NCBI GenBank assembly: GCA_040755395.1
Contig: JBFMAX010000001.1
Span: 62,001 to 126,000, forward strand
Length of the DNA: 64,000 bases
DNA from: Nitrospirota bacterium
GTDB taxonomy: Bacteria > Nitrospirota > Nitrospiria > Nitrospirales > Nitrospiraceae
Direction: 5' to 3'
A model generated the notes under the pieces. It did no database searches. It was not told where the DNA came from and saw nothing but the letters and a program-made list of their open reading frames with translations. The translations under genes were made by a program, and so were the position numbers. Of the stretch, positions 1-64,000 are shown piece after piece (within the stretch, counting starts at the first letter, position 1; each line of letters begins with the position of its first letter).

Positions 1-63
1 AACGAGTGGGGCTATTCGTGCCGCGTTCGCGATCTCATTAAGTTCATCGCGGCCCGAGCCTGA
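1..63 (+). CDS. gap: glyceraldehyde-3-phosphate dehydrogenase, C-terminal end (partial)
   Basis: Only the last 20 codons lie in the window. They read NEWGYSCRVRDLIKF and end in TGA. NEWGYS is the conserved C-terminal motif of GAPDH, and the following helix fits too. The enzyme oxidatively phosphorylates glyceraldehyde 3-phosphate in the cytoplasm. It stands about 120 nt before pgk on the same strand, the classical gap-pgk-tpiA order, which supports the call despite the short fragment. Confidence 0.85.
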   Translation, partial: NEWGYSCRVRDLIKFIAARA

Positions 64-149
64 ACGCCTGATCGCCAGGACAGGAACCACGCCTGAGTCC
101 ATCTCTCCCCTCCGGTCCGCCGCTCCACCCGGACCGCAACTCGGGGCCA

Positions 150-167
150 GCGGCGTGAAGCGTGAAT
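150..167. repeat. short family-B word repeat before pgk
   Basis: The two words GCGTGAAGCGTGAAT are the same vocabulary as the larger family-B elements elsewhere in the window. This copy has only one arm. It lies directly before the pgk ribosome-binding site (AAGGAG, 168-173). Confidence 0.5.
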
Positions 168-180
168 AAGGAGCGGTGAT

Positions 181-1380
181 GTGAACCTGCACAAACAGAC
201 CATCGAAGACCTTCAACTGTACAACAAGCGCGTCATCATCCGGGCCGACTTCAACGTCCCTCTTGACGACTCGTTGCAGGTGGCCGACGACACCAGGATC
301 CGATCCACGCTGCCGACCATCAACCGCGCGATCGACGAAGGCGCCAAGGTCATCCTCTGCTCGCACCTCGGCCGTCCCAAAGGAAAGTTCGATCCGAAAC
401 TCAGCCTGGCCCCGGTGGCCAAGCGACTCCAGCGCTGGCTCGGCAAAGATGTGGTGTTCGCGCCTGACTGCGTCGGTCCAGCGGTCGAGAACGTGGTCGC
501 ACGCATGAAGCCCGGCGACGTGCTGCTCCTGGAAAACCTGCGCTTCCATCCCGGGGAGGAGAAAAACGACGACGATTTCTCCAAGGCGTTGGCTTCGCTC
601 GGCGACGTGTACATCAACGACGCCTTCGGCGCCGCGCACCGGGCCCATGCCTCCATCGTCGGCATTCCCAAGTTCGTCAAGGAATCGGCGGCCGGATATC
701 TTCTGAAAAAGGAAATCGAGTACCTGGAGGGCGCGGTCGAGAACCCGATCCGGCCGTTCGTGGCGATTCTGGGCGGCGCGAAGGTGTCCGGCAAAATCGG
801 GGTCATCGAGAACCTGGGCAAGAAAGTCGACAAGGTCATCATCGGTGGCGGTATGGCCTTCACCTTCATCAAGGCGATGGGGTTGGAGATCGGCAACTCG
901 CTCGTCGAAAACGACATGCTCGATTTCGCTAAAGGCGTGCAGGAACACGCTTTCTCGCGCGGGGTGAAGTTTTACCTGCCGGTCGACTGTGTCGTGGCGG
1001 CGAGCCGGGAGCCCGGGGCGGAGACCAAGATCGTACCCGTGCAGGAGATTCCGAAGGACTGGTACGCCCTGGACATCGGCCCCGCGTCGGTCAAACTGTT
1101 CACCGAAGCGGTGCAGAACGCAAAGACGATCCTGTGGAACGGCCCGATGGGCGTGTTCGAAATCGACGCATTCGCCCGCGGGACGATGGCCATGGCCCAT
1201 GCGGTCGCCAACGCGTACGCCTTGACCATCGTGGGCGGCGGTGATACGGCCCTGGCCGTGCACCGGGCCGGCGAGTCGGAAAGTATGTCCTTCATTTCCA
1301 CCGGCGGCGGCGCGGCCCTGGAACTTCTGGAAGGCAAGCAACTCCCCGGCCTGGTCGCCTTGCCCGACCGGAACCCCTGA
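181..1380 (+). CDS. pgk: phosphoglycerate kinase
   Basis: Transfers the acyl phosphate of 1,3-bisphosphoglycerate to ADP in glycolysis, or the reverse in gluconeogenesis and the Calvin cycle. The product is 399 aa, close to the usual length. Visible family motifs are RADFNVP near residue 20, SHLGRPKG near 61, the hinge-region GGAKVSGKI near 198, and the nucleotide-binding WNGPMGVFE near 319 and GGGDTA near 350. The start is GTG with AAGGAG 7 nt upstream (168-173). It is the second gene of the gap-pgk-tpiA run; tpiA starts 42 nt after its stop. Confidence 0.98.
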   Translation: MNLHKQTIEDLQLYNKRVIIRADFNVPLDDSLQVADDTRIRSTLPTINRAIDEGAKVILCSHLGRPKGKFDPKLSLAPVAKRLQRWLGKDVVFAPDCVGPAVENVVARMKPGDVLLLENLRFHPGEEKNDDDFSKALASLGDVYINDAFGAAHRAHASIVGIPKFVKESAAGYLLKKEIEYLEGAVENPIRPFVAILGGAKVSGKIGVIENLGKKVDKVIIGGGMAFTFIKAMGLEIGNSLVENDMLDFAKGVQEHAFSRGVKFYLPVDCVVAASREPGAETKIVPVQEIPKDWYALDIGPASVKLFTEAVQNAKTILWNGPMGVFEIDAFARGTMAMAHAVANAYALTIVGGGDTALAVHRAGESESMSFISTGGGAALELLEGKQLPGLVALPDRNP

Positions 1381-1422
1381 ATTCTCGTGCCAGTCGCATA
1401 ACGATCCGTTGAGGTCACCGCC

Positions 1423-2202
1423 GTGCGCCGACTGCTCATCGTGGGCAACTGGAAGATGCACAAGACGGCCTCGGAGGCGGCGGACCATGTCCGGCATCTC
1501 TTGGCGCTGATCCCGGAGACGATCGGGATCGAAGCGGTCCTCGCGCCGCCGTTCACGGCGTTGCAGGCGGTGCGTGACGCGCTGGCCGGCGATTCTCGCT
1601 TCGTCCTTGCCGCGCAGAACCTGTTCTGGGAAGACCAGGGCGCATTCACCGGAGAGATTTCCGGACCGATGTTGAAGGACCTCGGCTGCCGATACGTGAT
1701 CGCCGGCCATTCAGAACGGCGGCAGATCTTCGGAGAGCAGGACGAACTCATCAACAGAAAGGTGCGCGCCGCCGTGAAACATGGCGTACGGCCGATTCTC
1801 TGCGTCGGAGAATCGGCCACCGAGCGTGACGCCGATCGCACCGATGCCGCGGTGACCGGACAGCTTCTGAAGGGACTCGCCGGCCTGCGCAAGGAAGACG
1901 TTGCGGCGGTGACCATCGCGTACGAACCGGTGTGGGCCATCGGCACCGGACGGGCCGCTTCGCCGGAACAGGCGGCGGCCGTGCACCGGACGATCCGGAA
2001 GAAATTAGCGGAACAGTGGGGACGTGACGCGGAGACCGCGATCCGCGTCCTGTATGGCGGGAGCGTGACGCCGCAGAACGCGGCATCGTTGCTGGCCAAC
2101 GACCAGATCGACGGCGCATTGGTCGGAGGGGCTTGTCTCGATCCGAACGCCTTTGCTACAATTCTCGCCGCTGCGCAAGCCCGCGCCGCGTGCCCGCGAT
2201 GA
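1423..2202 (+). CDS. tpiA: triosephosphate isomerase
   Basis: Interconverts dihydroxyacetone phosphate and glyceraldehyde 3-phosphate. The 259-aa TIM barrel shows the substrate lysine motif GNWKMHK (about 6-12), the catalytic histidine in AGHSERR (about 93-99), the catalytic glutamate and flexible loop in YEPVWAIGTGR (about 167-177), and the phosphate-binding GGSV near 211. The start is GTG with a weak GAGG upstream. Its stop (TGA, 2200-2202) is 7 nt before the secG start, so the two are probably co-transcribed. Confidence 0.98.
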   Translation: MRRLLIVGNWKMHKTASEAADHVRHLLALIPETIGIEAVLAPPFTALQAVRDALAGDSRFVLAAQNLFWEDQGAFTGEISGPMLKDLGCRYVIAGHSERRQIFGEQDELINRKVRAAVKHGVRPILCVGESATERDADRTDAAVTGQLLKGLAGLRKEDVAAVTIAYEPVWAIGTGRAASPEQAAAVHRTIRKKLAEQWGRDAETAIRVLYGGSVTPQNAASLLANDQIDGALVGGACLDPNAFATILAAAQARAACPR

Positions 2203-2209
2203 GGCCGTG

Positions 2210-2557
2210 ATGTACACCTTGATCGTGATTGTTCATGTGCTGGTCTGCTTCCTCATGATCGGCGCCATTCTGCTCCAGTCCGGCAAAGGCGCAGAGATCG
2301 GCGCCGCCTTCGGCGGCTCCAGCCAGACCGTCTTCGGCAGCCGGGGGCCGGCCAATTTCCTGAGCAAGTTCACCGTCGTCGCCGCTTTCGTGTTCATGAT
2401 CACGTCGCTGAGCCTCGCCATCATGGCCAAAGAGCGTACGTTCTCTTCCACCGTCATCGACTTGAACAAGAAAGCCGCGCCCGCCGCTCCGGCGGACAGT
2501 TCCAAAGACTCCTCACCGAGCCAGCCGGCCGAAGAAAGCAAGCCGGTGAGTCCGTAG
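2210..2557 (+). CDS. secG: preprotein translocase subunit SecG
   Basis: Small inner-membrane subunit of the SecYEG channel that assists SecA-driven export. The 115-aa protein has the expected layout: a first transmembrane helix (YTLIVIVHVLVCFLMIGAILL), the conserved cytoplasmic loop QSGKGAEIGAAFGGSSQTVFGSRG cut by Gly/Ser, a second helix near residues 55-75, and a low-complexity Ala/Pro/Ser tail. ATG at 2210 with GAGG 5-6 nt upstream is preferred over a longer frame that would overlap tpiA. secG after tpiA is a common gene order. Confidence 0.95.
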   Translation: MYTLIVIVHVLVCFLMIGAILLQSGKGAEIGAAFGGSSQTVFGSRGPANFLSKFTVVAAFVFMITSLSLAIMAKERTFSSTVIDLNKKAAPAAPADSSKDSSPSQPAEESKPVSP

Positions 2558-2562
2558 ACTTC

Positions 2563-2762
2563 CAGCTATCGGCGTTCAGCTCTCAGCCACTGATCCTGCC
2601 TGCGCCGAGCCTCGGCGAGCCGGCATTGAACTAGCGTCTTTCTGCAGTAAAGCACCCGCTTTTGAGAGCGAGGTTTCCAAACTCGCAGTTCCGAGACCAA
2701 GGCTGAAAGCTGATCACTGAGAGCTGACCGCTGGGGGCTGATAGCTGACGGCTGCCGGCTTA
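2563..2762. repeat. family-C word-repeat element (AGCTGA words) with a structured core
   Basis: Left arm 2563-2596 and right arm 2698-2762 are made of degenerate AGCTGA/TCAGCT words. They are mutually complementary: TCAGCTCTCAG near 2575 pairs with CTGAGAGCTGA near 2716. Unlike other copies, the arms enclose about 100 nt rather than a short spacer. The core itself has a GCGAG/CTCGC hairpin and a CGCCGA/TCGGCG hairpin, and resembles a tRNA on the minus strand (separate entry). It lies between the convergent secG and ilvE genes. Confidence 0.6.
2611..2694 (-). pseudogene. tRNA-Leu(CAA)-like relic
   Basis: Read on the minus strand, this core contains a D-arm-like segment (TTTGG loop), CTCAAAAGCGGGTGC, which resembles the anticodon loop and variable-arm start of tRNA-Leu(CAA), a CTTT/AAAG variable stem, and a T-loop-like TTCAATG. 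The acceptor stem pairs only in part (TCGG/CCGA), the D-stem and anticodon stem compete for the same bases, and the discriminator is not A. It is therefore a decayed tRNA or a chance mimic, not a functional gene. A tRNA-Leu beside secG is a known arrangement in other bacteria. Confidence 0.3.
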
Positions 2763-3671
2763 AATTCTCGTCAGCCACGCCTGGTGGGAGGGGTCCTCGC
2801 CTTTGACGACATCAAAGAACGCCTTCTGGAGACCCATTGTAATCGGACCGGGCTTGCCGGTTCCGATCCGCCGATTGTCGATTTCGCGCACCGGGGTGAG
2901 TTCCGCCGCAGTGCCGGTCACGAACACTTCGTCGGCGACATACATTTCGTCGCGGGTGAACCGTTCCTCTGCCACCGGAATCCCGCGCTCCCGCGCAAGC
3001 TGAATGACGGAATTCCGCGTGATGCCTTCGAGAATGGAAGTCAACGGCGTCGTCTTGAGCACGCCGCGCCTGACGATGAAGACATTCTCGCCCGTCCCTT
3101 CCGCAACATAGCCCTCGGGATCCAGCATGATGGCTTCGTCGTATCCGTCCGCCTTCACTTCGCGCTTGGCCAGGATCGAGTTGACGTAGTAACCGGAGAT
3201 CTTCCCGCGGGTCATCGAGACGTTCACATGGTGCCGCGTGAAGGACGACACCCGCGCGCGAATGCCGTTGGCCAACGCCTCTTCTCCCAAATAGGCGCCC
3301 CACCGCCACGCCGCGATCGCCACGCGGACCGGGTTCTCCCCCGGATAGAGCCCCATCGCGCCGTAGCCGATGTAGACCAGCGGGCGGATGTAGCAGGCAT
3401 CCAGCCTGTTCACCCGCACGGTCTCGACGATCGCCTCGGTCACCTGCTTTTTATCGTACGGTATCCGGATCATGGCGATGTGCGCAGACTCGAACAGCCG
3501 GTCGACATGCTCCGGTAGGCGAAAAATGGCCGAGCCGTTCTTCCCCCGATAGCAGCGAAGGCCTTCGAAGGCTGCCAAGCCGTAGTGGAGAGAATGGGTC
3601 AGGACGTGGACGTTCGCGTCCGCCCAATTCACAAACGTGCCGTCCATCCAGATTTTGTCGCTGGGTTGCAT
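2760..3671 (-). CDS. ilvE: branched-chain amino acid aminotransferase
   Basis: PLP-dependent fold-type IV transaminase that makes valine, leucine and isoleucine from their 2-oxo acids. The 303-aa product begins MQPSDKIWMDG, the usual N-terminus of IlvE. It has the substrate-loop HSLHYG..FEGLRCY, the region containing the PLP lysine (SILAKREV), and the cofactor-binding EGTGENVF and TGTAAELTP. Start 3671 is preferred over the longer frame from 3716, because the family begins here. It has its own promoter (3720-3747) and is convergent with secG. Confidence 0.95.
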   Translation of the reverse strand: MQPSDKIWMDGTFVNWADANVHVLTHSLHYGLAAFEGLRCYRGKNGSAIFRLPEHVDRLFESAHIAMIRIPYDKKQVTEAIVETVRVNRLDACYIRPLVYIGYGAMGLYPGENPVRVAIAAWRWGAYLGEEALANGIRARVSSFTRHHVNVSMTRGKISGYYVNSILAKREVKADGYDEAIMLDPEGYVAEGTGENVFIVRRGVLKTTPLTSILEGITRNSVIQLARERGIPVAEERFTRDEMYVADEVFVTGTAAELTPVREIDNRRIGTGKPGPITMGLQKAFFDVVKGEDPSHQAWLTRI

Positions 3672-3719
3672 CGTGGAGCCCCTGAGAAATGTGGGTTCGG
3701 TGTTCGAGACAAGCACAAC

Positions 3720-3747
3720 GGTATAGCAGCGCCCTCGGCCTTGTCAA
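3720..3747 (-). promoter_or_regulatory. sigma70-type promoter of ilvE
   Basis: On the minus strand TTGACA (3747-3742), a 16-nt spacer and TATACC (3725-3720) form a good promoter about 50 nt before the ilvE start. Confidence 0.65.
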
Positions 3748-3825
3748 CGAACCGCGAAGACCTTAGCGCGTGTCCCTTGCCTTGCGGCCCGGTCACCGGA
3801 CGATGCGTTCCCCTAGCCCTTTGCC

Positions 3826-3855
3826 TTGACAGTTTTCGCGGCCCTGTGTTAGAGA
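3826..3855 (+). promoter_or_regulatory. sigma70-type promoter of rplU-rpmA
   Basis: TTGACA (3826-3831), then TTAGAG or TAGAGA at 17-18 nt spacing (3849-3855), lies 30 nt before the rplU start. Confidence 0.6.
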
Positions 3856-3885
3856 TTCGCTTCCTGTTTGGAGGCACATACCCCT

Positions 3886-4200
3886 ATGTATGCGATCGTG
3901 GAGACCGGCGGCAAACAATATCGGGTCGAGCCGGGGACCCTGCTGCAGGTGGAAGCGCTGCCCGGCGAAGTCGGCGGCACGGTCGAATTGGACCAGGTTC
4001 GGCTGGTCCACGGCGACAGCGGCTTCCTGGTCGGCCGGCCTGTCGTCCAGGGCGCGCGTGTGCTGGCGGAGATCGTCAAGCACGGGCGAGCCCGCTCGAT
4101 CATGGTTTTCAAGAAGAAGCGCCGGAAGAACTACCGGCGGACGAAAGGCCACCGGCAGGGCTACACGCAGATTCGGATCACCGGCATCCAGACCGCGTGA
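3886..4200 (+). CDS. rplU: 50S ribosomal protein L21
   Basis: Structural protein of the large ribosomal subunit that binds 23S rRNA. The 104-aa length is standard. It starts [14 protein letters not shown], the L21 signature, and has the basic C-terminal segment [22 protein letters not shown] 3886 follows a strong GGAGG (3870-3874). L21, L27 and Obg in this order is a highly conserved bacterial operon. The stop TGA lies inside a GCGTGAAGCG word of the following repeat. Confidence 0.98.
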
Positions 4201-4300
4201 AGCGATAGAGACCGTGAAGCGCATCTCGTGAAGCATCGTTCGTTTGCGAGATACGAGCGACGGTCTCTAGCGAGATACGAACGACGAGATACGAGGAACT
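4195..4300. repeat. family-B word-repeat element between rplU and rpmA
   Basis: Repeated words GTGAAGC, CGAGATACGA and GAGACCG form two complementary arms, for example GAGACCG near 4208 against CGGTCTC near 4260 and CGTTCG near 4237 against CGAACG near 4278. The left end includes the rplU stop codon. The right end supplies the GAGG that serves as the rpmA ribosome-binding site (about 4291). Confidence 0.65.
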
Positions 4301-4305
4301 GAACA

Positions 4306-4569
4306 ATGGCAACGAACAAAGGCGGCGGCTCCTCCCGTAACGGGCGCGACAGCAACCCCCAATATCTCGGCGTCAAGGCGTTCGGCGGCGAAACGGTGAA
4401 GGCGGGAAGCATTCTCGTCCGGCAACGCGGGACGAAATTCTTCCCCGGCTTCAATGTCGGCCTGGGGCGGGACCATACGCTGTTCGCGAAGATCGCCGGG
4501 GTGGTGAAGTTCGAAGGCGGACGGGACAGGCAAAAAGTGAGCGTGTATCCGACCACCTCGACCGAGTAG
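4306..4569 (+). CDS. rpmA: 50S ribosomal protein L27
   Basis: Ribosomal protein at the peptidyl-transferase centre. The 87-aa protein has the typical N-terminus [17 protein letters not shown] and the conserved [21 protein letters not shown] and [10 protein letters not shown] segments. Translation probably uses GAGGAAC 8-13 nt upstream, which belongs to the preceding word repeat. It is the second gene of the rplU-rpmA-obg operon. Confidence 0.98.
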
Positions 4570-4707
4570 CGCGCCGCCTTCCTTCTCCTCCTTCTGATCC
4601 TTTATCCTGTACCAACGCACAGCCAGATCAGTCCGCCAGTGCAGGCTTGACCCGGCAGGTTTCGCCCGCACGACTGCCGCGGTCGAGCACGGGTTCCGGT
4701 GACGGCC

Positions 4708-5733
4708 ATGTTTGTCGATGAAGTCCGCATCTTCGTGAAGGCCGGGCGCGGCGGGGACGGCGTCTGCAGTTTTCGCCGCGAAAAGTACGTCCCGCACGGA
4801 GGGCCGGACGGTGGAGACGGCGGCAACGGCGGCAACGTGATCCTGGTCGCCTCGCACCGGCTCAGCACCCTCCTAGACCTGCGGTATCAGCAGCATTACG
4901 AGGCTGAGGCCGGCCGGCCGGGAGAAGGGTCCAACCGCCACGGCCGCACGGGCGACGATGTCGTCATTCCGGTCCCGGTCGGCACGATGGTTTTCGACGA
5001 CGAGACCGGCGAGGTGCTGGCCGATCTGGCCGCGGACGGTGATTCCTTCGTCGCAGCCCGCGGCGGGCGCGGCGGGCGCGGCAATTCCCATTTCGCGACG
5101 CCCACGAATCGCGTGCCGACGCGTTTCGAACACGGGACGCCCGGCGAAGAGCGATGGCTGCGCCTCGAACTCAAACTGCTGGCAGATGTCGGCCTGGTCG
5201 GCTTGCCCAACGCCGGCAAGTCCACTTTGATCGCCGCCATTTCCGCCGCGCATCCCAAGATCGCCGACTATCCGTTCACGACGCTGACTCCCAACCTCGG
5301 CGTGGTCCGCCTGGGCGAAGACCGCAGTTTCGTCGTCGCGGACATTCCCGGCCTGATCGAAGGCGCTCACCAGGGCAAGGGGCTGGGCTTCCAATTCCTC
5401 CGGCACATCGAGCGGACGTCGTTCTTGCTGCACCTGGTGGACGTGTCGGAGTCCGCGCCGGACGATCCCATCGCCGCCTTCGAGGTCATGCGGAAGGAAC
5501 TGGCGGCCTATGACGCGACGCTCAAAGCCAAACCCTTCGCGGTCGTCGGGACCAAGGTGGACATCCGCGAGTCCGGCGCGCGCCTGGAGCGTCTGCGGAC
5601 CTATTGCAAGCGGCACCGCTTCAAATTCTTTCCGATCTCGGCCGTGACCCGGGAAGGCCTCGAGGAGGTCGTGCGTTTCGTCGGCCAGAAAGTGGACGCG
5701 TTGAGGAAGGAACCGTGCGCGACGAACTCCTGA
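4708..5733 (+). CDS. obg: Obg/CgtA-family GTPase
   Basis: Ribosome-associated GTPase used in 50S assembly and stress control. The 341-aa product shows the glycine-rich Obg domain (1 to about 158) with VKAGRGGDGVCSFRREKYVP. The G domain follows, with GLPNAGKST (G1, about 164), DIPGLIEGA (G3, about 212), GTKVD (G4, about 281) and a G5 SAVT near 310. It lacks the extra C-terminal OCT or TGS domain seen in some species. ATG 4708 gives the usual MFVDEV start; a GTG 9 nt upstream is possible. It overlaps proB by 19 nt. Confidence 0.96.
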   Translation: MFVDEVRIFVKAGRGGDGVCSFRREKYVPHGGPDGGDGGNGGNVILVASHRLSTLLDLRYQQHYEAEAGRPGEGSNRHGRTGDDVVIPVPVGTMVFDDETGEVLADLAADGDSFVAARGGRGGRGNSHFATPTNRVPTRFEHGTPGEERWLRLELKLLADVGLVGLPNAGKSTLIAAISAAHPKIADYPFTTLTPNLGVVRLGEDRSFVVADIPGLIEGAHQGKGLGFQFLRHIERTSFLLHLVDVSESAPDDPIAAFEVMRKELAAYDATLKAKPFAVVGTKVDIRESGARLERLRTYCKRHRFKFFPISAVTREGLEEVVRFVGQKVDALRKEPCATNS

Positions 5734-6836
5734 AGCAAGCCAAACGGATCGTCATCAAGATCGGAAGCAGCCTGGTCGCCTCGCGCGATTCCGGACTGCG
5801 TCCGGAGCAGATCGACCGGTTGGCGGACGAGATCGCCTCGCTCAGGACGGACGGGCGGGAGGTTTTGATCGTCTCGTCCGGCGCGATCGTGTCGGGCATC
5901 AAGAAACTCGGCCTCAAAACCTATCCGAAGAATCTGCCGGTCAAGCAGGCCGCCGCGGCGGTCGGCCAAAGTCGGTTGATGTGGGCCTACGAGAAAGCCT
6001 TCGAGCGCGTGGGGCTCAAGGTCGCCCAGATCCTGCTCACGCATCAGGACTTGGCCGACCGGCGGCGCTTTCTCAACGCCCGCCACACGCTGACCACATT
6101 GATCGAATTCGGCGTAGTGCCCATCATCAACGAAAACGACACGGTGGCGGTGGACGAGATCCGGTTCGGCGACAACGACACCTTGGCCGGCGACGTCGCC
6201 CACCTGGTGGATGCCGACCTGTTGGTGATTCTCTCCGACGTCGACGGGCTTTACACCGAGGACCCGCGGCGCAATCCCTCGGCGACGTTGATTCCGCTCA
6301 TCCCGGACATCACGGACGACATCGAGCGCCGCGCCGGCCTGTCTTCAACGTTCGAGGGCACGGGCGGTATGGCGACGAAGGTGCGCGCCGCCAAGAAGGT
6401 GGCCGAGTACGGCGTGGCGACGTTGATCCTCAACGGGGAAAAGGCCGGGCTGTTGCCGGCCGTGTTCGCCGGACAGCCGGGCGGCAGTCTGTTTCTGGCT
6501 CGCAGCCGCCGCTTGACCAGCCGCAAACAGTGGATCGCCTTCACCCTGCGCGCCCGGGGATCGCTCAAGCTCGACGACGGCGCGGTCGAGGCGCTCACGA
6601 AACGGGGCAAGAGCCTGCTGGCCTCGGGCATCATCGACGTGGTCGGCCAGTTCGAAGCCGGAGACCCGGTCGCCTGCACGGACCGGGACGGCAAAGAGTT
6701 CGCAAAGGGGTTGGTGAACTTCTCATCCGAAACTCTGGCCCGCATCAAAGGCCTGAAGACATCAGAGATCCAACAACTCCTCGGACAGCAGGAATATGAG
6801 GAGGTCATTCACCGGGATAATCTGGTGATCCTCTAG
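5715..6836 (+). CDS. proB: glutamate 5-kinase
   Basis: First enzyme of proline synthesis: phosphorylates glutamate to gamma-glutamyl phosphate. The 373-aa protein has an amino acid kinase domain (VIKIGSSLV near residue 11, SSGAIVSG near 51, NENDTVAVDEIRFGDND near 138) and a C-terminal PUA domain (about 280-365). The start is GTG after GAGGAAGG (5703-5710), overlapping the end of obg, which implies coupling. proA, often next to proB, is not here; nadD follows instead. Confidence 0.96.
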   Translation: MRDELLKQAKRIVIKIGSSLVASRDSGLRPEQIDRLADEIASLRTDGREVLIVSSGAIVSGIKKLGLKTYPKNLPVKQAAAAVGQSRLMWAYEKAFERVGLKVAQILLTHQDLADRRRFLNARHTLTTLIEFGVVPIINENDTVAVDEIRFGDNDTLAGDVAHLVDADLLVILSDVDGLYTEDPRRNPSATLIPLIPDITDDIERRAGLSSTFEGTGGMATKVRAAKKVAEYGVATLILNGEKAGLLPAVFAGQPGGSLFLARSRRLTSRKQWIAFTLRARGSLKLDDGAVEALTKRGKSLLASGIIDVVGQFEAGDPVACTDRDGKEFAKGLVNFSSETLARIKGLKTSEIQQLLGQQEYEEVIHRDNLVIL

Positions 6837-6837
6837 G

Positions 6838-6926
6838 AGGAATGTGGCATGTGGAAGGTGGAATGCAGACGGCCGATGCCGGGCCATTCCTCATTCCTCA
6901 TTCCACATTCCTCATTCCTCGTTCAT
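6838..6926. repeat. family-D word-repeat element (CATTCCTCATTCC)
   Basis: Left arm AGGAATGTGGCATGTGG..GGTGGAATGC (6838-6866) and right arm CATTCCTCATTCC..CCACATTCC (6890-6922) are complementary at the word level. The element begins 2 nt after the proB stop and ends just before nadD. Confidence 0.65.
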
Positions 6927-6938
6927 CAATAATAAAGC

Positions 6939-7625
6939 ATGCGTCTCGGCTTATTCGGCGGCACGTTCAATCCGATCCACATCTGCCATCTGGCGATCGC
7001 CGCGCAGACGCGGGACCGGATGGGGCTCGACCGGGTTCTCTTCATCCCCACCGGCGATCCGCCGCACAAGCCGCCGGGCGTGCTCGCGCCGGCCGAGCAC
7101 CGCTGCGAAATGGTCCGGCTCGCCATCGCCGGCGAACCGACCTTCGCCCTCACCGACATCGAGATCCGCCGTCCGACGAAATCCTATTCGATCGACACGG
7201 TTCGGGAGCTGCACCGCGACTACGGCGCATCGACGGCGCTCTTCTTCATCATCGGCCTCGACGCGTTTCTTGACTTTGATAGTTGGCGGGAGGCGCCGAC
7301 CCTGCTGCGCCTCTGTCATTTCGTCGTCGTCTCGCGGCCCGGCGCGTTGTTCCGCTCGTTCGAGAAGGTCTCGTTGCTGCCGCCGATCGAACCCGCGCAG
7401 CTTTCCGAGCTGGACGCCGATCGGAAGGACCGCGTCGATGTGCAGATTCCCGGCGGCCGCGGCCTCTCGCTGCTCCGCCTTCCGCCCTGCATGGTCTCCG
7501 CTTCGGACATTCGCAACCGCATCCGGCAGCGACTCAGCCTGGCGAATCTGTTGCCCACCCCTGTTGAATCCTATATAATTCAGCACAAGCTCTACCTGGA
7601 GGACGCCGATCGTACTGGAGTCTAA
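6939..7625 (+). CDS. nadD: nicotinate-nucleotide adenylyltransferase
   Basis: Converts nicotinate mononucleotide and ATP to deamido-NAD. The 228-aa protein begins with GGTFNPIHICHLAIA, the nucleotidyltransferase (H/T)IGH-type motif; the usual GH is CH here. It continues with FIPTGDPPHK, and SASDIRNRIRQ near residue 189 is the ISSTxIR-type motif. It follows proB and overlaps rsfS by 17 nt. The proB-nadD-rsfS order is common. Confidence 0.95.
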   Translation: MRLGLFGGTFNPIHICHLAIAAQTRDRMGLDRVLFIPTGDPPHKPPGVLAPAEHRCEMVRLAIAGEPTFALTDIEIRRPTKSYSIDTVRELHRDYGASTALFFIIGLDAFLDFDSWREAPTLLRLCHFVVVSRPGALFRSFEKVSLLPPIEPAQLSELDADRKDRVDVQIPGGRGLSLLRLPPCMVSASDIRNRIRQRLSLANLLPTPVESYIIQHKLYLEDADRTGV

Positions 7626-8037
7626 GGCCAAGGCCCTCGCGATTGCGCGGGCATCCCTCGACAAAAAAGCCTCCGATGTCCTGGTTCTCCACGTTGCGAA
7701 ACTGACCTCCGTCACCGATTATCTGGTTCTGTGTTCCGGGGAATCGGAACGTCAAGTCAAGGCCATCGCGGACAACGTGGACGCGGTCCTCTCGGCGCAG
7801 CGCTCCGCGCCACTCAGTATTGAAGGCACCTCCGCGTCCAACTGGATTCTGATGGACTTCGGTGACGTGGTCGCGCACGTGTTCCGCAAAGACGTGCGTG
7901 AACACTACGCGCTGGAAAAGCTGTGGGCCGATGCCAAACGAGTTCGGCTACCCTCGAAAGGTTCGTCCGGCCCGGCCCCGGTCCGGCAGACTCTGCGGGT
8001 CCGTCCGCCGCGGGTCCGGTCGACGAAGCAGGCCTAA
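7609..8037 (+). CDS. rsfS: ribosomal silencing factor RsfS with non-standard start codon
   Basis: RsfS (Iojap/DUF143) binds L14 and blocks 30S-50S joining. The reading frame gives VLESKAKALAIARASLDKKASDV, KLTSVTDYLVLCSG, RQVKAIADNV, W.L.DFGDVVAHVFRKDVREHYALEKLW, all diagnostic of the family. Between the upstream in-frame stop (7576) and the middle of the conserved domain there is no ATG, GTG or TTG. GGAGG at 7598-7602 is 6 nt before ATC at 7609, so AUC is the likely start; CTG at 7615 is the alternative. The C-terminus is about 25 residues longer than E. coli RsfS and basic. Confidence 0.88.
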   Translation: MVLESKAKALAIARASLDKKASDVLVLHVAKLTSVTDYLVLCSGESERQVKAIADNVDAVLSAQRSAPLSIEGTSASNWILMDFGDVVAHVFRKDVREHYALEKLWADAKRVRLPSKGSSGPAPVRQTLRVRPPRVRSTKQA

Positions 8038-8040
8038 GCC

Positions 8041-9441
8041 ATGTTTCGGCTGTTGCTCACTATCTTCCTGGTCAGCGCCGGCATCTTCATCTACGGCTAT
8101 TTCCGCGAACTGAACCCCGGCACCATTACCATCCGCACAAGCCCGACCGACACCTTTGAATTGAGTCCGGTCACGCTCGTCCTGGTGTCAATGGCGGGAG
8201 GGGCGTTCATCGTCACCCTGCTGGTCGGCATGCGCGAAACGGTTCACTTCATCGGCACCTGGCAGAGCAATCGCCTGCTGCGGCGTAAAGAAAAAGTCGA
8301 TGCGCTCCACCGCGAAGGCACCCATGCCTTCATGTCGAAGCGCACGGCCGAGGCCATCAGTCTCTTCGAAAAGGCCTTGGCCCTCGATCCGAACCGCACC
8401 GATTCTCTGCTCTGGCTGGGCAATATCTACCGCTCGGAGAACAATTACGCCGAAGCGATCCGGCTTCACCAACACGCACACCGGGTGGACGCGCGGAACA
8501 TCGAGGTGCTGCTGGAACTGGCCAAGGACCTCGAGTGCGCCAAGCGGTACGAAGACGCGCTCCAAGCCTTGCAGGACATCCTGAAGATCGAGCCGGACAA
8601 TCTGACCGCCCTGATCCGCAAGCGGGACCTCTTCATCCGGTTGGAGAAATGGGCCGATGCGCTCGAAATCCAACACCGCCTGCTCAAAGCCAACCTCTCG
8701 GAGGCCGACAAACGGGCCGAAACCAACCTCCTGGTCGGCTGCATGTACGAAGTCGGACGCCAACTGCTCGAACGCGGCCATCCGGAAAAGGCCCGTCGCT
8801 ACTTCCGCGGCGCCATCAAGAAGGACCGAGGATTCCTGCCCGCCTACATCGGCCTGGGTGAAATTCTTGTCAGGGAAGGCAAGGTCAAGAACGCCGTCGA
8901 GATCCTCAAGAAGGTCTACGCCAAAACGAAGAACGTTATCATCCTCCACCGGCTCGAGGAGCTGTATCTGGAACTGAGCGAGCCGGCCGAGATCATTCGG
9001 GTGTATCAAGAAGCCGTCCAACAGGACCCACGCAACCCGGTGCTGCAGTTCTATCTTGGCAAACTCTACTACCGGCTGGAGATGGTCGATGAAGCATACG
9101 ATGTACTCTCGACGATCGAAGGACCGCAGGATCAAATGGTCGATTATCACAAGATCATGGCCAACCTCTACTTGCGCAAACAGCACGTGCTGCAGGCGGT
9201 GGCCGAACTGAAAAAAGCGCTCGGCTTCAAAAAGCGCGTCGTCGTGCCCTACGTCTGCACCCACTGTCAGCATGAAATCATCGAATGGTCGGGCCGCTGC
9301 CGTCGCTGCGGCCTCTGGAATACCTACGTCGCCTTGCCATGGGTAGACACCGGCAAGCCCTGCGTCGATCAGGACCACCCGCTGCCCAGTCTCCGCGCCG
9401 TGCCTTATCAGGGCATTGCATCTCCGTTCGAAACCGTGTAG
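8041..9441 (+). CDS. LapA-LapB fusion: membrane-anchored TPR protein with rubredoxin-like C-terminus
   Basis: 466 aa. Residues 1-90 are two transmembrane helices (about 3-19 and 40-60) joined by a short periplasmic beta segment ELNPGTITIR, the layout of LapA (DUF1049). Residues about 85-400 are TPR repeats (for example AEAISLFEKALALDPN). The C-terminal CTHCQHEI..GRCRRCG is the rubredoxin-like metal site of LapB/YciM. In E. coli LapA and LapB are separate neighbours that recruit FtsH to LpxC and so set LPS synthesis. Start ATG lies 3 nt after the rsfS stop. Confidence 0.85.
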   Translation: MFRLLLTIFLVSAGIFIYGYFRELNPGTITIRTSPTDTFELSPVTLVLVSMAGGAFIVTLLVGMRETVHFIGTWQSNRLLRRKEKVDALHREGTHAFMSKRTAEAISLFEKALALDPNRTDSLLWLGNIYRSENNYAEAIRLHQHAHRVDARNIEVLLELAKDLECAKRYEDALQALQDILKIEPDNLTALIRKRDLFIRLEKWADALEIQHRLLKANLSEADKRAETNLLVGCMYEVGRQLLERGHPEKARRYFRGAIKKDRGFLPAYIGLGEILVREGKVKNAVEILKKVYAKTKNVIILHRLEELYLELSEPAEIIRVYQEAVQQDPRNPVLQFYLGKLYYRLEMVDEAYDVLSTIEGPQDQMVDYHKIMANLYLRKQHVLQAVAELKKALGFKKRVVVPYVCTHCQHEIIEWSGRCRRCGLWNTYVALPWVDTGKPCVDQDHPLPSLRAVPYQGIASPFETV

Positions 9442-9445
9442 GTTG

Positions 9446-9520
9446 CCGCCGGTATTTGCTGATCTGCTCATCTGCTGATCTGTTGATTTGAAGACGCGAG
9501 GCTCGACAGATCATCAGACC
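9446..9520. repeat. family-E word-repeat element (GATCTGCTGATCTG)
   Basis: Repeated words GATCTGCTCATCTGCTGATCTGTTGATTTG (broken by small changes) face CAGATCATCAGACC near 9508. The element starts a few nt after the stop at 9441 and ends before the bioB ribosome-binding site. Confidence 0.6.
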
Positions 9521-9540
9521 ACAAATTTGTTGAGGTCCCC

Positions 9541-10569
9541 ATGAATTACCAGGCTCTGGCCGAGAAAGCTTTGCAGGATGAAATGCTCACGCGGGAAGAG
9601 TGCCGGTCCGTTTTGAAGGCGCCCGATGAAGAACTGCTGGCCCTGCTCCAAGCCGCCTTCCGCGTCCGCGAACGTTACTTCGGCAAGACCGTCCGACTTC
9701 AGATGTTGCTGAACGCCAAGAGCGGCGCCTGTCAGGAGGACTGTCACTACTGTTCGCAGTCCTCGATCTCAACCGCCACGATCGAACGTTACGGTTTGTT
9801 GCCTCGGGAGCGGATGGTTGAAGGCGCCAGGCGGGCGGCGGCGGGAAAGGCGCAGCGCTATTGCATTGTGATCAGCGGGCGCAGTCCGCTGGATCGGGAG
9901 ATTACCGAGATCGCCGACGCAGTGAAGGCCATCAAGCGGGAGATTCCCATTCAGATTTGCTGTTCGCTGGGATTGCTGAATGAAGAGCAGGCCCGGCAGC
10001 TCAAGGCCGCCGGTGTGGATCGGATCAATCACAACCTGAACACGAGCGAGGCCTACCATCCCTCGATCTGCACGACCCACACGTTCCAAGATCGGCTGGC
10101 GACGATCCGCAACGCCCGATCCGCCGGCCTCGAAATTTGCTCGGGCGGCATTGTCGGTATGGGTGAACGGGATGACGACATCATCGATCTGGCCTTGGCT
10201 CTGCGCGACGTGAAACCGGACTCCATCCCCCTGAACACGCTGCATCCGGTCCCCGGCACGCCCTTGGACCACTGTCGGAACCTTACGCCGCAGCGCTGCC
10301 TGAAAGTGCTGTGCCTCTTCCGCTTCCTCCACCCGCGGACGGAAATCCGGATCGCCGGCGGACGCGAATTCAATCTTCGTTCGCTGCAGCCGCTCGCGCT
10401 CTACCCCGCCGACTCGATGTTCGTGGACGGCTACCTCACCACCCCGGGGCAACCGGCCCCGGAAGTGTGGCAGATGATCGCCGACCTGGGGTTCACCATC
10501 GAAGTGCAATACAGCCGATCTCATATTCATGAGGAACCGGTGACTACCCACCGGTCCGGAATTGTGTGA
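9541..10569 (+). CDS. bioB: biotin synthase
   Basis: Radical-SAM enzyme inserting sulfur into dethiobiotin. The 342-aa product carries the SAM cluster motif CQEDCHYC (about 64-71) and the family segments YCIVISGR, NHNLNTSEAYHPSICTTHTF..R and CSGGIVGMGE. R-I-A-G-GREFNLRSLQPLAL near 276 contains the arginine ligand of the auxiliary 2Fe-2S cluster. The start is ATG with GAGG at 9532. No other bio genes are adjacent. Confidence 0.97.
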   Translation: MNYQALAEKALQDEMLTREECRSVLKAPDEELLALLQAAFRVRERYFGKTVRLQMLLNAKSGACQEDCHYCSQSSISTATIERYGLLPRERMVEGARRAAAGKAQRYCIVISGRSPLDREITEIADAVKAIKREIPIQICCSLGLLNEEQARQLKAAGVDRINHNLNTSEAYHPSICTTHTFQDRLATIRNARSAGLEICSGGIVGMGERDDDIIDLALALRDVKPDSIPLNTLHPVPGTPLDHCRNLTPQRCLKVLCLFRFLHPRTEIRIAGGREFNLRSLQPLALYPADSMFVDGYLTTPGQPAPEVWQMIADLGFTIEVQYSRSHIHEEPVTTHRSGIV

Positions 10570-10602
10570 AGACCTCCGGCTCGTATTCCACGCCAAGACC
10601 AA

Positions 10603-11053
10603 TCACGGCTTCCTGACCTTAAAGTAGACATAACCCACGAGCAAAAGTCCAAAGACCGACAGAAACCCTGGCGACAGGATCAGCGATTCAGGGGATAGCT
10701 CCGTCGGCAGACCAAACTCTTCCGGTCGTTCTTCCGCTCGTGTGGCAGCCTCGGCCAGCCAATTGGTGCCCTGTCCTCTACTGCCCTCCTCTTCCGAAAG
10801 GTACAGGCGATCTCTCCGTCACCACCACTGAACCGGACTCTGAAAGACAGACCTGCGTCTGACCGACCGACGCTGGGACCAGCGCTCGCATCCACTCCCA
10901 ATCGGGAACAGACAGGCACCCAAAGACCGGACGGTCGGGCTTCTCCTGACGCGCTTCCGGCTTGCTATGTGCAGAGTCATTGATCCCGAGCAGCAGAGTG
11001 ACGGCAACGCACCCGACTGCTAGAACCAGGAGCTGCGCAACACGGTTAAGCAT
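10603..11053 (-). pseudogene. secreted/anchored small protein, frameshifted
   Basis: Minus-strand ATG at 11053 (MLNRVAQLLVLAVGCVAVTLLL, a signal peptide or anchor) reads to VVVTE near 10815, then hits a stop at 10778. Shifting one base there restores an open frame: RLYLSEEEGS..NWLAEAATRAEERPEEFGLPTELSPESLIL. It ends in a hydrophobic helix FLSVFGLLLVGYVYF followed by KVRKP and TGA (10603-10605). The two halves make one plausible protein of about 145 aa with an N-terminal export signal and a C-terminal membrane anchor. I do not recognise the family. A one-base indel or a sequencing error explains the break. Confidence 0.6.
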
Positions 11054-11224
11054 TCTGATATGAAATGCAGGTCTGTCACCGACCGGCCGGGTACCCGTTG
11101 CCGGGAGACCCATTGCTTTCATATGCATGGGTCGTGGTTACAACGGGTGAAGGCCCGCACCCCGCCAACACCTATACCAAGAAGGTCTACCGGCTCTGCC
11201 AGATTTTGTGTGGTGAGTGTCGTG

Positions 11225-11298
11225 CCCTCTCCCTTGATGAGAGAGGGAAGGTGAGGGTGAAGCCGGGCGAGTGCATCGTCCCACACCCTCGCCTTTCC
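11225..11298. repeat. family-H word-repeat element (CCCTCTCCC/GGGTGAGGG)
   Basis: CCCTCTCCC-TTGAT-GAGAGAGGG forms one hairpin; GGAAGGTGAGGGTG pairs with CACCCTCGCCTTTCC further on. It lies in the 286-nt gap between the broken gene (10603-11053) and the beta-barrel gene (11340-11996). I see no gene in the rest of the gap. Confidence 0.55.
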
Positions 11299-11339
11299 AA
11301 TAAGATCCGAACAACCGGTTTTCCGGATCATTCGCGGTA

Positions 11340-11996
11340 TCAGAAGTGATACCCGACTCCGAACACCACAAAGTGAGCGCTGTAATCGGCTTTAAAGCCG
11401 CCGCCAAAGGGAAGGAAGTTTGCTTGGTTGAACTTGTATTCACCAAAGACGGCGATGTGCTTCGTCATGAACCCCCGCATTCCGGCCAAGACGTTCAAGC
11501 CCGGCCGGACCGCAGAGCCCGCCGTCGACGAAGGAGAGGTGTACCAGAAGAGGCCGAGTCCGGCCCCCGCGTAGGGTTGAACGAATTCACCGGGATAACG
11601 GTACACCACGTTAAACGCCGCCGTGGTCACCCGAACATGATCACCGGGAACAATATTTCCGCCCGAACCGCTCACCATGAAGTGCTGCTGCTTGAGATAC
11701 GGAGTCGCCGTATACACTTCCGCTTCGCCTCCGAAATACTTCAGGTTGTCCAGAAAGTACCCCACCTTCAACCCATAGATCGGAGAATTCTGGAGACCGA
11801 GATCCGATCCGGTGACGCCCGCATCTCCCCTGACGTCGCTCAATTGCGCCGAAAGTCCATACCCAGCAAACCCTGCCACGTAGGGTTCCGCATGGGTCGC
11901 ACAGGGAGAGATAAAGATCAGAGCAACCGTTCCCATCCATACAAAACTATATAGGAGGACTGTTCTGGCGATTCCCGTGAAGTAATTTGATCTCAT
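11340..11996 (-). CDS. outer-membrane beta-barrel protein
   Basis: 218 aa. A signal peptide (TVLLYSFVWMGTVALIFIS..ATHA) is followed by alternating strands rich in Gly and aromatic residues: EPYVAGFAGYGLSAQLSDV, YGLKVGYFLDNLKYFGGEAEVY, AAFNVVYRYPGEFVQPYAGAG, and a terminal VVFGVGYHF. The fold looks like the 8-stranded OmpA/OmpX-type porin-like barrels; no specific ligand can be named. Start 11996 is chosen over the ATG at 12005 because AAAGGGG then stands 9 nt upstream rather than touching the start. Confidence 0.75.
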   Translation of the reverse strand: MRSNYFTGIARTVLLYSFVWMGTVALIFISPCATHAEPYVAGFAGYGLSAQLSDVRGDAGVTGSDLGLQNSPIYGLKVGYFLDNLKYFGGEAEVYTATPYLKQQHFMVSGSGGNIVPGDHVRVTTAAFNVVYRYPGEFVQPYAGAGLGLFWYTSPSSTAGSAVRPGLNVLAGMRGFMTKHIAVFGEYKFNQANFLPFGGGFKADYSAHFVVFGVGYHF

Positions 11997-12137
11997 GCCT
12001 GGCATCCCCTTTTCTTGATCGGTTGAGAGAACCTGTGGTCCATGACGGCGCTCAATACTCCCTTTCCGGCAAAACGAGAGAAAGCGAAGACCCTGAGCAA
12101 GGCGGCGTTCGTTTCCCGCATGATGAGGTTTGCGAGC

Positions 12138-12770
12138 TCAGTGGCGCCTGTTCCAATCATGGGCAATCTGGAGGCTAAACATCCCTCCACTATCTTTCGC
12201 GAAGTAGGCGTGAATCTGCTTGGTTTTTCTCAGTGGTGGACGAGCCGGATAGAGGAGCGGGTCATAGCCACGGACGTTGACGCGAATCGTGTGACATGTT
12301 TCGAGCCACTCGCCGACTTTCTTCAAGGCTCCGTTCTTTTTCGCCTCGGTGGGCCACCTGTTGATCTGTCTTGCGACTTCAAGCAACAGCGCTTCGACGA
12401 GTTCAGCATTCTCCTTGTTGATACCCGGGGAGGAGTCTTTCATAATGGCAATGAGCGCAGACACTTCGCTATGAGGTTTCTTGAGTTGCTTCTTGGCAAG
12501 ACGGTCTAGAAGTTTGCCTTGACCGATATCGGCAGGACGCACCTTATTCTTCCCCCTCCAGATGACATAGACGCCGTCAGCATTGAGGGCTTCCTCTACT
12601 AAAATTTCATCCATACGGCGAAACGTTGCGCTGATCACCAACATCGCCAATGCTCCTGCTTGTTGTCCTTTCTCAAATGTTGTCCGGATGAGTGGAGCAT
12701 GGACGGTCCTGACAGAGGTCGAGTCCAGTTCAACCGAGAAATTGGTTTCAGATGCGGCCGTGGCCTTCAA
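12138..12770 (-). CDS. hypothetical protein
   Basis: 210 aa, TTG start with GGGAG 4-5 nt upstream. Not recognised. It is soluble, with no signal peptide or membrane segment. It mixes charged helical stretches (QGKLLDRLAKKQLKKPHSEVSALIAIMKD, broken here only by length limits in other reports) with a central VYVIWRGKNKVRP strand. It is divergent from the XRE regulator at 12915, and the shared intergenic region has repeated CCACTTATAG boxes. It may belong to a regulator-controlled module. Lower codon bias than the neighbouring housekeeping genes suggests an acquired gene. Confidence 0.55.
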   Translation of the reverse strand: MKATAASETNFSVELDSTSVRTVHAPLIRTTFEKGQQAGALAMLVISATFRRMDEILVEEALNADGVYVIWRGKNKVRPADIGQGKLLDRLAKKQLKKPHSEVSALIAIMKDSSPGINKENAELVEALLLEVARQINRWPTEAKKNGALKKVGEWLETCHTIRVNVRGYDPLLYPARPPLRKTKQIHAYFAKDSGGMFSLQIAHDWNRRH

Positions 12771-12789
12771 ACGCTCCCACTTCGATTAA

Positions 12790-12914
12790 TCGCCACTTAT
12801 AGTCACCATCAAACTTAGCACCTCGCCCGTAGGTGTCAACTAGATTGCAACTTATCGTCTGTCCACTTATAGCATGTAGACTGATCGACTGGCTTGGCCT
12901 AGCTTACGCGCCCA
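12790..12914. promoter_or_regulatory. divergent regulatory region with repeated CCACTTATAG boxes
   Basis: CCACTTATAG occurs at about 12793 and 12861, and the related CAACTTATCG at about 12848. The region separates the unknown minus-strand gene from the XRE-family gene. Repeated boxes beside an XRE gene are typical of its operators. The direct evidence is only the repetition. Confidence 0.4.
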
Positions 12915-13169
12915 ATGAAACATTCGGAGCGGTTGCAGGCGGCGTTTGGCAAGGCCATGAGAGGGGCTCGCATGGCGCTTGGGATTTCCCAGGAGGAACT
13001 GGCTGCTCGGGCGCAACTCCACCGGACTTACGTGGGGGACATCGAACGAGGCAAGCGCAATCTAAGTCTTGTGAATATGGTTAAGGTAGCGGAGGCCTTA
13101 GGCAAGAAACTCAGCGATTTGGTCCGTGACATGGAACGGCATTTACGGAAGTCAGGCGTGGAGAGATAG
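12915..13169 (+). CDS. XRE-family transcriptional regulator
   Basis: 84 aa, almost entirely one cro/C1-type helix-turn-helix (about residues 8-68): RMALGISQEELAARAQLHRTYVGDIERGKRNLSLVN, cut by the usual turn. Such proteins regulate restriction-modification, phage or toxin-antitoxin genes. C-proteins of R-M systems have this size and layout. An R-M relic lies 0.8 kb downstream (13956-14038), so it may be a surviving controller. No clear ribosome-binding site precedes the ATG. Confidence 0.85.
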   Translation: MKHSERLQAAFGKAMRGARMALGISQEELAARAQLHRTYVGDIERGKRNLSLVNMVKVAEALGKKLSDLVRDMERHLRKSGVER

Positions 13170-13513
13170 AAGCGTCAGCCGACATAAGGACAGAACACGT
13201 GTCAGGCGACATTTCGTTGGATGGATAAGGCGCAGTTCACGGCGAGCGCCAATCAGTAATTCTTCTGGACGGCCAGTTCTTGAGGAGGAGTGGCTGGCTT
13301 TTCAGGAGGAGGGCCACCCCAGATCAGGACGTCCGGACACAGGTGCGGCCCTGTTCGGCCGTACGACCGTGCCGTCTCCACTGACGAATCTCGACGATGG
13401 CCTGAATCTGGATGAGTTTCTTGAGAATTTCCCCACCGTCAGGTGTGAACAGGCGCTCCAAGTGCTCGAATTCTCAAAGACATTGCATGATTCAGAAACG
13501 ACAGTCCGGCCTT
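13170..13513. other. non-coding or decayed stretch
   Basis: No convincing gene. Short open frames have no recognisable motifs. The segment lies between the XRE gene and the DUF5615 relic and is probably eroded coding DNA. Confidence 0.4.
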
Positions 13514-13780
13514 TCAATCACGACCGTTCAGGACCTTGGTTGGAGCGGTATCAAGAATGGCGAATTGCTCCGTCGGGCTGGAGAGCGATTTGATGTCCTG
13601 ATACCAGCGGACCGTAAACTCCGTTACCAGCAGTAACTGGAAGGCCGGAGGCTGGCCATCGTGGTGCTCCCCACGAACCAGGTCCGTATCGTGGCCGACC
13701 TTCTTCCGGCCCTTGAGGAAACCCTGAAAACACTTAAGCCGGGGGCACTGGTAGCAATCCCGTTGCCGTCGGCCGGATAA
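13514..13780 (+). pseudogene. DUF5615 / PIN-like toxin, truncated and with an in-frame stop
   Basis: The frame reads TTVQDLGWSGIKNGELLRRAG, FDVLIPADRKLRYQQ, TAA at 13634-13636, then continues in the same frame as LEGRRLAIVVLPTNQVRIVADLLPALEE to TAA at 13778. GWxGxKNGELL and D(R/Q)NLRYQQNLxGRRIAIVVL are the hallmarks of the DUF5615 PIN-like family, usually paired with a DUF433 antitoxin. The N-terminal DEN motif is missing. It is therefore a dead toxin gene. Confidence 0.7.
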
Positions 13781-13955
13781 CCTTTCTCGAACAAGGAAGT
13801 CGCACCCCCTTCCTTCACATCACTGACCGCAACATCAACCGGTTGGCCTACGACTTCCCAAGAGCGGAGAAGATCGCGACTGTCGAGCCAGAGCAATAAC
13901 GTGAGTTACTGAGCAGTACAACCAGCCTTCAGGCCATCCCAGTACCATCGGCTCC

Positions 13956-14038
13956 GAAATTGACGCCTGGTCTATGACCTCTACGGCCTGAGGGAAGAGG
14001 AAATCACCATCGGCGAGGAAGCTCCGGTCGTTTCTTGA
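13956..14038 (+). pseudogene. C-terminal relic of a type II/IIG restriction-modification enzyme
   Basis: EIDA in one frame continues, after a one-base loss at 13967, as LVYDLYGLREEEITIGEE and a stop. EIDxLVYxLYGLTEEEIxIVE is the characteristic C-terminus of Eco57I-like methyltransferase/restriction proteins. Nothing upstream restores the rest of the enzyme. Together with the XRE gene and the toxin relic it marks a decayed defence patch. Confidence 0.6.
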
Positions 14039-14054
14039 AGGGAAGCGAAGGACA

Positions 14055-14294
14055 ATGGCAACCATGAGCCAGAAGACGAACCGGTCAATCGGTCTCGCTC
14101 AGGCCGAGGCGTGACTGCAACAGTGGCGCAAGCACCATGACACACCCGCGAAAGTGGCGGCGGCCCATCGGAAAGTCTTACTGGAGCGGGTGAGTCAGTC
14201 CATGGCGTTCGAGAACCAGCCGGTCAGTACGGATCGCCTCAAGACTCTGACGGCGACCAAGAGGACCAACGCGAGCCACCGCAATGGACTCTGA
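14055..14294 (+). pseudogene. small ORF interrupted by TGA
   Basis: ATG 14055 reads MATMSQKTNRSIGLAQAEA, then TGA at 14112, and the same frame continues LQQWRKHHDTPAKVAAAHRKVLLERVSQ to a second stop at 14292. The two parts read as one charged 79-aa protein broken by a nonsense change. No family recognised. Selenocysteine is not suggested, since no SECIS-like hairpin follows the TGA. Confidence 0.35.
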
Positions 14295-14351
14295 TAGGAA
14301 CCTCTAAGTTAGTCCCGCTTTTCAGCAATCCCTTCACAGAATAATCCACTC

Positions 14352-14420
14352 TCGTCACGCCTCACGTGTTACGCCTATTCCACGCATTACGCATCACGCT
14401 TCACGTCTCACGCTTCACAG
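14352..14420. repeat. family-B word-repeat element (TCACGCTTCACG)
   Basis: Tandem degenerate words CGTCACGCCTCACG, CGCATTACGCATCACG and CTTCACGTCTCACGCTTCAC. They touch the stop codon of the minus-strand permease gene (14421). This copy is mostly one arm. Confidence 0.6.
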
Positions 14421-17054
14421 CTATTCATACCGCAGCCCCTCCACGATCGGCTGTTTGCCCGCCCAGCGGGCCGGGACGTAGCCGGCGAGGAGGGCGGCCG
14501 CCACGGCCAGCACCACCGCTTGGACGAGCACGCCCATCGGCAGTATGGGTTGAATCGTCCAACCGAACGACTGCTTGTTGATCACCTTGATCAGCAGGAG
14601 CGAGAGCAGGATGCCGCCTGCCAGGCCCAGGGCGGCGCCCAGCACGCCCAGATAGCCGGCCTCCCAGAGCACTAAACGGTGAATCTGTTGTTCGCTGGCG
14701 CCGATCGCCCGTAGAGTAGCTAATTCCCGCTGCCGCTCCAGCACGGACGTGAGCAATGTGTTCACGATGCCCAGGACGGCGATGATGACCGCGATCGCCT
14801 CCAGCGCATAGGTCAGGAAAAAGGTCCGGTCGAAGATGTCCAGAATTTCGCGCTTCAGCTCGGCGTTGCTGATGAGCGCGGGGGGCGCGTACGCCGCTGA
14901 TTCGCCCGCTAGCTTCTGAGCGATCGCCTTCCGCACCGTATTCAGATCCGCGCCCGGCTCCAGATACACCGGAAACACCGTCACGCTGTCGTCCCTCCAC
15001 AGCCGGCGGTAGAGGCTCTGGTCCATGACGACTTTCCCGCCGTCGGTGGCGTAGTCGTAGAACACGCCCATGATCGGGAAACGTTGTTCACCGGACGGAG
15101 TCATCAACGACAGCGTATCCCCTTGTTTGACACCGAGGTACCCCGCCAGAACCTCCGAGAGGATCACCCCGTCTTTGGCGGCCGCGCGCCGGAGGATCGC
15201 GGCGGAATCTCCCGAGACAAACAGGTATCGGCTCCGCTCGGCATGGAGCCGCAAATCGCGCGAGACCAGCGCGGTCGATCGGCCCTGAATGTCGATCCGC
15301 AGGTCACGGTAGGCATCCACCGCCGCCACACCGGGGACCGAGGCGACGAGCGCCCCCCACTCGCGGGGGAGCCGTTTGTCCAGCGTGCCGTGCTGGGTCC
15401 CGCGCAGCCACAGGCTCGGCGCAAGCACTAGGTCCGCGATCACCGTCTCGTTGATCCAGATTTCGACCGTGTGGCGAAAGCTGCGGACCATGATCCCGAC
15501 TCCGACCATGATCGCCAGACCGATCATCAGCGCGGACACCGTGACGCCGTTGCGACCTGGCGAACGCGCCGTCTGATCCGCTGCGATCGCCCGAAGCGCG
15601 CCGGAGGCCGATAGATCGTCCCGTCTCCGGCGGTGCGTCACGGCCCAGACCCCCTGGATCAGCAGCGGCGCCAGACACGACAGACCGACCAGCAAGCACA
15701 GCGTGGAGAGGTAGCCGAACACCGGCAGTCCCGAAATCGGTCCGGGCATGGCCAGCAGCCCAGAGGCGATCAAAAAAGCGCACCCGACCCCCGCGAGCGT
15801 GCGCCTGCGCAGTTGCCGGCTCGCTTCGTAGCCGCCGGGTGCCAACGCGAGCACCGGAACCGTCCGGCCGGCGTCCAGGCTCGGCCCTAATGCCCCCACC
15901 ATTGAGACCAGCCCGCCGATCAGCGCGCCTTCCGCCAACACACCCAGAATCGCCTCCATCCCGATCCCCGTGCGATCGCCGGTCCCGACCACCGATACAT
16001 AGAGGTCGGACACCGTCCGGCTCAGCAACGACACAAGCCCTTTGGCCAGCGCCAAACCGAGCGCGCCGCCGAGCAGCCCGCCGACAATCCCGATGGCCGC
16101 CGCCTCAGCGAGAAACAGGCCGGCCACCGCCCGTTCGGACATCCCGAGCGCCCGGAAGATGCCGATTTCCCGGCGCCGCTGCGCCACTGCGAACGACACG
16201 GTGTTGTAGATGAGGAACATTCCCACCAAGAGCCCGACGCCGCTGAGGACGCCCAGGTTCAGTTGGAACGCGCGGACCATCTCCTCCACTTGCCGGCTCC
16301 GTTGAGCCGGCCGCTGCACGACCACGGAGGGGGGCACGATGGCCTGTAACGCCGCTTGAACGTCATCGACCGGCCGGGTGGGGGCCGTGACCACATCGAT
16401 CCGGTCGAGGCGCCCGACCATCCCGAAGAGCATCTGCGCCGCGGCGATGTCCATCACGGCCAGATCCTCCCAGACCGAGGGGGGCCCGGACGGCGGTTCG
16501 ATCACTCCCTTAACGGTGATTTGACGCAGGCGGTTGCCGACCAGAATGTCCAGCGTGCTCCCTTGGGTCAGACCCAACTCAGCCGCCAGCCGGCGCCCGA
16601 CGAACAGCGCTGTCGCTGAAAGCAAGGAGTGGAGCGCCCGTTCCCCGGTACCCTCGCTTCGAACACGAAACGACTTCAGCTCGGCCGCCTCCAACAGGTC
16701 CAGTCCCAACACCACAAAGGACTGGCCGCGATGCGGGCCCGCCGCCACGCGAACCCCCTGTTCGATGACCGGGGACGCCGACGTGACATCCGGGTGCTCG
16801 CGGACGATGGTGATGACCGTTTCATCCAGCCCCAGTTCTCCGCCGGACACCTGCAAGGTCGCGGACCCGGCCACGGTCATGACGGCATCTTGAAACGACT
16901 TCAGGACATCCACGTTCGCCGTCCTGACCGCCACCGACGCCGAAACACCGAGGGCCACGCCAGCGACGGTCAACAGGGTCCTGACCGGCCGTTCGAAGAA
17001 ATGTCCCCGACCCAGCATCAGCAGGGCTTCAAGCCGACTCAACAAGACGCCCAT
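14421..17054 (-). CDS. FtsX-family ABC transporter permease (large, two FtsX domains)
   Basis: 877 aa. An N-terminal helix (TLLTVAGVALGVSASVAV) is followed by a periplasmic MacB-like core, a first FtsX helix bundle (about 280-400: VAQRRREIGIFRALGMS), a second core, and a final FtsX bundle (about 750-870: VLERQRELATLRAIGASEQQIHRLVLWEAG). This is the layout of the big 'ABC transport system permease' (LolE/YbbP-like) proteins that pair with a LolD/YbbA ATPase for lipid or lipoprotein export. The matching ATPase is at 18526-19224, separated by pyrD and the LuxR-type gene. It runs to a word-repeat element at its stop. Confidence 0.85.
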   Translation of the reverse strand: MGVLLSRLEALLMLGRGHFFERPVRTLLTVAGVALGVSASVAVRTANVDVLKSFQDAVMTVAGSATLQVSGGELGLDETVITIVREHPDVTSASPVIEQGVRVAAGPHRGQSFVVLGLDLLEAAELKSFRVRSEGTGERALHSLLSATALFVGRRLAAELGLTQGSTLDILVGNRLRQITVKGVIEPPSGPPSVWEDLAVMDIAAAQMLFGMVGRLDRIDVVTAPTRPVDDVQAALQAIVPPSVVVQRPAQRSRQVEEMVRAFQLNLGVLSGVGLLVGMFLIYNTVSFAVAQRRREIGIFRALGMSERAVAGLFLAEAAAIGIVGGLLGGALGLALAKGLVSLLSRTVSDLYVSVVGTGDRTGIGMEAILGVLAEGALIGGLVSMVGALGPSLDAGRTVPVLALAPGGYEASRQLRRRTLAGVGCAFLIASGLLAMPGPISGLPVFGYLSTLCLLVGLSCLAPLLIQGVWAVTHRRRRDDLSASGALRAIAADQTARSPGRNGVTVSALMIGLAIMVGVGIMVRSFRHTVEIWINETVIADLVLAPSLWLRGTQHGTLDKRLPREWGALVASVPGVAAVDAYRDLRIDIQGRSTALVSRDLRLHAERSRYLFVSGDSAAILRRAAAKDGVILSEVLAGYLGVKQGDTLSLMTPSGEQRFPIMGVFYDYATDGGKVVMDQSLYRRLWRDDSVTVFPVYLEPGADLNTVRKAIAQKLAGESAAYAPPALISNAELKREILDIFDRTFFLTYALEAIAVIIAVLGIVNTLLTSVLERQRELATLRAIGASEQQIHRLVLWEAGYLGVLGAALGLAGGILLSLLLIKVINKQSFGWTIQPILPMGVLVQAVVLAVAAALLAGYVPARWAGKQPIVEGLRYE

Positions 17055-17114
17055 GTTTCTTCAAGCACTCTTCATGAGCGATCGCTCACCCACGCATGAT
17101 GAACATCACGAACG

Positions 17115-17195
17115 GGCTAGAGGCAAGGGGCTCGGGGCAAGGGGGAAGAGACTCAGACCTCTCGCCTCGTGCCCCGCGCCTCGCGCCTATTTTCC
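17115..17195 (+). repeat. family-A word-repeat element (GGCAAGGGG/CCTCGCCTC)
   Basis: Left arm CTAGAGGCAAGGGGCTCGGGGC and right arm CTCGCCTCGTGCCCCGCGCCTCGCG (each shown in part) pair imperfectly round a GACTCAGACCT spacer. The right end is the family's constant CGCGCCTATTTTC. It lies between the divergent permease and LuxR-type genes. Confidence 0.7.
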
Positions 17196-17251
17196 ATACA
17201 GAGCCGCGCGCGATCTTGTACTCCCCCTTGGGAAATTCTACGGTAGAATCA

Positions 17252-17280
17252 TTTACAGACTGTCCGGCCTCTGTTAGACT
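17252..17280 (+). promoter_or_regulatory. sigma70-type promoter of the LuxR-type gene
   Basis: TTTACA (17252-17257), a 17-nt spacer and TAGACT (17275-17280) lie 32 nt before the ATG at 17312. Confidence 0.55.
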
Positions 17281-17311
17281 GAATTGAGATTGACGCAACG
17301 GGGAGGCGGTT

Positions 17312-17590
17312 ATGGCCAAACCTGCCAGGACCAAAAAGGCGAGCAGACCTCGGGCGGCGAGAAGAGCCAGGCGAAGCGGTGGGCTCACGCCTCGTCAAAA
17401 GCAGATTCTGCGTTTCGTGGCGCAGGGGATGACGAACCGTGAGATCGCCGCCCAGCTCGCGATCAGCGTCCGAACCGTGGAAGTCCACCGTTTCAACCTG
17501 ATGCGGCGCCTGAAGGTGCGCAACGTGGCGCAACTGCTGCGCCAGGCTCTGCTCCACGGGCTCCTCCCGAAGAACTTCGCGCTCAGGTAA
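17312..17590 (+). CDS. LuxR-type helix-turn-helix mini-regulator
   Basis: 92 aa. A basic, Ala/Arg-rich N-terminal tail (1-24) leads into a complete LuxR/GerE HTH: LTPRQKQILRFVAQGMTNREIAAQL, then ISVRTVEVHRFNLMRRLKV (about 25-82). There is no receiver or ligand domain, so this is a stand-alone DNA-binding protein. GGGGAGG stands at 17298. It lies against the direction of the flanking ABC and pyrD genes. Its target is not evident. Confidence 0.85.
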   Translation: MAKPARTKKASRPRAARRARRSGGLTPRQKQILRFVAQGMTNREIAAQLAISVRTVEVHRFNLMRRLKVRNVAQLLRQALLHGLLPKNFALR

Positions 17591-17594
17591 GCGG

Positions 17595-18521
17595 TCACAA
17601 TTCTTTCAGTTTGCCGCGGCAGGCCGCCGGCGAGGCGTAGCCTTTCTTGTCCAGCACCGCCGACAACTCCTGTTCCAGCCGCTCGAACGCCCCCAATCCC
17701 TCCTCGACCAGGACCGTGCCGATCTGAACCGCCGACGCGCCGCACAGGAGATGCTCGAAGGCGTCGGTGCCGGTCATCACTCCGCCGGTCCCGATGATCG
17801 GCAGCCTGTCCTGAAACCGAGTCCAGAACGCCCGGACGTTCGCCAGCGCCACCGGTTTGATCACCGGGCCGCCCAACCCGCCGAACCCGCCCTTCGGCTT
17901 GATCACCGCGGTTTCCCGTTCAGGATCGATCACCAACGCGTTGCCGACGGAATTGATCAACGAGAGAAAATCCACGCCGGCCCGGCCGATCACCTGCGCC
18001 ATAACGTCGTGATGGGCCGGATCGAAGTAGGGAGGCAGCTTCACGCCCATCGGCACCGTAATCACCTGCCGAACTCTTCGAATGAGCCGTTCGGAAGCCT
18101 CCGGATCGTAGCCGATCTGCGGCTTGCCGGGAATGTTAGGACAGGAAAGGTTGAGTTCGATCAGATCCGGTCCGCTCTTCGTGATGACCTCGGCGATCGT
18201 GACGAAGTCGTCTTCGCAGAGCCCGGCCACGCTGGCGAGGACCGGCTTGCCGAATCGACGGAGCGAGGGAATGAGTTCCGCATAGGCGCGATAGCCGAGA
18301 TTGGGCAGACCCATGGAGTTGATCGAGCCGCCCGGAAATCCGTAGTAGCGCGGTTCCGGGTTACCCTGGCGCGGCTCCAGCGTCATGGACTTGGTGACGA
18401 TCGCGCCGGCGCGGGAGCGGCCCAGCGCTTCCAGCTCCTCCCGCGTCACGCAGCGCGCGCCCGCCGCGTTCATGAAGCAACTGGGAAACCGCACGCCGGC
18501 TATAATGACGGACAAGTCCAC
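17595..18521 (-). CDS. pyrD: dihydroorotate dehydrogenase, class 1A-like
   Basis: FMN enzyme of pyrimidine synthesis oxidising dihydroorotate to orotate. 308 aa. NLSCPNIPGKPQIGYD (about 143-158) carries the catalytic cysteine characteristic of class 1 enzymes, and the GKPQ segment is typical of class 1A (fumarate-using) forms. N-terminal NAAGARCVTREEL and C-terminal GTGGVMTGTDAFEHLLCGAS (FMN phosphate site) are present. No pyrK partner is adjacent, which fits 1A. GTG start is 4 nt after the ATPase stop, so the two are co-transcribed. Confidence 0.9.
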   Translation of the reverse strand: MDLSVIIAGVRFPSCFMNAAGARCVTREELEALGRSRAGAIVTKSMTLEPRQGNPEPRYYGFPGGSINSMGLPNLGYRAYAELIPSLRRFGKPVLASVAGLCEDDFVTIAEVITKSGPDLIELNLSCPNIPGKPQIGYDPEASERLIRRVRQVITVPMGVKLPPYFDPAHHDVMAQVIGRAGVDFLSLINSVGNALVIDPERETAVIKPKGGFGGLGGPVIKPVALANVRAFWTRFQDRLPIIGTGGVMTGTDAFEHLLCGASAVQIGTVLVEEGLGAFERLEQELSAVLDKKGYASPAACRGKLKEL

Positions 18522-18525
18522 CGCG

Positions 18526-19224
18526 TCACGCGCCTTGTGTGATGAGCTGGGGAGTCGTGCGGGCCGCCAGTTGTCCGTCCTGCATATGCCAGACGTAGTC
18601 GGCCTCCCGGGCCGCCGTCGCGCTGTGGGTCACCAACAGGATCGTGTGGCCAAATTGTTGCGGCAACGACCGCAGCAGCGCGATGATCTCCGCCCCGCTC
18701 TTGGAATCGAGATTGCCGGTCGGCTCATCGGCCAGAATCAAGCTCGGCCGGTGAATCAGGGCGCGGGCGATCGCCACTCGTTGCTGTTCGCCGCCCGACA
18801 GTTCCGCCGGTCGGTGCCGGTCGCGCGCGCGCATGCCGACCAACTCCAGCGTCTCGGCCACCCGCTTTCGCACCTTTGCCCCGCTCTCCCCTTTCAGCAG
18901 GAGCGGCAGCGCGACGTTCTCCGCCGCAGTCAGGCCGGGGACGAGATGGAAGGCCTGAAAGAGGATCCCGATCAGCTCACGCCGCAACCTTGTCCATTCG
19001 GCGGCGGTGAATCCGGAGGTCGGCCGGCCGTCGATGACGATCTCACCCGCCGTGGGAAGGTCCAACCCACCCACGAGATTGAGCAGCGTGCTCTTGCCGC
19101 ACCCGCTCGGTCCGACGAAGGCGCAGAAGTCCCCTCGCTCGATCTCCAGCGTGACGTCCCGCAGTGCCACGACCTTGGCGTCGCCGCGGCTGTATTCCTT
19201 CGAGACATGGACCAGCTTGACCAC
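18526..19224 (-). CDS. LolD/YbbA-type ABC transporter ATPase
   Basis: 232 aa with Walker A GPSGCGKST (about 39-47), Q-loop in GILFQAFHLVPGLTA, signature LSGGEQQRVAIARAL, Walker B LILADEPTGNLDS and H-loop LLVTHS. This is the MacB/LolD subfamily that drives FtsX-type permeases. GTG at 19224 with GGGGAG upstream is preferred; the longer frame to 19371 would overlap the divergent comF-like gene. The likely partner is the 877-aa permease at 14421-17054. Confidence 0.9.
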   Translation of the reverse strand: MVKLVHVSKEYSRGDAKVVALRDVTLEIERGDFCAFVGPSGCGKSTLLNLVGGLDLPTAGEIVIDGRPTSGFTAAEWTRLRRELIGILFQAFHLVPGLTAAENVALPLLLKGESGAKVRKRVAETLELVGMRARDRHRPAELSGGEQQRVAIARALIHRPSLILADEPTGNLDSKSGAEIIALLRSLPQQFGHTILLVTHSATAAREADYVWHMQDGQLAARTTPQLITQGA

Positions 19225-19329
19225 ACGCCTGCTCCCCTGCCCGCCCTCGTATAACACAACCTCCCGCAGGTCACAACCTTGACAGCGGGCGGCGACTGTC
19301 TTAGAAGAACGGCGCGCAGCCTGATCGAT

Positions 19330-20172
19330 ATGCTCACACCCCCCGTCGAACTCGGTTTTACCCGGCGTCACGTCGGCCGCCTACTCTCGACCTTGGCCCG
19401 CCGAACGCTCAATACCCTCCTGCCGGTCGAGTGCGCGGTCTGCCGGACTCCATTGACCGACGATCCGGTCCCGTTTTTCTGCCGGCGCTGCTGGTCCGCG
19501 ATCGAACCGTTCCACGGTCCCTCCTGTCCGCGATGTCATCAGCCGTTTCCGTCCGCCGTGTCCCTGCTCCACAGTCCTACTCATCTTTGCGGCGCCTGCC
19601 GCAAGACCAAACCGGCCTACACCGAAGCCTGGTCGCTCTATCCCTATGTTCCGCCGCTCCAGGAAGCCATCCGCCTGTTTAAATACGGCGGCAAGGTGAC
19701 GCTGGCGGATGCCTTGGCCGAGTTACTGAACCGCGCCTTACCGGAACCGCCGGCCGCCGACCTCGTCATGCCGGTGCCGCTCCATCCGGCCCGATTGAGA
19801 GAACGGGAATTCAACCAGTCGTTGCTCCTGGCCGACCGGCTGAGCCGACGGCTGCGCATCCCCCTGTCCTTCACGAACCTGGTCCGCGCCCGGGCAACGG
19901 AAGCGCAGACAAGACTCCGGCGGTCGGCGCGGCTCAAGAACCTGCGGCGGGCCTTCCAGGTGCGGCGCCCGCAGGAGGTCGCGGGCAAACGCGTGTTGCT
20001 GATCGACGACGTGTGGACGACCGGAACGACCATCAACGAGTGCGCCAAGGCGTTGAGGAAGGCCGGCACGGGCGACGTGTTCGCCCTCACGGTGGCGCGG
20101 GCGGTGAGTCCCGATCTGCTCTCCGCCCGTGTCGAGGCGGACCTTCCCTCGCCGGCACCGATCCCGAACTGA
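19330..20172 (+). CDS. ComF-family phosphoribosyltransferase-like protein
   Basis: 280 aa from ATG 19330; a TTG-started frame from 19279 would add 17 residues. N-terminal zinc-ribbon cysteines (CAVCRTPL, FCRRCW, CPRCHQPF, CGACRKTK) precede a type I PRTase fold with VLLIDDVWTTGTT as the PRPP loop. ComF/GntX proteins support DNA uptake in naturally competent bacteria; their biochemical activity is unclear. Fourteen nucleotides or fewer separate it from the fmdB-like gene. Confidence 0.88.
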   Translation: MLTPPVELGFTRRHVGRLLSTLARRTLNTLLPVECAVCRTPLTDDPVPFFCRRCWSAIEPFHGPSCPRCHQPFPSAVSLLHSPTHLCGACRKTKPAYTEAWSLYPYVPPLQEAIRLFKYGGKVTLADALAELLNRALPEPPAADLVMPVPLHPARLREREFNQSLLLADRLSRRLRIPLSFTNLVRARATEAQTRLRRSARLKNLRRAFQVRRPQEVAGKRVLLIDDVWTTGTTINECAKALRKAGTGDVFALTVARAVSPDLLSARVEADLPSPAPIPN

Positions 20173-20174
20173 CC

Positions 20175-20519
20175 ATGCCCATCTACGAATATCGCTGCCG
20201 CGACTGCGGCAAACGAAGCAGCCACCTGGTGTTGAGCATCAGCAATCCGTCACCGGTCTCGTGCAAGCACTGTCGGAGCGCGAACGTCGAACGGCTCATG
20301 TCCCGCTTCGCCGCGCCCAAATCAGAGGAAGCCCGCCTCGAGTCGCTGGCGGACCCCAGCAACTTCGGCGATCTAGATGAGAACGATCCGCAAAGCATGG
20401 CCCGGTTCATGAAAAAGATGGGGCGGGAAATGGGCGAGGACTTCGGTGATGAATTGGATGAAGCCATCGAAGAGTCCGGCGGCGACCCGGCGGAGTCGAA
20501 CACCACTGACATCGATTGA
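20175..20519 (+). CDS. FmdB-family zinc-ribbon protein
   Basis: 114 aa. MPIYEYRCRDCGKRS followed by CKHCRSANVERLMSRFAAPKSE is the FmdB/CxxC_CxxC_SSSS regulatory-domain signature, with two CxxC knuckles in the first 40 residues. The C-terminal half is acidic and charged. The family's molecular role is unproven. It starts 2 nt after the comF-like stop. Confidence 0.85.
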   Translation: MPIYEYRCRDCGKRSSHLVLSISNPSPVSCKHCRSANVERLMSRFAAPKSEEARLESLADPSNFGDLDENDPQSMARFMKKMGREMGEDFGDELDEAIEESGGDPAESNTTDID

Positions 20520-20542
20520 CTTACATTGTCATCAATAATCGC

Positions 20543-20571
20543 TTGACTTCATGTCGTCGTCGGGCTAGCAT
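20543..20571 (+). promoter_or_regulatory. sigma70-type promoter for the excisionase-fold/mraZ pair
   Basis: TTGACT (20543-20548), a 17-nt spacer and TAGCAT (20566-20571) lie 40 nt before the ATG at 20611. Confidence 0.55.
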
Positions 20572-20610
20572 CGCGCCGGATGTCGGAGCCTTCTTTCCGC
20601 GTGATGGTCC

Positions 20611-20805
20611 ATGCCCAAAGAGGTCCGGAACGAATTGCTGACCGTGGCCGAGACGTGTCGCTATCTCAAGGTCACGCCCCGCACGCTCTATCGCTATATC
20701 CGGAACCGCCGGCTGCCGGGTTTCAAGCTTGGAAAGGAGTGGCGGTTCGTGCGGTCCGACCTCGAACAGTGGATCCGGCAGCGGGCCGACGAATCCCGTC
20801 CCTGA
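20611..20805 (+). CDS. excisionase-fold (MerR-like) DNA-binding protein
   Basis: 64 aa. LLTVAETCRYLKVTPRTLYRYI and RRLPGFKLGKEWRFVRSDLEQWI form the winged-helix 'helix-turn-helix, excisionase family' domain, filling the whole protein. These are small regulators or recombination directionality factors. No integrase is adjacent, so a regulatory role is more likely. It ends 19 nt before the mraZ-like gene. Confidence 0.85.
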   Translation: MPKEVRNELLTVAETCRYLKVTPRTLYRYIRNRRLPGFKLGKEWRFVRSDLEQWIRQRADESRP

Positions 20806-20824
20806 CGCACTGAGGAGCGGAGCC

Positions 20825-21265
20825 ATGTTTGCCGGCGAATACCTCTGCAAGGTCGATGAAAAAGGCCGGTTCATCGTCCCCTCGCCCCTTCGGGAGCAAG
20901 TCGAGGCGCAGGGCAACGGCGTGGTCTTTCTCAAGGGCCCCGAGCAGTCGCTCTGGCTTTACTCGATGGGTGAGTGGGAAAAGGTGTTGGAGCGGACCAA
21001 GACCACGCTCGATGAAGACCAAAGCCGCCTGTTCATGCACTTCATCGTCTCGGAAGCCGGCACCTCAGAGATCGACAAGGCGGGACGTATCCTGATCCCC
21101 GGCCGGCTCAGGAAACTCATCCCGGTCGATGAAGACCAGGAGATCGTGCTGGTCGGGCTCTATCATCGGCTGGAAATCTGGAACCCGGCCGAGTGGCGCC
21201 GCTACCTGAGCAAGACCGAAGACAGGTACGAACAGCACCTGTCCAAGATTCTCAACCTGCTCTGA
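20825..21265 (+). CDS. mraZ: MraZ-like transcriptional regulator (orphan)
   Basis: 146 aa. Two SpoVT/AbrB-like half-repeats: MFAGEYLCKVDEKGRFIVPSPLRE near 1-25 and EIDKAGRILIPGRLRKLI near 80-98. These contain the DxKGRxxxP(xx)R motif of MraZ, first gene of the division and cell-wall cluster, which represses its own operon. Here it is not followed by rsmH/ftsL but by a RusA-like gene. It is thus an orphan or a second copy. GAGGAGCGGAGCC precedes the ATG. Confidence 0.85.
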   Translation: MFAGEYLCKVDEKGRFIVPSPLREQVEAQGNGVVFLKGPEQSLWLYSMGEWEKVLERTKTTLDEDQSRLFMHFIVSEAGTSEIDKAGRILIPGRLRKLIPVDEDQEIVLVGLYHRLEIWNPAEWRRYLSKTEDRYEQHLSKILNLL

Positions 21266-21274
21266 TCGACCACC

Positions 21275-21871
21275 GTGCCGACTTCACCAGGCAGGCGCCG
21301 CCGTCCCCGTTCACCGGTTTCGCTACGCCTCACGTCCTACCGGTCCCCACGCAAGCCGCCCGCGGATTTCCGAGAGCCTATTGCCTCGCCGGCGATGGTG
21401 AAGCGTCTGCCGGGCGCCGGCCGACTCCGCTCGGTCCCGCTGGCCGCCGGCCGACCGCCGCAACCTTTACCCGTCGTGTCCGCTGAACGTCTCTCCTTGA
21501 GCTTGCCGGTCCCCCCCAGCGTCAACCATCAATATGCCACGGTCAACGGGCGCCGCCTACTCTCCGCCGCCGGGAGAAGCTACAAGGCGCTTGTCGGGCA
21601 ACAGATCGTCCTCGCGCTGGCGCGGTCGCCGCACCGTCACGCCTTGCTCGAGACCCTGCGAGCGGACGAGTTGGCCCTCTCGATTCGGTTCTATTTCACC
21701 TCGCGGTTGCGGCGGGACGTGGACGGAGGCCTCAAGATCGCCCAGGACGCCCTGTGCGAGGGACTGGGCATCAACGACAACCGGATCGTGGAAACGCATT
21801 TGTACAAGCACCTCGACAAGCTGAACCCTCGAATCGAGATTGCCCTGTCTCCCGTCACGGCTTCGACTTGA
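21275..21871 (+). CDS. RusA-family Holliday-junction resolvase-like endonuclease
   Basis: 198 aa from GTG 21275. The last 125 residues show LPVPPSVNHQY near 76 and RDVDGGLKIAQDALCEGLGINDNRIVE near 145, the RusA core with its catalytic aspartates (DVDxxLK..DAL..DD/ND). E. coli RusA is 120 aa, so the first 65 or so Arg/Pro-rich residues may be untranslated; ATG 21395 or GTG 21476 are alternative starts. RusA is usually prophage-borne and cuts four-way junctions. No other phage gene is near. Confidence 0.75.
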   Translation: MPTSPGRRRRPRSPVSLRLTSYRSPRKPPADFREPIASPAMVKRLPGAGRLRSVPLAAGRPPQPLPVVSAERLSLSLPVPPSVNHQYATVNGRRLLSAAGRSYKALVGQQIVLALARSPHRHALLETLRADELALSIRFYFTSRLRRDVDGGLKIAQDALCEGLGINDNRIVETHLYKHLDKLNPRIEIALSPVTAST

Positions 21872-21971
21872 TCCGATTGTACGAGGATACCCCTCCTTAT
21901 CGGAGAGATCCCTATACAGACGCAATCCGGGCCACGCTCTCCTGCAGCCAGATCGGCCACTGAACGCGAGC

Positions 21972-23477
21972 TTATTCATACCGCAACGCCTCGATCGGAT
22001 TGAGGCGCGCGGCCTTGTTGGCGGGGTAGAGGCCGAAGAACAGCCCGACAGCCAGCGAAAACAGGAAGGCCACGACAACCGATTCCGCCGAGATGATCGT
22101 CGGCCAGCCGGCCACGACGGTCGTGAGCCGGGCGCCGGCGATGCCGAGCAGGATTCCCACGATGCCGCCGACCAGGCTCAAGGTCATGGCCTCGATCAGG
22201 AATTGAACCAGGATGTGGCGCCGCTTCGCACCCACCGCCATACGAACGCCGATCTCCCTCGTCCGTTCGGTCACCGACACCAGCAGAATGTTCATGATCC
22301 CGATTCCGGCCCCCAGTAACGATACGGCGGCAACCACTGCCAACATTTTGGTCAGCTCCGCATCTGCCGCCTGACCGACACCGCTCATCTCAACGTCCGT
22401 TTTAATCGTAAAGTCGTCCGCTTGACTCGGTCCCTTTCTATGGCGTTCCCGCAACACCGACCGGACCTGCTCGATCGCCAGCGGGATTTCTTCGCGCCCG
22501 TGTGTGGAAGCCAAAATCGCCTCTACCGGTTCCGACAGCGAGCGGCCCTTTACTCTCTGTAGCGCGGTAGAAAACGGGACATAAATCACATCGTCCATGT
22601 CGTAGCCGAAGGCGTTCACACCTTTTGGTCTTAAGACCCCGACCACCTCAAATCCCCACGCTGGGGCGGAGCAACCGGATGGAAGCGCCGGATCGGCACC
22701 ATTGCGGCTCAAGGAACTCTGCAACGGTTCATACAACGAAAGGGGACCTTGTCCCAAACAGGGCCAACGCAGACCTCCGCCTGTACATGGTAGCTCTCTC
22801 GCTCCGGTCTCCGACTTCCCTGGTCGGGCTTTCTGCTCGAGCAACGGAAAAGGTCGGACGCATCCTGCATTGACCTGCGCCCCTTCACCTGTTCCCTTCG
22901 TTGAACCATTCGACGGGACGGCGCTTTTGGACAGTCGTATCTGTGCGGATATCGCTTCCTCTCCGATCTCAAAAAGATTCTCAAGGACCGTTCGTCCGAC
23001 TATGGCAACCGACTTGTTGCGTACGAGATCTTCCTCGTCAAAAGGCCTGCCCGCGACAAAGGACCAGTTGCGGATCTCCAAGCAACTCGGAGTAATTCCG
23101 ACGACACGCGTTTTCCAATTCCGAGACCCGCGGACTGCCTGCACCGTTTCTCCGACCGTCCAGCAAGTCGACTTTAACAGGGGAACGGCTTCCTGCAACG
23201 CCTGCCCATCCGCAACCGTTAACGCCGCGGAAATTTCCGGGGTCTGCCGAATCCCACGAACCATCGGTGCGCCAGGATTCACGAAGATTGCATTGGTCCC
23301 GATTGCGAGAATCTGATCGACCACGGCCGACTTCGCACCGCTACCGATCGCGATGGTGATCAAAACGGCGCCGACCCCAAGACCCAGACTCGCGATGCTG
23401 AGCAAGGACCGAAAAGGATGGCGAGCCGCTCCATCAATACCGACTCGGATGAGCTCTCTGACGGCGACCCGAACCAT
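21972..23477 (-). CDS. MacB-type ABC permease, paralogue 2, with internal insertion
   Basis: 501 aa. It has the FtsX/MacB layout: N-terminal helix, periplasmic core, and three C-terminal helices ending in GLYPANKAARLNPIEALRYE. It lacks its own ATPase and follows macA-macB genes on the same strand, so it probably shares the ATPase at 24818-25543. Compared with the paralogue at 23583-24818 it has about 85 extra residues between QIRL and FEVVGVLRPKG, rich in Gly, Pro, Ser and Cys. The extra DNA is framed by inverted arms. Its last 109 codons are nearly identical in DNA to the paralogue. Confidence 0.8.
   Translation of the reverse strand: MVRVAVRELIRVGIDGAARHPFRSLLSIASLGLGVGAVLITIAIGSGAKSAVVDQILAIGTNAIFVNPGAPMVRGIRQTPEISAALTVADGQALQEAVPLLKSTCWTVGETVQAVRGSRNWKTRVVGITPSCLEIRNWSFVAGRPFDEEDLVRNKSVAIVGRTVLENLFEIGEEAISAQIRLSKSAVPSNGSTKGTGEGAQVNAGCVRPFPLLEQKARPGKSETGARELPCTGGGLRWPCLGQGPLSLYEPLQSSLSRNGADPALPSGCSAPAWGFEVVGVLRPKGVNAFGYDMDDVIYVPFSTALQRVKGRSLSEPVEAILASTHGREEIPLAIEQVRSVLRERHRKGPSQADDFTIKTDVEMSGVGQAADAELTKMLAVVAAVSLLGAGIGIMNILLVSVTERTREIGVRMAVGAKRRHILVQFLIEAMTLSLVGGIVGILLGIAGARLTTVVAGWPTIISAESVVVAFLFSLAVGLFFGLYPANKAARLNPIEALRYE
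21980..22308. repeat. near-identical 329-bp tract, copy 1 (permease 3' end)
   Basis: Matches 23591-23919 with one mismatch that I can see (C at 22257 against T). Identity stops abruptly at 22309/23920, beyond which the two permease genes are clearly diverged. This pattern points to recent gene conversion. Confidence 0.9.
22726..22907. repeat. inverted-arm insertion inside the permease gene
   Basis: Arms GGTTCATACAACGAAAGGGGA (22726-22746, split by small gaps) and TGTTCCCTTCGTTGAACC (22890-22907) are complementary. They bracket most of the sequence absent from the paralogue. The insert keeps the reading frame open. Confidence 0.5.
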
Positions 23478-23582
23478 GGTCGTTCCGCTCTGCTGCGGTT
23501 ATGGGGATTCGGCATCCGTGGGCCGAAGCATCCGAATCACCTGGGACACGATGGCGAGAGATCCGCTTCGCCGGACATCGCC

Positions 23583-24818
23583 TCATTCGTACCGCAACGC
23601 CTCGATCGGATTGAGGCGCGCGGCCTTGTTGGCGGGGTAGAGGCCGAAGAACAGCCCGACAGCCAGCGAAAACAGGAAGGCCACGACAACCGATTCCGCC
23701 GAGATGATCGTCGGCCAGCCGGCCACGACGGTCGTGAGCCGGGCGCCGGCGATGCCGAGCAGGATTCCCACGATGCCGCCGACCAGGCTCAAGGTCATGG
23801 CCTCGATCAGGAATTGAACCAGGATGTGGCGCCGCTTCGCACCCACCGCCATACGAACGCCGATCTCTCTCGTCCGTTCGGTCACCGACACCAGCAGAAT
23901 GTTCATGATCCCGATTCCGCCGACCAGCAACGACACCGACGCGATCGCAAAGAGCATGACCGTCAAGGTCTGGCTGGTCCCTTCCTGCACCCTGCCGATG
24001 TCCACCTGCGTCCGGACCGTGAAGTCGTCGGGCTGGTCCGGCTGCAGACGATGGCGCGCTCGTAAGACCTCGCGGATCTGCTCCACCGCTTCCGGCAGGT
24101 CTTCCGCCCGATCGGTTGAAGCGAAGAGGGCGCCGACCGAGCCGAGGAACATGGTGCCGAAGACCTTGCGTTCGGCCGTCGTGAACGGAATGAAAATGAT
24201 ATCGTCCTGGTCCGAACCCTGGGCGGATTGGCCCTTGGGCGCGAGCACACCGATGACGCGGAACGGCACGTTTTTGATCCGGATCGTCGCGCCGACCGGC
24301 TCCTCGCCCGGATCGAACAGGTTTTCGACCACCGTCTGTCCGACCAAGGCCACACGCGCGGCGCTATCCATGTCGGCCTGCGTGATAGGCCCACCGCTGA
24401 CGAAGGACCAGTCCCGGATTGTCAGATAGCCGGGGGAGATCCCGTTCACCGGGCCGTTCCAATTCTTGTTGCCGTTGACGATCTGCATCACGTCGCGCTT
24501 CGCCCAGGCCGTTTCACGCAGCAAGGGAACCCGCTTTTTCAGTTCCAACGCGTCCGTCACCGTCAAGGTCACGGCGCCGCCCTGTCCCCCGCGAACGCCG
24601 CCCACCGTCGTCGCGCCGGGCAGGATGATGATCACGTTGGTGCCCATGCTGGCCACCTGCGCCTGCACGGCCGCGCGCGCGCCCTGGCCTATGCTGACCA
24701 TGGCGATGACGGCGCCGACGCCGATGACGATGCCCAACATCGTCAAGCCGGCCCGCATCCGATTCCGGCCGAGAATACGCAGGGCCGTGACGACGGTCAA
24801 CCAGACGAACGTCGACAT
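23583..24818 (-). CDS. MacB-type ABC permease, paralogue 1
   Basis: 411 aa. MSTFVWLTVVTALRILGRNRMRAGLTMLGIVIGVGAVIAM is the typical first cytoplasmic segment and helix. A periplasmic MacB_PCD core follows (about 45-270), then three C-terminal helices (SLLVGGIGIMNILLVSVTERTREIGVRMAVGAKR). It acts with an ATPase and a MacA adaptor to export substrates through an outer-membrane channel. ATG at 24818 overlaps the ATPase stop (TGATG), so the two are translationally coupled. Confidence 0.93.
   Translation of the reverse strand: MSTFVWLTVVTALRILGRNRMRAGLTMLGIVIGVGAVIAMVSIGQGARAAVQAQVASMGTNVIIILPGATTVGGVRGGQGGAVTLTVTDALELKKRVPLLRETAWAKRDVMQIVNGNKNWNGPVNGISPGYLTIRDWSFVSGGPITQADMDSAARVALVGQTVVENLFDPGEEPVGATIRIKNVPFRVIGVLAPKGQSAQGSDQDDIIFIPFTTAERKVFGTMFLGSVGALFASTDRAEDLPEAVEQIREVLRARHRLQPDQPDDFTVRTQVDIGRVQEGTSQTLTVMLFAIASVSLLVGGIGIMNILLVSVTERTREIGVRMAVGAKRRHILVQFLIEAMTLSLVGGIVGILLGIAGARLTTVVAGWPTIISAESVVVAFLFSLAVGLFFGLYPANKAARLNPIEALRYE
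23591..23919. repeat. near-identical 329-bp tract, copy 2 (permease 3' end)
   Basis: Second copy of the tract at 21980-22308, offset 1611 bp, same orientation. See that entry. Confidence 0.9.
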
Positions 24819-25543
24819 CAGGTTCCGGGTCTCCTTGCGGCGGAGGCGGACAGGACGTCCGCCCGCCGGTCGCTGATGATTCGCCCGTCCTTCATCCCCA
24901 GTTCGCGGGACGCACAGGCGGCGATGTCCGGTTCGTGCGTGACCAGGATGATGGTGAGGTGGTCTTCGCGGTTCAGTCGCTGCAGAATCCCCATGATCTC
25001 CCGGCTGGACTCGGTATCCAGGTTGCCCGTCGGCTCGTCGGCCAGGAGGATCGACGGCGAGGACACCAGCGCGCGGGCGATGGCGACACGCTGCTGTTGG
25101 CCGCCGGACAGTTGGGTGGGATAGTGATGTTCCCGCCCGGAGAGCCCGACGCGCTCCAAAGCCGCTGCGGCGAGCGCGCGCTGTTCTTTCAAGGACAGGC
25201 CCCGATAGAACAGCGGCAACTGCGCGTTCTCGAGAGCGCTGGTTCTGGGGATGAGATTGAAATTCTGAAAGACGAAGCCGATCTGCCGGTTGCGGATGTC
25301 GGCCAACGTATCCGGCCCGAGTGTGCCGACTTCGACCCCGTCCAGCCAATAGCGTCCCCGGGTCGGTTGATCGAGGCAGCCTATGATGTTCATCAGCGTG
25401 GACTTGCCGGAGCCGGACGCGCCCATCACCGCCACGAACCCGCCGCGCTCGATGGTCAAATCGACGCCGCGCAGCGCCTGGACCTCCACATCGCCGACGC
25501 GATAGATCTTCCAGAGATTCTCGCAAACGATCAGCGCGCCCAT
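24818..25543 (-). CDS. MacB-type ABC transporter ATPase
   Basis: 241 aa. Walker A GASGSGKST (about 43-51), signature [15 protein letters not shown], Walker B ILLADEPTGNLDT and H-loop ILVTHE; LolD/MacB subfamily. ATG 25543 (MGALIVCENLWKIYRVG) is chosen because the longer frame to 25771 reads through the word repeat upstream. It lies between the adaptor and permease genes and overlaps the permease by one base. Confidence 0.94.
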   Translation of the reverse strand: MGALIVCENLWKIYRVGDVEVQALRGVDLTIERGGFVAVMGASGSGKSTLMNIIGCLDQPTRGRYWLDGVEVGTLGPDTLADIRNRQIGFVFQNFNLIPRTSALENAQLPLFYRGLSLKEQRALAAAALERVGLSGREHHYPTQLSGGQQQRVAIARALVSSPSILLADEPTGNLDTESSREIMGILQRLNREDHLTIILVTHEPDIAACASRELGMKDGRIISDRRADVLSASAARRPGT

Positions 25544-25550
25544 AGCCGAA

Positions 25551-25656
25551 ACGTGAATCGTGAAGCGTCGGTCGTACTCGTCGCTCGTATTTCGTATCCC
25601 ACCGTGCGCATCCGGTTCTTTGTACGCGAGATACGCTTCACGCACAACGCGCGACG
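25551..25656. repeat. family-B word-repeat element in the macA-ATPase gap
   Basis: Left arm CGTGAATCGTGAAGCGTCGGTCG and right arm CGAGATACGCTTCACGCACAACG (shown in part) are complementary, with CGTATTTCGTATCCC between. It fills the whole gap between the adaptor stop (25659) and the ATPase start (25543). Confidence 0.65.
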
Positions 25657-25658
25657 AG

Positions 25659-26930
25659 TTAGATCCCGCGTGGGCCGCGCCGTTGGCCCGTGCCGAATCC
25701 CGGCGGCAGTTGATGCGGGGCCCGTTCGCTGCGCGGCAACTCGAGGCCGACGATAACCTGGTCGCCTTCACCCAGCCCGCCGCTGGTCACTTCCGCCGCC
25801 ATCCCGTCGGAGATGCCGGTTTGGACGGTGACCGGCTCCGGCTCGCCGGAGCTTCCCAACCGCCAGACCGTCCTGACCGGTCCGTTCTCGGCGCGAAGCG
25901 CCGGCTGGCTCTGTCCGACCCCGCCGCCGTTCCTTGCCGCCCGGGCTTCCGATGACTGCCCGGCGCTCTGATCGGTCTTGGGCGGCGTAAAGCGCAAGGC
26001 CGCATTCGGCACCTTCAACACCTGGTCTCGCTTGGCCACCACGATCGAGACATTGGCGGTCATGCCTGGCTTGAGTCGAAGATCCCGATTGTCCACTCCG
26101 ACCACGACGTTATACGTCACGACGTTCTGCACGTTGATGGGAGCCAATCGCACCTGCTTGATCACGCCCCGGAATTGTTCCCCAGGGTACGCATCGACCG
26201 TGAACGTCGCTTCCTTGCCTTCGGTGATCCCCCCGATGTCCGATTCGCTGACGTTGGTATCGACCTGCATTTGCGTCAGATCCAAGGCGATCAGGAAGAG
26301 GTTGGGCGTGGCGAAGCTGGCGGCGACGGTCTGGCCCACTTCGACGTTTCTGGCGACCACGATTCCGTTCACCGGCGACCGGATGACGGTGTATTTGAGG
26401 TCCAGTTCGGCCGCGTTGAGCGCGGCCTCCGCCTGCTTGACCTGCGCCTGGGCGAGTTTCAACTGCGCCGCGGCGCTTTCGTAGTTGGTCCGCGCCAGAT
26501 CGACGTCGTTCTGCGAGACAAACTGTTGCGCGATCAGCGAATTCACCCGCTCCAGCTCACGCTTGCGCTGCGCCACATCGGCGCGGGCGCGGACCACATT
26601 CGCCTTGGCCATTTCCAAGTTGCTGGCGGCCTGGTCGCGACGCGCCTTGAACGGCGCCGGATCGATGATGGCGACGACGTCGCCGGCTTTGACGCGTGAA
26701 TTGAAGTCGGCGTGCAGGCTCTTGATCATACCGGAGACTTGCGTCCCCACCTGCACCAACACGACCGGATTGATGGTGCCCGTCGCGGTGACGATCGACA
26801 CGACCGAGCCGCGTTCCACCGGCACGGTCCGGTACCGCATCGGCGGCTGGCGTTCGCCGTTCAAGAAGACGTAGCCCCCGATGGCCAACGCGGCCACGAG
26901 GACCCCGACGATCCAGACGATCTTCCTCAT
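25659..26930 (-). CDS. MacA-like periplasmic adaptor (HlyD/RND membrane-fusion family)
   Basis: 423 aa. A single N-terminal anchor (IVWIVGVLVAALAIGGYVFL) is followed by barrel-sandwich strands (GTQVSGMIKSLHADFNSRVKAGDVVAIIDP), a long alpha-hairpin (about 100-170, Ala/Gln/Lys/Arg-rich), then IRSPVNGIVVARNVEVGQTVAAS and a beta-barrel (LKPGMTANVSI). It links the MacB complex to an outer-membrane factor, which is not encoded nearby. ATG 26930 is preferred over an upstream GTG (26951). First gene of the minus-strand export operon. Confidence 0.92.
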   Translation of the reverse strand: MRKIVWIVGVLVAALAIGGYVFLNGERQPPMRYRTVPVERGSVVSIVTATGTINPVVLVQVGTQVSGMIKSLHADFNSRVKAGDVVAIIDPAPFKARRDQAASNLEMAKANVVRARADVAQRKRELERVNSLIAQQFVSQNDVDLARTNYESAAAQLKLAQAQVKQAEAALNAAELDLKYTVIRSPVNGIVVARNVEVGQTVAASFATPNLFLIALDLTQMQVDTNVSESDIGGITEGKEATFTVDAYPGEQFRGVIKQVRLAPINVQNVVTYNVVVGVDNRDLRLKPGMTANVSIVVAKRDQVLKVPNAALRFTPPKTDQSAGQSSEARAARNGGGVGQSQPALRAENGPVRTVWRLGSSGEPEPVTVQTGISDGMAAEVTSGGLGEGDQVIVGLELPRSERAPHQLPPGFGTGQRRGPRGI

Positions 26931-27010
26931 CGGGCCGATTAGACTCCACACATGCAGGCTGTCTCCGCATTGTACCAGGAGGGCACGGGGGAATCACCCG
27001 GACGAAACAA

Positions 27011-27064
27011 GAGCTAACAGCTCGCAGCGAGCAGCTTAAAGCTGCCCCGTTGTTGGCTGCCGGC
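27011..27064. repeat. family-C word-repeat element (AGCTAACAGCTCGC)
   Basis: GAGCTAACAGCTCGCAGCGAGCAGC faces GCTGCCCCGTTGTTGGCTGCCGGC (both partial). Same vocabulary as the copies at 38280-38353 and 2563-2762. Confidence 0.5.
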
Positions 27065-27128
27065 CATTCACATTTTCAGAACAGTCCCCATGGCCCTTTG
27101 GGCCACCCTGCAGGACGAAAATCGTGGA

Positions 27129-27204
27129 TGGGCGAGAGGCGAGTGGTAAGGGGTTCAACTCCTCGCCTCTCGCCCCGTGCCTCTCGCCTCGCGCCTATTT
27201 TCTA
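27129..27204 (+). repeat. family-A word-repeat element
   Basis: GGCGAGAGGCGAGTGG..AAGGGGTTCAACTCCTCGCC..GCCCCGTGCC: two complementary arms round TTCAAC, ending in the constant CGCGCCTATTTTC (27190-27202). Confidence 0.7.
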
Positions 27205-27221
27205 CACAGGCAGGAATAAGA

Positions 27222-27251
27222 ACGGCCGTTCGTCTCCCGACGAACGGCCGT
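27222..27251 (-). terminator. intrinsic terminator of the HhH lipoprotein gene
   Basis: A perfect 13-bp stem (ACGGCCGTTCGTC/GACGAACGGCCGT) with loop TCCC. On the minus strand it is followed by TTCTTATTCCT. It stands 25 nt after the lipoprotein stop. Confidence 0.85.
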
Positions 27252-27275
27252 CATGCACTCCCTCTCGGCGCCCGC

Positions 27276-28001
27276 CTACGGCGCCACCGTGATGCGGTCC
27301 TTGATCATGTCGAAGGTTTCTTTGGGAAGCACGTTCTTGGCCACCAACTCGCCCTTGATCCGGTATGGTCGATTGCTGACGATGCGGTCGGCCATTTCCT
27401 TCGTCAGGCCGAGGAACAGGACCATGTCGCCGGCCGACGCGGTATTAATGTTCATCGGCGTCACACTCGGTTGAGGAGGCGTCGGCACCGCCGAGGGAGT
27501 CATTGGTCCACCCGGTGCGGCCGCACCCGGAACCGGCGGCGGGCCGGGCGCGGGAACAATCGGCGTGGGCGGCGGCGCGGTGCGCTGACGCTCTTTGAGC
27601 TCTTTTTGGTATCGGGCGACCAGCGACTTCAACGTCTCATTATGCCGTTTCACATCTTCGTATTCCTGGCGAAGGCTGCGGTTCTGCGCCGCGAGCTGTT
27701 TCTGTTTGTCCTCCAGTTCCTTGAGCCGCGCCGCGATGTCGCTGCGTTCCTTGTCGCGGGCGTGCTCGATGCGTTGCAATTCATCGCGGGCCGCCTGCGC
27801 TTCATTGCCGAATTTGACGTTCAGCTCCTTCAGAGTTTTGACTTGCTGCTCGAGGGCGCTTTTTTGCGTCCGCGTCTTCTCCAGTTCCGTCTTGGCAGCG
27901 TCCGCCTCGGCCAGGGCGGCTTTGTACTTGCTGTTGCTCACACAGCCCGCCGCGGCCAGGGCGCCGAGCAGGACCACGCACATCGTGACATACCGCTTCA
28001 T
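27276..28001 (-). CDS. lipoprotein with coiled coil and helix-hairpin-helix domain
   Basis: 241 aa. Signal peptide and lipobox LAAAGC (cysteine near 20) are followed by a long charged coiled coil (about 30-135). A Pro/Ala linker comes next (TPIVPAPGPPPVPGAAAPGG). The C-terminal ComEA-like HhH unit is MNINTASAGDMVLFLGLTKEMADRIV..RPYRIKGEL. The protein is probably anchored in the outer membrane. ATG 28001 follows GAGGAGG. A DNA-binding or structural role is possible but unproven. It has its own promoter and terminator. Confidence 0.85.
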   Translation of the reverse strand: MKRYVTMCVVLLGALAAAGCVSNSKYKAALAEADAAKTELEKTRTQKSALEQQVKTLKELNVKFGNEAQAARDELQRIEHARDKERSDIAARLKELEDKQKQLAAQNRSLRQEYEDVKRHNETLKSLVARYQKELKERQRTAPPPTPIVPAPGPPPVPGAAAPGGPMTPSAVPTPPQPSVTPMNINTASAGDMVLFLGLTKEMADRIVSNRPYRIKGELVAKNVLPKETFDMIKDRITVAP

Positions 28002-28134
28002 GAACGACCTCCTCTCAGCCGTTTCGTTTGCACTCACCCGCGATTTCCCGCTTCAGGGCCGACTCATGCGAAATGGTAAACCTTCAAGACACGACGTCGC
28101 AGGAGAAAAACAGGTGAGATCACGGCGCCAATTG

Positions 28135-28163
28135 TGTGTAGTCCATCGGCCTCGCTTTGTCAA
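28135..28163 (-). promoter_or_regulatory. sigma70-type promoter of the HhH lipoprotein gene
   Basis: Minus-strand TTGACA (28163-28158), 17-nt spacer, TACACA (28140-28135), about 130 nt before the start codon. Confidence 0.55.
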
Positions 28164-28242
28164 CAGATTTGCGCGCATGACGGCCGATTCGCGCGAATGC
28201 GCGCACCGCATGCCGACGTTCCGTTTGAAATCCGCTCGCGGC

Positions 28243-28271
28243 TTGACTGACCACCGGGTCTCTGTGATCAT
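28243..28271 (+). promoter_or_regulatory. possible promoter of uppP
   Basis: TTGACT (28243-28248), 17-nt spacer and a weak GATCAT (28266-28271), 50 nt before the uppP start. Confidence 0.4.
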
Positions 28272-28321
28272 GCGCCGAAACCGCCGTCCCGCATCGACGC
28301 ACCGCAACTCTGGTAGGTGTC

Positions 28322-29191
28322 ATGATCCAGTGGGGTCCGGAGCTCGCCGTCATCCTCGGGCTGGTGGAAGGCCTGACCGAATTCCTGCCGGTCTCCTCGA
28401 CCGGCCATCTCATCCTGATCGGCCATGCCCTCGGCTTTACCGGCGCGATCGCCGCAAGCGTGGAAGTTTCGATTCAATTGGGATCGATCCTGGCGGTGGT
28501 CGCCTATGAGCGCCGCAAGATCGTCGAGCTCTTCTCCCAAGCCGGAAAAGAACAGGCGACCCTGCGGGAGATGCTCAAGACGCGCGGCGGCTGGGTGACG
28601 ACGCTGCGGTGCTCGGCCGAGGCGCACCGCCACCTGTGGTTTCTGCTCGGCCTTGGCGTCGCCTTCCTCCCCGCCGCGCTGGTCGGATTCCTGGCGCACC
28701 GGTGGATCGAGACCTACCTCTTCACCCCGCAGACCGTCGCGGCCTCGCTCATCGTCGGCGGCCTCCTCATCCTCGCCGTAGAGGCGCGCCGTTCGCCGGC
28801 GCAGATCACCCGGCTCGAACATGTCGGGGTGCGGGCCGCCTTCTGGGTCGGCGTCGCGCAGTGCGTCTCGCTGATCCCTGGCATGTCCCGATCCGGATCG
28901 ACGATCGTCGGCGGGTTATTCGCGGGCTTGGACCGGAAGGTGGCGACCGAGTACTCTTTCTTTCTCGCGCTGCCGACGATGATCGCGGCGACGGCCTACA
29001 AGATGGTTACATCCCAATCCCTGTTCTCGAATCAGGACTACCTTGCCCTGGGGCTCGGCCTGGTGGTGTCGTTCGTGGTCGCCTGGGCGGTCATCGCCGC
29101 ATTCCTGACCTTCGTCCAACGGCACACCCTGCGGGTCTTCGCCTACTACCGCCTGATGCTCGGCGCGGTGGTCCTCATGGCTTTTTACTGA
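28322..29191 (+). CDS. uppP: undecaprenyl-diphosphatase
   Basis: Integral membrane phosphatase (BacA) that recycles undecaprenyl diphosphate for peptidoglycan and polysaccharide synthesis. 289 aa, multiple helices. The two active-site motifs are visible: GLVEGLTEFLPVSSTGHLIL (about 13-32) and SLIPGMSRSGSTIVGG (about 183-198). A terminator-like family-H element follows. Confidence 0.97.
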   Translation: MIQWGPELAVILGLVEGLTEFLPVSSTGHLILIGHALGFTGAIAASVEVSIQLGSILAVVAYERRKIVELFSQAGKEQATLREMLKTRGGWVTTLRCSAEAHRHLWFLLGLGVAFLPAALVGFLAHRWIETYLFTPQTVAASLIVGGLLILAVEARRSPAQITRLEHVGVRAAFWVGVAQCVSLIPGMSRSGSTIVGGLFAGLDRKVATEYSFFLALPTMIAATAYKMVTSQSLFSNQDYLALGLGLVVSFVVAWAVIAAFLTFVQRHTLRVFAYYRLMLGAVVLMAFY

Positions 29192-29282
29192 AAGAGCGTG
29201 TGACTGAGCCCGTCATTCGTCAATAGTCATCATGGCCGCAACGCGGCCGCCCTGTTTGACCCGTTGCTTGGCCCCAGAAACG

Positions 29283-29336
29283 CCCCCTCACCCTCCCCTT
29301 TCCCCATCCGGAGGATAAAGGTGAGGGGGGATTTTC
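29283..29336 (+). terminator. intrinsic terminator of uppP (family-H element)
   Basis: CCCCCTCACC (29283-29292) pairs with GGTGAGGGGG (29320-29329), with a smaller internal CCTTTCCCC/GGAGGATAAAGG pairing, followed by ATTTTC. It lies between convergent uppP and lspA. The sequence uses the same words as other family-H elements. Confidence 0.7.
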
Positions 29337-29399
29337 AGGACAGGACTGAAGAGGAAGCGATCGATTAGCGACCGACGCTTGACGCTTGACGAGTGTCGG

Positions 29400-29915
29400 T
29401 CAGGACTGGTCTTCCTGAAGCGCCGGCTCTTGCTGCTTCTTTTCTAGGGCAAAGTGCAGAATCAGGAAGGCGACGCCGACGCTGATGGCGGCGTCGGCGA
29501 CGTTGAAGGCGGGCCAGTGATACACGTCGTAGTAGAAATCCAGGAAGTCGATCACTTCTCCATAGCGCAGCCGATCCAAGAGATTGCCGATCGCCCCGCC
29601 GAGAATCCCTGCGATGCTCAGTTGTCCCATCCAGTCGCGCTCCGGGAGGCGGAACAGGATCGTCCCCAGCAGCACCAGCGCCAGGACGGACGTGAGCCCG
29701 AAGAACACGAAGCGGAACGCGCTGCTGCTCCCCGCCAACAAGCCGAAGGCGGCCCCGGGATTTCTGATGTAGGTCAGGCTGAAGAGGTTGGGGATGATCG
29801 TGATCGACTCATGCAGCCGCATGGTCTGCATGATATACACTTTCGTCACCTGATCCAGGCCGACGACTCCCGAGCTGACCAAGCCCAGGATCAGATAACG
29901 GGTCTTGCCGTTCAC
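29400..29915 (-). CDS. lspA: lipoprotein signal peptidase (signal peptidase II)
   Basis: Inner-membrane aspartyl protease that removes the signal peptide of prolipoproteins. 171 aa, four helices. The conserved blocks are present: GLDQVTK, NPGAAFGLL, GGAIGNLLDRLRYGEVIDFLDF and WPAFNVADAAISVG with the two catalytic aspartates. GTG start overlaps the ileS stop by 4 nt (GTGA), the classical ileS-lspA coupling. Several lipoproteins in this window are its presumed substrates. Confidence 0.97.
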   Translation of the reverse strand: MNGKTRYLILGLVSSGVVGLDQVTKVYIMQTMRLHESITIIPNLFSLTYIRNPGAAFGLLAGSSSAFRFVFFGLTSVLALVLLGTILFRLPERDWMGQLSIAGILGGAIGNLLDRLRYGEVIDFLDFYYDVYHWPAFNVADAAISVGVAFLILHFALEKKQQEPALQEDQS

Positions 29916-32734
29916 CGAATCGCCTCAACGCAGCGGTCGCAGAGAGTCGGATGGTCCGGGAACGTGCCGACCGCCGGCCGATAGTTCCAGCAGCGCTCGC
30001 ACTTCTCCCCGTCTGCCCGGACCACGATAACCTCGTGATCATCTGGAGGCCGGACTGTTGCGCCTGAACGCAATTCAACTTGAGAGCAAATGAACAAAGC
30101 GGGCAACTCAGGCTCGTAACCCTTGAGAAATTCGTAGAGTCCGCTGGTTCCTGTGACAACAACCTTGGCTTCGAGCGAAGAACCTATGAGTTTTTCCCTG
30201 CGTTGTTCCTCAAGCTTGGAAAGAACGGTGGTGCGGACACGGAGCAAATCATTCCACCGACTCGCCAATTTCTCGTCTGCCCACTTCCGATCCGCCTCCG
30301 GAAACGAGGTCAGATGCACGCTGTTCGCGCCGGCATCCTTGCGCGCCGCTTCCGGCAGCATGCGCCAGATCTCTTCCGCCGTGAAGCTGAGGATCGGGGC
30401 CATGAGTCTTGTCAGCGCCACTAAGACATCGAATAGCACCGTTTGCGAACCCCGGCGCAACGGGGAGTCCTTTCTGAACGTGTACAGCCGGTCTTTCAGA
30501 ATATCCAGGTAGACGGCGCTCAGGTCCACCGCGCAGAAGTTGTTCAGCGCGTGGAAGATCGTATGAAATTCAAAATCTTCATAGGCGCGCGTGACACGGG
30601 GGATCAACTCCCCGAGCCGCAGCAACGCCCACCGATCCAATTCCGGCAACCGTTCATAGGGGACCCGATGCTGCGCCGGGTCGAAGTCGTAGAGGTTGCT
30701 CAACAGGAACCGGCAGGTGTTGCGGATCTTCCGATAGGCCTCGATCAGGTGATTGAGAATCTCCTGGGAGATGCGAAGGTCTTCGCGATAGTCCTGGGCC
30801 GACACCCAGAGCCGAAGAATTTCCGCGCCGGATTGTTTGATCACATCTTGCGGCGCGACGACATTGCCGGCCGACTTGGACATCTTCTTCCCGGCCCCGT
30901 CGACCACGAATCCGTGAGTCAGCACGGACTGATAGGGCGCGCGGCGGTCCGTGACGACCCCGGCCAACAACGCGCTGTGGAACCACCCCCGGTGCTGATC
31001 GGATCCTTCAAGGTACAGATCGGCCGGCCACCATTTGCGCGGCTTGAGCACCGCGGCGTAGCTCACGCCCGATTCGAACCAGACGTCGAGGATGTCCCGT
31101 TCCTTTTCAAACGCCCGCCCCCCGCACGCCGGACACGTCGTCCCCGCCGGCAGCAACTCCGCGGCCGGTTTCTGGAACCACACATCGGCGCCGTGGATCT
31201 CGACAAGTCCGGCCACGTGGTCGATGATCTTGGGATCGGCCAACACGGTCCGGCAACCCGCGCAGGTAAAGCCCGGAATCGGCACGCCCCAGACGCGCTG
31301 CCGGGACAGGCACCAGTCCGGCCTGTTCTCGATCATGCCGTGGATCCGGTCCCGCCCCCACGGAGGAATCCACCGCACGCGCTCGATCTCGCCCAGGGTT
31401 TCCCGTCGCAGGTCGTTGATCTCCATCGAGACAAACCATTGCTCCGTCGCCCGGAAGATCACCGGGTTCTTGCAGCGCCAGCAGTGGGGATAGGAGTGGG
31501 TCAGCGAGCCGTGGCCCAACAATCGCCCGTTGGCTTTCAATCGCTCCACGATCGCCGGGTTGGCCTTGAACACATGCTGGCCGGCGAATTCCTTGATCGC
31601 TTCCGTGAAGCGACCGGCGTCGTCCACCGGCGCCAGAATCTCCAGCCGTTCGCCGGGCGAGGCGTTCGCGTTGTGGGCCAAGACCAACGCATAGTCCTCC
31701 TGCCCGTGTCCTGGCGCGATGTGGACGCAACCCGTACCCTGATCGAGCGTGACGAAGTCGCCGAGCAGAATCGGAGACAGACCCTGCGTCAACGGGCGCT
31801 GTGTCTCAAGACCTTCGAAGCCTTCACCGCCCCGTTTCACGCCCAGCACAGTGTAATTCGACAGGCTGCAAGCCTTGGCCACGCCGTCGAGCAGTTTCTG
31901 CGCGATGACAAGGACTTCGCGCCCGACCTTCACGAACGCGTACTCGATCTCCGGATGGAGGCAGACCGCTTGGTTGGCGGGTAGCGTCCAAGGCGTCGTA
32001 GTCCAGATCACGATCGAGACGCTCTCGACATCCGGGGGAAAATCGAGACGCAACGGCGAGGCGCTCGCCAAGACTTTGGGCGGACTCACCAACGGGAACT
32101 TCACATAAACCGACGGCGAAGTGTGATCCTCGTATTCGACTTCGGCTTCGGCCAAGGCGGTCTGATCGGTCGTGCACCAAAGCACCGGTTTGAGGCCTTT
32201 ATAGACCCCGCCGCGCTCGACGAACTTGCCGAACTCCCGCAGAATCGTCGCCTCGTAGGCCGGGTCCATCGTGAGATAAGGCCGCTGCCAGTCGCCCAAC
32301 ACGCCCAACCGTTGAAACTCTTCCCGCTGAATCTTGTAATACTTCTCGGCATAGTCGCGGCAGAGTTTGCGGATCGACGACGTGTCCAGGTCTTTCTTCT
32401 TCTCGCCCAGTTCCTTGAGCACCTGATGCTCGATCGGGAGGCCGTGGCAGTCCCACCCCGGCACATAGGGCACGTGGTAGCCGGCCATGGTCTTGGACTT
32501 GACGATGATGTCCTTGAGAATTTTGTTCAGCGCGTGGCCGATGTGGATGCGCCCGTTTGCATAGGGCGGCCCGTCATGCAAGATGTACAGCGGCCGTCCC
32601 TTACCCCTTTCTTGAATCTGCTCGTAGAGCCGTTCCCGCTCCCACCAGGCGAGCAATTCCGGCTCCCGTTGAGGCAGGTTGGCCTTCATCGGGAAATCGG
32701 TTTTGGGGAGGTTCAATGTGGCTTTATAGTCCAT
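29912..32734 (-). CDS. ileS: isoleucyl-tRNA synthetase
   Basis: Class I aminoacyl-tRNA synthetase charging tRNA-Ile. 940 aa, matching the bacterial length. HIGH-type motif PPYANGRIHIGHALNK (about 55-70), WDCHGLP, the editing domain in the middle, KMSKS loop GKKMSKSAGNV (about 608-618) and the C-terminal zinc site CERCWNY..CDRC. ATG 32734 gives the usual MDYKATLNLPKTDFPMKANLPQREP start; the longer frame reads into a word repeat. Confidence 0.98.
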   Translation of the reverse strand: MDYKATLNLPKTDFPMKANLPQREPELLAWWERERLYEQIQERGKGRPLYILHDGPPYANGRIHIGHALNKILKDIIVKSKTMAGYHVPYVPGWDCHGLPIEHQVLKELGEKKKDLDTSSIRKLCRDYAEKYYKIQREEFQRLGVLGDWQRPYLTMDPAYEATILREFGKFVERGGVYKGLKPVLWCTTDQTALAEAEVEYEDHTSPSVYVKFPLVSPPKVLASASPLRLDFPPDVESVSIVIWTTTPWTLPANQAVCLHPEIEYAFVKVGREVLVIAQKLLDGVAKACSLSNYTVLGVKRGGEGFEGLETQRPLTQGLSPILLGDFVTLDQGTGCVHIAPGHGQEDYALVLAHNANASPGERLEILAPVDDAGRFTEAIKEFAGQHVFKANPAIVERLKANGRLLGHGSLTHSYPHCWRCKNPVIFRATEQWFVSMEINDLRRETLGEIERVRWIPPWGRDRIHGMIENRPDWCLSRQRVWGVPIPGFTCAGCRTVLADPKIIDHVAGLVEIHGADVWFQKPAAELLPAGTTCPACGGRAFEKERDILDVWFESGVSYAAVLKPRKWWPADLYLEGSDQHRGWFHSALLAGVVTDRRAPYQSVLTHGFVVDGAGKKMSKSAGNVVAPQDVIKQSGAEILRLWVSAQDYREDLRISQEILNHLIEAYRKIRNTCRFLLSNLYDFDPAQHRVPYERLPELDRWALLRLGELIPRVTRAYEDFEFHTIFHALNNFCAVDLSAVYLDILKDRLYTFRKDSPLRRGSQTVLFDVLVALTRLMAPILSFTAEEIWRMLPEAARKDAGANSVHLTSFPEADRKWADEKLASRWNDLLRVRTTVLSKLEEQRREKLIGSSLEAKVVVTGTSGLYEFLKGYEPELPALFICSQVELRSGATVRPPDDHEVIVVRADGEKCERCWNYRPAVGTFPDHPTLCDRCVEAIR

Positions 32735-32737
32735 GCC

Positions 32738-32812
32738 CGTAAGGCGTAAAGAGTTAGGCGTGTGGGGATCGGCCTCGTCCCCCTTACGCTTCACGCCTCA
32801 CGCTTCACGATT
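32738..32812. repeat. family-B word-repeat element between nadA and ileS
   Basis: Left arm GTAAGGCGTAAAGAGTTAGGCGTG and right arm CTTACGCTTCACGCCTCACGC (partial) pair round GGGGATCGGCCTCGTCCCC, itself a small hairpin. It spans the gap between the nadA stop (32816) and the ileS start (32734). Confidence 0.7.
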
Positions 32813-32815
32813 CGG

Positions 32816-33925
32816 TTAGCTGATACTCATCATCCGTTCCAGCGCCACCTTCGCCCAGGCTTTTTCATCTTGCGGCACGACGATGCGGTTGACCACGTGC
32901 CCTTCGGCCAGGTTTTCCATCGCCCAGCAGAGGTGGGGGGCATCGATGCGGAACATGGTGGCGCATTGGCAGACGGTCGAAGAGAGGAAAAACACCCGCT
33001 TGTCGGCCTGCTCCCGCTTGAGGCGATTGACCAGATTCAACTCCGTACCGACGGCCCAGGTCGTCCCGGGCGGGGCGGAGCGGACCGTGCGGATGATGAA
33101 TTCCGTCGAGCCGACAAGATCGGCCTTGTTGACGACGTCCTCATGGCATTCAGGGTGGACGATGACCGTGCCGTCCGGGTATTGCCTGCGGAAATAATCC
33201 ACGTGGGCAGGTTGGAACATCTGGTGCACGCTGCAATGGCCCTTCCACAGAATCAGCTTCGCCCGTTGAATCGCATCGCGCGTATTCCCGCCGTTCGGCA
33301 TATACGGGTCCCACACGATCATCTGCTCGCGCGGCAGCCCCATCTTGTTGGCGGTGTTGCGCCCCAAATGCTCGTCGGGGAAGAAGAGAATCTTCTCACG
33401 CCGCGCCCAGGCCCACTCCATCACCGCGCGCGCGTTCGATGAGGTGCACGTGATGCCGCCGTGCTCGCCGCAAAAGGCTTTGAGCACCGCGGCGGAGTTG
33501 ACATAGACCACCGGCAGGACGGTGTCTTCGACCGGAAGGATCCGGCCCAAAGCCTCCCAACACTGGTCCACTTGTTCGATCGCCGCCATGTCCGCCATCG
33601 AGCAGCCCGCCGCCAGATCGGGCAGGATCACAGTCTGATTCGAACGGCTCAGAATATCGGCCGTTTCCGCCATGAAGTGAACGCCGCAGAAGACCACGTA
33701 CGGCCGTTCGGCGTGTTCGGCGGCCTGTTTGGCGAGCAGCAGCGAGTCGCCGCGAAAATCGGCGTGCTCGATGACTTCATCCCGTTGATAGTTATGCCCC
33801 AGCACCATGACCTGATCGCCTAGGGCGCGTTTCGCCGCAGTCGTACGGGCGAACAGCTCTTCGGCGGACAACGTCTGATACTCCGTGATGGGTCGGGGCA
33901 GCGAAGCGACGGATTTCACAGACAC
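32816..33925 (-). CDS. nadA: quinolinate synthase
   Basis: 4Fe-4S enzyme condensing iminoaspartate and dihydroxyacetone phosphate in NAD synthesis. 369 aa. Family blocks GHNYQRDEVIEHADFRGDSL, CSMADMA, VNSAAVLKAFC..GGITCTSSNA, HPECHEDV, GTELNLVNRL and CATMFRI are present, with the three conserved cluster cysteines. GTG start (MSVKSVASL). It has its own promoter and forms, with ileS-lspA, a minus-strand run. Confidence 0.96.
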   Translation of the reverse strand: MSVKSVASLPRPITEYQTLSAEELFARTTAAKRALGDQVMVLGHNYQRDEVIEHADFRGDSLLLAKQAAEHAERPYVVFCGVHFMAETADILSRSNQTVILPDLAAGCSMADMAAIEQVDQCWEALGRILPVEDTVLPVVYVNSAAVLKAFCGEHGGITCTSSNARAVMEWAWARREKILFFPDEHLGRNTANKMGLPREQMIVWDPYMPNGGNTRDAIQRAKLILWKGHCSVHQMFQPAHVDYFRRQYPDGTVIVHPECHEDVVNKADLVGSTEFIIRTVRSAPPGTTWAVGTELNLVNRLKREQADKRVFFLSSTVCQCATMFRIDAPHLCWAMENLAEGHVVNRIVVPQDEKAWAKVALERMMSIS

Positions 33926-33976
33926 CTCGATTGGTTCCCACCGGATCGGCGTCGGCGCGCGGCTGAGTATGCGGGC

Positions 33977-34005
33977 ATTCTACGACAGAGCCTGCCGACA
34001 ATCAA
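33977..34005 (-). promoter_or_regulatory. sigma70-type promoter of nadA
   Basis: Minus-strand TTGATT (34005-34000), 17-nt spacer, TAGAAT (33982-33977), about 50 nt before the nadA start. Confidence 0.55.
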
Positions 34006-34078
34006 TGTGAAGGGACTGCGAAAAAGCCCTATTGGGGCTGATGGAGCAGGAGCCCCAGGCGCAGGGTCCAAATGCCGA

Positions 34079-34107
34079 TTGACTCTGATCGCGGAGGCGG
34101 GTACGAT
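34079..34107 (+). promoter_or_regulatory. sigma70-type promoter of the thiC leader
   Basis: TTGACT (34079-34084), 17-nt spacer, TACGAT (34102-34107), just upstream of the TPP riboswitch. Confidence 0.6.
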
Positions 34108-34117
34108 CCGATGCATC

Positions 34118-34205
34118 ATAGCTAGGGGAGCCACTCGGCTGAGAGTCCGCCTGCCGGACGACCCTCAGAACCTGACCTGGATAATACCAGCGTAGGGAAG
34201 CGGAG
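34118..34205 (+). ncRNA. TPP riboswitch (THI element)
   Basis: The aptamer core is clear: AGGGGAGCC..CGGCTGAGA near 34124-34146, then GACCCTCAGAACCTGACCTGG (split at 34158-34178) and ATACCAGCGTAGGGAAGC near 34184. These are the conserved CTGAGA and pyrophosphate-helix motifs. A strong terminator follows at 34230-34258, so TPP binding should cause early termination before thiC. A stem paired to both could not be resolved by eye. Confidence 0.95.
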
Positions 34206-34229
34206 AGAGCGTTGATGTCCGGCGACTCA

Positions 34230-34258
34230 GCCGCACCCCTGTCACGGTGCGGCTTTTT
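34230..34258 (+). terminator. riboswitch expression-platform terminator
   Basis: GCCGCACC (34230-34237), 8-nt loop, GGTGCGGC (34246-34253) and TTTTT: a perfect intrinsic terminator between the TPP aptamer and thiC. Confidence 0.9.
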
Positions 34259-34278
34259 AGTTTGGACGCAGTAAATCG

Positions 34279-36286
<2,008 letters not shown>

Positions 36287-36292
36287 GAACCT

Positions 36293-36360
36293 GGCAAGAG
36301 GCACGAGGCAAGGGGCGAGCGGATTGACCTCTCGCCTCTAGCCCCTTGCCCCTAGCCCCC
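36293..36360 (+). repeat. family-A word-repeat element between thiC and thi4
   Basis: GGCAAGAGGCACGAGGCAAGGGGC faces CCTCTCGCCTCTAGCCCCTTGCC (partial) across GGATTGA. It begins 7 nt after the thiC stop. Confidence 0.7.
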
Positions 36361-36373
36361 ATGGAGTGCCATC

Positions 36374-37174
36374 ATGGCCAAACCCAAACCCTCCCCTTTG
36401 CGCGAACGAGACATCACCCGGCAGATCGCGCGGGAATACTACAAGGAGTTCGATCAGCTCATCGAGAGCGACGTCATCGTCGTCGGCGCCGGACCCTCGG
36501 GCTTGATCTGCGCCCATGATCTGGCCGCGATGGGCTTCCGCACGTTGGTCGTCGAGCAGGCCCTCGCCTTGGGAGGCGGCTTCTGGTCCGGCGGCTATCT
36601 GATGAACAAGGCGACGATCTGCGCGCCGGCCAATGAAATCCTCGAGGAGATCGGCGTGCCCTGCAAACAGGTCAAGGACTGCGACGGCATGTATATCGTG
36701 GACCCGCCGCACGCGACCGGCGCTTTGATCGCCGCCGCGTACAAGGCGGGCGCCAAGATCATGAACCTGACGCGGGTCGTGGACTTGATTCTCCGGAACG
36801 ACGGCTTATTGGAAGGGGTCGTGGTCAATAACACGACCGCCGAGATGGCGGGTCACGACGTGATTCACGTGGACCCGATCGCCCTGGAAAGCAAGGTGGT
36901 GGTGGACGCCACAGGCCACGACGCCGTGGTGGTGGACCTGCTCCACAAGCGGAACCTCTACAAGCCGGTGCCGGGCAACGGCGCCATGTGGGTTTCCCGC
37001 TCGGAGGAAGAAGTCATGGACCGGACCGGCGAAGTCTATCCCAATTGCTTCGTGGTAGGATTAGCTGTAGCGGCCGTGTACGGCACCCCGCGCATGGGCC
37101 CGGCCTTCGGCTCCATGTTGCTCTCCGGCCGGTACGGAGCGGAGCTCATTAAGAAAAAAATAAAACAAGAGTGA
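36374..37174 (+). CDS. thi4: sulfide-dependent thiazole synthase, Thi4/Thi1 family (His type)
   Basis: Makes the ADP-thiazole precursor of thiamin from NAD and glycine. 266 aa with a Rossmann motif VVGAGPSGL (about 36-44), GGGFWSGGYLMN, and a C-terminal GMAV-like GLAVAAVYGTPRMGPAFGSMLLSG. Yeast Thi4 donates sulfur from an active-site cysteine and so works once. Here the equivalent position in VIHVDP is His165, as in archaeal catalytic Thi4 enzymes that use free sulfide. GGAG is 8 nt before ATG. The stop TGA is part of a GTGATTAAG repeat word. Confidence 0.93.
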   Translation: MAKPKPSPLRERDITRQIAREYYKEFDQLIESDVIVVGAGPSGLICAHDLAAMGFRTLVVEQALALGGGFWSGGYLMNKATICAPANEILEEIGVPCKQVKDCDGMYIVDPPHATGALIAAAYKAGAKIMNLTRVVDLILRNDGLLEGVVVNNTTAEMAGHDVIHVDPIALESKVVVDATGHDAVVVDLLHKRNLYKPVPGNGAMWVSRSEEEVMDRTGEVYPNCFVVGLAVAAVYGTPRMGPAFGSMLLSGRYGAELIKKKIKQE

Positions 37175-37254
37175 TTAAGTAACTGGTGATTAAGTGATTG
37201 AAGCGCCGAATCACTTAGTTGCCAATCGCTCAATCACGAATCACTCAATCGCTT
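37172..37254. repeat. family-F word-repeat element (GTGATTAAGTGATT)
   Basis: GTGATTAAGTAACTGGTGATTAAGTGATTG (interrupted) faces CAATCGCTCAATCACGAATCACTC across a short spacer. The first word contains the thi4 stop codon. Confidence 0.65.
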
Positions 37255-37260
37255 CTGACC

Positions 37261-37776
37261 ATGGACCTTCAGGATTTCTTAATACAGGGCGAGGGCAGCG
37301 AAGAGGACAAGAAGGAAGCCTGGAATCTGTTCCAGCGGGCGTACGAACACCAGATGAAAGGCGATCTTGAGGAAGCGGTCCGGCTGTACAAGAAGTCCAT
37401 CGAAACCCATCCGACCGCCGAGGCGTATACCTTCCTGGGGTGGACCTACAGTTTCATGGGCAGACTCGACGAAGCGATCGAGGAATGCCATAAGGCCATC
37501 GCGCAAGACCCGGATTTCGGCAATCCCTACAATGACATCGGCGCCTACCTGATCGAGAAGGGCCAGTTCGACGAAGCCATTCCCTGGTTCGAGAAGGCCA
37601 TGCAGGCCAGACGATACGAAAGCCCCGCCTTTCCTCATCTCAATCTCGGACGGGTCTATGAACGCAAGGGCCGCTGGAACGACGCGATCGAGTGTTATAA
37701 AAAGGCGCTGGCGCTCAACCCTAATTACGCGCTGGCCAAGCGCGCGCTCGGACGCCTCATCAGCATGATGAACTGA
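37261..37776 (+). CDS. TPR-repeat protein
   Basis: 171 aa, ATG 37261. Four tetratricopeptide repeats can be read: AYEHQMKGDLEEAVRLYKKSIETHP, AYTFLGWTYSFMGRLDEAIEECHKAI, PYNDIGAYLIEKGQFDEAIPWFEKAM and LGRVYERKGRWNDAIECYKKALALNP. These scaffolds mediate protein contacts. No signal peptide is present, so it is cytoplasmic. The specific partner is unknown. It precedes the receiver-like gene, separated by a word-repeat arm. Confidence 0.85.
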   Translation: MDLQDFLIQGEGSEEDKKEAWNLFQRAYEHQMKGDLEEAVRLYKKSIETHPTAEAYTFLGWTYSFMGRLDEAIEECHKAIAQDPDFGNPYNDIGAYLIEKGQFDEAIPWFEKAMQARRYESPAFPHLNLGRVYERKGRWNDAIECYKKALALNPNYALAKRALGRLISMMN

Positions 37777-37783
37777 AACCGGC

Positions 37784-37930
37784 GGTCTATCTGGTCTGTC
37801 TCGTCTATCTGGTCCGTTTGGTTGGGGAAAAGGCGCATCAGGTGGTCCGGCTGCGAGGCTGCGTGCGGGTGCACAGATGACGACGAATCATAACAAGACA
37901 GACCAGAAAGACCGGACAGACCAAAAGACC
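37784..37930. repeat. family-G word-repeat element overlapping a coding region
   Basis: Left arm 37784-37820 (GGTCTATCTGGTCTGTC..TATCTGGTCCGTTTGG) and right arm 37895-37930 (AGACAGACCAGAAAGACC, GGACAGACC) are complementary. The left arm begins 8 nt after the TPR-gene stop. The right arm is the N-terminal coding sequence of the next gene (codons 7-18). Confidence 0.65.
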
Positions 37931-38308
37931 ATTTTAGTCGCCGTCAACGACATCTTCTTCTACACCAAAATCCGCGATGCGCTGTTGCCGAACGGCTACA
38001 CATTGGAGCGAGTCCGGACGCTGGACGAGGTGCCGCAGAAGCTGTCCGCGTTGCGTCCCACGGCCATGATCGTGAACATGAACGACCCTTCGCTGGATGC
38101 CTTTCGGGCGCTGGAGACGGTCAGAGGCGGCAACAGCTTGCGGTCCATGCCGATCCTGGCCTTCGCCAATCACGAAGAGGTGGAGACCTGGAAACGGGCC
38201 AAGGAGTTGGGCGTCACCAAGATCGTGTCCAGGAATGAATTCTCGGCGAGGACGCGGGAATTGATCAACGAGTTAATGAGCAAACAGCCAACAGCGAGCA
38301 GCGAGTAG
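37877..38308 (+). CDS. receiver-like protein with repeat-derived ends
   Basis: 143 aa. Residues 19 to about 135 look like a response-regulator receiver fold: ILVAVNDIFFYTKIRDALLPNGY, MIVNMNDPSLDAFRALE and PILAFANHEEVETWKRAKELGVTKIVSRNEF. The phosphoacceptor is expected in NMNDPS but the acidic pocket is incomplete, so it may not be phosphorylated. Residues 7-18 (KTDQKDRTDQK) come from the family-G arm. The C-terminal SKQPTASSE and the stop codon come from the family-C arm that follows. Confidence 0.75.
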   Translation: MTTNHNKTDQKDRTDQKTILVAVNDIFFYTKIRDALLPNGYTLERVRTLDEVPQKLSALRPTAMIVNMNDPSLDAFRALETVRGGNSLRSMPILAFANHEEVETWKRAKELGVTKIVSRNEFSARTRELINELMSKQPTASSE

Positions 38309-38353
38309 CTCCAACCACTGGGCTACGAGCTATTGGCTATGTGCTACTCGCTC
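38280..38353. repeat. family-C word-repeat element overlapping a stop codon
   Basis: GCAAACAGCCAACAGCGAGC..GAGTAGC (38280-38309) faces GGCTACGAGC..GGCTATGTGCTACTCGC (38321-38352). The left arm encodes the last 9 residues and the TAG stop of the receiver-like gene; the right arm runs up to the ygfZ start. Confidence 0.65.
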
Positions 38354-39460
38354 ATGCGCAAAATGAAACACTCCCTTCTCCAAGACCAGCACGCGAAACT
38401 GGGCGCCGTTTTTGAAGAGGTCGCCGGTTGGACCATGCCCGCGCACTACGGCGATGTGCGGGCCGAGCACGGGGCCGTGCGCCGGGTGGTCGGCCTCGCG
38501 GACCTGTCGCATCGAGGCCAAGTCCGCGTCACCGGCGAGGATCGGATCAAATGGCTGCAGAGCGTGATCAGCAACGACATCCTGTCGCTCTCAGTCGGCC
38601 AGGGCGCCTATTCCAGCTTGCTGACCCACAAGGGCAAGATGCTCACGTATTTCCGGGTCTACCTGCTGGCCGACTCGGTCATGCTCGAAGACGTCGGCGA
38701 GATCGGCGAGAGCACGTTTCAGGCCCTGCGCAAGTTTCTCCTGTTCGGCACGAAGGCCAAGCTGGAGAATTGCGCGGAAAGCTGGGGGCTCCTGCTGATC
38801 AGCGGTCCGAAGGCGCCGGAGGTACTCAAGGCGGCCTTCAAGGTCGAGGTCGGCCATCTCCGGCCGCTGCATGTCCTGACTCACCGGATCGGCGGCCTGC
38901 CGGCCTTGCTCATCCGTACCGAAGAGACCGGCGAGACCGATATCGAGATCATGATCTCCGCAGACGGCGTGCAGACTGCGTGGGAAGCGCTCATGCAGGC
39001 CGGCCTACCGTTCGGCATCAGGCCGTTCGGCGGTCATGCGAGGGAAGCGCTGCGTCTGGAAGCGGGATTGCCGAAGGCCGGTCCGGATCTCAACGAGGAC
39101 ATCGTGCCGCCTGAAGCGAATCTTGAAGGCAAAGCGTTCAGTCTCACCAAAGGCTGCTATCCCGGCCAGGAAGTCGTCGCCAGGATGGACACCTATGGCA
39201 GCGTGCGGCGGCGGTTGGTCGGCTTGGTGTTGAAGGAGCCGGTCATTCCGCCGAGAGGCGCCAAGCTCTTCAGCGGCGAGCGGGAAGTCGGCTGGATCAG
39301 CAGCGCCACCTACTCACCGCAACTCGACAGCGTCATCGCGTTCGGATTTCCGCTCCGCGATTTCACCAAACCGGACACCGCGCTCACGGTCGACATCAAT
39401 GGCCGGCGCTACGACGCCACGGTCCGACCGCTCCCGTTTTACGCCCGACCTGCGGGTTAG
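38354..39460 (+). CDS. ygfZ: folate-binding YgfZ / GcvT-like protein
   Basis: 368 aa from ATG 38354 (38363 is as likely). GcvT-like N-terminus (LGAVFEEVAGWTMPAHYGDVRAEH..VVGLADLSHRG), and the YgfZ signature LTKGCYPGQEVVAR (about 260-273) with its reactive cysteine. YgfZ uses tetrahydrofolate to support repair or assembly of some Fe-S enzymes. It is not the glycine cleavage T-protein, because that lacks KGCYxGQE. Convergent with, and overlapping by 4 nt, the lipoprotein gene that follows. Confidence 0.9.
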   Translation: MRKMKHSLLQDQHAKLGAVFEEVAGWTMPAHYGDVRAEHGAVRRVVGLADLSHRGQVRVTGEDRIKWLQSVISNDILSLSVGQGAYSSLLTHKGKMLTYFRVYLLADSVMLEDVGEIGESTFQALRKFLLFGTKAKLENCAESWGLLLISGPKAPEVLKAAFKVEVGHLRPLHVLTHRIGGLPALLIRTEETGETDIEIMISADGVQTAWEALMQAGLPFGIRPFGGHAREALRLEAGLPKAGPDLNEDIVPPEANLEGKAFSLTKGCYPGQEVVARMDTYGSVRRRLVGLVLKEPVIPPRGAKLFSGEREVGWISSATYSPQLDSVIAFGFPLRDFTKPDTALTVDINGRRYDATVRPLPFYARPAG

Positions 39461-40344
39461 AAGGACACCACCTGCTCGTCCGGCAGTCGCCGCTCGCGGA
39501 GGTGCGTGCGAGTCAGTCCCGCATCGAGCAGCGAATCACCCAGCCCCTCCATCGCCGCGGCCAAATTGAGCCGAAGCTGAACCTCCTTCTTTTTCCGGTC
39601 CTCTTCCGGAACTTCTTTTAGGCGCCCCCGCGTGTAGATCGCGACTTCCGTCTCGTGCCAGACGACCGCGCCGGTGACAGGATCGATCGCCGACGCTTCC
39701 ACGCGGACCGGGCGAAAGGCCACACCGAACACATAACCTCCTCCGAACCAGACCGGCATGCCGGTCAAAAGCTCAAAGCCCACATTGCCGAGAATCGCGG
39801 CCGGATTCCAGGCCGTAGCCAACCCGAGCGCGACCGACTCCCAGGTCATGTCCGCGAGCATGCCTCCCGCGAGCCACTGCCAGCGGACCTTGCCGTAGTC
39901 CTGCACCACGCCGGTAACGAGAAGGTCGGCTCCAAGCCGCACACGCAGGCGATGCAGGTGTTCAGGTGAAAACGGCTCCGTGGTCGCGATACCGAGTTCG
40001 CCCAACACCCGATCCGTTTCTTCCAATGAGATCAGCGCATAGACGCGCTGATCGGCCAGCCTGGCATACATCAGTCGACGCGCGTCGTCACTGATCTGTC
40101 CGACCGCCCGTGCAACCAACCGCGGCTCTTCCTCCGGCTCGAGGTCTCCGTTCACACTCTGAATGGACGACAAGCTTGTGATTTCAACGCCCATCGCGAA
40201 CGGCAGCACGGCAACCCTGGGCGGGTCAGCCGGCGGCGGATCAGGCTTCGCTTCGGACCTCAACCCAACGCATCCGGCCAGACCGAAGGACAGACCGACC
40301 ATGACGGCGCATACGGCCAAGCTGATCGTGCTTGTGCTATGCAT
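39457..40344 (-). CDS. lipoprotein of unknown function
   Basis: 295 aa with lipobox GLAGC (cysteine near 25). After a Pro/Asp linker the fold begins RVAVLPFAMG and contains ADLLVTGVVQDYGKVRWQW, a pattern seen in curli-type CsgG/DUF799-like and other 'AVLPF' lipoproteins that bind at the outer membrane. A strand-rich GGGYVFGVAFRPVRVEASAIDPVTGAVVWHETEV follows. I cannot assign it to a family firmly. GGGAG stands 8 nt before ATG. Confidence 0.75.
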   Translation of the reverse strand: MHSTSTISLAVCAVMVGLSFGLAGCVGLRSEAKPDPPPADPPRVAVLPFAMGVEITSLSSIQSVNGDLEPEEEPRLVARAVGQISDDARRLMYARLADQRVYALISLEETDRVLGELGIATTEPFSPEHLHRLRVRLGADLLVTGVVQDYGKVRWQWLAGGMLADMTWESVALGLATAWNPAAILGNVGFELLTGMPVWFGGGYVFGVAFRPVRVEASAIDPVTGAVVWHETEVAIYTRGRLKEVPEEDRKKKEVQLRLNLAAAMEGLGDSLLDAGLTRTHLRERRLPDEQVVSF

Positions 40345-40423
40345 CGGACAACTCCCTTCGCGTGCGAAACAGACGATGAGCGGACGTGAGCCGGTCTAAG
40401 CTTGAAGAAACCGGCCCACAGGC

Positions 40424-40774
40424 TCACATACGAAGGGGCGGAAGACAGGGAGCGGCAGAGCGGGGTTTGAAGCGGCCATCGACTGGCGCGACGGAACAGG
40501 AGGACATCTTGAACGAAGAAAGACCCGTCAAGTCGTCGTCGGCATCCACCAATCTCTGACTCATGCCGGCGGTCTTCACGTGAGACGCCTCACTGCCGAC
40601 GCTGGGCACCGTCGTATTCTCAGCGGGACCTTTCAGATCGTCCGGCGGAAACGGCAATTCGGCCGCCTCGGCTTCGGGGAACTCAAACACCAGGTCCTCG
40701 ACCACATCGGCTGAGGCAGTCACAGCCAGGAGAAGCGCCAGCCAGGAGAGGGCTCGCAAGAAGCCGCCTTTCAT
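40424..40774 (-). CDS. small exported protein
   Basis: 116 aa. Signal peptide MKGGFLRALSWLALLLAVTASA, then an acidic mature part (DVVEDLVFEFPEAEAAELPFPPDDL) with no known domain. GGAGG is 5 nt before ATG, and ATG overlaps the stop of the upstream gene (ATGA), so it is coupled to the ICMT-like gene. Function unknown. Confidence 0.65.
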   Translation of the reverse strand: MKGGFLRALSWLALLLAVTASADVVEDLVFEFPEAEAAELPFPPDDLKGPAENTTVPSVGSEASHVKTAGMSQRLVDADDDLTGLSSFKMSSCSVAPVDGRFKPRSAAPCLPPLRM

Positions 40775-41274
40775 TGCGACCTCCCTGCCTCGCTCTTTCG
40801 CCTTCGCGGAAGCCACCGTGGGACTGCGTTGCGATACTCCGCATAGAGCTGCCCGAACCTGGCTTGCAACAGAGGTTCCTCGATGGAGATCACAAACAGA
40901 TGAAAGCCGACGCCCAACAAAAACGCGTAGACGGCGATCGCCAGGGAATCAAACGCCAGAGCTTCCCCGACGAGCATGAGAAGAATTCCCAGATACATCG
41001 GGTTCCTCACCCAGCGATACAAGCCGGTCGCCACAAACACGACCGGCGGATCCCACAAGGCCGGTGTGCCTTGGCCGCGCGTCGAAAACTCCCACGCGCA
41101 CCAGAGATAGGCGCCGGCGCCGGCGGGGATCAACACGACGCCGATCAGGGACCACGGTCCGAAGGAAAACGGCACGCGGGGTTGGAAGTGGGACAGCAGC
41201 CAGTAGGGAATCACGATCGTCACCGTGCCCGGGACGAGGACGGTAAAGAGGATCGTCTTGATCAATATACGCAT
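40771..41274 (-). CDS. isoprenylcysteine carboxyl methyltransferase-like membrane protein
   Basis: 167 aa with four or five helices. The C-terminal half has GLYRWVRNPMYLGILLMLVGEAL and EEPLLQARFGQLYAEYRNAVPRWLPR. This RxxxNPxYxG..E..L...FGxxYxxYxxxVPR pattern defines the ICMT/PEMT-like methyltransferase superfamily (SAM-dependent, integral membrane). The substrate in bacteria is usually unknown and prenylated proteins are not expected. GGAG 5 nt before 41274 supports this start over 41289. Confidence 0.85.
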   Translation of the reverse strand: MRILIKTILFTVLVPGTVTIVIPYWLLSHFQPRVPFSFGPWSLIGVVLIPAGAGAYLWCAWEFSTRGQGTPALWDPPVVFVATGLYRWVRNPMYLGILLMLVGEALAFDSLAIAVYAFLLGVGFHLFVISIEEPLLQARFGQLYAEYRNAVPRWLPRRRKSEAGRSQ

Positions 41275-41328
41275 CGCGGCTCCGGCCACCGCGCGCGGCC
41301 ATCGGTTGGGAACGCTTCGCGCCGGCGC

Positions 41329-41811
41329 TCACCGTTCGGGATTGCGGGCGTCGGCGACCGCCCGGGCAAAGGCCAGGACGCTTTTGCGCTCCTCGTCGTC
41401 CAGCGCGAGCAGGAGGTGGGTTTCTTCGGCATGCATGAGCCGCAGGCTCAGAAACGGCTCTTCCCGCCGCTTCTCCCGGTTTTCCCAGACCGCATCGATG
41501 ATCTGCACCTTGTCCAGTTGGGCGACCGACACGACATCGTAGCGGAAATATTGATCGCCGATCACGATGTCGTAGAGAACGTTTCCGGCGGTGAGCAGCA
41601 CGAGGTTGAATCGGCCCTGGTCCTCATACCCCTCGGGCAGGAACTTGTTGACATGACACAACGCGACCTTGCGATCCCCCAGCGCCGCCCGAAACTTGAG
41701 CTTCAAGGCGTCGTAATCGATCTGGAGCGCCTTCTCATCCGGACCGGTCGCGGCGATCGCCGCATCCTTCGCCTTCTCATAGATTTCATCCGCCGTCATC
41801 AGACCCGCCAT
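41329..41811 (-). CDS. hypothetical protein
   Basis: 160 aa, soluble, strong AAGGAGAGGGA before ATG. Mixed alpha/beta: YEKAKDAAIAATG.DEKALQIDYDALK, then FNLVLLTAGNVLYDIVIGDQYFRYDVVSVAQLDKVQ and EEPFLSLRLMHAEETHLLLALDDEER. The strand-rich middle resembles a PH-like domain, but this is only an impression. No family recognised. It stands just before the ICMT-like gene. Confidence 0.7.
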   Translation of the reverse strand: MAGLMTADEIYEKAKDAAIAATGPDEKALQIDYDALKLKFRAALGDRKVALCHVNKFLPEGYEDQGRFNLVLLTAGNVLYDIVIGDQYFRYDVVSVAQLDKVQIIDAVWENREKRREEPFLSLRLMHAEETHLLLALDDEERKSVLAFARAVADARNPER

Positions 41812-41917
41812 CGTTCCCTCTCCTTTTCCTCAATCATTCCGCCTGAGCGTTATCCGCCGATGCTTCCGAATCGCGAGTCGGTACCCTAACCGGCCCGCCG
41901 CCAGGAATGCAAGAGGG

Positions 41918-43408
41918 TTACCGAGCCTTGAGCGTATGTGCCGCCCGAAGCGCGCCCTGGTCGTCGAGAATCCGGACCTCGAGCAGCGTTCCTTTCACCG
42001 ACACCACCCCGAAGTTCGAGTACCCGCCGTCGCTGAACAGGGTCACGGGCTTGAAGGCGGGATTGGGGAGGACAGGACGACCGTAGGCCGCGGAGAGCGG
42101 CCCGCAGATGAATTCATGAAAGTCCGCCACACCGTCTCCATCCGGATCGTAGGCGTTGGCTTGCACGTAATGCACGTCGGCCGCCAACCAGACGACGTTC
42201 TTGATACGGCGCGACAGGATCGCCTCCACAATCTGCCCGAGCTCCGTCTGAAACCCCGTTCCGTCCGGCCCGCGCGCCCAGCTATCGTTGCCCGGCGCCA
42301 GTAGGGTGCCTCCCTTGGGATTGGACAACGGCACGCTGGTGGCGATCACCTTCCAGGTCGCCGTGGACTTCGCCAACCCGTCCAGCAGCCACGCCCGCTG
42401 TGCCTCGCCCAGCATGGTCTTGCCCGGCCCATCCGGCTCCGCGTTGCGGCTGCGGTACTGACGCGTATCGAGGATGAAGAGTTCCAGGTCGGCCCCGAAT
42501 CGGACCCGCCGATACAGCCGAGTCGGATCGTCAGGCGGCGTCCGGATCGGCCAGTACTCCAGCAATGCCTGCCGGCCGATCGGCATCCGCGGATCATGCG
42601 GACCGGCAAAATTGTTGCCGACTTCGTGGTCGTCCCAGATCGCGAACACCGGGACGGCGGCTAAGAATCGTTGGAGCGCCGATGAGCCGCGCTGATAGCG
42701 ATGCTTCGCACGATACTCATCCAACGTCGAGGCCGTAAAGGCGCTGCCCGGGGCGTTCGGCGGCGAGGGGCAGGTATCGTCGCTATAGATGAGGTCGCCC
42801 AGCAAGACGGCAAAATCGGGCTGTTGCCGACGCATGACATCAAAAATCGGGTAGCCGGCCCGGTCATCGCGACAGCGTTGCTGCCCCCCGAGATCGCCGC
42901 TCCACAGAAAGGTCACCGGCGCTGGCGCGTCCGGCGCAGGCGCCGTCAGAAATTCGCCCGCGGCCGCAACCTTCGCGACCGGGGCCAAGCCGCCTTCCCA
43001 CTGCCGGTCCTCCACCAACACCTGATACCGGTACCTTGTCGCAGGCTTCAGTCCATCGAGCGGCACGCGGAGCGTGAAGTCATGCTCCCGGCCGGTCTGC
43101 AGGAGGGCGGTTCCGGCCAAGTGAGGCAAGTCGGCATGATCGCCCTCCGCCCTCGCCCATTCTTCCACTGGCGCCCATTCAATCTGGACTTTCTTGGGGC
43201 CGTCCGTACGGAGCCACACGAGAGCCGAACGATCGGTCACATCGCCGGTCGCGATCCCGGACGACAGCCTGCCGGAAAACGAGGCGGATGGTTCCGCAAA
43301 AGGGCTGCCGGGCGGCAGGCCGGGTTTATAAGAAGGCGGGCAGCCGGTCAGTGACAACGCCAGCCAGAGAGAGACCGGCCCAATCCAGATACGAAGCCAG
43401 GAGCGCAT
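41918..43408 (-). CDS. PhoD-like phosphodiesterase/alkaline phosphatase lipoprotein
   Basis: 496 aa. Lipobox LSLTGC (cysteine near 23), an N-terminal Fn3-like PhoD domain (SGIATGDVTDRSALVWLR..), and a metallophosphatase domain: FLWSGDLGGQQRC, FAVLLGDLIYSDDTC, VFAIWDDHEVGNNFAG, LFILDTRQYRSRN, and WLAADVHYVQANAYDPDGDG near the C-terminus. Family members are Ca/Fe-dependent and release phosphate from phosphodiesters outside the cytoplasm. Here the enzyme would be membrane-anchored by lipid rather than Tat-exported. Confidence 0.9.
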   Translation of the reverse strand: MRSWLRIWIGPVSLWLALSLTGCPPSYKPGLPPGSPFAEPSASFSGRLSSGIATGDVTDRSALVWLRTDGPKKVQIEWAPVEEWARAEGDHADLPHLAGTALLQTGREHDFTLRVPLDGLKPATRYRYQVLVEDRQWEGGLAPVAKVAAAGEFLTAPAPDAPAPVTFLWSGDLGGQQRCRDDRAGYPIFDVMRRQQPDFAVLLGDLIYSDDTCPSPPNAPGSAFTASTLDEYRAKHRYQRGSSALQRFLAAVPVFAIWDDHEVGNNFAGPHDPRMPIGRQALLEYWPIRTPPDDPTRLYRRVRFGADLELFILDTRQYRSRNAEPDGPGKTMLGEAQRAWLLDGLAKSTATWKVIATSVPLSNPKGGTLLAPGNDSWARGPDGTGFQTELGQIVEAILSRRIKNVVWLAADVHYVQANAYDPDGDGVADFHEFICGPLSAAYGRPVLPNPAFKPVTLFSDGGYSNFGVVSVKGTLLEVRILDDQGALRAAHTLKAR

Positions 43409-43545
43409 CGAGCGCCCACACTTACTTGAACAGGCGCGGCTCCGTCAAGGCATGGCCCGGCGCCGTTGCTTTTCTGCCGCGAGGTTCGGCATACTCGCTT
43501 CGGCTTGACGAGGTGTCGGCGGCGACGGGTACGGAGGAATTGCCT

Positions 43546-43785
43546 ATGAGCGATCAGGCGTGTTCGATTCAGAATTGCAAAGCCAAGGTCTATGCGCCGG
43601 CCGGGACGGGCGCGCTCTGCAAAGAGCATTTTTTGAACTTCCTGGCTTGGCGACGCAAGCGCGGGCTCCAGATGTTCCAGAAATATGCGGCCATGACGAT
43701 GGAAGAACGGGACACGGTCATGGCCGAGTGGGCCCAAACGGTCAGAATTGAAGAGGCGCCGGCCCCCCCGGGCGCGAAACGATAG
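43546..43785 (+). CDS. small zinc-binding-type protein
   Basis: 79 aa. CSIQNCKAKVYAPAGTGALCKEHFLNF gives C-x4-C-x13-C-x2-H, a plausible zinc knuckle in residues 6-28. A basic helix WRRKRGLQMFQKYAAMTMEERD follows. GGAGG is 8 nt before ATG. No family name known to me. It may bind nucleic acid. It is divergent from the PhoD-like gene. Confidence 0.75.
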   Translation: MSDQACSIQNCKAKVYAPAGTGALCKEHFLNFLAWRRKRGLQMFQKYAAMTMEERDTVMAEWAQTVRIEEAPAPPGAKR

Positions 43786-43818
43786 TCCATTGCTGACTTC
43801 CTCGAAGGACCGCCGTTC

Positions 43819-44304
43819 ATGTGCGCACGCTCTCGCTTCGCCACCCACCTTGTTGTCATCGGCGGGATCGGCTTGGCCGCGCTCCTTGCAGTGCCGTCTC
43901 TCGGCGAGGCCAGTTGCGCCGGTCTGAAGGGTGATGATCTGCAACGTTGCCTTGCAGGAGAGCTCAAGGATCCAGGGCCCGCCAAGATCCTCTTCTACGA
44001 CCAGGCAGGCAAGTCTATCGCGCTCGACCAAGCCGTCGTCACCCGCTCCATGGACGAAGTCTGCCGGACCATCGGACGTGACGGCCTGTTCACGGCCTAT
44101 AAAAACGACGGGCCCCGCCGGTCGGCGCGCATCTGGAAGGAAGTCTCCTGCAGGAGTGGTCGTGTGGACGGCCTTTGGAAGGAGCATTTCCCGTCCGATA
44201 ACACCCTCACCATCCTCTTCTACGACGCCTCCGGCAAGGCCGTGAAACAGGCGCTCTACTACAACGGCCGGCTCATCCGCGAAAGCCCCATCGGCGGGAA
44301 GTAG
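43819..44304 (+). CDS. exported protein with MORN/YwqK-like repeats
   Basis: 161 aa. Signal peptide (HLVVIGGIGLAALLAVPSLGEA). The mature part has two similar units, AKILFYDQAGKSIALDQAV and LTILFYDASGKAVKQALYYNGRLIRESP, resembling the beta-hairpins of YwqK/MORN-type proteins, and four cysteines suitable for disulfides. AAGGA is 9 nt before ATG. Function unknown. Confidence 0.7.
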   Translation: MCARSRFATHLVVIGGIGLAALLAVPSLGEASCAGLKGDDLQRCLAGELKDPGPAKILFYDQAGKSIALDQAVVTRSMDEVCRTIGRDGLFTAYKNDGPRRSARIWKEVSCRSGRVDGLWKEHFPSDNTLTILFYDASGKAVKQALYYNGRLIRESPIGGK

Positions 44305-44408
44305 GCCTGCGACCACTCGTTCTTCCGCTGGTTCCGGGCAACTGATCGATCGAACACTCGAACCGCTCGGCTCTTGTCCAACGCGTGGAGTTTGACTAAG
44401 TTGACGGT

Positions 44409-44561
44409 ATGGGTGACACAGGCTGGCTGGTCTTGATCGTCGCGAGCGCAGGGATCCTGACCCCGCTGGTGCGCCGCTGGTATCGCCGACGAGTCGCTGC
44501 CAAATCGGCGGATCGCCTATTGTCCGAGGTGCTCAAAGCCAAGGACGCCTTCCGGCGGTGA
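44409..44561 (+). CDS. 50-aa membrane protein
   Basis: MGDTGWLVLIVASAGILTPLV is a probable transmembrane helix, followed by the very basic RRWYRRRVAAKSADRLLSEVLKAKDAFRR, a typical cytoplasmic tail. The start lacks a good ribosome-binding site. It is likely real because the hydropathy pattern is coherent, but no homologue comes to mind. Confidence 0.45.
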   Translation: MGDTGWLVLIVASAGILTPLVRRWYRRRVAAKSADRLLSEVLKAKDAFRR

Positions 44562-44784
44562 GCAATCGAGTTCAGCCCGAGAATTAACCCGGATCGCAGA
44601 ATATTTTCCTTGCGGCAGAAGATGCGGCGGCAGTATTAACGGCCCGATCGAGTGACGCAGCCGGCGCTGTTGGATGAAGTGGCACAAGTCTATCAGTACC
44701 GAACGGGGAATCAAGTACTGTCACGACTCTCGTTGCCTAAACTCTCGCGCTCCGTGGAGGACGCCCAAAATATAAACCGCCGGG

Positions 44785-44942
44785 GAAAGGGGTCGGGAGT
44801 CTTTACTCTGGATCCTTTTAGGCCGGCCCCGCAGCAGAGCGGACGTTCGCCTTGGCTTCCGACCCCTTTGTGTGTTCTCAAGAGATCGTCTAAAAGACTC
44901 CCGACCCCTTTTTTGTCGTTCGACCCCTTTTTGTCGTTCGCC
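44785..44942. repeat. REP-like element (GGGGTCGGGAGTC inverted repeat)
   Basis: AAAGGGGTCGGGAGTCTTT (44785-44803) is the reverse complement of AAAGACTCCCGACCCCTTT near 44893-44912. A direct repeat CGACCCCTTTTTGTCGTTCG follows twice (about 44903-44942). GGGGTCGGGAGTC-type palindromes often flank IS200/REP-associated (Y1) transposases, though no transposase gene is present here. Confidence 0.55.
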
Positions 44943-45071
44943 CTGATACCAGCGGTTACCAATGACGGTCTTGATCTTCGCCACGCGCTCGGAGGAATAC
45001 GGAAGAAGCACAATGAGCCTTCCCGCACCACCTGGCATGATCTGAATTTGGTTCGCCGGCATCTTCAACAC
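44935..45071 (-). pseudogene. N-terminal relic of a tyrosine recombinase/integrase
   Basis: The minus strand reads IQIMPGGAGRLIVLLPYSSERVAKIKTVIGNRWYQGERQK, cut at a length limit here into LPYSSERVAKIKTV and GNRWYQGERQ. LPYxxERVAKIKTVxGxRWxPEER is the recognisable N-terminal arm of XerC/D-like integrases. It then runs into the GACCCCTTTTT repeat and the catalytic domain is absent. The repeat probably disrupted or replaced it. Confidence 0.6.
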
Positions 45072-45315
45072 TTCTGTCTAGCGCGCGCTGGGCGAACCTG
45101 AAGCGAGGGTGACGGCTGCATGCTCACTGCCCGTGTCCGGCGAGATCATTCTCCCCACACCCTTCCTCTTTAGGGGAGCGGTCTGCACGCCCTCGACTGC
45201 GCGCATCATCGACCCGTTGCAATCTGAAGAGCAACAGGTCCCCCAACACCGCCCATAGTGTTCTCATATGACCACCCCTTGGCGCGCGGTCTGCGAGCAC
45301 AGAGAGAGCACAGCT

Positions 45316-45708
45316 TCACCCCATGACCGGTGACCCATGATGATGAATCATCAACCACTCATCCCCGATCCGTTCATAGAGGTTCGTGGCCAGCACCCGG
45401 CTTTCGATCGGTTGGTCGTCCTGGCGGCTGGTGATGTTCTCCGTGCAGATCACCCAGGCGATGTCCCCCGCCACCTGGATCTGAATCTCGGTGAGCTCGA
45501 ATTTCATGGAGAACGTATTGTTGAAGATCAATACCCACGAGTCCCGCACCGCCGGCCACCCCACCCGCTGCGACCAACCCGGATGGATGCAGGTGACATA
45601 TTCCAGGTGAGCCCATACCTTGTCCATCCGCGCGATATCCAAGCTTTCAAAGGCGTCGTAAAAGGCCTGGTTGGCGCGCGTCACTTCCTCGATTCGTTCC
45701 TTGATCAT
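45316..45708 (-). CDS. SnoaL-like / NTF2-fold protein
   Basis: 130 aa. EEVTRANQAFYDAFESLDIARMDKVWAH, CIHPGWSQRVGWPAVRDSW and the strands FELTEIQIQVAGDIAWVICTENI and RVLATNLYERIGDEWLMIHHHGSPV form the cone-shaped NTF2-like fold (DUF4440/SnoaL_3). Such proteins are small enzymes or ligand binders; the active role is not predictable. ATG 45708 with GGAGCGAGC is preferred over 45741. Confidence 0.8.
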   Translation of the reverse strand: MIKERIEEVTRANQAFYDAFESLDIARMDKVWAHLEYVTCIHPGWSQRVGWPAVRDSWVLIFNNTFSMKFELTEIQIQVAGDIAWVICTENITSRQDDQPIESRVLATNLYERIGDEWLMIHHHGSPVMG

Positions 45709-45914
45709 GCTCGCTCCTTGGAATGGGGTGCGTCGTATCATACCCCAAGTGCGCAGAGCGGGGCGAGCAGCAGGAATGGAGGAATACCGGTGTTCCTACT
45801 GACAGGGTGGACGGGACAAACGCGGGAAAGCGAACGGATGGAAGCCGCTCAGCCGGTTGGTGCAAGACGCGGCGCAGCCTTTACCCGCAAGGCGGTGGTT
45901 GGCGAACGGCATGG

Positions 45915-46199
45915 CTACTTTTTCTTGGAAGCTTTGGCTTTGCTCGGCGCGCTCTTCACCGCGGACTCCTTTTTGACCGGCATGGGGGCGGTCGCGCCGT
46001 TCCGCAAGGCCTCGATCATGGCTTTCCTCGTGGCGAACGTCTTGCCGGCCAGCGGTCCTCGTTCGCAGATATAGGGCCCTCTCGGCCGTTCTTGACGGCA
46101 GTCATGCTTATCGGAAGACTTCGCGGCGAACGAAGTCGCCGGTCCCATGACCAATGCCATCAGAACCACACTCAAGAAGACGGACAGATTTCGTGACAT
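45915..46199 (-). CDS. small exported basic protein
   Basis: 94 aa. Signal peptide (SVFLSVVLMALVMGPATSFA), a short middle part with two cysteines (CRQERPRGPYICERGPLAGKTF), and a Lys/Ala-rich tail ending SKAKASKKK. GGAGGGTACG is directly before ATG. Function unknown. An A-family element lies upstream. Confidence 0.65.
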   Translation of the reverse strand: MSRNLSVFLSVVLMALVMGPATSFAAKSSDKHDCRQERPRGPYICERGPLAGKTFATRKAMIEALRNGATAPMPVKKESAVKSAPSKAKASKKK

Positions 46200-46213
46200 C
46201 GTACCCTCCTGCG

Positions 46214-46296
46214 TAAAAAAATAGGCGCGCGGCTAGAGGCCCGAGGCAAGATCTCAGGGCCTCTTCTCCCTCGCCCCGAGCCCCTTGCCTCCCGCC
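46214..46296 (-). repeat. family-A word-repeat element (reverse orientation)
   Basis: Begins AAAAAAATAGGCGCG, which is the reverse complement of the family's constant 3' end CGCGCCTATTTT. Arms CTAGAGGCCCGAGGCAAG and TCGCCCCGAGCCCCTTGCCTC (partial) are complementary. Confidence 0.7.
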
Positions 46297-46351
46297 GAAG
46301 GCTCATGGGGTGTTAAGAGCACTGTCCAAGTATAGCAGGCGGCTCTGAAGC

Positions 46352-46407
46352 GGCAGCCTTCAGCAATCAGTAGTCAGCCATCGGCTTGCTGATAGCTGAA
46401 AGCTGGA
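46352..46407. repeat. family-C word-repeat element (CAGCCTTCAGC/AGCTGAAAGCTG)
   Basis: CAGCCTTCAGCAATCAG..GTCAGCC faces GGCTTGCTGATAGCTGAAAGCTG. It ends 5 nt from the stop codon of the minus-strand DMT transporter gene (46412). Confidence 0.6.
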
Positions 46408-46411
46408 GTGG

Positions 46412-47314
46412 TCAAGTTTTTAGGCGAGAGGTTTGCCAGCCGACCAACCAGACGCCGGCCAGAACCAAGATAATTCCGATGATCTCGATCGACCCGACCG
46501 GGTCTTTCAAAATAAGCGCGGACAGCACGACCGCCGCGACGGGCGTCAGGTTGCCCAGCACGGACGCGCGCGAGGGACCGATCCCGTTCACACCGTACAA
46601 CCACGCCTGCTGCGCGACGGCGGTCGCGAAGATGACCAAGTAGCCTAACGCCAGCCAATCCTCGGCTGTTACCGAGGCCATACCCGCCTCCGTCATTTTG
46701 CGATCGGCCCACATCAGGGGAACCTGGAGCACCGTGGCAACCAACAACGTCGTCCAATTGACCGTCAGCGCGGACATCCGCTCCATGATCGTCCGGCTAC
46801 CGATGCTATACAGCGCCCAACTCACCACGCCCAGGAACACGAGCGCGCTGCCGAGCACCGGCTGTTCGCCGACGGCCTGAAATCCCGCCACCGACACGAG
46901 CGCCACTCCCGCAAATGACAGGAGACAGCCGAGCCAGACGGCTCGCAACGGGACATCTTGAATCAGCATCGCCGAAAGCAACGACGTGACGACCGGAGAC
47001 GAGCCGATGATGACGCCCGCAACAGCACCGCTCACGTATTTCAGCCCGATCAGGATCAAGAGGTGATTGCCCAACACACCGAGCCCGAGGAGCGACAGGG
47101 TACGGAGGTCCGTACGAGTGAAGCGTGCCACCCCGCCCTCCTGCCACCACCAGGTCGCCATCAGGATGGCGAGACCGCCCGTATCCCGCAGCACGGACGC
47201 TTCGACGGGCGAGAAGGACCCGAGCGCCAACTTCTGCGCGACGATCGAGCCGCCCCACAGGACGGCTGCTGCCGTCACCGCCCCGTAGGCGGCCCACTCC
47301 GAAGGTTTACGCAT
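46412..47314 (-). CDS. DMT-superfamily transporter (EamA family)
   Basis: 300 aa, ten predicted helices in two EamA repeats (about 8-140 and 150-295). AVLWGGSIVAQKLAL and GLKYVSGAVAGVIIGSSPVVTSLLSAMLI in the first repeat, ILVLAGVWLVGW at the end. These are drug/metabolite exporters or permeases of broad range. ATG 47314 starts MRKPSEW; the promoter lies at 47324-47353. Confidence 0.9.
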   Translation of the reverse strand: MRKPSEWAAYGAVTAAAVLWGGSIVAQKLALGSFSPVEASVLRDTGGLAILMATWWWQEGGVARFTRTDLRTLSLLGLGVLGNHLLILIGLKYVSGAVAGVIIGSSPVVTSLLSAMLIQDVPLRAVWLGCLLSFAGVALVSVAGFQAVGEQPVLGSALVFLGVVSWALYSIGSRTIMERMSALTVNWTTLLVATVLQVPLMWADRKMTEAGMASVTAEDWLALGYLVIFATAVAQQAWLYGVNGIGPSRASVLGNLTPVAAVVLSALILKDPVGSIEIIGIILVLAGVWLVGWQTSRLKT

Positions 47315-47323
47315 GGTGCACGG

Positions 47324-47353
47324 GCTATAACAATCGGCTCCGCCGGTCGTCAA
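47324..47353 (-). promoter_or_regulatory. sigma70-type promoter of the DMT transporter gene
   Basis: Minus-strand TTGACG (47353-47348), 18-nt spacer, TATAGC (47329-47324), 10 nt before the start codon: a nearly leaderless transcript is expected. Confidence 0.5.
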
Positions 47354-47378
47354 GCGGTTTCTGATCGTCGCCTGCGCC

Positions 47379-47407
47379 TTGACAGGGTGGCGCGGCTTCG
47401 CTATTGT
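47379..47407 (+). promoter_or_regulatory. sigma70-type promoter of the 47469 lipoprotein gene
   Basis: TTGACA (47379-47384), 17-nt spacer, TATTGT (47402-47407). Confidence 0.65.
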
Positions 47408-47468
47408 GCGCCTCCAAGCCGATCCGGGGATCGCAAACGGCCGGACATTTTCACCTCGTGGAGGAGTA

Positions 47469-47864
47469 ATGACGCCTCATCCAACGGGACGCCGACTGGT
47501 GTCCCTGTTCCTCGCCGGATGTTTGCTCTTGGCTGGCTGTACGAAGACCCTGGTCAAAGACGACGTCCGCACCGCCAAAACGTCCGGCGATCACTGCTCG
47601 GGCAGCGAATGGGTGGACGATTCCGCGATCGCTGCGCTGCCGGTTCCTTTCGTCGCGTTCTTCGTTCCGCACATCGATCTGCACGACATCAAGGCCGACG
47701 AGTATCTGAAGCGCTGCGGCGGCGATCCCACGCGGCTGGTCAATCGGACGGTCGAGGTCAATCGCACCGCCTGCATCCCCGCCGCGCTGGTGTACATCAT
47801 TACCCTCGGCATCTGGCAATGGTGCCCGGCGCAGGTGTCGTGGGAAGCGGACTTGAAGGCGTGA
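47469..47864 (+). CDS. Cys-rich lipoprotein, unknown function
   Basis: 131 aa. Signal peptide and lipobox LLLAGC (cysteine near 24). The mature part has CSGSEWVDDSAIAALPVPFVAFFVPHIDLHDIKADEYLKRCGG (shown for pattern: one hydrophobic stretch VPFVAFFVPH) and a second hydrophobic segment AALVYIITLGIWQWCP. Four mature cysteines could form disulfides. GGAGGAG is directly before ATG. Not recognised. The stop codon is inside a family-B word. Confidence 0.75.
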   Translation: MTPHPTGRRLVSLFLAGCLLLAGCTKTLVKDDVRTAKTSGDHCSGSEWVDDSAIAALPVPFVAFFVPHIDLHDIKADEYLKRCGGDPTRLVNRTVEVNRTACIPAALVYIITLGIWQWCPAQVSWEADLKA

Positions 47865-47920
47865 ATCGTTAGGCGAAACACACCTCACACCTTACCCATC
47901 ACGCCACACGCATCACGTCT
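47860..47920. repeat. family-B word-repeat element
   Basis: GGCGTGAATCGTTAGGCG then CACCTCACACCTTACCCATCACGCC and CACGCATCACG. The left word includes the stop codon of the upstream lipoprotein gene. It spans the convergent gap to the O-methyltransferase gene. Confidence 0.6.
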
Positions 47921-48557
47921 TCTTTCGCACCACCATCACGCCGTCCCGGATTGTCACCAACACGGCCGTGACTCGCGGATCAGCGGCCACCAGGCGGTTC
48001 AATTCCTGGATCGTGGCCGTCGACGCATCCGGCGGCGGATGCACCAGCACGTCGCCGTTCCATAAGACGTTGTCGATCAGGATCACGCCCTTCGGCGACA
48101 GGAGTTCCAGCGCCCGCCGATAGTAATTGACATAGTTCACCTTGTCCGCATCGATAAAGATCACGTCGAACGGACCGGTCAGCGCGCGCAACGTCTCCAG
48201 CGCGGGACCCATCCGGATGTCGATCTTGCGGCCATGCGGGCTCTTGGTAAAATACCTCCTGCCCAACACCGCCGACTCCGGATTGATCTCGCAGGTGATC
48301 ACGCGACCGTCCTCCGGCAGGGTTTCCGCGAAGCACAGGGCGCTGTAGCCCGTGAACATCCCGATCTCCAGCACCCGTTTCGCCCCCACCAACAACGTCA
48401 TCATTTTCAGAAAGGCGCCCTCCAGCGGCCCGACGATCATGTGCGGGATCTCCATGGTCCGATAGGTTTCCTCCCGCAACGCGCGGCAGACTTCCGACTC
48501 GGCGGCGGAGTGGGCTTCGGCGTAGGCTTCGATTTCTGGCAAGACCAGGTTCTTCAT
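47913..48557 (-). CDS. O-methyltransferase (CCoAOMT-like family 3)
   Basis: 214 aa, SAM-dependent. VLEIGMFTGYSALCFAETLP (motif I, about 58-77), RVITCEINPESAV, FDVIFIDADKVNYVNYYRRALELL and GVILIDNVLWNGDV (metal ligands) are the plant caffeoyl-CoA/catechol OMT-type blocks. Bacterial relatives methylate catechol-like hydroxyls. GAGGAGAAAC precedes ATG 48557, which is preferred over 48590. Confidence 0.93.
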   Translation of the reverse strand: MKNLVLPEIEAYAEAHSAAESEVCRALREETYRTMEIPHMIVGPLEGAFLKMMTLLVGAKRVLEIGMFTGYSALCFAETLPEDGRVITCEINPESAVLGRRYFTKSPHGRKIDIRMGPALETLRALTGPFDVIFIDADKVNYVNYYRRALELLSPKGVILIDNVLWNGDVLVHPPPDASTATIQELNRLVAADPRVTAVLVTIRDGVMVVRKKT

Positions 48558-48666
48558 GTTTCTCCTCGGGTGATTTGAAAAAACGGGCATGCGTTGCGTA
48601 CACTCAGCGGACGATCATACAGCATCTCATCTTGCAAGCGAGAGGCAATCGGGAAGGAGGCCAAGA

Positions 48667-50195
<1,529 letters not shown>

Positions 50196-50199
<4 letters not shown>

Positions 50200-50255
50200 G
50201 CGAGAGGCACGGGGCGAGGGGCGGGGACGGATTGCTCGGGCCTCCGCGCCCGAGT
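50196..50255 (-). repeat. family-A word-repeat element (reverse orientation)
   Basis: CTATAGGCGAGAGGCACGGGGCGAGGGGC then ATTGCTCGGGCCTCCGCGCCCGAG (both partial). It includes the TAG stop of the M32 gene and ends at the stop of the Panacea-domain gene (50255). Confidence 0.55.
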
Positions 50256-50818
50256 CAATAGCCCATGGCAGCATTCAGTTTGGCGAGGATCGCCGGCGAC
50301 AGCGTGAACTCCGCCTCCGTTTCGATACGGGACGGAACCAAGATCGTGGTGTGAAAGACGATGTCCCGAATGGCGAGCTTGAAGTCGGGCTCCTGCGGCG
50401 TGCTCAGCTCGACCGCCTCGACCGACTTCGTAATCGTGCTGCTGTCTTGCGGACCGTAGGTCGCAACGACGGCCTGGAGAATCTCGATGATCTTCTCGTT
50501 GGCCTCCACCCCCTCCACGGCCTTGAGAAGCAGCGGGATCACTTCCTCCCTGACCTGGTCGGAGACTGCGAAGTTTTCGATCCGCTCCTTGCGCCGCAGC
50601 GACATGAGATCGTTGTCCAAATCTTTGCTGAAGACACCGTAGGCGTAGCGGAAAAATTCAAAGTGGAAGCCCTTCAGATTCTTGCCGAACATCTGGAGCT
50701 CGCACAGGAAGCAGAGGGATTGCAATTTCACGTCGTTCAGCAGGCCGAACGGCTCCGCAAGATGCAGCACGTAAAGCAGAAGCGCCCGGTCGATCGTCAT
50801 CTGATGAGGCTTGCGCAT
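50255..50818 (-). CDS. Panacea/SocA-like (DUF4065) domain protein
   Basis: 187 aa. MTIDRALLLYVLHLAEPFGLLNDVKLQSLCFLCELQMFG..GFHFEFFRYAYGVFSKDLDNDL resembles the Panacea antitoxin domain (SocA/GepA-like; LLYxL....KLxKLxFLxE, FxPYxYGPFS). The C-terminal half (about 90-187) is a separate helix-strand region. Panacea antitoxins neutralise diverse toxins, but no toxin-like neighbour is visible. GGAG 4 nt before ATG 50818 supports this start. Confidence 0.6.
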   Translation of the reverse strand: MRKPHQMTIDRALLLYVLHLAEPFGLLNDVKLQSLCFLCELQMFGKNLKGFHFEFFRYAYGVFSKDLDNDLMSLRRKERIENFAVSDQVREEVIPLLLKAVEGVEANEKIIEILQAVVATYGPQDSSTITKSVEAVELSTPQEPDFKLAIRDIVFHTTILVPSRIETEAEFTLSPAILAKLNAAMGY

Positions 50819-50860
50819 CGCGCTCCACCTGCAAACCATGTCCGTCGGAAAATTTTTGCA

Positions 50861-50889
50861 CTATAATCTCGGGTCGAGCCGCCAGTCAA
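50861..50889 (-). promoter_or_regulatory. sigma70-type promoter of the Panacea-domain gene
   Basis: Minus-strand TTGACT (50889-50884), 17-nt spacer, TTATAG (50866-50861), about 45 nt before the start. A TATAAT is also present on the plus strand at 50862-50867, without a good -35. Confidence 0.55.
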
Positions 50890-50949
50890 CGTACAGGGCC
50901 GGCGATCGGAGACCCGTGGCGGGCCCGGGAAGAAGGGCCCGGCTGCCAC

Positions 50950-50993
50950 TTGACCCCGATTTTCATTTCGTCTTAAATGATTCTTCTCAAGAA
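50950..50993 (+). promoter_or_regulatory. fur promoter with a TTCTT-N3-AAGAA operator-like palindrome
   Basis: TTGACC (50950-50955), 17-nt spacer, TTAAAT (50973-50978). Palindrome TTCTTCTCAAGAA (50981-50993) covers the expected transcription start. Autoregulation by the Fur-family product is a reasonable inference. Confidence 0.55.
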
Positions 50994-51013
50994 CAATCTC
51001 AGTCCGGCTCACG

Positions 51014-51463
51014 ATGGCGTCGCATAAAAACACGCACAAGAATATAAAAGAAATGCAGGTGCTCAAGGAGCACCTGGCCAAACATCAGCTCAAGCTGACT
51101 CGGCAGCGGGAGCTGATTCTCAGCGTGTTCCTCAAAAAGGAGCACATCACCGCCGAGGAGATGTACCATCTGCTGGCGAAGAAAGACCCCCACCTCGGCC
51201 TCGCGACCATCTATCGGACCCTCAACCTCTTTTGCGACGCCGGCCTGGCGCAGGCCCGTCACTTCGGGTCGCAGACGCAGTACGACAACGTCTCACACAA
51301 GGGGCACCACGACCACCTGATCTGCACGGGCTGCGGGAAGATCGTAGAGTTTGAGAACTGCGAAATCGAACGCCTGCAGGAAGAAGTGGCCACCAAGAAC
51401 GGCTTCGTCATTCAGACCCACAAGCTCGAACTCTATGGCCTCTGTTCGAGCTGCCGCCATTGA
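51014..51463 (+). CDS. fur: Fur-family transcriptional regulator
   Basis: 149 aa. Winged helix (LKLTRQRELILSVFLKK..HITAEEMYHLLAKKDPHLGLATIYRTLNLF, about 26-76) and the metal-binding half: HHDHLICTGCGKIVEFEN (about 96-113) and the C-terminal CSSC zinc ligands. The length matches Fur rather than Zur. Neighbouring ferric-iron importer, TonB and receptor genes favour iron sensing, although a PerR role cannot be excluded. ATG at 51014. Confidence 0.93.
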   Translation: MASHKNTHKNIKEMQVLKEHLAKHQLKLTRQRELILSVFLKKEHITAEEMYHLLAKKDPHLGLATIYRTLNLFCDAGLAQARHFGSQTQYDNVSHKGHHDHLICTGCGKIVEFENCEIERLQEEVATKNGFVIQTHKLELYGLCSSCRH

Positions 51464-51528
51464 CCCGCCCAATTGCCGGTATCGTTCGGGATACGAATCA
51501 ATTTCATTCACCGGGAGCGCGTTTCGAC

Positions 51529-52611
51529 ATGAAAATGCACGAAGGAGTTCGTCGGCCTGATCGCCGCGAGGTCCGGCCTGAGACCGTCTTTCCTTACAGA
51601 GGCATGTGGCCGATTCTGATCCTGGCATGCCTGGTTTCGATCGCCGGCCAGGCGCCGTCCTCTCCCGCCGCGGATCGGCTGGTCGTCTACTCCGGGCGGG
51701 CCGAGCGCCTGATCAAGCCGGTTCTCGATGCCTTTCAAGCCAGGACCGGCATCCAGGTGGATCTGCTGTCGTCCGGCACGACTGAACTGGTCAACCGTCT
51801 GCAGGTGGAAGGCGAACGGACCCAGGCGGACGTCCTGATCACCAACGACGCCGGTAGCCTGGAACGGGCGCGGGAACTGGGGTTGTTGCGGCCCCTCTCC
51901 ATGCCGGAGACCGAGCGGGCGATCCCGTCGCAGTTCCGCGCGCCGGACAACAGTTGGGTGGGATTGTCGGGACGCTTCTGGATCGTGGTCTATAACACGA
52001 CGCGCGTCAAACCCGGAGACATCACGTCCATCCTGGACCTCGCCGCCCCTCGCTGGAAGGAGAAGATCGCGATTCCGAATTCGGGCAGCGAATACCTGCA
52101 GGCCGGCGTGTCGGTCATCAAGGCGACCTACGGGGATGAAAAGACCAAGCGGTTCCTCCAAGGGCTGAAAGCCAATGCCGGCACCCAGGTGTATCAGAAA
52201 AGCTCGCAGATCGTGGAAGCCGTCGCGAAGGGAGAGGCGGATGTCGGGCTGGTGAACCACTACTACGTCTATCGGCACCTCGCGACCCAGCCCGGAGCCC
52301 CCATTGCCTTGCTCATGCCGGATCAGTACGAAGGGGGGATGGGCGCCATCATGAACGTCGCAGGCGTCGGGGTCGTGAGACACACCCGCCATCTCGACGG
52401 CGCGAAACGACTGGTCGAGTTCCTCGTCTCCCAAGCCGGCCAGAAAATGTTCGCCGATCTCAACAAGGAATACCCGCTGCATCCCGAGGTCAAAGCGGAC
52501 CCCGCTTTGCTCGAACGCAAGACCTTCCGTGCGGCGACGGTGCCGTTGGCCCGGTTGGCGGAACTGCGGGAGCCGACCGTGACCCTCATCGAGCAGGTGG
52601 GACTCCGCTGA
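51529..52611 (+). CDS. ferric-iron ABC transporter substrate-binding protein
   Basis: 360 aa from ATG 51529; ATG 51604 would give a shorter signal peptide (MWPILILACLVSIAGQAPSSPA). Mature part: LVVYSGRAERLIKPVLDAFQARTGI, GTTELVNRLQVEG, DVLITNDAGSLERA, AEVDVGLVNHYYVYR-type segments with paired tyrosines, typical of FbpA/FutA iron binders. It binds Fe3+ in the periplasm for the permease and ATPase that follow. The imperfect palindrome GAATCAATTTCATTC (51495-51509) just upstream may be a regulator site. Confidence 0.92.
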   Translation: MKMHEGVRRPDRREVRPETVFPYRGMWPILILACLVSIAGQAPSSPAADRLVVYSGRAERLIKPVLDAFQARTGIQVDLLSSGTTELVNRLQVEGERTQADVLITNDAGSLERARELGLLRPLSMPETERAIPSQFRAPDNSWVGLSGRFWIVVYNTTRVKPGDITSILDLAAPRWKEKIAIPNSGSEYLQAGVSVIKATYGDEKTKRFLQGLKANAGTQVYQKSSQIVEAVAKGEADVGLVNHYYVYRHLATQPGAPIALLMPDQYEGGMGAIMNVAGVGVVRHTRHLDGAKRLVEFLVSQAGQKMFADLNKEYPLHPEVKADPALLERKTFRAATVPLARLAELREPTVTLIEQVGLR

Positions 52612-52625
52612 CGGACCGGCACCGC

Positions 52626-54185
52626 ATGACCACGGCCTTTCGACATATCCCTTTCCCGCCGCTGCAGGTGTTTGCCGCTGCGACGGCCGGCCTCCTTACG
52701 CTGCCTCTGCTGTACATCGGATTTCTGGCCTTGTCCGCCGATCCGGCCGTCTGGGTCCGGTTGTGGGCCACGCGCATTCCCGAGTTGCTGATCAACACCG
52801 TGTCGCTGGCCGCCGGAGTTTCGCTGGCCACGTGTGTGCTCGGCGTCTCCTTCGCCTGGCTCGTGGTCCGATTCGACTTCCCCGGACGCCGCATCTGGGA
52901 ATGGGCGCTGGTGCTGCCCTTGGCCATGCCGACCTACGTGCTCGCGTACGTGTACACCTTCATCCTCGGTATGGGAGGTCCCTTCCCCCTCTTTCCGCCG
53001 CACAGCTTTGCCGGCGCGACGCTGGTCATGACTCTCGACACCTTTCCCTTCGTGTATCTCTTGAGCCGGGCGGCGTGGCTCAATCTGAACGTCTCGTTCG
53101 AAGAGGTCGCCCGGGCGTGCGGCGCCTCGCGCTTCGAGACTCTGTGGCGCGTCACGCTGCCGCTTCTGCGGCCGGCGATCGTTGCGGGCCTTGCCTTGGT
53201 GATTCTGTATGTCGTGTCGGACTTCGGCGCCGTATCGCTGCTGCGCTATCAGACGCTCACCTATGCGGTCTATCAGCAGATGACCGGCCGCTACGACCAC
53301 ACGGCCGCCGGTATCCTCAGCCTGCTCCTGGTCGTCATCGCGTTGGTGTTCCTGGTCGCGGAACGCTGGTTCCGCCGGAAAAGCCGGTTCTACCAGACGG
53401 CGGGCCGCTACCGGGCTCCCGAACGCAAACGCTGCGGACCGCTGGGCACGCTGTTCGCCACCGGCTATCTCGCGATCGTACTGGGCGCCGCCTTCTTGGT
53501 TCCGGCGGCGCTGCTCGTCCGGTGGAGCCTCTCCGCAATCGTGCAGGGCGCGGTGGACGGTCGTTTCGTCGGGTTCATCTGGAACAGCACGGTCCTCTCC
53601 GGAGGGACCGCGACCTGCGCCGTCGTGATCGGCATTCCCTTGGCCTACCTGGCCGCCCGGCATCCCTCGCGGTTCAACCTGGCCTGCCTCCAAGCCGCCT
53701 ATGCCGGATACGTGCTGCCGGGGCCGGTCGCCGCCTTGGCGCTGTTGGTACTGTTCTCCCATGTCGCGCCGTTCTGGTACGGCTCCATCGTCGTGCTGGT
53801 GGTCGCATACATCGTCCACTTTCTGCCGGCCGGTCTGCAATCGCTGGAGCCGGCCCTGCAGCAGGTGACGCCCAATTTGGAACAAGCGGCCCGGAGCCTG
53901 GGCCTGGGCATGCGGGAGACGCTGCAACGGGTGACGCTGCCCTTGGTGCGGAACGGGTTCATCGCGGCCTGGGTCTTGATGTTCCTGCATTGCATGAAGG
54001 AACTGCCGGCCACATTGCTGCTCCGGCCCGTCGGGTTTGACACGCTGGCGATCCGGGTGTGGCTAGAAGCCAGCGAGGAGTATTATCAACTGGCCGCCCC
54101 ATCGGCCCTCTTGATCGTGATGTTGACGCTGCCGGCGCTTATGTTGCTCGTCTCCAAGGATTGGCGGGCGACAAGAACACGGTGA
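52626..54185 (+). CDS. ferric-iron ABC transporter permease (FbpB type, double domain)
   Basis: 519 aa, about 12 helices in two BPD_transp_1 halves (about 50-250 and 300-510). Each half has an EAA loop: FEEVARACGASRFETLWRVTLPLL and LEQAARSLGLGMRETLQRVTLPLV. Fused permeases of this kind serve Fe3+ (FbpB/SfuB/HitB) and thiamin importers; the substrate-binding neighbour argues for iron. It starts 14 nt after the FbpA-like stop. Its stop codon falls in a family-B word. Confidence 0.93.
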   Translation: MTTAFRHIPFPPLQVFAAATAGLLTLPLLYIGFLALSADPAVWVRLWATRIPELLINTVSLAAGVSLATCVLGVSFAWLVVRFDFPGRRIWEWALVLPLAMPTYVLAYVYTFILGMGGPFPLFPPHSFAGATLVMTLDTFPFVYLLSRAAWLNLNVSFEEVARACGASRFETLWRVTLPLLRPAIVAGLALVILYVVSDFGAVSLLRYQTLTYAVYQQMTGRYDHTAAGILSLLLVVIALVFLVAERWFRRKSRFYQTAGRYRAPERKRCGPLGTLFATGYLAIVLGAAFLVPAALLVRWSLSAIVQGAVDGRFVGFIWNSTVLSGGTATCAVVIGIPLAYLAARHPSRFNLACLQAAYAGYVLPGPVAALALLVLFSHVAPFWYGSIVVLVVAYIVHFLPAGLQSLEPALQQVTPNLEQAARSLGLGMRETLQRVTLPLVRNGFIAAWVLMFLHCMKELPATLLLRPVGFDTLAIRVWLEASEEYYQLAAPSALLIVMLTLPALMLLVSKDWRATRTR

Positions 54186-54215
54186 TGCGTGACACGTGAA
54201 GCGTGACGCGGCGAA
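54183..54215. repeat. short family-B word repeat
   Basis: GTGATGCGTGACACGTGAAGCGTGAC: tandem GCGTGA words overlapping the permease stop and the region before the ATPase start. Confidence 0.5.
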
Positions 54216-54234
54216 AACACAATCCTCAACCACA

Positions 54235-55347
54235 ATGACGGGTTCTCAACGGCAGAGCCGACAATTGAAAAAGGCGCCAGGAGAACAGCCGATCGGGTCG
54301 GCGGCGCATGAAAACATCCTCGAGCTGCGCAAGGTGTCATGCGCCTACCAGGCCGGGCGCCCGGCGATCTCGGAGATTTCGTTTTCGGCGTGCGAGGGCG
54401 AGATTCTCTGCCTGTTGGGACCGTCCGGGTGCGGCAAGACGACGATTCTCCGCGTCATCGCCGGATTCGAACCGGTCTCCGCGGGCGAAGTCTGGCTCTC
54501 GGGGCGGCTCGTCTCGGCCGTCGGGTTGACCGTTCCCGCGGAGCAACGGCGCGTCGGCATGGTTTTCCAGGAATATGCGCTCTTTCCGCACCTGCGCGTA
54601 GCCGACAACATCGCGTTCGGCCTCCGGCGCTTGCCGTGCGATCAACGAAAGGCCCGGGTGCAAGCCATGCTGGAGATGACCGGACTCACCGGCCTGGAGA
54701 AACGGTTCCCTCACGAACTATCTGGCGGCCAACAGCAGCGGGTGGCGCTGGCCCGCGCCCTGGCGCAGAAGCCGGTGATCCTCCTGCTCGACGAGCCGTT
54801 CAGCAACCTTGACCCCGACATGACCGGCAAGATGCGCCAGGACCTCCATGACCTCCTGAGACGGACCAGGACGACGACGATCCTGGTCACACACGATCAT
54901 GACGAAGCCTTCACGATGGCGGATCGAATCGCCGTGCTGAACCAGGGCCGGCTGGAGCAAGTGGACACGCCGGAAGCGATCTACCACACGCCTGCGACGC
55001 CGTTCGTGGCGGACTTCGTAGGCCAGGCGGATTTCATCCCCGGTATCGCGCAGGACGGCATCGTGCAGACCGAAATCGGCGAATTCCCGAACCAGGTCGG
55101 CTACGAAAGCGGAACCAAGGTCGTCGTCATGATCCGTCCGGACGACGTGCGTATCGTGCCCGCCAAGGATGCGACCGCCCGCATCCGGTCACGACAGTTC
55201 CGCGGATCGGAAAATCTCTACGCGATCGGCCTGCCGTCCGGCCAAATCATTCATAGCAGCGAAGCCTCGACGCACGTCTATCCCGTCGGCACACCCGTTG
55301 AACTCCAGGTGGCGGCAACACACATCGTCTTGTTTCCGGCACGCTGA
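54235..55347 (+). CDS. ferric-iron ABC transporter ATPase (FbpC type)
   Basis: 370 aa from ATG 54235. A GTG at 54196 lies in repeat words and is less likely. Walker [10 protein letters not shown] (about 62-70), signature [15 protein letters not shown], Walker [14 protein letters not shown] and H-loop [10 protein letters not shown], then a C-terminal TOBE-type regulatory domain (about 250-370: [14 protein letters not shown]). It powers the importer. Third gene of the fbpABC-like operon. Confidence 0.93.
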
Positions 55348-55409
55348 ACCAAAGACATGGAAACCGAAACAGCCTCTAAAACCCTCTGAAGAAATGCCAG
55401 AATTTTCCA

Positions 55410-55450
55410 TTGACAGATTTTCTTCCGCCGTGATATTGATAACGCCTCTC
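55410..55450 (+). promoter_or_regulatory. promoter and Fur-box-like site before exbB
   Basis: TTGACA (55410-55415) with TATTGA at 18-nt spacing (55434-55439). GATATTGATAACGCCTCTC (55432-55450) matches the 19-bp Fur consensus at 13 positions by my count and overlaps the -10, so bound Fur would block polymerase. Confidence 0.6.
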
Positions 55451-55512
55451 AAATTCATCCATTAGACTTTTCGTCAGGCGCAAGGCCGGAGGAAGGGCGG
55501 GGTCATCAAGGT

Positions 55513-55938
55513 ATGGACGTCTTGAAAGAAACGGTCGACTACGGGGTGATCGGGCTTCTGTTGGTTCTCAGCGTCTGGTGCGTCGCTGTGGCCGTCGAGC
55601 GATGGCTGTTTTATCGCCGGGTGGACGTCTCGCAATTCCCGAATCGCCAGGTGTTTGAGATTGCGCTGACCAAGCGGCTGGTCATCATCGGCACGGTCGC
55701 CGCCAACGCGCCGTATATCGGGCTGCTGGGCACCGTGCTGGGCATCATGCTGACGTTTTATACGATGGGCACATCCGGCACCATGGCCGTGAACACGATC
55801 ATGATCGGCCTCAGTCTGGCGCTGAAGGCCACGGCGGTCGGCTTGCTCGTCGCCATCCCCTGCGTTGTGATGAACAACGTGCTGCGGCGCCGCGTCACCG
55901 AACTGCTCACGCTCCACAAGGTGCAACATGGATCGTGA
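55513..55938 (+). CDS. exbB: ExbB-type proton channel protein (short form)
   Basis: 141 aa. Three helices: GVIGLLLVLSVWCVAVAVERWLFY, a middle block APYIGLLGTVLGIMLTFYTMG and LALKATAVGLLVAIPCVVMNNVL. These match the MotA/TolQ/ExbB core. It is about 100 residues shorter than E. coli ExbB, like the ExbB2 forms of Helicobacter and relatives. With ExbD it uses the proton gradient to energise TonB. It overlaps exbD by 11 nt. Confidence 0.9.
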   Translation: MDVLKETVDYGVIGLLLVLSVWCVAVAVERWLFYRRVDVSQFPNRQVFEIALTKRLVIIGTVAANAPYIGLLGTVLGIMLTFYTMGTSGTMAVNTIMIGLSLALKATAVGLLVAIPCVVMNNVLRRRVTELLTLHKVQHGS

Positions 55939-56302
55939 GATGGACCAAATCAACGTCATCCCGTTGGTGGACGTGATGCTGGTCCTGCTCGTCATCGTTC
56001 TGACCACGGCGACGTTCATCACGACCGGGCAAATACCCGTCGATTTGGCCAAAGCCAAGGAAGCGGGCGACCGCAGGGACGTCCCGTTGGTGATCACCCT
56101 GACGGCGGAAGGGAAGCTCTACCTGAACGACCGCCCCGTTCCCGAGGATGGACTGAGGATCGTTTTGACTCCCCATCCCAGGGAATCCCTGGTCGTCGTC
56201 CGAGCCGATCGCGTGACGATGCTGGAACGATTCGTTCAGGTGGTGGACGAGGTGCGCGGGCTCGGATTCCAGCAAGTGAGTCTGGAGGTCGTCAGGTCGT
56301 GA
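55928..56302 (+). CDS. exbD: ExbD/TolR-family protein
   Basis: 124 aa. One N-terminal helix (INVIPLVDVMLVLLVIVLTTATFI) with the essential membrane aspartate in PLVDVMLVLL, then the periplasmic domain (VPLVITLTAEGKLYLNDRPV..VVVRADRVTMLERFVQVVDEVRGLGF). Works with ExbB and TonB. Its stop overlaps the tonB GTG by 4 nt, so the three genes are translationally coupled. Confidence 0.93.
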   Translation: MDREMDQINVIPLVDVMLVLLVIVLTTATFITTGQIPVDLAKAKEAGDRRDVPLVITLTAEGKLYLNDRPVPEDGLRIVLTPHPRESLVVVRADRVTMLERFVQVVDEVRGLGFQQVSLEVVRS

Positions 56303-57405
56303 CCATGCCGGCTGCCGGATCGAATCGCGGTCTCAATTACCGGATCCAGGGCTGGGCGGTGTCGGCCGTCACCCACGCGCTGGCTGTGGGAGCGGCTTTT
56401 GCGCTGACGTCTAACTTGCACTTGCCCCCGCAACCCGAACCGTTCAAGTGGGAAGTCTCCTTGGTGCAGCCTCCCGCGCCCCAGGTCGTCGAGCCGCCGC
56501 AGCCAGACCCGACCCCGCCGAAGCCGAAACGAACGGAGCAGCCGGTGGTCGAGACAAAACCGGTGGTCCAAACGGTCCAGACCGTGACGCATGTCGTCCG
56601 GCAGGAGATCCGCGAAGTCACGCCCCAGGTCCGAACCGCCGTCCGGCCGGCGCCGCAGGTCGTCACCCGCGCGATGGAGTCCGTCAACCGGACGGCGGAG
56701 ACCGAGGTACCGGCCGTCCAGACCGTTGTCGCGACCGAAGCGCGGCAGGTCATCACGGAGCCGGCTGCAGTGGTGCAGGAGGAGGCTCCGGTGGTTCGGG
56801 AGGAGGTTCCGGCGACTGTTCAGCATGTCGTGCAGGAGGCGCCTTCCCCCGTCGTAGCTGCAACTCCGGCTCCCGTGTCGCGTCAGGCCATCAAACGTGA
56901 CCCGGTTGCGGCGATCCAAACGGCAGCGATTTCGGAAAACCCGGTCGAGCCGATCCAGACAGGCACAATCGAAAGTGCGTCTGTCCCCGTCGAGACCGCC
57001 GCGATTCAGGAACGCCAGATCGTTAGCGAGCCCGTTCCTGCAACGACGGCGGCGGCAGTGCCGATCCAGCAGGCCTCGATCCGCGAATTGCCGGTGCAAC
57101 CGTTGCCGGCCGCCAAAGCGGACTATAGTTGGCTGGCCGAGGCGTTGTGGAACCGCGTCGAACAACTCAAACGCTACCCCCATCTCGCCAGAATGAACCG
57201 GTGGGAAGGCATGGTGGTGTTGCAGGCCGTCATTCGGCACGATGGACAGCTCGTCGATCTGAAGGTGGCGGAAAGCTCCGGCCATGCGGTGCTCGATCAG
57301 GACGCCATGGAGGTCATGAGAAAGGCCTGCCCGCTCCATCTGAAACACCCCCTGGGCAAGCCGCAGGTCGTGGTACAAGTGCCGATCAGCTATAAGCTGC
57401 AATAG
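56299..57405 (+). CDS. tonB: TonB energy transducer
   Basis: 368 aa. N-terminal anchor (GWAVSAVTHALAVGAAFALT), a very long Pro/Val/Glu/Gln-rich spacer (about 40-270: PPQPDPTPPKPKRTEQPVVETKPVV and similar), and a C-terminal TonB domain (WLAEALWNRVEQLKRYPHLARMNRWEGMVVLQAVIRHDGQL as separate strands). It ends QVVVQVPISYKLQ. It transmits force from ExbBD to outer-membrane receptors such as the gene at 58116. GTG start overlaps exbD; ATG 56305 is an alternative. Confidence 0.95.
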   Translation: MTMPAAGSNRGLNYRIQGWAVSAVTHALAVGAAFALTSNLHLPPQPEPFKWEVSLVQPPAPQVVEPPQPDPTPPKPKRTEQPVVETKPVVQTVQTVTHVVRQEIREVTPQVRTAVRPAPQVVTRAMESVNRTAETEVPAVQTVVATEARQVITEPAAVVQEEAPVVREEVPATVQHVVQEAPSPVVAATPAPVSRQAIKRDPVAAIQTAAISENPVEPIQTGTIESASVPVETAAIQERQIVSEPVPATTAAAVPIQQASIRELPVQPLPAAKADYSWLAEALWNRVEQLKRYPHLARMNRWEGMVVLQAVIRHDGQLVDLKVAESSGHAVLDQDAMEVMRKACPLHLKHPLGKPQVVVQVPISYKLQ

Positions 57406-57407
57406 AC

Positions 57408-57456
57408 TTTTCCCTTTTCCCTCTCCCCTCAGTGGGAGAGGGTGAGGGTGAGAGGG
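57408..57456. repeat. family-H word-repeat element after tonB
   Basis: CCCTCTCCC then CTCAGT then GGGAGAGGG: a 9-bp stem that starts 3 nt after the tonB stop, preceded by CTTTTCCCTTTT. No U-tract follows in the plus direction. Confidence 0.6.
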
Positions 57457-57522
57457 CCCGGCGTAGTGAGGATAAGGCCGACGGCTGACCGCAAACAGCG
57501 TTTTTGAGATCGTCAAAGGAGA

Positions 57523-57990
57523 ATGAACGTGAAACAGCAAGATTGTGATTATCGATTCTTCCTAGCCGTAGGACTATTGACAGCGATGATGTGGTTTTGT
57601 GGAGCGCCGGCTTGGGCACAGAACCCCCAGGGCAAGGCGGAGAAAAGCTTCTCGGCGGTCGTCACCGATACCCAAGGGGTGGAATCGGAGGTCAAGAACA
57701 TCATTTTCTACTGGGAAGAGAAGGTCAGTGAAACGGCCTTTGTTCCGCACGAGCTTCGAGAGGTCCCCGTCAAGAAAGGGGCGGCCACCATCAAGGTCAA
57801 ATTCGAATCGATCAAGCAGATCGATGTCAAACCCTCTCCTGACGGCGGGCCCCCGAGCGTCTCCATCAGCCTGACGAACGGCAAAACCGGCGAATTTGCT
57901 CTGGCCATGAACGGCAGCTTCAAGGGCTCGTCCGATTTCGGCGACGTGGAGTTTCCGGCCAACGGCTTGAAGAGGATCGTGTTCAAATGA
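57523..57990 (+). CDS. periplasmic protein of unknown function
   Basis: 155 aa. Signal peptide (FFLAVGLLTAMMWFCGAPAWA). The mature part is strand-rich: FSAVVTDTQGVESEVKNIIFYWEEKVSETAFVPHELREVPVKKG, read as short strands, and AATIKVKFESIKQIDV, FALAMNGSFKGSSDFGDVEFPANGLKRIVF. The last part looks like a beta-sandwich fold seen beside TonB systems. Position between tonB and the receptor suggests an accessory role in uptake. Confidence 0.7.
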   Translation: MNVKQQDCDYRFFLAVGLLTAMMWFCGAPAWAQNPQGKAEKSFSAVVTDTQGVESEVKNIIFYWEEKVSETAFVPHELREVPVKKGAATIKVKFESIKQIDVKPSPDGGPPSVSISLTNGKTGEFALAMNGSFKGSSDFGDVEFPANGLKRIVFK

Positions 57991-58115
57991 CACCAAGTCC
58001 AAGCGCCAGTCTTCAGCGTTCGCTTTCGCATCCGGCCGACGACATATCCGGTCGCAGTCCCCGTCCGTTTGTAACGTAACCCTAATAACCCTATAACCCA
58101 GGAGGAGGTCTTGAC

Positions 58116-60467
58116 ATGGGTGGGCAATTGAGAGAGTTGATATTGAGAATAAGAACTAAAACCAAAATCGTTGCAATGCTCTATGCTTGCCTCATCGCAT
58201 GGGCGTTTTTACTCCTGCCGCTTGGCGCGCCGGCAAGCGCTGAGGAACCTTCGGGCCAGACCGCTGGTTCTCAAGAGACAACCGGCCAAGGGCCGGAAGC
58301 GCCGGCGCCCGAACAGAAGCCGCTAAGAATCCCCCTCACCGAGGTGATCGGGACCGCCCCAGAGGCGCTGGAACACATTCCCGGCTCAGGCCGTGTGGTG
58401 ACACAGGAAAGCCTGTGGAAGAACCATCGCCTCACGATCAATGAAGCATTGCGCGAAGTTCCCGGCGTCAACGTGCGCGATGAGGAAGGGCTGGGCATCA
58501 GGCCGAACATTGGGATTCGAGGTCTCGACCCCACCCGAAGCCGAAAAATCCATATCATGGAAGACGGCGTCCCGATCATGCTGATGCCCTACGGCGACCC
58601 GTCGTCCTATTACTTCCCGCCGGTCTTCCGCTTCGACCGGATCGAGGTCTTGAAAGGCAGTGGGCAACTGCTTTTCGGTCCGCAGAACATCGGCGGCGTG
58701 ATGAACTTGATCACCCGTATGCCGCCGTTGACTCCGACCGGCAACTTTGAGTTCCGTGGCGGCAATCTGAACTACTTCAACACCCATTTCGATTATGGAG
58801 GAACCTGGGGCAAGAGCGGCTACCTGGTGGACTACACCCACTATCAGAGCGATACGCCTCGCTTTACCAACATTCGGGCCAAGGTGGATGACTTCACCTT
58901 CAAAACCGTTCAAGAACTCACGGCTCGTACCACCATTTTGGCGAAGTTCAATTACTACCGCGAAGATTCCGGTATCGGTTATCAGGGGTTCACTGAAGCC
59001 GACTGGGGAGCACGCGGCGATGATCGCCAGACGCCGTTCACGCATGATCATTTCGATTTCCGCCGCGTGGGCGTGCACGTCGCGGTCCAGCACATGTTCA
59101 ACGCGGACCTGAGCGTGACGACCAATTTCTTCGGTCATTACATCGCGCGCGACTGGTCGCGGCAGAATCAACTGGCTCTCAGAGCCGATGGCACCACAAC
59201 TACTCTCACCGGTAACAACCTGCCGGCTAACACCCTTACCGTTGTACCGGATCCACAGCGTCGCTTCACCAACGAACGAGAGTATTGGGTCTACGGCGTC
59301 GAACCTCGTTTCCACCTGACCCATCGATTGCTGGGGATCAAGAGCGAGGCCGATTTTGGCGCCAGATTCATGCACGAGCAGTCCGATCGCAAGCAGTTCC
59401 TGAATCAGATCACAGGAATCGGAGGCTCATCCACCTGCTTGGCAAGTCCGGCAGCCGCAACGTGCTTAGGCGAAAACAACATTCGGAAAACCGACGCGTA
59501 TGCGCTGTTTTTCCAGAACCGGTTTTTCGTCACCGATCAGATCACTGTGACGCCGGGCTTCCGGGTCGAACACGTGAACTACGAGCAATTCAACAAACTG
59601 CCCACCACCGGAGAAACGTTCGGCAAGACTGCCATCACAGAAGTCCTGCCGGGGATCGGCGCGACCTATTCGCCGATCAAGAATTACACCTTCTTTGCCG
59701 GCTTCCACCGCGGGTTCGCGCCGCCGCAGGTCTCAGACGCGATCACGGGAACCGGCGCGGTGGTCGATTTGGACGCCGAGTTGAGCTGGAACTATGAACT
59801 GGGTATGCGAAGCACCCCGGTCCAGTGGCTCGGGTATGAACTGACCTTTTTCCAGATGGACTTCCAGAACCAGATCGTGTCGCAGTCCGTCGCGGGAGGA
59901 GTCGGCGCGACCTTGACCAATGCCGGACGGACTCGTCATCGCGGCATCGAATTCGCCGTGAAGACCGATCTCTTGGATGCGGTGACCGGACAGAACAGGA
60001 ACGAAGACATTATCTTCGATCTGAACTACACCTGGGTCGCCGATGCGGAGTTCAGAGGAACGCGGAATAGCTCCATCACCGGCGCTGCCCTTCTCCCCGG
60101 CGAGGCTGCGGTGTTCAACGTAAGCGGGAACCGTCTTCCGTATGCGCCCAAGCACATGCTCACGGCCGGACTGGGCTACATCAATCGCCAGATCGGGTTC
60201 GACGGTCGAGTGGAAACCCAGTGCATCAGCGACATGTTCGGAGACGACCGGAACACGCACGTCGCGACGCCGAACGGCCTGCGCGGCATCGTTCGCGGCT
60301 GGTGCGTGTTGAACGCGGCGGCCAACCAGTACGTGAAGCCGATCAACACCACGTTCTTCGTCACCGGGAAAAACCTGCTGGATCACCTGTACATGGTGGA
60401 TCGGACCCGCGGCATCTATCCGGGCCTGCCGTTGATGGTCCAGGCTGGTGCCCGATGGACGTTCTGA
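58116..60467 (+). CDS. TonB-dependent outer-membrane receptor (FecA-like)
   Basis: 783 aa. Long signal peptide (to ASAEEP near 45), a plug domain (IPLTEVIGTAPEALEHIPGSGRVVTQESL, DALREVPGVNVRDEEGLGIRPNIGIRGLDPTRSRK, FDRIEVLKGSGQLLFGPQNIGGVMNLITR as blocks) and a 22-stranded barrel ending GARWTF, the typical aromatic C-terminus. Closest in style to FecA-type ferric citrate or siderophore receptors. The TonB box is probably near PLRIPLTEVIGT. AGGAGGAGG precedes ATG. Confidence 0.94.
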   Translation: MGGQLRELILRIRTKTKIVAMLYACLIAWAFLLLPLGAPASAEEPSGQTAGSQETTGQGPEAPAPEQKPLRIPLTEVIGTAPEALEHIPGSGRVVTQESLWKNHRLTINEALREVPGVNVRDEEGLGIRPNIGIRGLDPTRSRKIHIMEDGVPIMLMPYGDPSSYYFPPVFRFDRIEVLKGSGQLLFGPQNIGGVMNLITRMPPLTPTGNFEFRGGNLNYFNTHFDYGGTWGKSGYLVDYTHYQSDTPRFTNIRAKVDDFTFKTVQELTARTTILAKFNYYREDSGIGYQGFTEADWGARGDDRQTPFTHDHFDFRRVGVHVAVQHMFNADLSVTTNFFGHYIARDWSRQNQLALRADGTTTTLTGNNLPANTLTVVPDPQRRFTNEREYWVYGVEPRFHLTHRLLGIKSEADFGARFMHEQSDRKQFLNQITGIGGSSTCLASPAAATCLGENNIRKTDAYALFFQNRFFVTDQITVTPGFRVEHVNYEQFNKLPTTGETFGKTAITEVLPGIGATYSPIKNYTFFAGFHRGFAPPQVSDAITGTGAVVDLDAELSWNYELGMRSTPVQWLGYELTFFQMDFQNQIVSQSVAGGVGATLTNAGRTRHRGIEFAVKTDLLDAVTGQNRNEDIIFDLNYTWVADAEFRGTRNSSITGAALLPGEAAVFNVSGNRLPYAPKHMLTAGLGYINRQIGFDGRVETQCISDMFGDDRNTHVATPNGLRGIVRGWCVLNAAANQYVKPINTTFFVTGKNLLDHLYMVDRTRGIYPGLPLMVQAGARWTF

Positions 60468-60520
60468 TCCTCACCCTCCCCTCCTCCGCCTTGCGGTGGA
60501 AGGAAAGGGAGGGGGGTTGT
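60468..60520. repeat. family-H word-repeat element after the receptor gene
   Basis: CCTCACCCTCCCCTCCTCCGCC faces GGTGGAAGGAAAGGGAGGGGGG (both partial). Starts directly at the receptor stop codon. Confidence 0.6.
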
Positions 60521-60552
60521 GGAACATGGGACCTGTCACGAAGCGCGGAAGG

Positions 60553-60732
60553 ATGAACGTGGCGGACCACGGCCAGGTCCGTTGCCTGTGCGGCCAGCTT
60601 CTGGCCAGATGGGTTCCCGACGGCATCCAGGTGAAGTGTAAACGATGCCGGAGGATCGTGACGATTCCGTTCGCTGAGATCGAGGGGTCGCCGGCATCCT
60701 GCGGCGCCCCGCTCAAGACAGTCCCGACATGA
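60553..60732 (+). CDS. Com-like zinc-ribbon protein
   Basis: About 59 aa. VRCLCGQLLARWVPDGIQVKCKRCRRIVTIP gives CxC/CxxC knuckles (C-x-C-x17-C-x2-C), resembling the Com translational activator family of phage Mu. GGAAGG at 60547-60552 touches the ATG at 60553 but is well spaced for GTG 60559, so the true start may be 60559. It may regulate translation or bind nucleic acid. It follows the receptor gene on the same strand. Confidence 0.6.
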   Translation: MNVADHGQVRCLCGQLLARWVPDGIQVKCKRCRRIVTIPFAEIEGSPASCGAPLKTVPT

Positions 60733-60893
60733 ACACGGCCTGCAGGTAGCGCAGTGTAACGTCAGGCCAGAGGACCTGCGAGTCCTGAGCCCAAGGCGAT
60801 CTTCTTTTCGCCTCATCCTTCACATGGGAGAGGCGACGAGAGGGTCGTCTTGGGCTCTTCTATTTTTCGCCTGTATGGGAGGGAGCCAACGCC

Positions 60894-61745
60894 ATGAACA
60901 GCACCGGGCCTGCTCTGTTGAATCATCATCCCGATCTCGCCGCCGTCGTGGATGAGCTTCACGCCCTCGATCATGTGCGGCTGCCGGCTCGATCCTTGTC
61001 GGACGTTCGCGCCGTTCAGATACGGCGGATCGTCCGACGAATCGAGAGCCTCTTGCCGCATCACGGAGGCCACGGGGAGCGGACCGCCTGCTACGCTCTT
61101 GCGTTCGGAGAAGCCCTCGGGCTTTCCGACGACGAATTACTCCACCTCCGCTTCGCCGCATTGCTCCACGATATCGGCTTGCTGACGGTCCCGGCCGGCA
61201 TCCTGTCGGAGACGAGACCGCTTACCGGCGATGAGTACGCAGCGCTGCAGAGCCATCCGCGGGCCGCCGCCGAACTGCTGGAGCCGATCCGTTTCCTGCG
61301 CCGGGCCGCGCTTCTGATCGCCCACCACCATGAACGCTGGGACGGGTTCGGCTATCCCTACGGCCTGCGAGGTGAGTTCATTCCGCTCGGCTCCCGCATC
61401 CTGGCGGTCGCGGACACGTTCGACGCGCTGGCCGCCCGTAGGCCGGCGGCTGCCAAGGTGTTCGAGCACGAAACTGCATTGGCGCAACTGCAAGCCGTGG
61501 CCGGCTCGCAACTCGATCCTGATCTTGTCGCGACCTTCGTCCGGCTGGCGCCGGCACTGAGGCCTGACAGCTCTCCCGGGTGGGGTTGTGCCCCCCACCC
61601 ATTCGGGCGGGGCGCCTCTCTTCCTCCTGGGCCCCCCGCCCGCCCCTTTTCTGGAAAGACCGCACGGCCCGCCGGCGAACGTTCGAAAGCGGGCAGACCG
61701 GAGCGCTCGACGACGACCATGAATGAGAGCCCGCCGAGGCCATGA
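60894..61745 (+). CDS. HD-GYP domain protein (putative cyclic-di-GMP phosphodiesterase)
   Basis: 283 aa. HGERTACYALAFGEALGL near 59, LLHDIGLLTVPAGIL (HD motif, about 89-103), SHPRAAAELLEPI, AHHHERWDGFGYPYGLRGEFIPLGSRILAVADTFDAL (about 141-180): these are the HD-GYP blocks, with GYP preserved in GFGYP. No receiver domain is attached. The C-terminal 55 residues are Pro/Arg-rich. The ATGA overlap at 61742 couples it to the AraC-type gene. Confidence 0.88.
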   Translation: MNSTGPALLNHHPDLAAVVDELHALDHVRLPARSLSDVRAVQIRRIVRRIESLLPHHGGHGERTACYALAFGEALGLSDDELLHLRFAALLHDIGLLTVPAGILSETRPLTGDEYAALQSHPRAAAELLEPIRFLRRAALLIAHHHERWDGFGYPYGLRGEFIPLGSRILAVADTFDALAARRPAAAKVFEHETALAQLQAVAGSQLDPDLVATFVRLAPALRPDSSPGWGCAPHPFGRGASLPPGPPARPFSGKTARPAGERSKAGRPERSTTTMNESPPRP

Positions 61746-62296
61746 ACCACCGTCCACGGAGGGATCCTATGCGCCGCGCCGACTCGACAGGACAGTCTGC
61801 ATGTGACCCGGCCTGCAGAACGAACACTCGCGCCCCCCTGAGCTCATCTCGACTCTGCGACGATCCGTTCTCGATTCAAGAACATCCCCCCGCGTTGCAG
61901 GCGCCTCCGGACGTCGCGCAGCGCGTGCAGGAGTTCATCAGGAACAACCTGCACGAGGGCCTGACCCTCAAGGATCTGGCGCGGTTTCTGGGCTACTCGG
62001 ACAAGTACTGCTCCGATCTCTTCAAGGCCCTCATCGGCATTCCCTTCTCCCACTATCTGAAGCGTCTTCGCCTTGAGCGGGCCGTCGGCCTGCTCGCGGA
62101 GTCGAATGCGACGCTGTCCTGCATCGCCGAGGCCCTCGGCTTCAGCGATCAGTTCGCCTTCAGTCATTTCTTCAAAAACGCCGTCGGCTGCTCCCCTCAA
62201 CGGTTCAGATCGCAATGCCCCTCACGCCGACTTCGCCCGAACCTTTCGCGCTCCGCATGGGCGAGCCGCCGCTCCAAGCCGCATAGTAAAGGTTGA
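61742..62296 (+). CDS. AraC-family transcriptional regulator
   Basis: 184 aa. A cysteine-containing N-terminal segment without a known sensor domain is followed by two HTH units (about 60-150): VQEFIRNNLHEGLTLKDLARFLGYSDKYCSDLFK and LLAESNATLSCIAEALGFSDQFAFSHFFKNAVGCSPQRFR. The basic tail is short. AraC-type regulators beside siderophore receptors (PchR, YbtA) are common, so the iron genes around it are plausible targets. ATG overlaps the HD-GYP stop. Confidence 0.9.
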   Translation: MNHRPRRDPMRRADSTGQSACDPACRTNTRAPLSSSRLCDDPFSIQEHPPALQAPPDVAQRVQEFIRNNLHEGLTLKDLARFLGYSDKYCSDLFKALIGIPFSHYLKRLRLERAVGLLAESNATLSCIAEALGFSDQFAFSHFFKNAVGCSPQRFRSQCPSRRLRPNLSRSAWASRRSKPHSKG

Positions 62297-62376
62297 AGTT
62301 CGGCTGAGCGCCCCCCGGCTGTACGGCCTCTCATGTGGCCGCCGGACGGCGCTTCCGGCAATCTGGAAAATGAACA

Positions 62377-62424
62377 TGGTCAACGCTTCCGCGTCGAGAT
62401 ATATTGATATTGAAATGCAATCTC
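62377..62424 (+). promoter_or_regulatory. promoter and Fur-box-like site before the chelatase-like gene
   Basis: TGGTCA (62377-62382), 17-nt spacer, TATATT (62400-62405). GATATTGAAATGCAATCTC (62406-62424) is a near-palindrome (GATATTG/CAATCTC arms) matching the Fur consensus at 13 of 19 positions by my count. It lies on the predicted transcription start. An in-frame ATG at 62415 falls inside the site and so is unlikely to be the start codon. Confidence 0.65.
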
Positions 62425-62453
62425 AACAACTGCCTGAGCTACCGGAGTTGCCG

Positions 62454-64000
62454 GTGCGAATGTGTCTCAGGAACAAGAGGATCACAGGATGGCCGGCGGC
62501 GGCCCTACCAGCCCGGCTACTCGCCGTGCTTGCGGCGCTGCTCCTGTTCACATTCGCGCCGACACCCGAGCCGGCGGCGGCCGGATCGACGGTCGGCTTT
62601 CTCGTCGTCGCCCCTGACCGAGGATTTTTAGGCAACCAGGAAATCCGCGCTGTGTTCGACGAGTTCGCGCAACACTATGCGCCGGCGGCGCTGGCCTGGG
62701 TCGGGCGGGATTACAACGGGATGGGGAGCGAATACTCCGACTATCTCAGCCGGGCGCTGGCCGACCTTGAGCGCGGCGGCGCGACGGAGATCGTGGCGAT
62801 TCCGCTCTTTGTCTCCGCCTCGGACCCCGTTTTGCAGAAGGTCGTGGCCCATCTGCCCGCCTATGCACGAACCGGAACCATTCGGTGGGCCGAGCCGATG
62901 GTCTCGAGTCACCTCATCCGCCAAATCCTGTTGGATCGCGCGATGGCAGCGAGCCGTGACCCGGAGCATGAACGGCTCCTGCTGGTCGGATTCGGCGCGA
63001 CCGACGAAGCCGGAGAGGCGGCCATGCGCCGCGACCTGGAACGGTACCTGGCCTACATTACGCAGTACCTCCGTTTTCGAGAAACCAGGGCCGTCCTCTA
63101 CTACGACCGCTCCGCACCGGACGCCGAACGGAACAACAAGGCGGCGGATCAGGTGATTGTCGAAACCGCCGCCAAGAAGGGACGGACGCTGCTGGTCCTG
63201 GCTACGATCGGCCCGAAATTTGATCAGACGATGGCGCTGACGCACTGGTTCGGCGACAAGCTGCGCGACTGGAACATCGCCTATGTCGCGGAAGAACTCC
63301 TGCCCCACCCCAACGTGCTGCTGTGGCTGAAGAAGACCGCCAACGCCTTTCTGCCGGCGTCTCCGGCAGAAATCGGCGTCGTGATCATGCCGCACGGCGC
63401 CACCCAACCGTGGAACGACGCCGTGGAGCGCGCGATCGCGCCGCTGCGCCCCCGTTACCGGATCCAGATGGCCTATGGGATGGGCGATCCTGCCGTGATT
63501 CAGCAGGCCGTCGAGCGATTGGAGCGGCAAGGGAGCCGGCGCATCGTGTTCGTGCGCATGTACGCCCTCGCTCACCATCTGAAACACCGCATCGAATACC
63601 TGCTCGGCCTCTCCGATTCACCGGAGCCCGAGGGCCGACACAGTGGACACGATCGGGAAACGACCCCTCCGGCGCAAATTCGAAGCGCGGCGCTCTTCGC
63701 CACGTTCGGCGGATACGAGGAAGACCCGGGCATCGCCGAGGCGCTCCACGAGCGGATTCAGGAAGTCAGTCGCGACCCGTCGCAGGAGACCGTGATCCTC
63801 GTCGCGCACGGCGACAAGCGCGATGAGGACAACGCGCACTGGCTCTCGGTCATGCAGGCCAACATCGAGCGGCTGAAGCGCGATCCCCACTGCGCCAAGC
63901 TGAGAGCGATTGAGGCGGCCACGGTCCGCGAGGACTGGCCGGCGCTTCGGGAGCGCGCCGTCGGCGACATCAGGAGCCTGATCGAAGCCCACGCGAAAAC
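62454..64000 (+). CDS. exported multi-domain CbiX-type chelatase-like protein (partial)
   Basis: At least 515 aa, open to the right edge. GTG 62454 follows GGAG at 6 nt. An N-terminal hydrophobic segment (RLLAVLAALLLFTFAPTPEPAAA) is a probable signal peptide. Repeated chelatase-like domains follow: VGFLVVAPDRG (His lost), IGVVIMPHGATQPWND (about 307-322) and TVILVAHGDKRDEDN (about 445-459). The AHG/PHG histidine with nearby acidic residues is the metal site of CbiX/SirB. These normally insert Co or Fe into sirohydrochlorin in the cytoplasm, so export is unusual. The Fur-box-like site suggests iron control. Confidence 0.75.
   Translation, partial: MRMCLRNKRITGWPAAALPARLLAVLAALLLFTFAPTPEPAAAGSTVGFLVVAPDRGFLGNQEIRAVFDEFAQHYAPAALAWVGRDYNGMGSEYSDYLSRALADLERGGATEIVAIPLFVSASDPVLQKVVAHLPAYARTGTIRWAEPMVSSHLIRQILLDRAMAASRDPEHERLLLVGFGATDEAGEAAMRRDLERYLAYITQYLRFRETRAVLYYDRSAPDAERNNKAADQVIVETAAKKGRTLLVLATIGPKFDQTMALTHWFGDKLRDWNIAYVAEELLPHPNVLLWLKKTANAFLPASPAEIGVVIMPHGATQPWNDAVERAIAPLRPRYRIQMAYGMGDPAVIQQAVERLERQGSRRIVFVRMYALAHHLKHRIEYLLGLSDSPEPEGRHSGHDRETTPPAQIRSAALFATFGGYEEDPGIAEALHERIQEVSRDPSQETVILVAHGDKRDEDNAHWLSVMQANIERLKRDPHCAKLRAIEAATVREDWPALRERAVGDIRSLIEAHAK

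Follow-up and report, generated by a model that had tools for sequence, protein, structure and literature searches.

Can the ends of a protein be written by the repeat DNA that lies between genes? The question is raised by a receiver-like gene in a 64,000-nucleotide stretch (the window) of the approximately 4.1-Mb genome of a Nitrospira-type bacterium, whose relatives include Nitrospira and Nitrospirae genomes, among them N. moscoviensis. The original prediction held that arms of two intergenic repeat elements make up both ends of the gene, and called this a rare case of absorption. Based on the analyses described here, we put the probability at about 75% that both ends are hairpin arms read in frame and tolerated by the fold, with an old, inherited element upstream and a faster turnover downstream.

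Hairpins in the gene row

The gene belongs to a codirectional row at 34343-39460 (window coordinates, plus strand throughout) that consists of thiC (presumably, judged by its sequence), thi4 (Pfam PF01946), a TPR protein gene (37261-37776, Pfam TPR families), the receiver-like gene (37877-38308) and a ygfZ-like gene of the GCV_T type (38354-39460, Pfam PF01571 and PF08669; alternative candidate starts are TTG 38333 and ATG 38363). The row is headed by a TPP riboswitch at 34114-34215 (Rfam RF00059, 70.1 bits). All four internal gaps contain an inverted repeat of a different repeat family, with arms that are runs of short degenerate units, mostly of 7 or 9 bp. The thiC/thi4 gap carries 7-bp GGC-rich units (36293-36357; score 16 compared to 10 in 10 shuffles) and the thi4/TPR gap carries TGATTAAG units (37170-37253; 17 compared to 10, RNA fold z -4.06), with the thi4 TGA stop (37172-37174) inside its left arm. 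The other two are found at 37784-37930 and 38276-38355. Three of the four reach reading frames: at the thi4 stop, at the receiver N terminus, and at the receiver C terminus together with the ygfZ candidate ATG. No Rfam family matching the hairpins was found, nor was any terminator-like site on the plus strand between 36200 and 38500. An intrinsic terminator role on this strand was ruled out, as there is no T-run or terminator-like site, and the hairpins are most likely REP-like RNA structures between cistrons.

The element upstream of the receiver (G element) was identified with an inverted-repeat scan. Its left arm (37784-37823), built of the 9-bp units GGTCTATCT/GGTCTGTCT, occupies the gap 3' of the TPR gene, and its right arm (37892-37930), also evident from the unit register, is codons 6-18 of the receiver gene, NKTDQKDRTDQKT. 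The arms are complementary at 32 of 40 aligned positions and score 23, whereas none of 355 shuffled windows scored above 18 (the highest value reached). The RNA of 37784-37932 has a folding energy of -69.2 kcal/mol (z -6.25), a value reached by none of 200 shuffles, with the receiver start ATG in the loop, 15 nt 5' of the right arm. The right arm was thus correctly placed inside the gene by the original prediction, which had it begin one codon later, at codon 7.

The element downstream of the receiver (C element) is real, yet far weaker than the G element: its score was 13 compared to 9 in 10 shuffles (10 compared to 7 in a narrower test), and its RNA fold (z -2.65) was equalled by 2 of 200 shuffles. 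In the inverted-repeat tests its left arm (38276-38313) covered the last ten codons of the gene, 134-143 (MSKQPTASSE), and the TAG stop; nine codons had been proposed. The right arm (38319-38355), located by the inverted-repeat scan and the sequence, adjoins ygfZ as proposed, and ends inside its candidate start ATG (38354-38356) rather than before it.

The receiver fold and its ends

The predicted protein has 143 residues, with the fold core at residues 18-135, and matches Pfam Response_reg at E 2.6e-4, below the cut-off. AlphaFold modelling with 34 aligned orthologues gave a mean pLDDT of 83.9 and an alternating strand/helix receiver fold, for which the best PDB matches in Foldseek were nearly all receiver domains (query TM-score 0.64-0.74). 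In sequence the core resembles PleD and CheY-like proteins. The pLDDT was below 50 only at residues 1-14 and 138-143, which are the two repeat-derived ends, although the low values also reflect poor alignment there. As both ends lie outside a complete domain, they would be replaceable, and repeat-coded ends may be tolerated since the fold is complete without them.

The usual set of receiver phosphorylation residues was not found across the 34 orthologues. We take positions 67, 24 and 119, assigned by eye, to be the columns of the phospho-acceptor Asp, the acidic pair and the Lys. Position 67 is N in 26 orthologues and D in 8 (acceptor motif LNMND in most, LDMND in some), position 24 is never acidic, and position 119 is R in all 34. 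With N as the common acceptor residue and R at the lysine position, conventional phosphorylation of this receiver is improbable.

Orthologues with and without the upstream element

Of 147 genomes from the family, 141 carry the receiver gene (E <=0.001). From 171 loci we dropped L071 (partial match) and L098 (no FFY motif) and merged identical 210-nt regions, which gave 147 distinct regions; after removal of L072 (454-nt gap), 146 junctions were left for the N-terminal gap tests, all with the TPR-receiver gene order. Between the TPR stop and the TILVAV of the receiver core, 54 of them have a compact spacing (18-31 nt) and 92 a long one (39-184 nt). All 54 compact junctions have their nearest start 3-6 codons ahead of the core, so that orthologues lacking the element also lack the N-terminal end, as had been anticipated. 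The closest comparison is that of L143 and L164, which share 97.3% identity across 330 nt of the core and have gaps of 141 and 22 nt; the former begins MNTPGHLTDKTDQIDKT-TILVAI and the latter MSMPK-TILVAI.

In 56 of the 92 long gaps the inverted repeat was better than all 40 of its own shuffles, and in 41 it exceeded the top shuffle score of any gap (14). Borderline hairpins are flattered in these tests, because the real sequence was given the best of many split points and the shuffles one to three. The significant repeats mostly belong to the 9-bp-unit family, with units that are either C-rich (GGTCTATCT) or T-rich (GGTTTGTTT), and L022, L066, L069 and L129 have quite different repeat units in the same gap. 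In several loci, for example L059, L061 and L146, the left arm has decayed while the coding right arm remains. The N-terminal peptides vary among orthologues (TDQ, NQT, DKTDRID). Gap differences between close relatives include whole steps of 9 or 18 nt, and gain and loss in whole 9-bp units would keep the reading frame.

Among the 40 orthologues with at least two units, 116 of 124 right-arm units are in one phase modulo 9 relative to the core, and would therefore be read as D/N-Q-T/M. In 38 of these 40 orthologues the nearest canonical start is separated from the core by at least one unit, and in 30 by at least two. In several orthologues the only nearby ATG is within the right arm itself (ACCAAATGAACC). 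Downstream of codon 1, the gene in the window has no further canonical start before the TTG at codon 37, which is already within the fold. Since residue 18 opens the first strand, the extension must be translated if a canonical start is used, and we infer that both receiver ends are translated. Substitution in the extension was higher at third codon positions (0.132) than at the first two (0.066; Fisher p 0.014; the gap counts come from 15 of the 17 pairs, the core counts from all 17), and its overall rate was close to that of the non-coding left arm (0.104). Protein-level purifying selection on the extension is thereby weakly indicated, and since the signal is weak we do not claim selection on the peptide itself.

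To describe the history of the element, a maximum-likelihood tree was made of the TPR protein and the receiver core with all 146 rows. On the 95 rows that could be scored as element or compact, 8 changes of state were counted, compared to a mean of 31 and a minimum of 23 in 200 shuffles; the 51 rows dropped were 36 without a significant repeat and 15 with a significant repeat that was not recognised as G type, including the G-like L054 and L143. This argues that the element has mostly been inherited, with at least 8 switches. A unit-like AACCAGATA persists ahead of the start in compact L056, and this suggests that the element was lost in its clade. We also followed two other sites of the 9-bp family in the window's genome. 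The family was kept in 1 of 29 relatives at one site (L177; 29 of 56 matched relatives covered) and in 0 of 7 at the other (L175; 7 of 25 covered), and the relatives there had other hairpin families or none.

According to the original prediction, conservation of the end sequences at the protein level in distant genera would refute it, and this was partly observed. T/N-D/N-Q repeats precede the core in genus groups g1, g2, g4, g5, g9, g13, g15 and g16 and in N. moscoviensis (L033), where the predicted N terminus is MNTNIDQIDKTDRIDQKTILVAV. At the other end, the tail KQPTASSE of the window resembles EQPTASS of L002 (g15), whose arm is also of the AACAGCG kind. At the DNA level these shared ends are explained by elements of one kind in the corresponding gap, and not by a conserved protein end independent of repeats.

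Repeat families at the 3' end

For the C terminus, 113 of the 146 junctions were tested, the other 33 being outside the length limits. An inverted repeat better than shuffles was found in 56 of the 113, and in 49 of these 56 the left arm overlaps the end of the receiver frame by at least 9 nt. In 29 junctions (counted by eye) there is instead a 4-nt overlap of ygfZ with the receiver. The tails follow the repeat family. VIKS, VVKS or VLKS is a frequent ending where the units are AAGTC, SAVS-like tails come from TCAGC units, and GVRG and ARG are produced by GTGAGGC and GGCGAGAG units, respectively. When families were assigned by words, a rough method that classed 80 of 146 rows and left 66 unclear, 30 changes of state were counted on the 80 rows, compared to a mean of 43 and a minimum of 39 after shuffling. 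The 3' hairpin ends thus appear to turn over faster than the 5' element.

Five genomes of genus group g5 (L060, L157, L160, L161, L170) have the receiver and the ygfZ-like gene in a single open frame of 502-533 aa. This apparent gene fusion hints at a functional link.

Tandem-arm hairpins elsewhere in the genome

Together with the window, the survey took in 400 kb from its contig and 400 kb from another one (864 kb in total). There were 62 inverted repeats with a score of at least 18; 84 windows were observed at this level compared to about 9 from shuffled sequence. Gene junctions hold 42 of the 62, and 27 of these 42 have tandem arms, with a period of 7 in 22, 8 in 3 and 9 in 2. The tandem-arm hairpins are located in codirectional gaps in 26 cases, in a convergent gap once and never in a divergent one, compared to 301, 56 and 68 of 425 background gaps of 30-600 nt (binomial p 0.002 for the codirectional share). 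The 3' end of a gene, crudely called, is overlapped by at least 9 nt in 10 of the 42 junction hairpins; 5' overlaps were not counted as evidence, because the gene calls were crude ORF picks. Together with the 49 of 113 receiver junctions in which an arm enters the 3' end of the frame, these overlaps do not support the idea that such capture is rare.

G-like units with at most one mismatch occur at about 10 places in the genome (clustered by eye). Some 9 of these are other sites, several of them complete hairpins, and the units are present in 15 of 61 relatives searched. Only low-mismatch hits count, because the pattern is nearly mirror-symmetric and a backwards-pattern control gave similar counts at 3 mismatches. 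In one g9 relative (G036), 68 exact matches of the 9-bp-family pattern were found compared to 7 in the window's genome, which looks like a large expansion, with a backwards control that is also high (54) owing to the same near symmetry. No link of the 9-bp family to Y1 transposases, the genes that REP/BIME repeats flank, was found among the 4 Y1_Tnp matches of the genome: none is flanked by G units, and one (L304) is near a different heptamer hairpin.

Discussion

Our results support absorption of repeat DNA at both ends of the receiver, as seen from the arm coordinates, the orthologues with and without the element and the family-specific tails. The comparison of orthologues also supports a process that is recurrent rather than rare, with an N-terminal element common to several genera. 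The right arm of the G element, lying within the reading frame, would supply the N-terminal extension, and the left arm of the C element would supply the last ten codons and the stop. The upstream element appears to be old at this gap and mostly inherited, to gain and lose whole 9-bp units, and to have been lost or replaced several times. Downstream elements are probably exchanged more quickly, and each family encodes a tail of its own.

The upstream hairpin might alternatively be a selected regulatory RNA, for example one that couples translation of the TPR protein and the receiver, with coding use as a side effect. The 9-bp family was kept in 40 of 146 junctions here compared to 1 of 29 and 0 of 7 at the two control sites, an unusual persistence that leaves room for a selected role. 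In addition, the receiver start codon is located in the loop or the stem, and the C content of left arms correlates with the G content of right arms (rho 0.66, n=31). Pairing of each locus's own arms was only modestly above that with arms of other loci (21.6 compared to 19.3; maximum of 2000 permutations 21.46), and the own arm was the best or tied partner in only 2 of 35 loci, so strict arm-by-arm co-evolution was not strongly supported. We consider this regulatory explanation unlikely, as there is no room for a hairpin in the 54 compact orthologues, unrelated hairpin families occupy the gap elsewhere, left arms have decayed where the coding arm was kept, and no Rfam family matched. It is still less probable that the N-terminal repeat peptide is ancestral and fed the repeat, the left arm having arisen by inverted copying of coding repeats. 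The single register in 40 orthologues is consistent with such an origin, as is the MNQTNQK that some orthologues keep without a left arm; against it stand the same units at the other genome sites and in 15 of 61 relatives, and the compact state in 54 of 146 junctions, the 97%-identical sister included.

A mis-assigned receiver start, with the N-terminal arm as an untranslated 5' leader, appears the least probable explanation. REPs at predicted N termini are often extragenic according to the accessible part of PMC3733652. By eye there is also no strong Shine-Dalgarno sequence before ATG 37877. However, a start at the TTG of codon 37 would cut off the first strand together with most of helix 1, and in 38 of 40 element-bearing orthologues one or more units stay within the frame even from the nearest canonical start. 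We therefore retain the reading in which both ends are hairpin arms translated in frame.

Capture of repeats at gene ends is already known from Rickettsia palindromic elements (RPEs) and from REPs, in the accounts accessible to us, and stem-loop repeat families across coding-sequence borders have been catalogued (PMC2267715, as far as its accessible text goes). RPEs (approximately 150 bp) are described in the accessible part of PMC10969869 as palindromic repeats that enter reading frames and add peptide segments, as do the elements here. They are inserted in frame within ORFs and encode a conserved peptide, whereas here one arm per element is coding and forms a protein end, the N-terminal peptides vary and the C-terminal tails are family-specific. 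REP/BIME elements, in the accessible text of PMC3733652, are likewise palindromes in the gaps of unidirectional genes; slightly over 10% of them are at coding-region ends, with more at the NH2 end. The 26/1/0 placement of our tandem-arm hairpins agrees with a unidirectional or convergent and not divergent location. REP/BIME palindromes have a GTAG or CGTC tetranucleotide at one end, whereas the degenerate 7- to 9-bp tandem units have no such foot; the outer ends are GGTC and GACC in the G arms and ATGA and TCAT in the C arms. The TAACTGA heptanucleotide repeats of Beggiatoaceae (PMC4679880, accessible part) also have 7-bp units in gaps by start codons, some overlapping ORF ends, with indels in 7-nt steps, but they are direct repeats of one unit sequence and not complementary hairpin arms of many unit sequences. 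Tandem repeats of Borgs likewise evolve rapidly and create disordered protein regions; Borgs are archaeal extrachromosomal elements, and their repeats, in the part of PMC9879509 accessible to us, are not gene-junction hairpins. Within the terms and open papers searched, no description of the Nitrospira tandem-arm hairpins was found. New are these hairpins and the series with and without them at one gene.

This natural series shows the repeat as present, absent, replaced and decayed at the two ends of a single gene. It contains a species pair with 97%-identical cores and makes the origin of protein tails from non-coding repeats directly testable. It is also a warning that start and stop assignment in Nitrospira-type genomes depends on repeats. 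More tentatively, and at somewhat less than even odds, junction hairpins in Nitrospira may be a recurrent source of protein ends, in which left arms bring stops and right arms bring starts, the frame is kept by the 9-bp units, the repeat family dictates the terminal peptide, and the same protein has interchangeable tails at its N and C termini from one species to another.

Two further repeats were observed in the window. A perfect 19-nt inverted repeat, AAAGGGGTCGGGAGTCTTT, is located at 44786-44911 and also near C1:331067 and C2:219899; its close copies elsewhere in the genome are without tandem units, making it another dispersed repeat. A 300-nt stretch is duplicated with 99% identity at 21971-22270 and 23582-23881, within two adjacent minus-strand ORFs.

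Follow-up and report, generated by a model that had tools for sequence, protein, structure and literature searches.

A gene at the downstream end of the DNA stretch analysed here encodes a protein that consists of two tandem, fused, two-lobed class II chelatases. The stretch, termed the window, is 64,000 nucleotides long and corresponds to G000:C1:62001-126000 of a 4.1 Mb Nitrospirota genome, whose relatives, as judged by the chelatase-fold gene, are mostly Nitrospira. The presence of exported multi-unit proteins of the chelatase fold in Fur/TonB iron loci across phyla is well supported.

Fold and four-unit architecture

The window protein runs off the window, and a full-length orthologue, L054, was therefore modelled in its place with AlphaFold2 from an alignment of 39 sequences. 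L054 is 60% identical to the window protein, which is high enough for the fold to be carried over. The pLDDT is 92.6 for the whole model and 90.4 for the C-terminal half folded alone. Structure comparisons with Foldseek and VIA-align reveal the class II chelatase fold in both halves. The best fold match is SirB (Z 20.3 for the whole model and 18.1 for the C-terminal half); the corresponding values are about 19 and 15.5 for ferrochelatase, 17.9 and 15.6 for periplasmic CbiK, and 16.5 and 14.9 for FetB. The top Foldseek match of the C-terminal half is DR2241 (PDB 2jh3). On the basis of the orthologue's model, the window protein is a predicted member of the class II chelatase fold superfamily (SirB/CbiX/CbiK/HemH).

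At the sequence level, the CbiX similarity claimed in a first-pass annotation is borne out, below the cut-off in the window protein itself and above it in orthologues. Pfam CbiX (PF01903) scores 17.9 bits vs a cut-off of 22 when the window protein is scanned minus its last 66 residues, and 27 to 35 bits in orthologues. The NCBIfam models CfbA (21.6 bits) and PRK00923 (24.5 bits) are below their cut-offs of 120. Pfam CbiK is absent among the matches of the window protein, and in distant relatives it reaches 21.4 and 19.9 bits vs a cut-off of 26.2. FetB was not recovered by phmmer at E 10 from the window protein.

The secondary structure of the L054 model shows four similar units. By hhalign, the matching pairs are units 1 and 3 (97%, E 1e-11) and units 2 and 4 (98%, E 2e-14), and neighbouring units align poorly with each other in profile comparison; therefore one two-lobed chelatase has been duplicated. 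Unit 2 also aligns with the second lobe of a short exported Nitrospira CbiX (hhalign, 96%). The earlier reading of "at least three" chelatase-like units was correct as to a multi-unit protein, but the count is four, arranged as two bilobal chelatases.

Gene extent and leader sequence

The remainder of the gene past 64000 was retrieved. The reading frame is open to the window end and continues to L002:4200, which is position 64199 in window numbering and thus outside the window. ATG 62461 is probably the start codon, since relatives have short leaders; the alternative starts at 62370 and 62376 were set aside on the same grounds. Residue numbers (Asp83, His342, etc.; protein P0001) nevertheless count from ATG 62370.

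The hydrophobic core of the leader, LLAVLAALLLFTF, has a mean hydropathy of 2.87 vs 0.82 in the genome's own cytoplasmic CbiX. A similar hydrophobic leader is present in 43 relatives, 40 of which exceed 1.8, the hydropathy threshold used for a signal-peptide-like leader. The N-terminus is thus signal-peptide-like, as had been claimed, and the window protein is predicted from hydropathy to be exported.

Conserved residues

Conservation was counted in the alignment of 39 sequences, which come from several phyla. Unit 1 has Asp83-Arg84-Gly85 at the position of the first-strand His in 39/39. Unit 2 is also without a conserved first-strand His and displays a PHPN motif, with His313 in 34 of the 39 sequences; its third strand is followed by a Met that does not vary. 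In the second chelatase, the first-strand His is present in every sequence, as His342 in unit 3 and His480 in unit 4. Unit 3 has in addition an invariant Asp373 and an Arg396 found in 38/39, and unit 4 has an invariant Glu521-Asp522-Trp523 and a nearly invariant Arg553, the latter situated beyond the window. The first-pass annotation had two histidines kept and one lost. The two retained residues are indeed invariant, but two units, not one, have lost the first-strand His.

Alignment to the short CbiX places His403 at the third-strand catalytic position of unit 3. Unit 3 of the window protein therefore has both members of the within-one-lobe His pair (first and third strand), but this pair is absent as a family feature: the third-strand position is His in only 13 of the 39 relatives and otherwise Gln or Ser. 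Both catalytic histidines of Salmonella CbiK are in one lobe, and this is also the case in published bilobal cobaltochelatases (PMC7689651); the His pattern of the family thus differs from that of the known enzymes.

The iron locus and candidate Fur boxes

Features of the locus are listed in Table 1. The neighbours named in the first reading (TonB, a FecA-like receptor, HD and AraC genes) are correct by Pfam and receptor models. To these are added the upstream genes for Fur, an FbpABC-like transporter, ExbB and ExbD, and the downstream ferritin-like genes. The transporter is presumably specific for iron. Ferritin-like genes adjoin the chelatase-fold gene in several relatives too, and an AraC-type gene comes first in operons of relatives as well. 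PepSY and MacAB genes are absent from the window's own locus. For metal-reducing delta-proteobacteria, gene clusters under Fur control had already been predicted to include HD-domain and AraC genes (PMC545781). The TonB receptor of the window scores 173.8 bits with TIGR01783 and 169 with the FecA model vs 75 bits with haem receptors, all below the model cut-offs, and its ligand can only be guessed from such scores. Elsewhere in the window, at 34114-34215 (+), there is a TPP riboswitch aptamer (70.1 bits).

Table 1. Features of the window locus and of the chelatase-fold gene (window coordinates unless marked L002)
Feature	Position	Strand	Remarks
Fur-family regulator	51014..51460	+	Pfam FUR 123.6 bits
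FbpA/FutA-like periplasmic binding protein	51460..52611	+	Pfam SBP_bac_6; frame opens at TTG; gene probably begins further inside
FbpB-like permease	52626..54185	+	Pfam BPD_transp_1, two stretches
FbpC-like ATPase	54196..55347	+	Pfam ABC_tran and TOBE_2
Fur-box-like site upstream of exbB	55432..55450	+	Same GATATTGA half-site
exbB and exbD	55513..56302	+	
tonB	56299..57405	+	Pfam TonB_C 54.5 bits
Small exported protein, cluster C24	57523..57990	+	No known Pfam family; recurs beside tonB/exbBD in relatives' loci
TonB-dependent receptor, FecA/siderophore type	58116..60467	+	TIGR01783 173.8 bits, FecA model 169
Similar half-site at start of TonB receptor gene	58139..58157	+	
HD-domain protein, HD-GYP type	60894..61745	+	Pfam HD_5 131.9 bits
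AraC-type regulator	61742..62296	+	Pfam HTH_18 76 bits
Candidate Fur box GATATTGAAATGCAATCTC	62406..62424	+	13/19 consensus matches; begins 55 bp upstream of ATG 62461
Exported (predicted) tandem class II chelatase-like protein	62461..64000, stop ending at 64199 beyond window	+	579 aa from ATG 62461
Predicted signal peptide MCLRNKR... LLAVLAALLLFTF ...PAAA	62461..62582	+	From hydropathy and comparison with 43 relatives' leaders
Unit 1 (first chelatase, lobe A)	62589..62963	+	Boundaries approximate
Unit 2 (first chelatase, lobe B)	62964..63359	+	Boundaries approximate
Unit 3 (second chelatase, lobe A)	63360..63773	+	Boundaries approximate
Unit 4 (second chelatase, lobe B), portion inside window	63774..64000	+	Continues beyond window
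Two adjacent ferritin-like (bacterioferritin-type) genes	L002:5617-6093, L002:6137-6610	-	Downstream of chelatase gene

A Fur-box-like palindrome had been proposed for the promoter. The site is present and is the joint best Fur-box match in the 64 kb, but it is weak (local shuffle P about 0.05); given a start at ATG 62461, it lies upstream of the gene and not inside it. The half-site GATATTGA is found three times in the window, in each case at iron genes, vs 0.73 expected. Among the loci of relatives, 19 of 42 have Fur boxes matching 14 to 18 of 19 positions at most 1.6 kb upstream, vs about 5 expected from the site density over the same loci, which are related, so that the counts are not independent. 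Judged from these motifs, the family is likely to be Fur-controlled; for the window gene the motif is suggestive of such control.

Distribution and loci of relatives

Of 296 genomes sampled within the phylum, 22 have a match to the gene. A scan with an alignment query, with one genome per species, yielded 44 loci; a single-sequence scan of genome contigs with P0001 gave no relatives. These loci are from metagenome bins for the most part, and organism names are as given in the records. Most are from Nitrospira. Other carriers are Nitrospina, gammaproteobacterial bins, Nitrosomonas, Methyloversatilis, Balneola, acidobacterial bins and Candidatus Scalindua. A further carrier is a plasmid of Candidatus Manganitrophus (CP114562.1; locus L097), where the long gene is split over several frames and a TonB receptor-like frame is 2.9 kb away; this copy may be broken or contain sequencing errors. 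Two short matches, L011 and L012 (G038:C3 and G022:C1), have one internal stop and are possible gene remnants.

A TonB receptor is located at most 4 kb away in 22 of the 31 loci with enough flanking sequence, the related loci not being independent. The window's genome has 11 TonB receptor genes in 4.1 Mb, and thus the probability of chance proximity is small. Several Nitrospira operons comprise AraC, MacA, an ABC ATPase, two FtsX-like permeases, TonB, the chelatase-fold gene, the receptor, a short exported CbiX and a PepSY-type protein (AraC, CbiX, PepSY and receptor assigned by Pfam; MacA, ABC and FtsX by eye). In Nitrospira, a few genes separate the long gene from that of the short exported CbiX-like protein (L017:17303-18373, L047:16028-16966, L048:1962-2891 and others). 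This short protein scores 58 bits with Pfam in L047, and its first lobe carries the two catalytic histidines. It was not found in the window's genome, in a search of the kind whose empty result shows little.

Other metal-related genes of the genome

The only strong FecCD permease of the genome (L108; G000:C2:141500-150500) is situated between two cobalamin riboswitches (62.6 and 81.7 bits), with neighbours read by eye as BtuF, BtuD and BtuB; the riboswitches bracket BtuF/BtuC/BtuD-like and BtuB-like genes. The permease is therefore most likely the B12 importer. A second PF01032 match is weak. For the remaining receptors no FecCD-type siderophore or haem importer was found in a search for this one family. 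Provided that the genome has no siderophore importer of another kind, such as an MFS type, iron from these receptors would have to be released in the periplasm, ahead of its passage across the inner membrane. The only Pfam CbiX match over the cut-off in the genome (L109:3071-3592; G000:C6) is an ordinary, leaderless cytoplasmic CbiX/SirB-like protein. The motif FRAP..NPNL is found in four linked receptors in Proteobacteria and also in the genome's BtuB-like receptor. It is thus not haem-specific and was dropped as a clue to a haem ligand.

Possible functions

Our leading proposal, held tentatively and at slightly less than even confidence, is that the two fused bilobal class II chelatases constitute a periplasmic iron-release or iron-acceptor protein for ferric complexes imported via TonB. 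In iron shortage, Fur would de-repress the chelatase-fold gene, and the FecA-like receptor would import a ferric complex to the periplasm. A scaffold or a ligand-docking cleft may be provided by the degenerate N-terminal half, and the C-terminal cleft would take or hold the iron or its complex. Each lobe is predicted to contribute to this cleft one invariant His and a near-invariant Arg, the latter at the third strand or past it, together with acidic residues that follow the second strand. Freed iron would then pass to the neighbouring FbpABC-like transporter, and the PepSY membrane protein beside the gene in some Nitrospira is a possible reductase. Iron is the presumed metal, and as candidate ligands siderophore- or citrate-type complexes are ranked slightly above haem. 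A broader proposal, which we consider speculative and on balance doubtful, is that undescribed but widespread periplasmic double chelatases strip iron from siderophores or haem at a predicted symmetric site, with one first-strand His per lobe, and serve chemolithotrophs that have no FecCD-type siderophore importer (nitrite and ammonia oxidisers, anammox bacteria and relatives of the Mn-oxidiser).

Metal or tetrapyrrole handling outside the cytoplasm, as put forward in the first-pass annotation, may reasonably be inferred; its tetrapyrrole part is less well founded, as the second catalytic His is not conserved and the receptor is FecA/siderophore-like. Perhaps the protein is a periplasmic tetrapyrrole chelatase acting in reverse, or a metal exchanger, that takes the iron out of imported haem or exchanges metals, much as has been proposed for FetB of P. 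gingivalis. Tetrapyrrole chelatases have this fold, and the structural matches include periplasmic CbiK and FetB; porphyrin metal exchange has been reported for FetB (PMC13402209). The His342/His403 pair of window unit 3, the FRAP..NPNL motif of the four linked proteobacterial receptors, and the neighbouring short exported Nitrospira paralogue, a clear CbiX at 58 bits, point the same way. However, the minority of relatives with a third-strand His, the presence of FRAP..NPNL in a BtuB-like receptor and the higher score of the window receptor as a siderophore/FecA type make this explanation rather unlikely. It is improbable that the protein is a substrate-binding or sensing component for a metal or metallophore, without chelatase chemistry, that presents ligand to, for example, the receptor, the TonB system or a regulator. 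Such a role would suit the N-terminal half, which has no catalytic histidines yet is conserved (Asp83-Arg84-Gly85 and the invariant Met of unit 2), the periplasmic binding proteins among the lower-ranking Foldseek matches of the C-terminal half, and the adjoining AraC regulator; but invariance of two His and several acidic C-terminal residues over deep divergence goes beyond the needs of docking. A periplasmic chelatase directed at cobalt or nickel, for corrinoids or related compounds, is suggested by the sequence likeness to CbiX/CfbA, the cobalt and nickel sirohydrochlorin chelatases. This role is very unlikely because the gene sits among iron genes and many relatives have Fur boxes; moreover, the genome's B12 import genes are elsewhere, under cobalamin riboswitches, and a separate cytoplasmic CbiX is present.

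Relation to known systems

The first-pass statement that no periplasmic CbiX-like system has been described was too strong, as CbiK (2xvx) and FetB (9b86), both extracytoplasmic, are among the structural matches. CbiK-P and FetB, which come closest as precedents, each consist of one extracytoplasmic bilobal unit, and here this arrangement is duplicated. FetB (IhtB; PDB 9b86) of Porphyromonas gingivalis is located outside the cytoplasm. It shares the class II chelatase fold with the window protein, but has one two-lobed unit in place of two, is about 11-12% identical and has another His pattern; the window family, moreover, is found in other phyla. CbiK-P, the periplasmic cobaltochelatase of Desulfovibrio vulgaris (PDB 2xvx/2xvz), is also a class II chelatase, but is a single bilobal protein of the CbiK family, whereas the second half of the window protein has one first-strand His per lobe. 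SirB/CbiX (B. subtilis SirB, 5zt7) provides the best fold match and a weak CbiX profile match; these enzymes, however, are cytoplasmic and biosynthetic and consist of one bilobal unit, of which a single lobe holds the His pair. DR2241 of Deinococcus radiodurans (PDB 2jh3) is similarly a multi-domain protein with chelatase-like domains, but export, TonB linkage and duplication are features of the window family that were not seen here for DR2241.

In the pyoverdine system (FpvGHJKCDEF/PvdRT-OpmQ), iron is freed in the periplasm by a reductase, periplasmic binding proteins and an exporter, and the siderophore is recycled (PMC6954188). PepSY and MacAB-type genes beside the chelatase-fold gene in some Nitrospira resemble this machinery; the window locus, however, has neither, and the abstract of that paper names no chelatase-fold component. 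HmuS of Bacteroidota is likewise a chelatase-related protein in a TonB haem-uptake operon, but is a class I (CobN-like) chelatase of unrelated fold (PMC13227078). Among open-licence papers on CbiX with Nitrospira, TonB, PepSY or siderophores, no description of the double-chelatase family was found.

Nitrite and ammonia oxidisers have a high demand for iron and haem, and little is known of how they release iron from imported chelates. The conserved, iron-linked chelatase-fold protein, with its predicted export, is a concrete candidate for freeing iron from such chelates. The family also represents a chelatase fold that has been duplicated and, it appears, re-used outside the cytoplasm across several phyla.
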